A stretch of 32,503 nucleotides of DNA from Syntrophaceae bacterium (lineage in GTDB: Bacteria; Desulfobacterota; BSN033; UBA1163), in the NCBI GenBank assembly GCA_018333715.1, contig JAGXSW010000127.1, positions 1 through 32,503 of the forward strand, in the 5' to 3' direction. Position 1 is the stretch's first letter. The number at the start of each line of letters is the position of its first letter. The translations under genes and the position numbers were made by a program. Shown here piece by piece: positions 1 through 32,503 of this stretch. The notes under the pieces are model-generated. The model did not search any database and was not told the origin of the DNA. It was given only the letters and a program-made list of their open reading frames with translations.

Positions 1-128
1 TCCAGCAACTGTGGCAACAGCATAAGAAATGCCTTCATGATCGATGAAAAATCGCTGTGTTGCAAATCAACTCTGAATTGACACTCAAATTCAATCGTGA
101 TATCCTTTCCCTGTGGGGTTGCTCCCAT
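1..128 (-). CDS. N-terminal fragment of an unidentified protein, truncated by the window edge
   Basis: ATG at 128..126 preceded by AAGGAGGGCAAT on the minus strand; open to the window edge: MGATPQGKDITIEFECQFRVDLQHSDFSSIMKAFLMLLPQLL. Family not recognised. Confidence 0.5.
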   Translation of the reverse strand, partial: MGATPQGKDITIEFECQFRVDLQHSDFSSIMKAFLMLLPQLL

Positions 129-393
129 ATTGCCCTCCTTCTATGGATTTTGTTTTCGACGAAACATAAATACCATATTGGAGGGCAATTACTCTTACTC
201 AGGTCTCCTAAATTCTACGTTACTAATATTTTATCAATGCCTAAGGGACACACTTAAAAAACCAGGTGGCATCCATAAAAAAGTGGGCTGATTTCGATTC
301 GGAATTCGCCTGACTGCCGCAGGCAGGGATTGCGGATTGAAAAACCCAAAATCTCAAGCCGGATATCTGAAATTAAATTGTTTGGAATCCTTT

Positions 394-1524
394 TTAGACT
401 TTAAACCAGCGGCGTTGGAGACCGTAGTAAAGAATCAGCCCAGCTAAATAAGCTGCTCCCATGTTCCACATGGCAATGCCGGCAGTGACGAGGAGAACAA
501 AAAGGTTATGTTTCTTCAGTTTGATATCTTGGACGACTAATGCCAGTTCCACTCCGGCAAAAAAGAGAATCACGCCCAGAATCGGACGAGGGAAAATCTG
601 AAAGAGGAGAGCCACAGCATCACTCAAAAAAAGTCCTATGAGAAGAACCATCACGCCCAGGATGACTAAGGCCCCTCCTGTTCTGGCTCCGAAACGAAGA
701 TGGCCGGCCATGCCTCCTGCCCCATGACACATCGGAATCCCACCCATGAAGGTGCTGATTAGATTCATCACACCGTGATCGATGCTAATGGTTTTGACTG
801 TCACCTTTCGATCTGGGAAATGATAATTATTCTCTGCAACCGTTGCGATAATCGCATTTCCGAGTGTGAGAGGGGCCTGAGGAAGCCCCAAGAAGATGAA
901 ACCAGAAAAAAGCTCTTTCCATGATATTTTTCCGAAGGTCAATTCGGGCATTCGAAATCGAATGGAGAGGTGAGAAAGTTCTCCAATGAGATTGGGGTTT
1001 TGGATTAAAACCAAAATCGCTCCATAACCTAAAAGAACCAGCATGGCAGGGAGCCTACGATTATTGAGAAGGAAGAGGGTCAGCATCACTCCCCCGAAAG
1101 CAAATAAGGGCTGATTCTTCATCAGCCCCAATCCCTCCACAACAAAACTCAGACCCAATCCCAACATGATCCCCCGCACCACCGGTTTTGTGGTGATCTT
1201 TTCAATCCAGGTAATGGCGCCTGTCAGTCCCATCAGTAGCCAGAAGAGGCCCGTAAATATTCCTGAACCCCAGATCATTCCGGGAGTGATGCTTCCGGAC
1301 CGGGCAATGGCCATTCCGCCGATGGCCTTCATTGGTTGAACGGGAATAGGCGTTTTAAAATAAAGCCCCACAAAGATCTTGAAGAGCCCGAAGGCGACGA
1401 GAATGCCTGCCGGATCCATCTTATTAAGAGTGATGTATCCCACAACAAACGGGATTAGAGTCCCCAGGTCACCAAAGGCCCCGGCGAGTTCCATCTTGTT
1501 GTAATCATTGCCCCAGAGTCGCAT
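394..1524 (-). CDS. SulP/MOT1-like molybdate/sulfate transporter
   Basis: 376 aa polytopic protein; GAFGDLGTLIPFVVGY, PIPVQPMKAIGGMA and GGIPMCHGAGGMAGH resemble the MOT1/putative sulfate-molybdate transporter family. Confidence 0.88.
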   Translation of the reverse strand: MRLWGNDYNKMELAGAFGDLGTLIPFVVGYITLNKMDPAGILVAFGLFKIFVGLYFKTPIPVQPMKAIGGMAIARSGSITPGMIWGSGIFTGLFWLLMGLTGAITWIEKITTKPVVRGIMLGLGLSFVVEGLGLMKNQPLFAFGGVMLTLFLLNNRRLPAMLVLLGYGAILVLIQNPNLIGELSHLSIRFRMPELTFGKISWKELFSGFIFLGLPQAPLTLGNAIIATVAENNYHFPDRKVTVKTISIDHGVMNLISTFMGGIPMCHGAGGMAGHLRFGARTGGALVILGVMVLLIGLFLSDAVALLFQIFPRPILGVILFFAGVELALVVQDIKLKKHNLFVLLVTAGIAMWNMGAAYLAGLILYYGLQRRWFKV

Positions 1525-1584
1525 ATAAACCCCGTCATTCGTGTTTGTGATCTGTGACTTGTATCATTTCTTAGGATAAAATTT

Positions 1585-1926
1585 TTAAAACGACCTTTTC
1601 TGAAATTTTTGTTTAACCCTCTTCTCCGCAATCGCCTGCAGTTCCTTGAAAAGGGAATCCGCTCTCTTAACAAAGGCCTTCGCTTTGGGGGGCAACTGGG
1701 CTCCTCCGCCTTCTTTGCCACCCAATTTTGTTTCAACGATTTTAAATCCAGCCCGTTGTTCTATCTTCTGAATGACACCCCACGCATGCCGATAGGACAT
1801 CCCAAATTCGTCGGCCGCCCGTTGAATGGAGCCCAGCCGATCGACCGCAAGAAGCAAGGCCGTTTTGCCGCCTCCGAGAACAACTTCTCCTCTATTTTCG
1901 ATCCAGAACTTCGCTTTGATTTCCAT
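1585..1926 (-). CDS. ModE-type winged-helix regulator (N-terminal domain only)
   Basis: 113 aa; LLLAVDRLGSIQRAADEFGMSYRHAWGVIQKIEQRAG...GGKEGGGAQL matches the ModE/LysR-like HTH; upstream of and co-directional with the transporter; no molybdate-binding MOP domain. Confidence 0.88.
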   Translation of the reverse strand: MEIKAKFWIENRGEVVLGGGKTALLLAVDRLGSIQRAADEFGMSYRHAWGVIQKIEQRAGFKIVETKLGGKEGGGAQLPPKAKAFVKRADSLFKELQAIAEKRVKQKFQKRSF

Positions 1927-1961
1927 CGCAGGTCTCCTTTTTAAAAAAAGTCGATTTACGA

Positions 1962-1979
1962 TATGCTAATAAAAGCATA
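1962..1979. promoter_or_regulatory. Candidate operator upstream of the modE-like gene
   Basis: TATGC-N8-GCATA inverted repeat about 35 bp upstream of the start codon. Position and symmetry only. Confidence 0.3.
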
Positions 1980-2024
1980 GTGTCAAGTGAAAATTCATAT
2001 TTAAAAATTTATATTTCCCTGTAT

Positions 2025-2098
2025 CTTCTCGGTAGCGTCCTGATTTACTCGGGACGGACTCCTTCTCGGTAGCGTCCTGATTTACTCGGGACGGACTC
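2025..2098. repeat. Perfect tandem duplication of a 37-bp unit
   Basis: cttctcggtagcgtcctgatttactcgggacggactc at 2025-2061 and again at 2062-2098, followed by a second hairpin gccctcaataaatgaggacgccac. Confidence 0.9.
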
Positions 2099-2236
2099 CG
2101 CCCTCAATAAATGAGGACGCCACATATATTATAAAATTCTCTTTCATAACTGAGGGGATATATTTCCCCCCGGAGGGGGACAGAAGATTAATGTGGGGGG
2201 GGAAACCCTTGATTTGAATCCTCCATTTCTTTTAAG

Positions 2237-3979
2237 ATGAAGGGGATGAAAGGCTTCTTTAATCGACTGCTCCGAATCGATCTGTCGAAGAAAAAGACGA
2301 CGGTCGAACCCATTCCTGATTCGATTCTTCGTTCCTATCTGGGCGGAAAGGGGTTGGGCTCTTATCTCCTCCTTAAAGAAAATCCGCCCCATGTAGACCC
2401 TCTTTCACCGGAAAATCATCTGATCTTCACTCTGGGTCCGCTGGCGGATGCTCCTTTTTATGGCTCCAGCCGTTTTGCCGTCTTCACCAAATCGCCTCAG
2501 ACAGGGATCTATTCGGAGTCTTATTCCGGAGGGAAAATCACTCACTCTTTCAGCCGAACGGGTTATGATGCCATCATCATTCAGGGGAAATCGGAGCGTC
2601 CTATCTTTCTTGAGATCAGTGATGAAGGGGTCCTCTTTCATTCCGCTTCTTCTCTCTGGGGAAAAGACACTTACGAGTCAGAAGAGGCCATTCTTAAAAA
2701 GATTGGGAAGAAGGAGGCCGGGGCGCTGGTCATTGGCCCTGCAGGAGAAAACCTTGTCAAATTTGCCGTGATCGAAATCGAGCGCTGGCGTTCCCTCGGA
2801 AGGGCGGGAATCGGCGCTGTCATGGGGTCGAAGAAGTTAAAGGGAATCGTTTTCCACGGCAAGAAGCGAAGAGAGGTGGCCGACCTTTCATCGCTGAAAA
2901 AGTTGGCCAAGGATTTTAAAGATCGTGTCAAAGACAATCCGACCGTCCACATCTACAAAAAGTATGGGACTCCCATGCTTGTTTCCATCATGAATACGAT
3001 CGGGGCCTTTCCCACCCAATACTGGTCGAAAGGAACCCTCGAGGGATGGGAAGGGATCAGTGCGGAAAGCCTGATGGAACGCTGCGAAGTCACTCCCTCA
3101 GCCTGCCCTCACTGCTTTATGGCCTGCGGAAAGATCACTAAAGTCAAGAAGGGAAGACATCGGGGCCTTCGTATCATGGGTCCTGAATATGAGACCATCT
3201 ATGCCTTCGGGGGACTCTGCATGGTCAAATCCATTGAAGAGATCATCTACCTCAACGACCTCTGCGATCGCATGGGCATTGATACGATCACAGCAGGAAA
3301 CCTGGCCGCTTTTGCCATTGAGGCTTCCCTGAAAGGGAAGATAAGGGACAAACTCCGTTACGGGGATGCCGATGCAATCGCTGAGATTTTAAAAAAGATT
3401 TCCTGCCAAAGAGGCGTGGGAAGGATTCTATCGGAAGGGGTTCGCCATGCCGCATCCGTCTGGGGAATGGAGAATGAGGCGATCCATGTGAAGGGACTGG
3501 AGCCTGCGGGCTTTGACCCGAGGGTATTGAAGGGAATGGGGCTGGCTTATGCCACTTCGGACCGGGGAGCCTGCCACCTGAGAGCCACCTTCTATAAATC
3601 AGAACTTTCGGGACAGATCGATCCTGACCAGATCAGTGGGAAAGCCCGTCTCTTCATCGATTACGAAGACAAGATGACCCTTTTTGACGCGCTCATCCTT
3701 TGCCGGTTTTATCGGGACCTCATCACCTGGGCCGACCTTGAGGAGATCCTTCGCGCGACCTGCGGCCTTTCCTTGAAAAAGAAAGGTCTGAAAGCCATCG
3801 CCTCCGGGATTATTAATTTGGCCAGGAATTTCAACCGGCAAGAAGGAATGACGAAGAAAGATGATAAACTCCCCCGCCGGTTTTTCCGGGAAGTCCTTCA
3901 GGGGACAGGAAAAACCATTCAGCCCGGAGAGCTGGAAGTCATGCTGAAGGAATATTACCAGCTAAGAGGATGGGAATGA
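2237..3979 (+). CDS. Aldehyde:ferredoxin oxidoreductase family protein (tungsto-/molybdopterin)
   Basis: 580 aa; FNRLLRIDLSKKKTTVEPIPDSILRSYLGGKGLGSYLL, GRAGIGAVMGSKKLKGIV, and CPHCFMACGKI as Fe-S ligand motif. Confidence 0.95.
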   Translation: MKGMKGFFNRLLRIDLSKKKTTVEPIPDSILRSYLGGKGLGSYLLLKENPPHVDPLSPENHLIFTLGPLADAPFYGSSRFAVFTKSPQTGIYSESYSGGKITHSFSRTGYDAIIIQGKSERPIFLEISDEGVLFHSASSLWGKDTYESEEAILKKIGKKEAGALVIGPAGENLVKFAVIEIERWRSLGRAGIGAVMGSKKLKGIVFHGKKRREVADLSSLKKLAKDFKDRVKDNPTVHIYKKYGTPMLVSIMNTIGAFPTQYWSKGTLEGWEGISAESLMERCEVTPSACPHCFMACGKITKVKKGRHRGLRIMGPEYETIYAFGGLCMVKSIEEIIYLNDLCDRMGIDTITAGNLAAFAIEASLKGKIRDKLRYGDADAIAEILKKISCQRGVGRILSEGVRHAASVWGMENEAIHVKGLEPAGFDPRVLKGMGLAYATSDRGACHLRATFYKSELSGQIDPDQISGKARLFIDYEDKMTLFDALILCRFYRDLITWADLEEILRATCGLSLKKKGLKAIASGIINLARNFNRQEGMTKKDDKLPRRFFREVLQGTGKTIQPGELEVMLKEYYQLRGWE

Positions 3980-5565
3980 TACGCTTCCGAAGCCTTAAGA
4001 GTAAAATCATTCTCAGTGTGATCATCGTCGTGGTGGTCATTGAAGGGATTTTTCTCTATCTCAACATTAAATCCCTGTCTCAGCAGATGATCGAAAAAAC
4101 CGAGGAGGAAGCCTTCAACCTCAGCGAAACCATCCGGCTGAGCATCCGTTATGCGATGATCAAAGACCGCAGAGACGAGTACCAGCGTATCATCGACGAC
4201 GTGGCCCAGCAAAGGGGAATTGTAGAGGTCCGGATATTCAACAAGGCCGGGGAAATTACCGTCTCTTCGGATCGGACGAAAGTGGGAACGGTCGTGGATA
4301 TGAAGGCCGAGGCTTGTTATGGATGCCACAGAGAAGACGAAGCCAAGGTGCTTCTTCCATCGGACAGCAAGACCCGGGTCTATCAAACAGAAAAACAGAG
4401 GCTTCTCGGTCTCATCAATCCCATCTACAATGAACCCTCCTGCTTCTCTTGTCACCCGAAAAACATCAATGTCCTGGGAGTTCTGGATACGATGATCACT
4501 CTTGAGGAATTTGACAAGGAAAAACTCCAACTCTATAATCGGATGATACTTTCGGGCATCATCAGCGTTGTGGTCCTCAGCTTCTTTTCGAGTTTGCTCC
4601 TCACCCGTTTTGTCAACCGGCCCATCAATAAGCTTCTCGCCGCTACAAAGACGGCGGCCCATGGCGATCTCGATCAAAGCGTCCGCATCAAGTCACACGA
4701 TGAATTGGGCGAACTTACCATGTCGTTCAACAATATGATCTCGGAGCTGAAGTGGTCTCGGGATGCCATCGCAGAATGGACGCAAACCCTGGAACAACGC
4801 GTTCAGGAACGCAACCGGGAGCTTCAGCAGGTTCAGGATCAACTCATCCGGGCCGGCAAGATGGCCGCCCTTGGAGAACTGGCCGCAGGAGTAGCCCATG
4901 AGATCAATAACCCCCTGACCGGTGTTTTGACCTTCAGTTCTTTGATGCTGAAGAAAACGGATGAAAACCATCCCTGGAAAAGAGATTTGGAGAACATCGT
5001 CCAGCAGACGACCCGGTGCCGAAATATCGTGAAGGGGCTTTTGGACTTCGCCCGTCAGAGGAAACCTTACAAGAAAGAGTCCGATATTCATTTGCTCATC
5101 TATCGAACGCTCACCCTTGTCAAAAATCAGGCCCGCTTCCAGAATATAAAGATGGTGAAGGAATGTAAGGCTGGTATGCCGATGCTCTTCGTCGATGGAG
5201 ATCAAATCCAACAGGTTTTTATGAATATCATTATCAATGCCGCCGATGCAATTGGGGAAAATGACGGCACCCTGACCATCAAAACAGATTTCCATCATGG
5301 CATTGCCGAGATCTCTTTTGCGGATACCGGGTGTGGCATTCCCAAAGAACACCTCGATAGACTCTTTACGCCTTTTTTTACAACGAAGGAGACGGGAAAG
5401 GGGACCGGATTGGGGTTGGCCATCAGCTATGTAATCGTTCAAAGCCATGGGGGCGAAATCGAAGTGGAGAGCGAGGTGGGGAGAGGGTCAACCTTTCGAA
5501 TTAAACTCCCGATAGAAAAGCAGGATGGGGAGACGAGGCGATCGGGAGATGAGGGGAAGGGATAG
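3970..5565 (+). CDS. Membrane sensor histidine kinase with two CxxCH (c-type heme) motifs, HAMP, HisKA and HATPase domains
   Basis: N-terminal TM, periplasmic CYGCH and CFSCH, second TM, HAMP (TRFVNRPINKLLAAT), H-box AGVAHEINNPLTGVL, N/G boxes NIIINAADAI, DTGCGI, GKGTGLGLAIS. Overlaps the AOR CDS by 10 nt. Confidence 0.94.
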   Translation: MGMIRFRSLKSKIILSVIIVVVVIEGIFLYLNIKSLSQQMIEKTEEEAFNLSETIRLSIRYAMIKDRRDEYQRIIDDVAQQRGIVEVRIFNKAGEITVSSDRTKVGTVVDMKAEACYGCHREDEAKVLLPSDSKTRVYQTEKQRLLGLINPIYNEPSCFSCHPKNINVLGVLDTMITLEEFDKEKLQLYNRMILSGIISVVVLSFFSSLLLTRFVNRPINKLLAATKTAAHGDLDQSVRIKSHDELGELTMSFNNMISELKWSRDAIAEWTQTLEQRVQERNRELQQVQDQLIRAGKMAALGELAAGVAHEINNPLTGVLTFSSLMLKKTDENHPWKRDLENIVQQTTRCRNIVKGLLDFARQRKPYKKESDIHLLIYRTLTLVKNQARFQNIKMVKECKAGMPMLFVDGDQIQQVFMNIIINAADAIGENDGTLTIKTDFHHGIAEISFADTGCGIPKEHLDRLFTPFFTTKETGKGTGLGLAISYVIVQSHGGEIEVESEVGRGSTFRIKLPIEKQDGETRRSGDEGKG

Positions 5566-5584
5566 ATGCTAAAGTCATTATTCA

Positions 5585-6505
5585 TTATTTAACGTTCTTC
5601 ATGAATTCGTCCATACGAATTTTGGCTTCTTCTTTCCCGAACCCAATCGCTCCCAGAAGATAGGCCCCCCTTTGAGCCACAAGGACCTCTCCCCGATCAT
5701 CATCTTTCCCTCTTAACGTGTTTGATTCGGATTGATAAACTTTTCCTTTCCTGGCAAGGTCGTCCCTGAAATGTTTTAAAGCGTTTATCGCTTCCTGAGA
5801 ATTCTTAAAAACAGCTATGAAGAGTTTAAATTCTTTATCTTCAGTTTTCGCTTTATTTTTATCCTTAACCTTACCCTCAACCTTATCTGTATACGTTCCC
5901 TGGAACCCTCTGCCCAAAAATTTGCGCCCCAATAACCCCTCCGGGAAATATTGGATAGAACCCGGTTTGAGGCCTTCCTTTGAAAAAAAACCGATCTCCC
6001 TTGGGGGCGGCGAGCGATCGGGGATCTTTTTGGAAATGAGCAGAGACCAATCTCTCAAAAGGTCCGGATTTGATTCCGTGCCGAAGAGCATGACAAAATA
6101 TTTTCCTTTATAAAAAAAACCCGACTGGTCCTCAAAATAGGAGTCCGGCTCTGCCCTGCCCGGGCGATCGCCATTTCTAAATCTTGAGAATATTCCAAAG
6201 GCATGAAGCGCGCTTCCCATATCATAAATGTCCAGTTCGATCTGATTCTCTTTATCCTTTCGGTTCTGATAAAGGGCGAAAACAGACTTCTGAAAACCGT
6301 ACTTGAAAAAGAGCTCTGCCTGGCCGTTGATCCGCTCAAAGAGCGTCTTCTTGGTGTAGACCCGGGGGCCATCGACCAAAATCCATCCCTCCGGCAGATC
6401 TTTTTGTGGAACGAAAGACTGGAGTGAAGTCGCTCCTTCAGACAGGCTGCTCCAGGTCAATAAAAATAAAAAAAGAAAAAAGACGGTCGTTTTCATGTGG
6501 ATCAT
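5585..6505 (-). CDS. Secreted protein, DUF6599-like
   Basis: 306 aa with signal peptide; RVYTKKTLFERINGQAELFFKYGFQKSVFALY resembles the DUF6599 N-terminal motif. Confidence 0.6.
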   Translation of the reverse strand: MIHMKTTVFFLFLFLLTWSSLSEGATSLQSFVPQKDLPEGWILVDGPRVYTKKTLFERINGQAELFFKYGFQKSVFALYQNRKDKENQIELDIYDMGSALHAFGIFSRFRNGDRPGRAEPDSYFEDQSGFFYKGKYFVMLFGTESNPDLLRDWSLLISKKIPDRSPPPREIGFFSKEGLKPGSIQYFPEGLLGRKFLGRGFQGTYTDKVEGKVKDKNKAKTEDKEFKLFIAVFKNSQEAINALKHFRDDLARKGKVYQSESNTLRGKDDDRGEVLVAQRGAYLLGAIGFGKEEAKIRMDEFMKNVK

Positions 6506-6642
6506 GTTGTAAATACATCGATTAAAAAATCCCTCCTACCCTCCCTTTGCCTAATGGAGGAATTACCCCTTTTTGGCAAAGTCGAATAGACCCGACCACG
6601 GGAGGGGCCAGGGGAGATTTTCCGATGTCTGTTTCAATTCAA

Positions 6643-7806
6643 TTATGAAAACCTTAGTAATCCCTGTACTAACTTCATCTGCGCCTTTATATTAATCCCT
6701 CTTCTGCAAACCACAGAGCAGGAGGAACAATCCGAGCAGATCTCAATATTTTGTGCTGACGTTCTTTCCTCTAAAGCCTCCTGGATGAGTTGATCCTTTT
6801 CATAACCCTCGCGATACATGACGACCCTTAACAGTTCCTGATGGGAAACCCCGTGAGGACATTCTCCACTGCATCCCCCGCAAAACGTACAGATCCTTCC
6901 CTGAAGGAAGCCATGATATTTCTTCAATTCATCGATGTTCTGCTCCGTCAGCAACGTTCGCATGACAGCGGCACACTCCTCAATCTCTTCGATGGTGGTG
7001 ACTCCGGGCACAGCGCAGGATATGTTCTGATCCATCAGCGCGAATTTGAGGGCTGCCTGGTGCGGGTTGAGGCCTCCCATCTTCTCTTTCTTATATCCCC
7101 CTACCTGGGTCTTCATGGCCACAATCCCTATTCCCGACCTGGCGGCAAGAGCGACCGCCTCCTTCAAATTCTTTGAATGGGTAAAATTGTAGGAGACGAG
7201 CGCCACATCATGAGTGTTCGATTTCGACGCCTCTTGTAAAAGGGAAGCCATGGAGCTGTGAGAGGAAAACCCGGTGAACCGCGCTTTTCCTTCCTTTTTC
7301 ATCTTCGTCATGAATTCGAAAAGTCTCGGGTCCGATACTTCTTTCGTCGAATGAAGACTATGCCAGATGAGAACGTCGATATAGTCGGTCCGAAGCCTGC
7401 GAAGGCTTCTCTCCACAGAGGCCCTCATCTTCTTTTCATCGCTGTCATGAACTTTTGTCTGAAGGAGGACCTGTTGGCGTTTCCCTTCGAAGACTTTTCC
7501 CACCATCTCCTCATTTCGTCCTCCCATGTAGCAGTCTGCGGTATCGTAGAAATTGATCCCAAGGTCAAAAGCTCGAAGCAGCACTGACGGGTCGCTACAA
7601 TTCATCACGCCCATGCTCACAGCCGTCACCTTTAATCCGGTCTTGCCAAGGGTTCGATATTCAAGATTCGGTTTCTTTTCCGCATGGGCAGATGGAAAAC
7701 CCCTCCATAAATGACTCCCCACAACCCCCAAAAAAGCCGATGACAGGCTCTTCATGAATTTTCTTCTTCCCATCTTTTCTAAAGCCATAGATTTCTCCCT
7801 TTGCAT
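6643..7806 (-). CDS. Tat-type aldo/keto reductase with C-terminal Fe-S cysteine clusters
   Basis: RRKFMKSLSSAFLG twin-arginine-like leader; EYRTLGKTGLKVTAVSMG and DTADCY of AKR; C-terminal CTFCGGCSGECPHG and CSDCSSCSVVCRRGI. Confidence 0.92.
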   Translation of the reverse strand: MQREKSMALEKMGRRKFMKSLSSAFLGVVGSHLWRGFPSAHAEKKPNLEYRTLGKTGLKVTAVSMGVMNCSDPSVLLRAFDLGINFYDTADCYMGGRNEEMVGKVFEGKRQQVLLQTKVHDSDEKKMRASVERSLRRLRTDYIDVLIWHSLHSTKEVSDPRLFEFMTKMKKEGKARFTGFSSHSSMASLLQEASKSNTHDVALVSYNFTHSKNLKEAVALAARSGIGIVAMKTQVGGYKKEKMGGLNPHQAALKFALMDQNISCAVPGVTTIEEIEECAAVMRTLLTEQNIDELKKYHGFLQGRICTFCGGCSGECPHGVSHQELLRVVMYREGYEKDQLIQEALEERTSAQNIEICSDCSSCSVVCRRGINIKAQMKLVQGLLRFS

Positions 7807-7839
7807 TAAGGTTATTAAATGATAGTCTGCCTTTCCGAT

Positions 7840-8169
7840 TTAAACACCCTCGACGAGTGAGTAGCCTGGTTTTTTCCAAGATTCGACACCCCCCGAAAGG
7901 CATTTACTGTTTTTATAACCCATCTCTATGAATTTGGCCGCCTGACCGGCAGCCGTCTTTTCATGGGGTCAGCCTCAGTTGAAGACAATCTCCTGACCTT
8001 TTGCAAGGGAGGAAAGCCTGGATTTGAACTCATTGAAAGAAATGGCGCCCTGGAGCGGCATCATCTTAAATTCCGCCTCGTCTTCGTAGGCGCAGACAAG
8101 CAACGCCTCTCCTGCTTTTAACCTCTGATGAACTTCTTCTGGAGTGATGCGTTTAGGCTCTGCCACCAT
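7840..8169 (-). CDS. Rhodanese-like protein read through two in-frame TGA codons (candidate selenoprotein, or decaying paralogue)
   Basis: Called ORF 7975..8169 ends ...GQEIVFN; reading through TGA (7977..7975) and TGA (7971..7969) gives FN-U-G-U-PHEKTAAGQAAKFIEMGYKNSKCLSGGVESWKKPGYSLVEGV, ending TAA at 7842..7840. Hairpin GCUGCC-GGUCA-GGCGGC begins 16 nt after the second TGA. Confidence 0.6.
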
Positions 8170-8240
8170 ATTTCCTTATCTCCTTATATCCCGTTTTCTC
8201 TATTATTTTATCTCTCACCTTTTCAAATAGCCAATATTTT

Positions 8241-8657
8241 TTAAATGAGGGACAGCTTCACATTTGAGCTTAAGTTGATTTCATAGGCATCCCCTTTATC
8301 GTAGACCTGAGGACTGTATTCGATGACCAGTGTGTCTTCCAAACCCTGGAAGAGATGGCCGCAGCGGGGCTTCACTCTAATCTTATCCCCTTTTCCAAGG
8401 ATCGTTTCTTCCTTTTGAAGCGTATCCATATCAAGAAATAAGGCTTTTATCTTTCCTTGAAAGACATAAAAGATTTCTTCCTTCTTTTCATGGTAATGGT
8501 TGCCCCTTGAAAACCCTTTTCTGATCTGAAAAGCGGCTATATGATGCATTGTCTCCTGATAGGCAATCTGTACGAACTCCCCTCTTTCCTCTTCCCACCT
8601 CTTTGCTCCAGGAATTTCTCTTGTGTCAGGCAGTCTCTCAATGATCACTTTATTCAT
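8241..8657 (-). CDS. Cupin-domain protein
   Basis: GFSRGNHYHEKKEEIFYVFQGK and VKPRCGHLFQGLED cupin motifs; start set at MNKVIIERLPD because the upstream ORF extension translates a CCTGCCGCAGGCAGG palindrome. Confidence 0.78.
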   Translation of the reverse strand: MNKVIIERLPDTREIPGAKRWEEERGEFVQIAYQETMHHIAAFQIRKGFSRGNHYHEKKEEIFYVFQGKIKALFLDMDTLQKEETILGKGDKIRVKPRCGHLFQGLEDTLVIEYSPQVYDKGDAYEINLSSNVKLSLI

Positions 8658-8761
8658 AGCGATGCTCGCTTGATTACTCACCTGCCTGCCGCAGGCAGGG
8701 ATTCCCAAAAATGATTACAGAGATTTATTAATCAGTCCATAATTGAATAGACGTCTGATTA

Positions 8762-8850
8762 ACCCCACCCCCACCCTTCCCCTCCCCCTGAAGGGGAGGG
8801 AAATCTTTTTGTTCCTCCCCCTTCAAGGGGGAGGTTAGGAAGGGGATGGG
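8762..8850. repeat. C-rich/G-rich intergenic palindromic repeat
   Basis: ccccacccccacccttcccctccccctgaaggggaggg ... cctcccccttcaagggggaggttaggaaggggatggg: nested inverted repeats between the cupin and the second rhodanese. A related half-copy lies at 27262-27300. Confidence 0.75.
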
Positions 8851-8890
8851 CATTTGCCGAAGCAGTATTTTCTTCTTAATTATGGCTTCA

Positions 8891-9211
8891 TTAGTAAGTT
8901 GGGTAGCCGGCTTGTTTCCAGGCTTCAACACCGCCAGCAAGGCACTTCACATTTTTATATCCCATGTCTATATACTTTACTGCCTCACGGGCAGCGCTGG
9001 CCTCTTTGGTTCAGGCACAGTAGAAGATTATTTCCTGATTCTTAGTAATGGATGGATCTCTCAATTTAAACTCCCCGTGTGAGATCGCCCCTTCTAACCT
9101 CACCTTCTTAAACTTCTCCTCATCTTCGTAGGCACAGACGAGAAGGGCTTTCCCCTCCTTCACTTTTTTATGAACTTCATCTGGAGAAACTCTTTTGGGT
9201 TCTTCCATCAC
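8891..9211 (-). CDS. Rhodanese-like selenoprotein candidate (CAU active-site motif)
   Basis: Called ORF 9011..9211 ends ...EIIFYCA; reading TGA (9013..9011) as Sec gives EIIFYCAUTKEASAAREAVKYIDMGYKNVKCLAGGVEAWKQAGYPTY, stop TAA at 8893..8891. Perfect 5-bp hairpin CUGCC-CGUGA-GGCAG begins 17 nt after the TGA. Confidence 0.8.
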
Positions 9212-9282
9212 ATTCCTCCTGGATCAACATAGTTATTTATAACCCACACTCCCATGAAAAGCATCTTACCATTGAATATGAT

Positions 9283-9432
9283 GATCTCGTAAAAAGGCTT
9301 CTGTGTCCTGGTTTTGTCATTCTGGCCCCGTACCAAGTACAAGGTAAACTCCAGCCGAAATCCAGTGTTTTCAATCAGTAAAAAATTTCCTGGACTCCGG
9401 TTTTCACCGGAGTGACGACTTTTTGCGGGTTT
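9283..9432. mobile_element. MITE-like palindromic element, degenerate
   Basis: Ends ctcgtaaaaag / ctttttgcggg (imperfect inverted); internal gtcattctgg and ctggactccggttttcaccggagtgac. Confidence 0.5.
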
Positions 9433-9489
9433 ATCAAATATTGATTATTCAAATGTTTTGAATTATGATGCAATCCAGAGGGATAAATC

Positions 9490-9894
9490 ATGGCGGAATA
9501 TACGGATCAACATGCCCGGGCAGGGTTGGATGCTCCCCTTCCCAGGATTGAGTGTTTCGAGAATCAATATAAGAATTACGAGATCACCATCTCCATCCCG
9601 GAATACACCTCGGTCTGCCCGAAATCAGGGCTTCCCGATTTTGGAACGATTACTATCCGATATATTCCGGATAAGTGGTGTGTGGAATTAAAATCTTTAA
9701 AGGAATATATCCTCGCTTACCGAAACCTGGGAATCTTCTACGAAAATGCGGTCAATCGAATCCTCAGGGATTTTGTGAGCGCTTCCAAACCGGTTTGGGC
9801 GAAGGTGACCGGTGAATTCAATGTTCGGGGAGGAATGAAGAGCACGATTGAAGCCTCATATCCTTCGGCCTCCATCAGAAAAAAGGCCAAGTAA
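9490..9894 (+). CDS. queF: NADPH-dependent 7-cyano-7-deazaguanine reductase QueF
   Basis: 134 aa; YTSVCPKSGLPDFGTITIRYIPDKWCVELKSLKEYI is diagnostic of unimodular QueF. Confidence 0.95.
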   Translation: MAEYTDQHARAGLDAPLPRIECFENQYKNYEITISIPEYTSVCPKSGLPDFGTITIRYIPDKWCVELKSLKEYILAYRNLGIFYENAVNRILRDFVSASKPVWAKVTGEFNVRGGMKSTIEASYPSASIRKKAK

Positions 9895-9904
9895 TAACTT
9901 TACA

Positions 9905-9992
9905 ATTTTGTCATTCCGGACCTGATCCGGAATCCAGTCTTTTCCATCTGGATTCCCGTTTCCACGGGAATGACAACCTTTTACGAAACCAT
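9905..9992. mobile_element. MITE-like palindromic element
   Basis: gtcattccggacctgatccggaatccag...ctggattcccgtttccacgggaatgacaaccttttacgaaacc; overlaps the start of the longest arsC ORF. Confidence 0.6.
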
Positions 9993-9996
9993 CATT

Positions 9997-10425
9997 ATGA
10001 ATCAAAAAATGAACAAGGTTCTCTTTCTCTGTACCGGCAATTCCGCACGGAGCCAGATGGCAGAGGGGTTGATGAGGTTTCTCGGTCAAGACGGTTGGAA
10101 AGTTCGGAGCGCAGGCATTTTCCCATCCTATGTTCATCCTCTGGCTTTTCGCGCCATGGAGGAGATCGGAATCGATATCTCCGGACAGACCTCCAAATCT
10201 ACGGATGAATTTCTCAACGAAGAGTTCGATTATATCATCACCCTCTGCGACCATGCGGCCATGGCCTGCCCAAATTTTCCCGGTCAGGGGAAACGGGTCG
10301 CCTGGTCCTTTGAAGACCCTGCCGCCGCCATTGGAACGATTGAAGAAAGGTTGGCGGTGTTTCGAAGAGTGAGGGATGAAATTAAGGCAAAGGTCGAAGA
10401 ATTTTTGAGATCAGAATCATCTTAA
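9997..10425 (+). CDS. ArsC-type arsenate reductase / low-molecular-weight protein tyrosine phosphatase family
   Basis: VLFLCTGNSARSQMAEGLMR P-loop (CX5R); LCDHAAMACPNFPG; start moved from 9970 because the first residues translate the repeat. Confidence 0.9.
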   Translation: MNQKMNKVLFLCTGNSARSQMAEGLMRFLGQDGWKVRSAGIFPSYVHPLAFRAMEEIGIDISGQTSKSTDEFLNEEFDYIITLCDHAAMACPNFPGQGKRVAWSFEDPAAAIGTIEERLAVFRRVRDEIKAKVEEFLRSESS

Positions 10426-10528
10426 CTGTTTAAAAGTCAACCTTTGTTCTCCCTCGCTTAAAGCCTTAAGATAGATTGAGGTCATCCCCATCCCTTTTTT
10501 AAAATTTGTATAGAAAATATAAACAAAT

Positions 10529-10620
10529 GGCACGAATGACAGCGAATGACACGAATGGGAAACCATTCGTCACTTTTCGTGAAATTCCTTTGTAGTCATC
10601 ATTTCCATCATTCGTGGGTG
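10529..10620. repeat. cacgaatg-type repeat with hairpin, between convergent genes
   Basis: cacgaatgacagcgaatgacacgaatgg-gaaa-ccattcgtcac...cattcgtg: direct and inverted copies of CACGAATG. Confidence 0.65.
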
Positions 10621-10638
10621 CCCTCTGGTCCTGATGAA

Positions 10639-11643
10639 TTAATCAGCAACTCTTAACACTCCCGATCCTTGAATCTTTCCCTGTTTTAAAAGGAGAAGGG
10701 CCTGATTTGCATCCGCCAATTGAAATTCTTCAACTTCCGGAATAATGGGAATTTCAGCGGCCAGTGAGAGGAAATCCTCGGCATCTTTCCTGGTGATGTT
10801 GGCCACGCTCTTAATCTCTTTTTCATCCCAGAGGTGCCGGGCATAGTCCAGAGGTGGAATGGAATTTTTTTTTCGAATCACTGCCAATATCAACCTGCCT
10901 CCCTTTTCTAAAACGCTCAGAGCATTGGCCACCGTTTCTCCAACGGGAGTAAAATCAATAGCACAATTGAGCTTCCCTGGGGGTTGATCTTCCGGAGCGC
11001 CTGTCCAGGAAGCTCCTAACTTTCTTGCCAAATCCCGATGTTCTTCACTTCTTGTAAAAACGAAAACCTCACACCCCAAATATTTTGCCGCCTGAATGAC
11101 GATATGAGCGGAGGCCCCGAATCCAAAAAGCCCTAAGGTTTGACCCTTTTTAATGCCTGAGAGCATCAAATCCCGGTATCCGATGGCGCCGGCGCATAAG
11201 AGCGGAGCGGCCTGAGAGTCAGAAAATATTTGAGGGATTAAATAGGCATAGTCTTCTGAAACCACTGTGTATTGGGCATAGCCCCCATTTGCATGGCATC
11301 CCGTGCCTTTGAAGTCCGAGCACAGGTTTTCATTCCCTCCCTGACAGAAATGGCATCTTCCGCAGGCCGAGTAGATCCACGCAATGCCCACCCGATCTCC
11401 TAATTGGAATCTTTTGACCCCTGAACCCAGGGCTGCCACCTTTCCAACCACCTGATGACCCAAGACAACAGGAAGTCTGGACTGAAGCCTTCCCTCAATC
11501 TCATCCAGTTCCGTGTGACAAACCCCGCAGACAGAGACCTTGACTAAAATCTCTCCGGGACCGGGAACAGGATCAGGCAGGTCCTCCATTCTTAAGGGCT
11601 TCTTTTCAATTGATGAAGTCTCTCTAAGCGCCATTGCCTTCAT
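10639..11643 (-). CDS. Zinc-dependent alcohol dehydrogenase (MDR superfamily)
   Basis: VCGVCHTELDEIEGR, GHQVVGKVAALG, structural-zinc CGRCHFCQGGNENLC, GLFGFGASAH Rossmann motif. Confidence 0.94.
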   Translation of the reverse strand: MKAMALRETSSIEKKPLRMEDLPDPVPGPGEILVKVSVCGVCHTELDEIEGRLQSRLPVVLGHQVVGKVAALGSGVKRFQLGDRVGIAWIYSACGRCHFCQGGNENLCSDFKGTGCHANGGYAQYTVVSEDYAYLIPQIFSDSQAAPLLCAGAIGYRDLMLSGIKKGQTLGLFGFGASAHIVIQAAKYLGCEVFVFTRSEEHRDLARKLGASWTGAPEDQPPGKLNCAIDFTPVGETVANALSVLEKGGRLILAVIRKKNSIPPLDYARHLWDEKEIKSVANITRKDAEDFLSLAAEIPIIPEVEEFQLADANQALLLLKQGKIQGSGVLRVAD

Positions 11644-11691
11644 CTTGTGATTCTCCTTCTGAACCCATCCTATAACGCCCCATATGCCTTT

Positions 11692-13464
11692 TCAATCATT
11701 CCGACTCTTTAAGATTGGTTTTTCCAGGGCGCTCTTTAAAAAATAATCTAATACTCTCTTCGAGGTCTTCTCTTGTACCATTGAAAATCCATTCCGGGAA
11801 ACTTTTCTCAGGCTGAAAAACGACCTCTCCTTCAAAAGCATCAACAGTATATCTGGCCATAAAATAACACCATCCTCAGCCTTAACCTTATGGGAAGCTC
11901 TAATAATTCCATATTCGTCACTCCCGCGAAAGCGGGAGTCCAGTGATTTCAAGCGTTTCTGGATTCCGGCTTTCGCCGGAATGACATTTTTAGAGGTAGC
12001 CTTATCTTTTAGTCCCTGAAACAACGCTTCCCAGGTGATTCCCACCTCCAACTCTCCACGATCCATCTTGCCTTTAATAAAATTAATGACCCTCGCCAAT
12101 CGCAGGAGGGTGACCATATCGAGACGGTTAAACTCTTTTGTTTCGATGGGAAGTCCACTGGAGCGCCATTGGGAGAGGTTCGAGGGCAAAATGCCATCCT
12201 CTTTGCATCTCTGGAAAAGAGGCGTTCCTGGGACGGGATAATAGATGCTCGGGCCGACCAGAACCTTCTTCCCCATCAGGTAGATAAGGGTGTCCACCAT
12301 CTCTTCGATGGTTTGATCAGGCATCCCCAGAATGGCATAGGCAATCACCTTCAGGCCAACCTCTTCGGCCTTCTTCAGAATTTGATTAAAATCTGTCCTC
12401 TCCCGAGGCCTTCTCATTCTTTCTTTGGTGGAAGGATCTGAGCTGACATAGGAAAGATTGACGGTATGAAACCCTGCTCTCTTCATCAATCCCAAAACCT
12501 CTCCGTCCAGAGAGGCAAAAGAGACGCCGTTCATGGCGGTAAGCTCAATATTCTTTTCTCCAAAAGCATCCATGACGAGTTTCATCAATCGTTTCGCCCG
12601 CTCAAGATCATAGGTGAAATTGTCGTCCTCGAGATCGAAGACCTCGATCCCATATTTTCTATGGCATTCTCTCATCTCCTGAAGGATATTCTCCGGATTT
12701 CTCACTCTAAAGGAAGACCCCATGACAAGATGGGTTGAGCAGTAAGCGCATCCATGAGGGCACCCCCTGCTCGTGATCAACATGGTGGATCTCTTCCCAT
12801 TGATCCTGTATCGATCCGGATCGAGTAATCCTCTCTCCGGGAAAGGAAGGGAATTCAAATCTTGAATAAAATCTCGAAGGGGATGAATTCGCATTTCCCC
12901 ATCGGTTCGATATCCGACTCCATCGATCCCTGATATTTCCTTCACCCTTCCCTTTTGAATCTGTTCCACGAGGGCTGGGAATCGGAACTCACCTTCTCCC
13001 AGGACGATATAATCGACATCAGGACTCCTCAGGACTCCCTCCGGTTCGCTGCTGACATGGGAGCCTCCCATCACGACCATATTCTTCTTGTTCCATTCTT
13101 TGATGATCCGGGCAACCTTAAGAGCTTCTCCATGGTAGGGGGTAAAGGAGGAGGAGATTCCGAAGAGATCCGCTTTCGAGTCCCCGATCTTTTTTCTAAT
13201 CTCTCCCCAGCCCATTCCAAAGTGGTAATACCCTGTATAGAGTTTGAAAGGACTTCGGTCGCCAAAAGGATAGAGATCACGAAGGTAAGAAAGTTCAGAA
13301 GGGACAGGAATCGATTTTTTCTTCCCTGCCTGGCAATCGAGGATCTCCACTTCATACCCACGGGCCTGGAGTGAGGCCGCAAGATAAGCCAGCCCGATCG
13401 GCTGGGTCCGCATGGAGGTTTGATAAAAATCCAGAACAGGCGGCTGAATGAGAAGGATCTTCAT
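11692..13464 (-). CDS. B12-binding-domain radical SAM protein
   Basis: N-terminal LIQPPVLDFYQTSMRTQPIGLAYLAASLQARG; TSRGCPHGCAYCS (CxxxCxxC); ELTAMNGVSFASLDGEVLGLMKRAGF. Confidence 0.94.
   Translation of the reverse strand: MKILLIQPPVLDFYQTSMRTQPIGLAYLAASLQARGYEVEILDCQAGKKKSIPVPSELSYLRDLYPFGDRSPFKLYTGYYHFGMGWGEIRKKIGDSKADLFGISSSFTPYHGEALKVARIIKEWNKKNMVVMGGSHVSSEPEGVLRSPDVDYIVLGEGEFRFPALVEQIQKGRVKEISGIDGVGYRTDGEMRIHPLRDFIQDLNSLPFPERGLLDPDRYRINGKRSTMLITSRGCPHGCAYCSTHLVMGSSFRVRNPENILQEMRECHRKYGIEVFDLEDDNFTYDLERAKRLMKLVMDAFGEKNIELTAMNGVSFASLDGEVLGLMKRAGFHTVNLSYVSSDPSTKERMRRPRERTDFNQILKKAEEVGLKVIAYAILGMPDQTIEEMVDTLIYLMGKKVLVGPSIYYPVPGTPLFQRCKEDGILPSNLSQWRSSGLPIETKEFNRLDMVTLLRLARVINFIKGKMDRGELEVGITWEALFQGLKDKATSKNVIPAKAGIQKRLKSLDSRFRGSDEYGIIRASHKVKAEDGVILWPDILLMLLKERSFFSLRKVSRNGFSMVQEKTSKRVLDYFLKSALEKPILKSRND
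11917..11985. repeat. Palindromic repeat unit translated inside the radical SAM CDS
   Basis: gtcactcccgcgaaagcgggagtccag...ctggattccggctttcgccggaatgac; minus strand encodes NVIPAKAGIQKRLKSLDSRFRGSD in frame. Confidence 0.9.
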
Positions 13465-13657
13465 TTCTTTACCCCGTTAGAAGTTCTTCGACCTTCCGAC
13501 CGGAGGGCAAACAATGGGGCTTTAAACTCCGTATTTGCTCTAAAAGGAATGCTATATTTTCATCACTGCTGCAAGCCCTGTACCGTGCTGGTGCTGGGCT
13601 TCCTCTCAGGGTAAACCCAGGGCCATTTGTCCATTTCTGAATAGGGCTATTTAGCAC

Positions 13658-13687
13658 TTGACAAATAAGTTGATCTCATCATAATAT
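13658..13687 (+). promoter_or_regulatory. Candidate sigma-70-type promoter for the liv operon
   Basis: TTGACA - 18 nt - TAATAT, about 160 bp upstream of the livK-like start. Confidence 0.5.
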
Positions 13688-13846
13688 TATCATCCGCAGG
13701 GCAGAAAAGCCGTGGAGAAAAAGTATTCCAACTATCTTTTTAAATCAATTTGAATCTCAAAAAAAGGGGGTGATAAGACTAGTTCATGGATGGGCACCGG
13801 TTCCAATCTCATAACAATCTTTAAAAACTTTAAAAAGGAGGGTTCT

Positions 13847-15148
13847 ATGAAGAGAATTTTTATTCTATCCATTGTATGTGCGGTGGCGATCTGCCTGGTC
13901 GCGGTCTCCGTACCAGCCCAGACGAAAAAAGAAGCATTCAAATACGAAGACAAGATCGGCGTGGTGAAGATCAAGAAAGGCGATCCCATCCACATCGCCG
14001 CCTGGATGGTTGTCGCAGGACCGGATGCTTCATTGGGAACCGATACCAAACGGGGTGTCGAGCTTGCCATTGAAGACAAGGGCGGAAAGATCCTTGGCTT
14101 CGCCGTTAAACTGTCCGTCCAGGACACCGGCTGTAACGCCGAAGGCGGGATGGCGGCTGCAACCAAATTAGCCGCTGACCCGACCATTGTGGCCGCCATC
14201 GGCTCAAACTGCTCAAGCGAGGCCAGACCCGGGGCCCCCATCCTCTGGAAGGCCGGCATTGCAACGGTATCACCTTCTAATACCGCGCCCTTCCTGACAG
14301 ACCCCAAACGCGGCCCCGAGTATGACGGCTATCTCCGCACCGCTCACAACGATAAGGTTCAGGGAGCCGTGGCCGCAGAATATGCCATTAAACAGTTGAA
14401 GCTCAAAAAGGCTGCCACCATCCATGACGGAAGCCCTTATGCCGAACAGCTTCAGGCCGTCTTTGCCGAGAACTTCAAAAAATTAGGCGGCACAATCACT
14501 TCCCAGGAAGCCGTTGCTCCGACCGATACGGACATGCGGCCCGTTCTGACAAAGATTGCCACAGGCAAACCCGATATTATCTACTACCCCATCTTCATTG
14601 CAGCGGGCGGGCACGTCACCCGGCAGGTGAAAGAAGTAAGGGGGTTGGAGAAAGTTAAATTGATGAGCGCGGACGGAACCTTCTCGTCCGACTTCATTAA
14701 AGCCGCTGGGGATACGGCCGTTGGAATGTACCACTCCAGTCCTGATTTCTCCGCTTTTGGCGCCGGCTACAAGACCTTTCTTGAAAAACACCAGAAAAAA
14801 TATGGTGAAAAACCGATCGCACCTTTCCATGCCCATGGTTATGATGCGGCCATGATCGTCTTGGCCGCCATTGAGAAAGTGGGCAAGACGGCTCCGGATG
14901 GCGCGCTCCATATCGGCCGTCAGCAACTCCGGGATGCCCTTTACGCAACAAAGAACTTCAAGGGGTTGACAGGAAATCTCACCTGTGGGGAGACTGGAGA
15001 CTGCGCGGACCCGATGATCGCCGTCTACCAGATAACAGCCGATAATGTCAAAAAACTGGCTATTCCGGATAAACCCATTTGGTCGCCCGCAGTCGCGGCG
15101 CCGCCAGCCAAACCGGCTCCTGCTAAGGAAGCCCCTAAGAAGAAATAA
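13847..15148 (+). CDS. livK: Branched-chain amino acid ABC transporter substrate-binding protein
   Basis: Signal peptide MKRIFILSIVCAVAICLVAVSVPAQ; AWMVVAGPDASLGTDTKRGVELAIEDKGG; RBS-like AAGGAGGGTTCT before ATG 13847. Specificity not determinable. Confidence 0.92.
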   Translation: MKRIFILSIVCAVAICLVAVSVPAQTKKEAFKYEDKIGVVKIKKGDPIHIAAWMVVAGPDASLGTDTKRGVELAIEDKGGKILGFAVKLSVQDTGCNAEGGMAAATKLAADPTIVAAIGSNCSSEARPGAPILWKAGIATVSPSNTAPFLTDPKRGPEYDGYLRTAHNDKVQGAVAAEYAIKQLKLKKAATIHDGSPYAEQLQAVFAENFKKLGGTITSQEAVAPTDTDMRPVLTKIATGKPDIIYYPIFIAAGGHVTRQVKEVRGLEKVKLMSADGTFSSDFIKAAGDTAVGMYHSSPDFSAFGAGYKTFLEKHQKKYGEKPIAPFHAHGYDAAMIVLAAIEKVGKTAPDGALHIGRQQLRDALYATKNFKGLTGNLTCGETGDCADPMIAVYQITADNVKKLAIPDKPIWSPAVAAPPAKPAPAKEAPKKK

Positions 15149-15170
15149 CCCTATTGCTCTAAGAACAGTG

Positions 15171-15256
15171 GCACCCTCTCCCCCCGCCTACTGGCCCCGG
15201 TCCCGACCGAGGGCGGGGCAGGCAGGCGATAGGGAGAGGGGATGGGTGAGGGGCAA
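15171..15256. repeat. GC-rich intergenic inverted repeat
   Basis: caccctctccccccgcc ... ggcggggcaggcaggcgatagggagaggggatgggtg between livK and livH. Confidence 0.6.
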
Positions 15257-15262
15257 ATTGTC

Positions 15263-15406
15263 TAATTAGAGTCTGTCCATAAACTGCCCTTTCCGTCATG
15301 CCGGACTTGATCCGGCATCCAGAAGGTCTTGAAAGAACTGGATTCCGGCTTTCGCTGGAATGACGACCTTTGGGGAAACCGTTAGTTTATAAACAGACTC
15401 TAATTA
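15263..15406. mobile_element. 144-bp MITE-like element with 23-bp terminal inverted repeats
   Basis: Left taattagagtctgtccataaact (15263-15285), right agtttataaacagactctaatta (15384-15406): 21/23 match as inverted repeat; internal gtcatgccgg...ctggattccggctttcgctggaatgac. Confidence 0.88.
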
Positions 15407-15446
15407 CTTATTTGTGCCGGTGTCGTAAAAAATAGGGGAAACCCTT

Positions 15447-16508
15447 ATGCTGAAACGCTGGATAGAAAGAATTACCCCCACCGATGTGGTCATGTGGTTC
15501 ATTGGAGGGGCGATTTTACTGATGATCTTCTGGGGCTCCACCGCCACTCTAACTGCAAAAACATACACGGTTCACCACTGGTTCGACTTCATCATCTTCG
15601 GCCTGGCTCAGGGAAGCATCTATGCCTTAATCGCCATGGGCTACACTATGGTCTATGGAATTTTAAGAATGATCAACTTTGCTCATAGCGAAGTCTTCAT
15701 GTGCGGTCCTTATACGGCCTATTACGTTGCGGCCGCCTTTTATTCATCCGGTTTCCTCGATCAATATCCCATCATCAGCCTCATCATGATTTTTCTCGTC
15801 TCCATGGCCACTTCAACACTGGTGGCCATCCTTCTCGAACGGATCGCCTATCGTCCTCTCCGGACAGCGCCCCGCCTGATCCCTCTTATCACAGCCATCG
15901 GGGCCTCTTTCTTTCTCCAATACACCATCCGGGGACTCTATGGATCCGGTTTCCAGGCTTATCCCGTAGTAAATATCCTTGAGGGTGAATGGGCTTTCGG
16001 AGGATTCCGCATCCTGAAGTTTCAGGCTGTGGTCATTTTGGCGGCCGCCATCCTGATGGCCGCTCTCTACTCTTTTGTGCAACGAACCCGTTTGGGCAAA
16101 GCGATTCGCGCCGTTTCCGAAGATAAAGAGACCTCTTCCCTCATGGGAATTGACATAGATAAAATGATCGTTACGACCTTCGTCATCGGAGGCATGTCCG
16201 CCGGAGCCGCGGGCGTCCTTTATGCCCTGATGTTTAAGCAGGTCCATTTCTTCATGGGTTTTATTCCGGGAATTAAAGCCTTCACGGCAGCCGTATTGGG
16301 AGGTATCGGAAACATCCCCGGAGCCATGCTGGGCGGAATCTTTCTCGGTCTCGTGGAGTCTGTGGGACCGAGCCTCTTCCTCGATGGCTTGGGCATTGTC
16401 GCTCCTTACCAGTTAAAAGACGCCATTGCCTTCACCATGCTCGTCCTGGTTCTGATCTTCAGGCCCACGGGCATCCTGGGAGAGCGATTGGCAGTGAAGA
16501 AAGCCTAA
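15447..16508 (+). CDS. livH: Branched-chain amino acid ABC transporter permease, LivH family
   Basis: FIIFGLAQGSIYALIAMGYTMVYGILRMINFAHSEVFM; GIKAFTAAVLGGIGNIPGAMLGG. Confidence 0.95.
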   Translation: MLKRWIERITPTDVVMWFIGGAILLMIFWGSTATLTAKTYTVHHWFDFIIFGLAQGSIYALIAMGYTMVYGILRMINFAHSEVFMCGPYTAYYVAAAFYSSGFLDQYPIISLIMIFLVSMATSTLVAILLERIAYRPLRTAPRLIPLITAIGASFFLQYTIRGLYGSGFQAYPVVNILEGEWAFGGFRILKFQAVVILAAAILMAALYSFVQRTRLGKAIRAVSEDKETSSLMGIDIDKMIVTTFVIGGMSAGAAGVLYALMFKQVHFFMGFIPGIKAFTAAVLGGIGNIPGAMLGGIFLGLVESVGPSLFLDGLGIVAPYQLKDAIAFTMLVLVLIFRPTGILGERLAVKKA

Positions 16509-16554
16509 TAGTCAAATAGTCTAATCGTCGCATAGTCGGATAGTTAAAGAGTTA
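16509..16554. repeat. Octamer array (TAGTCNNA), left half, site A
   Basis: tagtcaaa tagtctaa tcgtcgca tagtcgga tagttaaa gagtta; starts one nt after the livH stop and runs to the next ATG. Confidence 0.9.
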
Positions 16555-16923
16555 ATGAAGATTAGAAGATCCGAAGATCTCGATAGTTGGAAAAAAGCAA
16601 GAGAGTTGGCAAATTTGATTTACAATTTAACGGATCAACCAAAATTTAAAAAAGATTTTCGATTGTGTGGTCAAGTGAGAGATGCAAGTGGATCTGTTAT
16701 GCACAATATTGCGGAGGGTTTTGATTTGGGATCAGATCCTGAATTTATCCGATTTTTAAAAATATCCCGCCGTTCTTCCAGCGAGGTTCAATCTCAATTA
16801 TATCTCGCTCTTGATCGGAAGTATATTACTTCAACCCAGCTCCAAGACGCTTATGAAAAGGCTACCGATGTTAAAAAACTGAACAATGGTTTGATAGCCT
16901 ATTTACGTAAAACAAAAAAATAA
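16555..16923 (+). CDS. Four-helix-bundle protein, S23/IVP-like family
   Basis: 122 aa; SWKKARELANLIYNLTDQPKFKKDFRLCGQVRDASGSVMHNIAEGFDLGSDPEFIRFLKISRRSSSEVQSQLYLALDRKYI resembles 23S rRNA intervening-sequence (S23) / four helix bundle proteins. Confidence 0.93.
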   Translation: MKIRRSEDLDSWKKARELANLIYNLTDQPKFKKDFRLCGQVRDASGSVMHNIAEGFDLGSDPEFIRFLKISRRSSSEVQSQLYLALDRKYITSTQLQDAYEKATDVKKLNNGLIAYLRKTKK

Positions 16924-16936
16924 TTTTTGGCTATAT

Positions 16937-16976
16937 GACTATCCGACTATTCGACTATAAGACTAAAGGACTATGA
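16937..16976. repeat. Octamer array (GACTATNN), right half, site A
   Basis: gactatcc gactattc gactataa gactaaag gactatga; last unit contains the livM ATG (16973). Confidence 0.9.
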
Positions 16977-18646
16977 GACAGGCCATTAAAATCGGACTGA
17001 TTGGCGGTGTGGTCGGAATCCTCCTCTCCCTCATCGGGATGGTCGAGGCTTTTAGCCAGCGTGACATCATCGCTCATGTCATTTCAATGGGCCATACCCT
17101 TCTCATTACTGTTGCCCTTTTTATGGGTTATCTCGCAGCCAAGCGCACACCCGGCAAAGGATCTCTTCGGATTCTTTCCAACAGTTTCCTCTCAGGGCTT
17201 CTCTTGGCAGGCATGTTAGCCCTGCTGGTGATGGCGGGAAGCCTCATCAATCTACGAAAGGTTTTCATCAATGCCTCCCCTCTTCTCTACAGTCTGCTCA
17301 CCTTCGGCCTGGAAAAAGGAATCGGCGCTCTGCTCCTTCTCGTCATTGGAGCGATGAGCGGCCTGCTCGCAGGCATCTTTTATCTCTCTCCCGGGATTCT
17401 CCGCCGGGTATTGATCATTTCACTGGGAAGCATTGTGTCCGCAGGCGTCCTGCAGGATCTGCTCCGTCCTACTTTCGCCCTCTGGGGACCTCTTGCAATC
17501 ATCAATGAATGGCTTTTTACGGCCAATGGCCTGACGGTTCAGGGCGCCATCGGATTATTCATTCTAATTGCCGCCTTTTCCCTCTTCTGGTCCAGGAAGG
17601 GAAGCGCTATTCAAACCGGTTTTCGACAGCTCCCCCCTGCTCCCCAGCGCATCTTAAAGATGGCCGGCATCTTCATCCTGGTCTTTATTCTTCTCATTCT
17701 TCCCCGGGTTCTCGGACTTTTCCTGAGCGAGGTCCTAACGATTGTGGGCCTCTATGTCCTCCTGGGCCTTGGGCTCAATATCGTCGTAGGGTATGCCGGC
17801 CTTCTCGATCTCGGTTATGTGGCTTTTTTTGCCATCGGTTCTTATACCGTAGCAGTACTGACCTCCCCTGAGCTGGGTTTCTTCAGCCTCTCCTTCTGGG
17901 AAGCCCTGCCCTTTGTGATCGTCATGGGAGTCTTTTCCGGCGTCCTCCTGGGCACCCCTGTCCTCAAGATGCGTGGCGACTATCTCGCCATAGCCACCCT
18001 CGGATTTGGAGAGATCATTCGAATTCTGGTCCTTTCAGACTTTCTAAGACCATGGTTGGGAGGAGCTCAAGGCATCGGTAAGATTCCCAAAGTTTTCATC
18101 GGAGGTTTTGAGTTCGCCGGACCTCAACAGATTTACTATCTCATTCTTGCAGGCTGTCTCCTCGTTATCTTCATCTCCCTTCGCCTGAGGGATTCCCGAT
18201 TGGGTCGAGCCTGGATGGCGGTCCGCGAGGATGAGGATGTGGCTCAAGCCATGGGCATCAATCTCGTTGCCGCCAAGCTCCTTGCCTTTGCCACAGGCGC
18301 CGGTTTCTCCGCTCTGAGCGGAGCAATCTTTGCCACCAAACTCGGCTCGGTCTATCCTCACAGTTTCAATGTGATGATCTCCATCAATATCGTCTGTGTC
18401 ATCATTGTGGGAGGGATGGGCTCGATTCCCGGGGTCATCGTGGGAGCCGCGGCCCTGGTCGGTCTGCCTGAACTTCTCCGGGAGTTTGCCGAATACCGGC
18501 TTCTTGTCTATGGAGCCGTCCTCGTGGCTATGATGCTGCTCCGGCCCGAGGGACTCTGGCCGGAGGCGTTGCGCCGCCGTGAACTTCACGGGGAAAAGGA
18601 AAATGAAGCCGAATCGGAATCGTCTCTGAAATTGAAATCAGGTTGA
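16973..18646 (+). CDS. livM: Branched-chain amino acid ABC transporter permease, LivM family, with long N-terminal membrane extension
   Basis: LivM core ILTIVGLYVLLGLGLNIVVGYAGLLDLGYVAFFAIGSY and GMGSIPGVIVGAAALVGLPELLREF; about 220 additional hydrophobic residues N-terminal to the core. Confidence 0.93.
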   Translation: MRQAIKIGLIGGVVGILLSLIGMVEAFSQRDIIAHVISMGHTLLITVALFMGYLAAKRTPGKGSLRILSNSFLSGLLLAGMLALLVMAGSLINLRKVFINASPLLYSLLTFGLEKGIGALLLLVIGAMSGLLAGIFYLSPGILRRVLIISLGSIVSAGVLQDLLRPTFALWGPLAIINEWLFTANGLTVQGAIGLFILIAAFSLFWSRKGSAIQTGFRQLPPAPQRILKMAGIFILVFILLILPRVLGLFLSEVLTIVGLYVLLGLGLNIVVGYAGLLDLGYVAFFAIGSYTVAVLTSPELGFFSLSFWEALPFVIVMGVFSGVLLGTPVLKMRGDYLAIATLGFGEIIRILVLSDFLRPWLGGAQGIGKIPKVFIGGFEFAGPQQIYYLILAGCLLVIFISLRLRDSRLGRAWMAVREDEDVAQAMGINLVAAKLLAFATGAGFSALSGAIFATKLGSVYPHSFNVMISINIVCVIIVGGMGSIPGVIVGAAALVGLPELLREFAEYRLLVYGAVLVAMMLLRPEGLWPEALRRRELHGEKENEAESESSLKLKSG

Positions 18647-18658
18647 TCAGAAGATAAT

Positions 18659-19450
18659 ATGGCCCTTCTTTTTTCGAAAAAAGTGACGAAACGCTTTGGC
18701 GGTCTGGTGGCCGTGGGTGACCTTGATATTGAAATCCGGGAGAAAAGCATCCACAGCATCATCGGACCGAACGGCGCCGGCAAAACAACCTTCTTTAATT
18801 GCATCACAGGCTTCTATCGCCCCGAAGAGGGAGAAATCCTTTTTAACGACCATTCTCTGGTGGGCCTCCTTCCGGACCGAATCGTTCGCCTTGGAATCTC
18901 CCGCACCTATCAGAATATTCGCCTCTTTCCCAATCTGACAGCAATGGAGAATGTCCTTGTCGGGCTCCATGGCCACCTCAATGCGGGGTTCTTCGGCATC
19001 GTGCTCAACACCCCTGCCACCCGGAAGGAAGAGAAGGAGGCGGCAGAAGAGGCAAGGAGGCTTCTAAAATTTGTCAACCTTGCCGGAAAAGGCGATTTTT
19101 TAGCCAAGAACCTTCCTTACGGAGATCAGCGCCGGCTTGAAATTGCACGGGCCTTGGCGTCCCGTCCCAATCTTTTGCTTTTAGATGAACCCACAGCCGG
19201 GATGAATCCGAAGGAGACGCAGGACATGATGGACTTCATTCAGCGCCTCCGTGATGAACTGGGGATCACCATCCTCCTCATCGAGCATCAGATGAGAGTC
19301 GTGATGGGCATTTCCGAAATCGTGACCGTTCTGGACTATGGAGAGAAGATTGCAGAAGGGACTCCAATCGAGATTCAGAGAAATCCAAAGGTGATCGAAG
19401 CCTATTTGGGGAGAGGAAGTACAGGAGAAGAAAGTCAGGCAGTCTCATAG
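18659..19450 (+). CDS. livG: ABC transporter ATP-binding protein, LivG family
   Basis: Walker A GPNGAGKTTF; NLPYGDQRRLEIARALASRPNLLLLDEPTAGMNPKET; C-terminal BCA_ABC_TP-like end. Confidence 0.95.
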   Translation: MALLFSKKVTKRFGGLVAVGDLDIEIREKSIHSIIGPNGAGKTTFFNCITGFYRPEEGEILFNDHSLVGLLPDRIVRLGISRTYQNIRLFPNLTAMENVLVGLHGHLNAGFFGIVLNTPATRKEEKEAAEEARRLLKFVNLAGKGDFLAKNLPYGDQRRLEIARALASRPNLLLLDEPTAGMNPKETQDMMDFIQRLRDELGITILLIEHQMRVVMGISEIVTVLDYGEKIAEGTPIEIQRNPKVIEAYLGRGSTGEESQAVS

Positions 19451-19471
19451 TCAGATAGTCGCTTAGTCATT
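19440..19471. repeat. Octamer array (TAGTCNNA), left half, site B
   Basis: cagtctca tagtcaga tagtcgct tagtcatt; the livG TAG stop (19448-19450) is part of a unit. Isolated units tagtcaaa and tagtccca reappear at 19617 and 19630. Confidence 0.85.
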
Positions 19472-19618
19472 TAGAGCTTATCCGTAAATAATGATTGTTT
19501 GTAATATCCCCCTTTGGAAAAGGGGGATTTAGGGGGATTTGCCCAAGGTTGCCGCTTTAAATCCCCCCTCACCCCCCTTTGCTAAAGGGGGGGAAAGTTA
19601 TTTGCGGATAAGTTCTTA
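19471..19618. mobile_element. 148-bp MITE-like element nested between the octamer arrays
   Basis: Left ttagagcttatccgtaaataa (19471-19491), right ttatttgcggataagttctta (19598-19618): 18/21 inverted match; internal ccccctttggaaaaggggg and aatcccccct...aaagggggg stems. Confidence 0.85.
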
Positions 19619-19649
19619 GTCAAAAGCTTTAGTCCCAAAAGTTCCAAAT

Positions 19650-19737
19650 GACCATACGGCGATGCGACTACGTGACGATCCGACTATCAGACTAAACGAC
19701 GATAAGACAATAAGACCATACGACTAAGAGACTAAAT
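19650..19737. repeat. Octamer array (GACTANNN), right half, site B, 11 units
   Basis: gaccatac ggcgatgc gactacgt gacgatcc gactatca gactaaac gacgataa gacaataa gaccatac gactaaga gactaaat; ends 1 nt before the livF ATG. Confidence 0.9.
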
Positions 19738-19738
19738 T

Positions 19739-20452
19739 ATGGCTCTCCTCGAAATTGAAAATATCCACACCTATTACGGCCATATTCATGCGCTCAAAGG
19801 AATCTCCCTTGATGTTAACAGGGGAGAGATTGTCACCCTGATCGGAGCCAATGGCGCAGGCAAGAGCACGATGCTCAAGACGACGAGCGGATTGCTCCGG
19901 CCCCGTCAGGGATCGATCCGTCTGAAGGGTGAAGATCTCACCTGCTATCGACCCCACGAGGTTGTGGCCAAAGGAGTGGTTCAGGTTCCGGAGGGGCGCC
20001 GGATCTTCGGCCGCCTGACCGTGAAAGAAAACCTCGAAATGGGCGCCTTTACCATCACCGACCAGCGCCTCATCGAATCCAACCTCGAACACGTCTTTCG
20101 CCTTTTTCCCAGGCTTCGGGAACGCCAGAAGCAGGTGGGAGGCACGCTCAGCGGCGGTGAACAGCAGATGCTGGCCACCGGACGCGCATTGATGGCAAGT
20201 CCGAGCGTCCTCCTGATGGATGAGCCTTCCATGGGACTGGCTCCTGTTCTGGTCGACCTCATCTTTGATACCATCCGCCAGCTCCATACTGATGGCACAA
20301 CCATCCTTCTCGTCGAGCAGAACGCCCGTATGGCGCTCCAGGTAGCTAGCCGCGGTTATGTTCTGCAAACCGGCACGATCCTCCTCAGCGACAACACCGA
20401 AAACCTCCGGCAAAACGAGATGGTCCGCAAAGCCTACCTCGGCGAATCCTAA
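19739..20452 (+). CDS. livF: ABC transporter ATP-binding protein, LivF family
   Basis: IENIHTYYGHIHALKGISLDVNRGEIVTLIGANGAGKSTML; SGGEQQMLATGRALMASPSVLLMDEPSMGLAP. Confidence 0.95.
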   Translation: MALLEIENIHTYYGHIHALKGISLDVNRGEIVTLIGANGAGKSTMLKTTSGLLRPRQGSIRLKGEDLTCYRPHEVVAKGVVQVPEGRRIFGRLTVKENLEMGAFTITDQRLIESNLEHVFRLFPRLRERQKQVGGTLSGGEQQMLATGRALMASPSVLLMDEPSMGLAPVLVDLIFDTIRQLHTDGTTILLVEQNARMALQVASRGYVLQTGTILLSDNTENLRQNEMVRKAYLGES

Positions 20453-20620
20453 GTATCATCTTTTATCTTTCTTCTCACCTCTTTTTACGCAGTGTTCAAT
20501 TTTTGTCAAAATGTACTCCGTTTTGACAGAATATCATTCTGCCATTTGCCCACTTTCGGTTAGTCCCAGATTAACCTTAGGAAAAACAAATAGTTATGAA
20601 AAACAGAGGACGGCCGCCTT

Positions 20621-20640
20621 TTCGGGCATATTTTTTGCTT
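20621..20640 (+). promoter_or_regulatory. Candidate sigma-54 (-24/-12) promoter
   Basis: cGGgcatatttttTGCt type element: GG (20625-20626) - N10 - GC (20637-20638), about 38 bp upstream of ORF 20678. Confidence 0.45.
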
Positions 20641-20677
20641 CAAATAGAAGAAAAATAGAGTAAATGGGAGCAAATCA

Positions 20678-20866
20678 ATGCCATTAAGTGAAAGAGATAA
20701 CGTTCTCACTACGAATGAAGCGATCGAATATTTAAAGATCTCAAAGCCCACCTTCTTAAAGTATATCCGTCTCGGAAGAATCAAAGCGATCAAGGCTGGC
20801 AAGGGCTGGAGGATCCTGCAATCAGAACTATATCGTTTTTTAAGGGGAGAAGAAGAGATCAAATAA
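20678..20866 (+). CDS. Excisionase/MerR-like helix-turn-helix DNA-binding protein
   Basis: LTTNEAIEYLKISKPTFLKYIRLGRIKAIKAGKGWRILQSELYRFL. Confidence 0.88.
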   Translation: MPLSERDNVLTTNEAIEYLKISKPTFLKYIRLGRIKAIKAGKGWRILQSELYRFLRGEEEIK

Positions 20867-20896
20867 GGACCGAGGGAGAGTTCGAATCTCAGAGAA

Positions 20897-21205
20897 TTGG
20901 CAAGCCGTTTAGAGTTGGAAGAAGAAGAGCTTTCGGATCTGCTTGATCTCTTTTTAAAGACCACCGCCTCTGAACTCATCGAATTGCAATCAGCCCTGAA
21001 AGAGAAGGATGCCCGGGCCGCAGAAAATATGGCTCATTCCATGAAAGGGGCGGCTGGAATTCTCGGGCTCCAGGAGGTCCATGACGCCTCCCAGAGAATC
21101 GAGACCGCGGCCCGAACGAATCGACTCGAAGGAATTGAGGCCGATATCTGGATCATCAAGGAGAAACTGGAGATGATCACTGACGCTCTGAAAAGGGGAA
21201 GTTAA
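20897..21205 (+). CDS. Hpt (histidine phosphotransfer) domain protein, TTG start
   Basis: LLDLFLKTTASELIELQSALKEKDARAAENMAHSMKGAAGILGLQEV; phospho-His in AHSMKGAA. Confidence 0.85.
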   Translation: MASRLELEEEELSDLLDLFLKTTASELIELQSALKEKDARAAENMAHSMKGAAGILGLQEVHDASQRIETAARTNRLEGIEADIWIIKEKLEMITDALKRGS

Positions 21206-21331
21206 AATGTCAAAAATCAGAATTCAAATGGAACTCATCCTGTTGAAATTGAAAATAACGCTTTTTTCGATTTTCCAATTTAAATGGAAGAGGATAACCG
21301 GAATTTTCTGATTGTCTTCAACGGTGGAGAG

Positions 21332-21642
21332 ATGATGAAAAAGAAGATACTGGCGGTTGATAACCATCCCGTTGTGCTCAAGTTCATGTCCCAGTTGCTT
21401 GAAAAGGAAGGCCATCAGGCGCTCACCGCTTCATTGATCTCATCATGCCCCATATGGGTGGAGGAGAAGCCTACGACCGGCTCAGGGAGATTTCTCCGGA
21501 GGTAAAAGTCCTTTTTTCAAGTGGTTATAGCATTGATGGTGAGGCCTCGAAAATATTGGCACGGGGTTGTAACGGCTTTATTCAGAAGCCCTTTGATATC
21601 ATGCAACTCTCTCAGAACATCAGGGCTATATTAGTCAGATAG
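21332..21642 (+). pseudogene. Response-regulator receiver gene with internal deletion and frameshift
   Basis: N-part KKILAVDNHPVVLKFMSQLLEKEGHQALTA in one frame; C-part (F)IDLIMPHMGGGEAYDRLREISPEVKVLFSSGYSIDGEASKILARGCNGFIQKPFDIMQLSQNI in another; about 25 residues missing at the junction. Confidence 0.8.
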
Positions 21643-21739
21643 TCGCATGGTCAGGTTGTCTTATAGTCAAATAGTCTTATGGTTATTTAGACTATTAGAC
21701 TACGCGACGATGTGACTATTAGACTAAGGGACTACTTGT
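21632..21739. repeat. Octamer array, both halves adjacent, site C
   Basis: tagtcaga tagtcgca tggtcagg ttgtctta tagtcaaa tagtctta tggttatt / ta gactatta gactacgc gacgatgt gactatta gactaagg gactactt; supplies the TAG stop of the receiver remnant (21640) and of thiC (21734..21732). Confidence 0.92.
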
Positions 21740-23015
21740 CAAAAAAGTCTTTTACCCTTTTGATGGCGCAGAACTCTCCGCACATGGTGCAAACATCTTT
21801 TTCACTTGACTTTCCCTCTTCGTGATATCGCCTCGCCTTCTCCGGATCAATCGAAAGTTCTATCTGTCTCTCCCAGTCAAAAGCCTTTCGAGCCTTCGCC
21901 ATTCCAATATCCTGCTCAAGCGCCTTCTTGTTCCCTCGTGCAATATCAGCCGCATGGCCTGCAATCCGTGTGGCAATCACCCCTTCCCTCACATCCTCCA
22001 CAGTAGGGAGTTTCAGATGTTCCGACGGTGTCACATAACACAGAAAATCGGCTCCGGCTTTGCCTGCAATGGCGCCGCCAATGGCACAGGTGATGTGATC
22101 ATATCCCGGAGAGATATCAGTCACCAGAGGCCCCAGGACATAGAAGGGAGCTCCCTTACATAATCTCTTCTCTAAAATGACATTTGCTTCAATCTGGTCA
22201 AGCGGAACATGGCCAGGTCCCTCAATCATCACCTGAACTCCCTCCGCCCATGCCCTCTCCGTCAATTCTCCGAGAATGATTGTCTCCAGCACCTGGGGCC
22301 TGTCCGTTGCATCGACCAGACAACCGGGCCTCAATCCATCGCCAAGGCTCAGGGTGACATCATGTTTCCTGGCAATCTCAAGGACCCTGTCAAAATGTTC
22401 ATAGAGCGGATTCTCCTGATTGTTATAGACCATCCATTCAATGAGAAAGGATCCACCCCGGCTTACGACCCCCAAAAGCCGATGACTCCGTTTCAGCCGT
22501 TCAACAGTGTTTCGGGTCACTCCGCAATGAAGGGTCATAAAATCAACGCCCTCTTCCGCCTGACGTTCGATGACCTCAAAGAGATCCTCAACCCTCATCC
22601 TGGCAAGAGCATTTCTCTTCCTGGCCGCTTCGATGGCGGCCTCATAGATGGGAACCGTTCCCACCGGGATGGAAGCGTGACGAATGATCTCCCTGCGGAT
22701 GGCATCGATATCTCCCCCCGTGCTCAGATCCATAACGGCATCGGTTCCTGCCTGAATCGAAACTTCCAATTTCCTCAACTCTTCTTCGAGATCGATGTGA
22801 TCGGAGGAGGTCCCGAGATTGGTATTTACTTTGATCCTGAGCCCTTCGCCAATGCCCAAAGGCTTCACGCCTCGGTGATTTCGATTGGTTGGAATGACAA
22901 TCCGGCCGGAAGCGATCTTTTCCCGGAGCCGTTCTGTGGAAACGTCTTCGTCTCTCGCGACAATCTCCATCTCTTTTGTGACGATGCCCTGCTGGGCTTC
23001 GATTTTTTGAGTCAT
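21732..23015 (-). CDS. thiC: Phosphomethylpyrimidine synthase ThiC
   Basis: IKVNTNLGTSSDHIDLEEEL, AVMDLSTGGD, MIEGPGHVPLDQIEANV, C-terminal CTMCGEFCAIK (CX2CX4C). Confidence 0.97.
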   Translation of the reverse strand: MTQKIEAQQGIVTKEMEIVARDEDVSTERLREKIASGRIVIPTNRNHRGVKPLGIGEGLRIKVNTNLGTSSDHIDLEEELRKLEVSIQAGTDAVMDLSTGGDIDAIRREIIRHASIPVGTVPIYEAAIEAARKRNALARMRVEDLFEVIERQAEEGVDFMTLHCGVTRNTVERLKRSHRLLGVVSRGGSFLIEWMVYNNQENPLYEHFDRVLEIARKHDVTLSLGDGLRPGCLVDATDRPQVLETIILGELTERAWAEGVQVMIEGPGHVPLDQIEANVILEKRLCKGAPFYVLGPLVTDISPGYDHITCAIGGAIAGKAGADFLCYVTPSEHLKLPTVEDVREGVIATRIAGHAADIARGNKKALEQDIGMAKARKAFDWERQIELSIDPEKARRYHEEGKSSEKDVCTMCGEFCAIKRVKDFFDK

Positions 23016-23101
23016 AACACTCCCTTCTTTCCATTAGTGAGTTGCGGGTGGGAAGCAGGACGTAGAAAAATCCAAAATGTTTCCTCTATTTTCTTCCACT
23101 A

Positions 23102-24433
23102 TTATCCACCCGCTACTTTCATAATCTTATTGACCACCTCTATCGGGTTTCTTCCCAGCACACGGATCATGGGTTCCTTACCGATATCTCCTTCGTCATA
23201 GACGAAATCAGGAACGCGGTTTAATTTCCTGATGACCTCTTTCACTCCCCATTCCAGCGAAGAGCCCTCTTTCTCTTTCACCTTCTTCGGTTCGAGCCTT
23301 CGGTCAAAACGACCGATGAGGAACCCTTTTCCCTCCAGTTGCGTAACCTTCTCTTTTGAATAACGGATATTCATAGCTGACCGGTATTCAGGATTAAATT
23401 GCATGACTGTTAGAATGATGTTGGCAACGTGCCGGGAGGCGCCAAACTCAGGATCACCAAAAGTGGCCACTGAATCTTTGAATCGAACAATCCTTCCCGG
23501 AAAGGCAGCCACATCTGCCCACTCTTCTGCATAAGGGAGTCCATAACCTAAATTGGAAGAGACTTCCGGAATCAGATATCCCGCCTTCTCTTCTTTCAAC
23601 ATCTCCATTGCCCTCTTTAATTCCTCGATGACAGAATACCGCTCCATCTCCTTTAGAACATAAGCTGTCGGATGGGTGGGACCCGTTCCTTTCCCGAGGG
23701 TTAAACCGGCCCGGATCGCCATGGTGATAAAATTCTTTGCCATTCTCACCGCTCCCGGAACAGTCTCCCCTCTGGCCAGAAACGTCGCAATCGCTGAAGC
23801 AAAGGTACAACCGGTTCCGTGGGTATTTTTCGTTTCAATCCTCGCGCTTTCAAACTCAATATAGTCCTCTCCGTCGAAGAGAATATCGATCGCTTTTCCT
23901 TTTAGGTGGCCTCCTTTGATCACCACATTCTTCGCTCCCAGTCTCCAGATATCAATGGCCGCCTTTCTCATCTCATCGAGTGAATTCACTCGATGGCCTG
24001 TGAGGACAGAAGCTTCAAACAGATTTGGCGTGGCCACTGTCGCCAGAGGGATCAACCGTTGGATGACCGCCTTCTGGGCATCCTTTCGAAGCAGGTGAGC
24101 TCCGCTCTTGGAGACCATCACAGGATCAACCACCACTTTCTCCACGCCATATTGTTCAATCTTTTTAGCCACTACTTCAACGATCTCCTTGCTTGACAGC
24201 ATCCCTGTTTTAATGGCGTCAGCGCCAATATCGGAGAGAACAGAATCGATCTGTTTCTCCACAAAAGAGACAGACACTTCATGGATGGCCTGAACACCTA
24301 TGGTGTTTTGTGCGGTAAGCGCGGTGAGGACACTCATCCCATAGCCGCCCAGAAGGGTGATCGCCTTCAGGTCTGCCTGAATCCCTGCCCCTCCCCCGGA
24401 ATCCGACCCGGCAATCGTCAATATTCGTTTCAT
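23102..24433 (-). CDS. thiD: ThiD-ThiN fusion: HMP/HMP-P kinase plus thiamine-phosphate synthase domain
   Basis: MKRILTIAGSDSGGGAGIQADLKAITLLGGYGMSVLTALTAQNT (ThiD) and C-terminal ThiN-like VSSNLGYGLPYAEEWADVAAFPGRIVRF. Confidence 0.93.
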   Translation of the reverse strand: MKRILTIAGSDSGGGAGIQADLKAITLLGGYGMSVLTALTAQNTIGVQAIHEVSVSFVEKQIDSVLSDIGADAIKTGMLSSKEIVEVVAKKIEQYGVEKVVVDPVMVSKSGAHLLRKDAQKAVIQRLIPLATVATPNLFEASVLTGHRVNSLDEMRKAAIDIWRLGAKNVVIKGGHLKGKAIDILFDGEDYIEFESARIETKNTHGTGCTFASAIATFLARGETVPGAVRMAKNFITMAIRAGLTLGKGTGPTHPTAYVLKEMERYSVIEELKRAMEMLKEEKAGYLIPEVSSNLGYGLPYAEEWADVAAFPGRIVRFKDSVATFGDPEFGASRHVANIILTVMQFNPEYRSAMNIRYSKEKVTQLEGKGFLIGRFDRRLEPKKVKEKEGSSLEWGVKEVIRKLNRVPDFVYDEGDIGKEPMIRVLGRNPIEVVNKIMKVAGG

Positions 24434-24478
24434 TTCGGTCTCCTTATCTGTCCTTAATTTAGGGACCACACAAATGAT

Positions 24479-24616
24479 GGTCTCATAAAAAGTCGAAAAA
24501 TCCTAATGATCGTCATTCCCCGACTTGATCGGGGAATCCAGTAATCTCAAACACTTATGAAAACACTGGACACCGGTTCCTGCCGCAGGACCGGTGAGAC
24601 GACTTTTTACGAGACC
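24479..24616. mobile_element. 138-bp MITE-like element in the thi leader
   Basis: Left ggtctcataaaaagtcg (24479-24495), right cgactttttacgagacc (24600-24616): 16/17 inverted match; internal gtcattccccgacttgatcggggaatccag and accggttcctgccgcaggaccggt palindromes. Confidence 0.88.
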
Positions 24617-24626
24617 ACAAAAACAA

Positions 24627-24661
24627 AAAGCCGTAACTCCAATGAATGGTATTACGGCTTT
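24627..24661 (-). terminator. Rho-independent terminator hairpin (riboswitch expression platform)
   Basis: Minus strand AAAGCCGTAA-loop-TTACGGCTTTTTGTTTTT: 10-bp stem followed by T-rich tract. Confidence 0.85.
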
Positions 24662-24675
24662 CTCCACCCTTTTTA

Positions 24676-24774
24676 CCGCTTCCCTTCGCTGGAATTACCC
24701 GAACAGGTTCAGAGGGTCTCCTTGCCCCGCTAATGCGGGGCAAAGACTCTCAGCCCACGTGAGCTCCCCTAGCT
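24676..24774 (-). ncRNA. TPP riboswitch (THI element)
   Basis: Minus strand AGGGGAGCTCACGTGGGCTGAGAGTC...GAGACCCTCTGAACCTGTTCGGGTAATTCCAGCGAAGGGAAGCGG matches the THI-box conserved core (CTGAGA; ACCC; GAACCTG; CCAGCGnAGGGAA). Confidence 0.96.
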
Positions 24775-24854
24775 ATCTTATCCTATATTCTTACAAAAGA
24801 ATCTGAAAATGTCAAATCGGCCATCAGCTATTCAGACTGGTAATGGAGAAGCCT

Positions 24855-24961
24855 GGGGTCAGACTTAAATATTGATATTTAAGGACAGAATGAAAGATTA
24901 TTTTGTTTTCAAGGAGAGCAAGAAAAAATCTCAACAAGTCCAATAAGTCAAGCCTGACCCC
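24855..24961. mobile_element. Small element bounded by ggggtcagactt/aagcctgacccc inverted ends
   Basis: 24855-24866 vs 24950-24961, 11/12 inverted match; no ORF inside. Confidence 0.5.
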
Positions 24962-24978
24962 GAAGATAACTTCTTTTT

Positions 24979-25344
24979 TTATCCCCAACTCAAACCAAAG
25001 GCATCCCTGATCAGTTCGATCTCTTCTCCTTTTTGCCTGAGAAGGATGGCTATGACATCAAACCTTGCCTTTACATCTTTGAGTCGCTTCTCATTTAAAT
25101 AGTTCAGGGCAACTTTTGAAAGCTGTCTTTGTTTCCGAGAGTTGACAGCCAGCTGAGGTGGGCCAAATTCCGTGGAGGTTCGAGTTTTCACTTCGATAAA
25201 GACCAGAGCATCCTTTTCTTTGGCAATAATGTCCATCTCCCCCATTTTACAGACATAATTTTTTTCAAGGATGCGATATCCGTTCTTTTTTAAAAACCGT
25301 AGGGCAATCTCTTCGCCCTTTTTGCCAAGCGCCTTTTTGTCCAT
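24979..25344 (-). CDS. YraN/UPF0102 family endonuclease-like protein
   Basis: LGKKGEEIALRFLKKNGYRILEKNYVCKMGEMDIIAKEKDALVFIEVKTRTSTEFG. Confidence 0.94.
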   Translation of the reverse strand: MDKKALGKKGEEIALRFLKKNGYRILEKNYVCKMGEMDIIAKEKDALVFIEVKTRTSTEFGPPQLAVNSRKQRQLSKVALNYLNEKRLKDVKARFDVIAILLRQKGEEIELIRDAFGLSWG

Positions 25345-25359
25345 ATTTTGCACAGCATT

Positions 25360-25472
25360 CAAATCCGAAATTCGAATATCGAAATCCGAAACAATTTCAA
25401 AATTTCAAAATCCCAAACTTGTTTTGAAAATTAGGATTTTGAGAATTCGTGCTTCGGGTTTAGAATTTTTCT
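25360..25472. repeat. AT-rich imperfect palindromic repeat
   Basis: aaatccgaaattcgaatatcgaaatccgaaacaatttcaaaatttcaaaatccc ... gttttgaaaattaggattttgagaattcgtgcttcgggtttagaatt; interleaved direct and inverted copies between yraN and rnhB. Confidence 0.65.
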
Positions 25473-25501
25473 CCTTATCTCCGATTCTCCCTATCTCCCC
25501 A

Positions 25502-26128
25502 TCACAAATATTCTTTTACGCCCCGGAAGGTCTTCCGGTGGATTTCGCAGATGCCGAATCTCTCAATGGCCTTCCGGTGCTCTTTTGTCCCGTAACCTTT
25601 GTGTTTGGCAAAATGATATTGAGGGTACTTCTCGTGGCACTCCAGCATCATACGGTCCCGGGTTACCTTGGCCACGATGGATGCCGCCGCAATGGAGTTG
25701 CAAATCTGGTCTCCTTTGCGGATGGGCTTCTGGGGTACGGGAAAATGGAGGGTCTGATTTCCATCGATCAGAATAAAATCGGGGGGCAAGGGAAGACTAC
25801 CAACAGCCAGGACCATCGCTTTCAAAGTGGCCTGGAGGATATTGAGGAGATCGATCTCCTTGTGATGGACTACACCGAGCCCGACGCCAAGGGCTTTCTG
25901 ATAGATGTGTTTGTAAAGTTCTTCTCGTTTCCTGGAGGATATCTTCTTGGAATCAAAGAGCTTCTGACCGATACCTTCTTCCGGAAGGATGACAGCCGAG
26001 GCTACGACAGGCCCGGCGAGAGGGCCTCTTCCCGCCTCATCCACACCGGCAACCCGCCGGTAGCCCTGCCCATGGTACATCTTTTCGAAATAGTCCATGG
26101 GCTGAGCGGGAAGAGAAGGAAAAAGCAT
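25502..26128 (-). CDS. rnhB: Ribonuclease HII
   Basis: RVAGVDEAGRGPLAGPVVASAVIL; DSKKISSRKREELY; AAASIVAKVTRDRMM. Start may be 26098 (MDYFEK). Confidence 0.96.
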   Translation of the reverse strand: MLFPSLPAQPMDYFEKMYHGQGYRRVAGVDEAGRGPLAGPVVASAVILPEEGIGQKLFDSKKISSRKREELYKHIYQKALGVGLGVVHHKEIDLLNILQATLKAMVLAVGSLPLPPDFILIDGNQTLHFPVPQKPIRKGDQICNSIAAASIVAKVTRDRMMLECHEKYPQYHFAKHKGYGTKEHRKAIERFGICEIHRKTFRGVKEYL

Positions 26129-26140
26129 CGCAAAACCGAT

Positions 26141-26228
26141 TGGAATGATGGAATAGTGGAATATTGGGTTTTTAAGATTCAGTATTTCTTCCCATCATTC
26201 CATCATTCCATCGTTCCATTATTCCATT
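26141..26228. repeat. Octamer array with different core (TGGAATNN ... ATTCCANN), site D
   Basis: tggaatga tggaatag tggaatat tggg (26141-26168) and ccca ... attccatc attccatc gttccatt attccatt (26191-26228); right half abuts the rplS stop. Confidence 0.88.
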
Positions 26229-26581
26229 TAATTTACCTGTTTCTTTTCGCCCCGGATCCTGGCCGCCTTGCCTTTCAGGCCTCTCAAATAGAAGAGCTTT
26301 GCCCGTCTCACCTTACCGCGGCTGATCACATCGATCCGATCAATTCTGGGGGAATGCATAGGAAAGATTCTTTCCACCCCTATCCCGTAGGAGATCTTCC
26401 TGACAGTGAAGCTTGACCGGATCCCTCCTGCCTTTTTGCGAATGACCACTCCTTCAAATGGCTGTATTCTCTCTTTTTCTCCCTCGATGATCTTCACGTG
26501 GACCCGGACCGTATCACCCACCTTGAATGGGGTGAGGTCCGTTCGTAACTGTTCTCTTTCAATCAGCTCTAACGGATTCAT
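26228..26581 (-). CDS. rplS: 50S ribosomal protein L19
   Basis: [62 protein letters not shown]. Confidence 0.97.
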
Positions 26582-26594
26582 CTTACTCTCCCTT

Positions 26595-27161
26595 CTATTC
26601 GATGCGTTCGCCTAACAGCCGATCCAGGATGATGGCAACAGCTGAACGAACCGAGAGGTGATTATAACCTTTCCCTTCAATCGGCGCCAATACATAATCT
26701 GAACTTCCTTTAACCTCCAGGGTCAAACCCCATCCGGTCCCAAACAGAAGAAAAAACGGAGTTTCCCTAACCTCCAACAGTTTCCGAAACCCTCCATAAC
26801 CAATACAATCGGGGTAAGGAGAGGCTCCGGTGGCAACCCTCTTGGCTTTCTTCTGATGGAGACGCGAAATTTCCTGATCCGCCTCATCAATGCTTCGGGA
26901 CACCCGGACAAGGGAGAGGGCTTCTTTTCTCGTGGTATTATACACTGAGCCTGCCCCCTGCCTCCAATGGCTGGTGATCCTCTCCACCAACTCCACCTGG
27001 CTTTCAAGGGGAGTGATGATGAAAAAACCTCCCAGTCCGAACGTTCTCGCACAGCGGGAAATATCGTGAATATCGAAGTTGGTCACAGCGGTCGTGACCA
27101 CCTCTCTTCTCCTGTCATAGACAGGATGGTGAACCAATCCGATGTAGAGATTAGAGGACAT
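26595..27161 (-). CDS. RNA methyltransferase (SPOUT-like, Methyltrn_RNA_4 type)
   Basis: [55 protein letters not shown]; located next to trmD. Confidence 0.85.
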
Positions 27162-27338
27162 TTTCCAGAAAAATAGCCCCAATTATCTCCCTCTTCCCTG
27201 GCGCCTGCCTGCACGAAGCGTTTCGGCGAAGGCAGGGGAGAGGGGGAAACAAGCCATGTTCACCCCCACCCTCACCCTCCCCCATCAAGGGGGAGGGAAT
27301 TCTTTGTTATATTTTCATCGTTTGAGGAAATGCGCCCG

Positions 27339-28076
27339 TCACGAAACATCCTTTTTTGATATCTCTTCCAGGATCTTTTTATCTTCCTCAGAAAGAGAAG
27401 CTTTGCTGAACAGATCCGGCCTTCTCATCCACGTTCGTCTCAGGGCCTCTTTCCTTCTCCAGAGAGAGATCGCATGATGGTTTCCCGAAAGGAGGACTTC
27501 GGGAACTTCATACCCCCTGAAACTTGCAGGCCTGGTATACTGGGGATATTCCAGCAAAGAACCAAAGAAGGAATCTTCCTCCGCCGACCGGTCCGACCCG
27601 AGCGCTCCGGGCAAAAGCCTTGTGACCGCATCGATCAGAACCATGGCGGCCAGTTCTCCTCCGGTCAGAACATAATCCCCGATCGATATCTCCTCATCGA
27701 TGAAGAGATCCCTCACCCTCTCATCCACTCCTTCATACCTGCCGCAGAGAAGAATGAGGTGGGATCGTGAAGAGAGTTCCCTCACCATCTCCTGATTCAA
27801 CGGCTTTCCTTCGGGAGTGAGATAGATTGTCCTGACCGATGGATCTTCTGATTTCACCTGTTCAATGGCCCGGGCAATGGGTTCCACTTTCATCACCATG
27901 CCCTGCCCTCCGCCATAGGGAGCATCATCGACGATCCGGTGCTTATCAAGGGCAAAGTCCCGGATATTGATCGTTCTCACCTCGATCAGCCCTTTTTTAA
28001 TCGCTTTGGCCAGGATGCTCTCCTGAAAGGGAGAAGAAAACATCTCCGGGAAAAGGGTGAGGATGTCAAATCTCAT
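27339..28076 (-). CDS. trmD: tRNA (guanine-N1)-methyltransferase
   Basis: [73 protein letters not shown]. Confidence 0.97.
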
Positions 28077-28593
28077 CTTCCTCCTCCCACAACCCCTCCA
28101 TCCGGACCACTGTCATCACCCTTCTTTGACGGTCAATGCTCTGGATCACCCCTTCGGTTGCCGGCAGAAAGATCTCCCCTCTCTTTCCCTCGACGACATA
28201 GATATCATGGGCGCCTGTTGGAAAGATCTTCTTCACCGTCCCGATCCTTTTGCCCTTCTCTGTCTCCACCGCCATCCCCAGAATCTCGAACCAGTAATAT
28301 TCCCCTTCTTCGGGCTCGGGGAGGTCTTCTCTGCGGACGAGAATCTCCTTACCGATGAGACCCTCCGTCTCTTCGATCTTTTCGATCCCTTTCAATCTTA
28401 GGATAAGGCGTGGCGGTTGAGGGGTGACTTCCAGAACTTCAAAGGGTTCCAGTCTTCCTGAGTCGTCCTTGATGAAAACCTTCTGATAAAGGAGAAAGCG
28501 GTCGGGGTCGTCCCCGAAATAATCTACTTTGATCTTCCCCCTGACCCCATGGGGCTTGCCCACCCTCCCGATCGGGTAAAGAGTTTGCTCCAT
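28066..28593 (-). CDS. rimM: Ribosome maturation factor RimM
   Basis: [28 protein letters not shown]; overlaps trmD by 11 nt. Confidence 0.95.
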
Positions 28594-28599
28594 GGGTCT

Positions 28600-28836
28600 C
28601 TATTCGATGATTTCCAGGACAGAGCGTTTACCCAGATTGGCAGAAGCCGCTCCCAGAATCACGCGGATGGCCCTTGCCGTTCTGCCCTGTTTTCCGATCA
28701 CCTTCCCCAGATCATCCTTTGCTACGGAGAGCTCGATGACCGAGGTCCTCTCCCCTTCGACTTCAGAAACCCTGACCTGCTCCGGATGGTCGACCAATGC
28801 CTTGGCGATAAACTCAATCAACTCCTTTGTCGTCAT
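28600..28836 (-). CDS. khpA: KH-domain RNA-binding protein
   Basis: 78 aa; [28 protein letters not shown]. Confidence 0.95.
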
Positions 28837-28907
28837 CCTCCCACCTCCAATTCGAGCAACCGCTCTCGGAGAGATCCCTGGAAATCAATCCTGGGAGAAA
28901 AGGCAAT

Positions 28908-29177
28908 CTATTCTTTTTTGCCCTCCGCCAACTTCTTCGTCACACCCGAACGAATCAGAAGCTGACGGACGGTCGGGGTGGGCTGGACTCCCTTTTTCAG
29001 CCAGCCTATCGCCTTCTCTTCCTTAATTCGGACTTCTGCCGGATCTTTCCCTGGATCGTAAGTCCCTACCTGTTCGATAAACCTCCCGTCTCTTGGGGAA
29101 CGGCGGTCTGCAACCACAATCCGATAAAAAGGCTTCTTCTTCCCGCCAAATCTCATCAATCTCATTGATGCAGCCAT
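28908..29177 (-). CDS. rpsP: 30S ribosomal protein S16
   Basis: [50 protein letters not shown] upstream of ATG 29177. Confidence 0.96.
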
Positions 29178-29223
29178 ATTGCTTTGATCACCTCCTTTAT
29201 CAAAAAATCGCATAGGGCAGAGA

Positions 29224-29280
29224 GTAGCGTCGGCATTTATTGCCGACGACCCCTTCGCCCCCAATAAATGGGGGCGCTAC
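29224..29280. repeat. Paired-hairpin intergenic repeat with inverted ends
   Basis: gtagcgtcggcatttattgccgacgaccccttcgcccccaataaatgggggcgctac: two stem-loops bounded by gtagcg/cgctac; same layout as 2031-2123. Confidence 0.85.
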
Positions 29281-29303
29281 ACAAAACCATGCGCTATGTG
29301 TCT

Positions 29304-30644
29304 TTATGAAAAGAACGGCGCCTGCCCTCTTCCCAATCCTTTGCCGCCCATTTTGGAAAACTGTTTCATCATCTTTCGGGTCTGGGCATACTGTTTTAAG
29401 AGTCGATTGACCTCCTGAACGCTTGTCCCGCTTCCTGCTGCAATCCTCAATCGCCGGCTCCCATTGATGATCGTGAAATTGATCCTCTCCTTGAACGTCA
29501 TCGAGTTGATGATGGCCTCCACTCTGCCAAGCTCCCTGTCATCCACCTGGAGGCCTCCCATTCCTTTCATCTTTTTTGGAAGCCCGGGGATCATATTGAG
29601 GATCGATTCGAGCGACCCCATCTTCCGAACTTGCTGAAGCTGATCCCGGAAATCCTCCAGCGTGAAAGAATCCTTCCGGATCTTCTTCTCTAATTCTTTA
29701 ACCTTCTTCTCATCAAAGGTGGCCTCTGCCTTCTCGATCAGGGTCAGGACATCACCCATGCCCAGAATTCTTGAAACCATCCGTTCGGGATGGAAGACTT
29801 CGAGGGCATCGAGCTTCTCCCCCACGCCGATGAATTTAATCGGTCTCTGCGTCACCGCTTTGATCGAAAGGGCCGCTCCTCCACGGGCGTCCCCGTCCAT
29901 TTTGGTCAGGATGATTCCATCGACGCCCAGCCGCTCATTAAAACTCTTTGCGACATTGACGGCATCCTGTCCGGTCATGGCGTCGGCGACGAAAAGAACC
30001 TCTCTCGGCTTGATCTGGGTTTTGATTTCTCTGAGTTCAAGCATCAATGCCTCATCGATATGAAGCCTTCCAGCCGTATCGATGAGCATCAGATCGTATC
30101 CCCCCTTCAGGGCCGCATCCCTCGCCTTTAGGCAGATATCGAGCGGCATCTGCGAAGGCCCTGGGCGGTAGAAATCGACCTTCAACTCTTCTCCCAATTT
30201 TTGCAACTGCTCGATGGCGGCCGGCCGGTAGACATCCGCTGGGACGAGGTAGGGTCGTTTCTTCATCCCCTGGAAGTGGCGTGCCAGTTTGGCTGCGGTG
30301 GTCGTCTTTCCACATCCGTGCAGACCGACGAGCATGATCGGAACAGGAGGACTTCCTGAAAGTTGAATCCTCTGTTCCTGACCGCCCATCAGTGAAGTCA
30401 TCTCCTCCTTCACGATCTTGATCAGTTGCTGAGCAGGAGTAAGGCTCGCCATCACCTCCTGACCGACAGCTCTCCCCTGGACAGACTGGATAAAATCCTT
30501 CACCACCTTGAAATTGACATCCGCCTCGAGCAGGGCCACCCTCACCTCTTTGAGGGCCTCCTGGATATTCTGCTCGGTTAACTTTCCGTGGCCTCGAAGT
30601 TTCTTAAAAACGCCATCTAATTTGGATGAAAGATTTTCAAACAT
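29304..30644 (-). CDS. ffh: Signal recognition particle protein Ffh
   Basis: MFENLSSKLDGVFKKLRGHGKLTEQNI; GLHGCGKTTTAAKLA; DTAGRLHID; M-domain GSGTSVQEVNRLLKQYAQTRKMMKQF. Confidence 0.97.
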   Translation of the reverse strand: MFENLSSKLDGVFKKLRGHGKLTEQNIQEALKEVRVALLEADVNFKVVKDFIQSVQGRAVGQEVMASLTPAQQLIKIVKEEMTSLMGGQEQRIQLSGSPPVPIMLVGLHGCGKTTTAAKLARHFQGMKKRPYLVPADVYRPAAIEQLQKLGEELKVDFYRPGPSQMPLDICLKARDAALKGGYDLMLIDTAGRLHIDEALMLELREIKTQIKPREVLFVADAMTGQDAVNVAKSFNERLGVDGIILTKMDGDARGGAALSIKAVTQRPIKFIGVGEKLDALEVFHPERMVSRILGMGDVLTLIEKAEATFDEKKVKELEKKIRKDSFTLEDFRDQLQQVRKMGSLESILNMIPGLPKKMKGMGGLQVDDRELGRVEAIINSMTFKERINFTIINGSRRLRIAAGSGTSVQEVNRLLKQYAQTRKMMKQFSKMGGKGLGRGQAPFFS

Positions 30645-30697
30645 GTCTTGTGCTCAAATTCGTTAAAGGAAGGTGATCAGATCGGGGAGCCCTCTTA

Positions 30698-32353
30698 TCA
30701 TTTCAGCTTTTCAAATTCCCCACCGGGAAGAACCCTCACCTTTCCTCTTCCTCCCGGTCCTCCTTTTACCTCTATACGATTCTTCGCAATATCGAAAATG
30801 ATCTCCTCTCCGGAGACCAAATTGTCACCTTCCCATACTTTTGGGTCGCCGGTCAAAACCACCTTCTGATCCCTATTATAAAAGACAGCCTTCTGACAAT
30901 TGGCGACCCGAAGCCCCTGCTGGATTTTCACATTCCCTCCGGCCACCACCCTCTCAATCCCCTTGCCATCTTCAAAGACCAGGGCCTCGAGAGAATCGGA
31001 ATAGATGACCATATCCTTCTGCCGGGCCACCACATTCCCCCTGAAGACAATCAGATTCTCTTTGGAAAAAGTCTCCACCCTGTCTGAAGTGATGTCAATG
31101 GGCTCGCCCGTGTCCCCCAATTTGACTTCCCTGGATTCAGCGGGAGTCTCCTTTCTCAAAACCTCCCTTTCTTTCGTTGAGGGGAGGGACGGTATTTCTC
31201 TGGTCTCAGGCGTTGCAGGTGGGGGAGGGAGCGCCGCCATCCGCTTTTCATCCTCTGGTTTTGCCTCGACCTTTAACTCTTCCTTCGTAGGAGGCAGAGG
31301 GGAGGGAGCACGAAGTTGTCTCCCTTCCTCTTCGTATTTGACCAATGGCGCGGTCACTTTCCTGGTCTCTTCTTTTGGAACTGCTGGCTCGCCCGGCTTT
31401 TCAGCGGAAGGAGGGACAACCTTCCTCTCTTCCCTCCTTAACTCCATCTTATCCCCTTTCAGTAAAACCGGCTGTCTTCCCTCTTCATCGAATTTGGCCA
31501 GAGCAACTGTTTCAGCCTCTCCCTCTTTCGCATCCCCCTTCTTTTTGGGATCTCTGGCTTTTGCCTTTCGAATAACCGTCTTCTCCTTCTTGCCCTGATC
31601 CAGGATCGATTTGGCCTCCCTGTAATGGGAACTCTTCGGATATTCGTTGACAATTCGGGTGAAGGCTTCCCTTGCCTTCTCCCATTGATCAAGTTCAAGG
31701 TAGCTCTTTCCTAAAAGATAAAGCGCCTTATCCTCCTCATCCCTCCTCTGGAATTTCTCCAGTAATCCTTCGAACCTGGAGGCTGCCGCCGGATATTTGC
31801 CCTGTTTGTAATAGAAATTTCCAATATAGAACTCGTGGTCAGCCAGCTGCTTCTTGCAGGTCTCAATCTTTTCTTTAGCCTTATCGGTAAAGAGGCTCTG
31901 AGGAGTGTTGGCCACCAGGAATTCAAAATTGGAGAGGGCCTTTTGGGTGGGGGCCTGATCCCGGTCGTGGGTTCGCATCTGGCTGAAATAAGCCATACCG
32001 ATCTGATATTGAACATAAGGGATTTCCTCATGGGTAGGACGGGTCTTCTTGAACTCCTCATAGGCGGCGATGGCTTCCACATAATCCTTCTTAAAGAAGT
32101 GGCAATCCCCGACCTTCACCTCTGCCCACTGGGTATAAGGCGGGCTATCCGGAAAGTTTGACTTGACCTGTTCAAATATATTTAATGCTTCGGAATAGTC
32201 CCTCTTATTGAACCGCTCCAATCCCTGCCGGTAGAGCGCCTCCGGATCTCCCTTGATCGTTTTGACATCCTTTCCTTTCCCGGCGCATCCGTTCAAAAGG
32301 GAGAAGAGAATGAAAAGGAGAAGGAGTGTTTGAATAACGGGTATCTTTTTCAT
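30698..32353 (-). CDS. Lipoprotein with N-terminal BamD/TPR-like domain, acidic/basic linker, and C-terminal LptA/OstA-like domain
   Basis: Lipobox LLNGCAGK; EALYRQGLERFNKRDYSEALNIFEQVKSNFPDSPPYTQWAEVKVGDCHFFKKDYVEAIAAYEEFKKTRP (BamD-like); C-terminal PIDITSDRVETFSKENLIVFRGNVVARQKDMVIYSDSLEAL...NVKIQQGLRVANCQKAVFYNRDQKVVLTGDPKVWEG (OstA-like). Confidence 0.88.
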   Translation of the reverse strand: MKKIPVIQTLLLLFILFSLLNGCAGKGKDVKTIKGDPEALYRQGLERFNKRDYSEALNIFEQVKSNFPDSPPYTQWAEVKVGDCHFFKKDYVEAIAAYEEFKKTRPTHEEIPYVQYQIGMAYFSQMRTHDRDQAPTQKALSNFEFLVANTPQSLFTDKAKEKIETCKKQLADHEFYIGNFYYKQGKYPAAASRFEGLLEKFQRRDEEDKALYLLGKSYLELDQWEKAREAFTRIVNEYPKSSHYREAKSILDQGKKEKTVIRKAKARDPKKKGDAKEGEAETVALAKFDEEGRQPVLLKGDKMELRREERKVVPPSAEKPGEPAVPKEETRKVTAPLVKYEEEGRQLRAPSPLPPTKEELKVEAKPEDEKRMAALPPPPATPETREIPSLPSTKEREVLRKETPAESREVKLGDTGEPIDITSDRVETFSKENLIVFRGNVVARQKDMVIYSDSLEALVFEDGKGIERVVAGGNVKIQQGLRVANCQKAVFYNRDQKVVLTGDPKVWEGDNLVSGEEIIFDIAKNRIEVKGGPGGRGKVRVLPGGEFEKLK

Positions 32354-32503
32354 CGGACCTTCTTTTTAAAAATCGCCTATTATTATGATAGGAAGGGGGG
32401 TTGATGTCAATATTAAAAACTTAAACCGTAATGCGTCACTCTTCCGTGGAAAATTACCGGCCTTCGGGCAGGCATGTTGGAGAAAATCTTATAGCGGAAA
32501 CAT

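What the first reader, a model, noticed from the sequence alone, without database searches (positions are those of the whole stretch)
16509..16976. S23-like four-helix-bundle gene enclosed by inverted arrays of degenerate 8-bp repeats inside the liv operon
Left: (TAGTCNNA) x5-6 starts one nt after the livH stop and runs to the ORF's ATG. Right: (GACTATNN) x5 starts 13 nt after its stop and contains the livM ATG. Reverse-complementing the right array aligns over about 46 nt with the left (including TAGTCGGATAGT exactly), so a polycistronic transcript could form a long stem with the small gene in the loop. This resembles 23S rRNA intervening sequences, where a terminal stem encloses an S23 ORF and is cut by RNase III. 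It suggests an IVS-like cassette inserted in an mRNA rather than an rRNA. Mobility and excision are inference.
Basis: partly seen in the sequence, partly recalled or inferred. Interest (0 to 1): 0.78.

Follow-up and report, generated by a model that had tools for sequence, protein, structure and literature searches.

The report
Small gene inside inverted short-repeat hairpin
A small gene of unknown function sits inside a long DNA/RNA hairpin built from short repeated words, and the same arrangement surrounds most genes of this widespread family across bacteria, each protein subfamily with its own word, which suggests that the protein and its repeats spread as one element that had been noticed mainly inside ribosomal RNA.

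Summary
ORF 16555-16923 is a PF05635/TIGR02436 (S23, "23S rRNA IVS protein") gene. It lies between livH and livM, tightly enclosed by inverted arrays of degenerate 8-mers, (TAGTCNNA)n and (NNGACTAT)n, which pair as the terminal stem of the transcript (z = -5.1). The repeats are not private to this gene: the same hairpin recurs dozens of times in the genome, nearly always with an empty 0-44 nt loop. Fourteen relatives lack S23 at livH-livM; one has an empty hairpin there and one has homologous arm remnants.

The arrangement is general. Of 78 S23 loci from more than 15 phyla, 54 have inverted flanks above the 99th percentile of matched controls (0.8 expected). Units are 7 nt (73 of 86 loci) or 8 nt (12). 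The word differs between loci but is coupled to the S23 subfamily even at non-homologous sites (0 of 2000 permutations as strong). It also recurs as S23-less arrays in the same genome.

Best reading: a REPtron-like element, in which S23 is the partner protein of its own hairpin repeats; rRNA IVSs are the copies that landed in rRNA. Association, coupling and dispersal are shown; movement chemistry and RNA processing are inferred. I found no paper describing this.

The parts
16509..16552 (+). Left arm: 5-6 degenerate 8-mers, core (A)TAGTC + 2 variable nt, starting directly after the livH stop
16555..16923 (+). S23-like four-helix-bundle gene, 122 aa (PF05635 E 4.6e-31; TIGR02436 E 1.4e-29), in the loop
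16929..16976 (+). Right arm: 5-6 units GACTATNN, complementary in its core to the left arm; the last unit contains the livM start codon
15447..16508 (+). livH, upstream neighbour, co-directional
16973..18646 (+). livM, downstream neighbour, co-directional
19432..19724 (.). Second TAGTC/GACTA hairpin of the same family, between livG and livF, without S23; loop holds a MITE-like sequence with terminal inverted repeats (about 19477-19612)
21632..21734 (.). Third TAGTC/GACTA hairpin, empty; folds with z -7.5 (+) and -6.8 (-)

Best explanation
The S23 gene and its inverted octamer arms form one element, an S23 hairpin element. The arms are a member of a dispersed family of hairpin repeats, and the S23 protein encoded in the loop is the partner that recognises that repeat word and lets it spread, in the way a RAYT partners REP repeats. 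Copies with the gene are the rare full form; copies with an empty loop are the common short form. The element sits in sense orientation at gene junctions of operons, so it is transcribed and its arms pair in the mRNA; RNase III probably trims it, as is documented for rRNA IVSs. 23S rRNA IVSs would be elements of the same kind that landed in rRNA. Shown: architecture, generality, coupling of word to protein, dispersal of the word in the same genome, sense orientation, S23-less and array-less sites. Inferred: binding of the arms by S23, movement as a unit, the route of movement (S23 has no known catalytic domain, so host replication or recombination or another enzyme must act), RNA cleavage.
For: Generality: 24/34 S23 loci of the phylum and 54/78 loci of other phyla exceed 99% of matched controls; S23 66% versus 4.6% of other small ORFs. 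Unit 7 nt in 73 and 8 nt in 12 of 86 loci; the left arm is G-rich in 73 versus 11. Coupling: with homologous-flank pairs excluded, similar arms rise from 1% (protein identity below 40%) to 57% (65-75%) and 81% (above 75%); Mantel r 0.13, above all 2000 permutations. Seven genomes with the KIERFEDIEAW subtype have GGTTCAN-type arms at different genes. Dispersal: the arm word of 8 of 9 S23 genes recurs as S23-less arrays in the same genome, with little or no cross-matching between genomes. GGTTCAN arrays occur in 46 genomes, 43 of them with S23, against 118 of 251 without (Fisher p 9e-10). Specificity: in 1.6 Mb of G229 all 3 inverted array pairs enclose S23. Absence in relatives. Sense orientation 89/95. 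Link to rRNA IVS: the Coxiella 23S IVS has a 28-bp stem and tandem heptamers GACAGAT before its S23 ORF (PMC4990558).
Against: No movement was observed; no target-site duplication is evident at livH-livM. About a third of S23 loci have no detectable inverted arms, and one subtype has direct arrays instead (L216, L218, L222, L224). Many GGTTCAN arrays are one-sided. Most hairpin families found in the own-genome sample have no S23 seen with them. Sense orientation is partly expected for any gene that survives in an operon. The NN bases do not co-vary between arms, so nothing beyond the core shows selection for pairing.
Confidence: 0.58

Rival explanations
1. Landing-pad model: short-word hairpin arrays arise on their own (slippage, repair or another mobile system) and S23 genes, moved by some other route, recombine into pre-existing arrays through homology with the arms they already carry. 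S23 does not act on the repeats.
For: Most hairpins are empty; another element, a MITE, also sits in a loop (19432-19724); at G007 the homologous arms hold a different repeat in the loop; G013 has an empty hairpin at livH-livM.
Against: In 1.6 Mb of G229 only S23 sits in inverted array pairs; each S23 subfamily keeps its own word across families and at unrelated sites.
Confidence: 0.25
2. Regulatory model: S23 is an RNA-binding protein that holds or exposes the mRNA hairpin of its own operon, controlling cleavage or translation of the downstream gene (here livM, whose start codon lies in the last unit). The repeats are its operators; spread is incidental.
For: Sense orientation in 89/95 operon-internal cases and a median of about 50 nt to the next gene; livM ATG inside the right arm; strong RNA stem.
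Against: Neighbour genes are unrelated from locus to locus and the element is absent at orthologous junctions in relatives; in Coxiella S23p appears not to be made (PMC4990558).
Confidence: 0.12
3. One reading: an IVS-like intervening cassette excised from the mRNA, moving on its own and unrelated to the dispersed repeats.
For: S23 ORF in the loop of a terminal stem, as in rRNA IVSs (PMC4990558); junction without S23 in relatives.
Against: The arms belong to a dispersed hairpin family present without S23; no RNA data; excision serves no evident need between two genes.
Confidence: 0.05

Closest known systems
23S rRNA intervening sequences (IVS) with S23 ORF (Leptospira, Coxiella)
   Same: Same protein family in the loop of a terminal inverted-repeat stem of similar size; the Coxiella IVS has tandem heptamers just before the S23 ORF and a 28-bp stem (PMC4990558)
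   Different: Here the host RNA is an operon mRNA between two genes, the arms are octamers, and the same arms occur alone many times in the genome
REP/REPIN palindromes with RAYT (REPtron)
   Same: Dispersed palindromic repeats in intergenic DNA, one gene flanked by its own repeats, repeat type coupled to protein subfamily (REP/RAYT facts from general knowledge; PMC3116915 is listed but was not read in full)
   Different: No HUH/Y1 transposase: S23 is a small all-helical protein without known catalytic residues; arms are tandem arrays of 7-8-mers rather than one palindrome; genomes with many S23 genes can lack Y1_Tnp (G153, G116)
Avd/bAvd of diversity-generating retroelements
   Same: Related fold: PF05635 resembles Avd (PMC10053308); bAvd model matched weakly (E 0.0073)
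   Different: Below the bAvd cut-off; S23-rich genomes can lack any RVT_1 match (G169, G032)
Cyanobacterial STRR heptamers and the Beggiatoaceae TAACTGA heptamers
   Same: Abundant intergenic short tandem words of 7 nt (PMC4679880 for TAACTGA; STRR from general knowledge)
   Different: Described mainly as direct repeats; the S23 terms were not found in PMC4679880

Membership tests
PF05635 / TIGR02436 (S23, four helix bundle protein) | Profile match above curated cut-off over the whole domain | tested here: met
   107.6 bits vs 33.8 and 102.5 vs 24; the family profile built here matches PDB 2gsc at E 2.8e-40
23S rRNA intervening sequence | Located inside a 23S rRNA gene | tested here: not met
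   Lies between livH and livM; no S23 locus sampled overlaps 23S rRNA
23S rRNA intervening sequence | Terminal inverted repeats forming a stem that encloses the ORF | tested here: met
23S rRNA intervening sequence | Excised by RNase III | not testable with these tools
   No RNA data
REP/RAYT element | Encodes a Y1/HUH transposase | tested here: not met
   Protein is PF05635; no transposase match
REP/RAYT element | Cognate repeats dispersed in the same genome | tested here: met
REP/RAYT element | Repeat type coupled to protein subfamily | tested here: met
DGR accessory protein Avd | bAvd profile above cut-off | tested here: not met
   17.2 bits vs 40
DGR accessory protein Avd | Reverse transcriptase and TR/VR pair nearby | not tested
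   Neighbours identified only for the liv operon; genome-level RVT_1 presence is not obligatory

The most novel reading that the evidence does not exclude
PF05635 proteins, carried by about half of the genomes of this phylum, are the protein half of a new class of self-spreading element in bacteria: inverted arrays of a subfamily-specific 7-8-nt word with the S23 gene in the loop, plus many gene-less copies. This would also explain where many short-word arrays in bacterial genomes come from, and classical rRNA IVSs would be a special case.
Probability: 0.5. Interest if true: 0.9.

Novelty: new variant of a known kind. Interest (0 to 1): 0.8.

Why it matters
S23/PF05635 genes are common (161 of 297 genomes of this phylum) and have no known function; rRNA IVSs have been unexplained since their discovery. 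A rule that ties each S23 subfamily to its own repeated word gives a testable ligand for the protein and suggests one origin for two loose ends: rRNA IVSs and at least part of the unexplained 7-8-nt repeat arrays of bacterial genomes.

Tried and rejected
(1) Arms as inverted copies of one another: the NN bases of TAGTCNNA agree no better within a hairpin than between hairpins (0.46 vs 0.53), rejected. (2) Obligatory reverse transcriptase partner: S23-rich genomes without RVT_1 match (G169 with 15 S23, G032 with 8), not supported. (3) Obligatory Y1 transposase partner: G153 (11 S23) and G116 (8) have no Y1_Tnp match, not supported; both tests are limited by incomplete genomes. (4) S23 mainly an rRNA element: none of the sampled loci overlaps 23S rRNA; detection used E. 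coli 23S only. (5) Chance or general repeat richness: matched windows, mismatched pairs, shuffles and other small ORFs all stay low. (6) Paper searches for S23 with flanking repeats found only the Coxiella heptamer note.

Full report
What is there. Between livH (15447-16508) and livM (16973-18646) of a livKHMGF operon lies a 122-aa ORF, 16555-16923, which matches PF05635 (107.6 bits, cut-off 33.8) and TIGR02436. The two flanks align as inverted repeats with score 45 against a maximum of 33 in 3834 geometry-matched windows. RNA folding of 16500-16985 puts the arms together as the terminal stem, z = -5.1.

The arms are a dispersed family. The same window has two more TAGTC/GACTA hairpins without S23: one between livG and livF whose loop holds a MITE-like sequence, and an empty one at 21632-21734 that folds with z -7.5 and -6.8. 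Genome-wide the pattern TAGTCNNATAGTCNNATAGTC with up to 2 mismatches gives 103 forward and 104 reverse hits against 22 and 14 for the reversed pattern. Among 30 hairpins measured in this genome and relatives, most have 4-6 units per arm and loops of 0-44 nt; the S23 copy has the same arms and a 383-nt loop. The exact triple occurs in 9 of 17 genomes of the window's family and in none of 42 others. The NN bases are not complementary between arms beyond chance, so the arms share a 6-nt core and are not copies of one another.

The site. Fourteen relatives in the same family whose livH-livM junctions were read have no S23 there. Most have short spacers without arrays. G013, of another genus, has an empty TAGTC hairpin there, and G007, of the same genus, has arm remnants homologous to the window's (TAGTCAAATAGT, AAAGAGTTA, TATCCGACTATAAGACTAA) with another repeat in the loop. 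So hairpin and gene are lineage-specific at this site. Which came first here is not resolved, and no target-site duplication is evident.

The arrangement is general. The other four S23 genes of this genome have different short-word arrays around them. In 34 testable S23 loci from the phylum, 24 exceed the 99th percentile of matched controls. In 78 testable loci from named genomes of more than 15 phyla, 54 exceed the 99th percentile (0.8 expected) and 42 the 99.9th. Over all sets, 66% of 139 S23 genes but 4.6% of 151 other small ORFs have inverted flanks. Unit length is 7 nt in 73 and 8 nt in 12 of 86 armed loci, with typically about 2 variable positions per unit. The 5' arm is G-rich in 73 of 84. 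In an unbiased census of 1.6 Mb of genome G229, 147 short-word arrays gave only three mutually inverted pairs within 1.2 kb, and all three enclose S23. In 405 kb of the window's own genome there are 18 inverted pairs; the loops are short except for the S23 one and one of 891 nt that pairs a half of another hairpin.

Word and protein are coupled. Across 140 loci, excluding pairs whose outer flanks are homologous, similarity of arm words rises with S23 identity: alike in 1% of pairs below 40%, 13.5% at 55-60%, 57% at 65-75%, 81% above 75%. The control with one partner reverse-complemented stays low. Mantel r = 0.13; the largest of 2000 permutations gave 0.054. Example: the KIERFEDIEAW subtype, the nearest to the window's protein, has GGTTCAN-type words in seven genomes of at least five families, next to different genes.

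Each S23 has its word elsewhere in its genome. For 8 of 9 S23 genes tested in two genomes the arm word recurs as arrays away from the gene; arms of the window's genome match 18 arrays there and 3 in G229, while G229 arms match 40 in G229 and none in the window's genome. GGTTCAN triples occur in 46 of 297 genomes; 43 of these have S23, against 118 of the other 251 (Fisher p = 9e-10; the lists were tallied by hand).

Orientation. Where both neighbours point the same way, S23 is in sense with them in 89 of 95 loci. This fits an element that lives in transcripts, though selection against antisense genes in operons predicts part of it.

Known relatives. rRNA IVSs have an S23 ORF in the loop of a stem cut by RNase III. 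The Coxiella paper (PMC4990558) records a 28-bp stem and two or three tandem GACAGAT heptamers plus GACAGAA before the ORF, which is the same architecture; the paper treats it as local variation. I did not recompute it from sequence. Structures known for the family are 2gsc and 2rld; 2gsc is a homopentamer according to that paper. PF05635 resembles the DGR protein Avd (PMC10053308), but the window protein is below the bAvd cut-off.

Interpretation. I favour a REPtron-like element: S23 as partner protein of its own hairpin repeats, with gene-bearing and gene-less copies. Association, coupling and dispersal are shown. Binding, movement and RNA cleavage are inferred. The main rival is that arrays are landing pads into which S23 genes recombine. 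Neither an RT nor a Y1 transposase is obligatory in the same genome, as far as incomplete genomes allow.

Limits. Many genomes are metagenome-assembled and some stretches are masked. Loci were chosen by profile score or by a peptide pattern. About a third of S23 loci show no inverted arms by this test, and one subtype has direct arrays. The paper library holds open-licence papers only, so absence of a prior description there is not proof of novelty.

Noticed in passing
window 26141-26227; L364, L367, L389, L393, L395, L398, L402: A second dispersed octamer hairpin family in the same genome, (TGGAATAA)n / (CCATTATT)n, with short loops and no S23 seen with it in the sample.
   Followed up: partly
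window 19477-19612: MITE-like sequence with terminal inverted repeats CTTATCCG(C/T)AAATAA, inserted in the loop of a TAGTC hairpin between livG and livF.
   Followed up: no
L293, L294 (G229 contig 1, about 3064800-3066460 and 3084200-3086610): Clusters of near-identical, partly truncated S23 copies, several spaced by 215 bp, some with in-frame stops.
   Followed up: no
L216, L218, L222, L224: An S23 subtype (FEELPVWQKAREL) flanked on both sides by direct, not inverted, TTGAATN-type arrays.
   Followed up: no
window 2025-2099: Perfect tandem duplication of a 37-bp unit.
   Followed up: no
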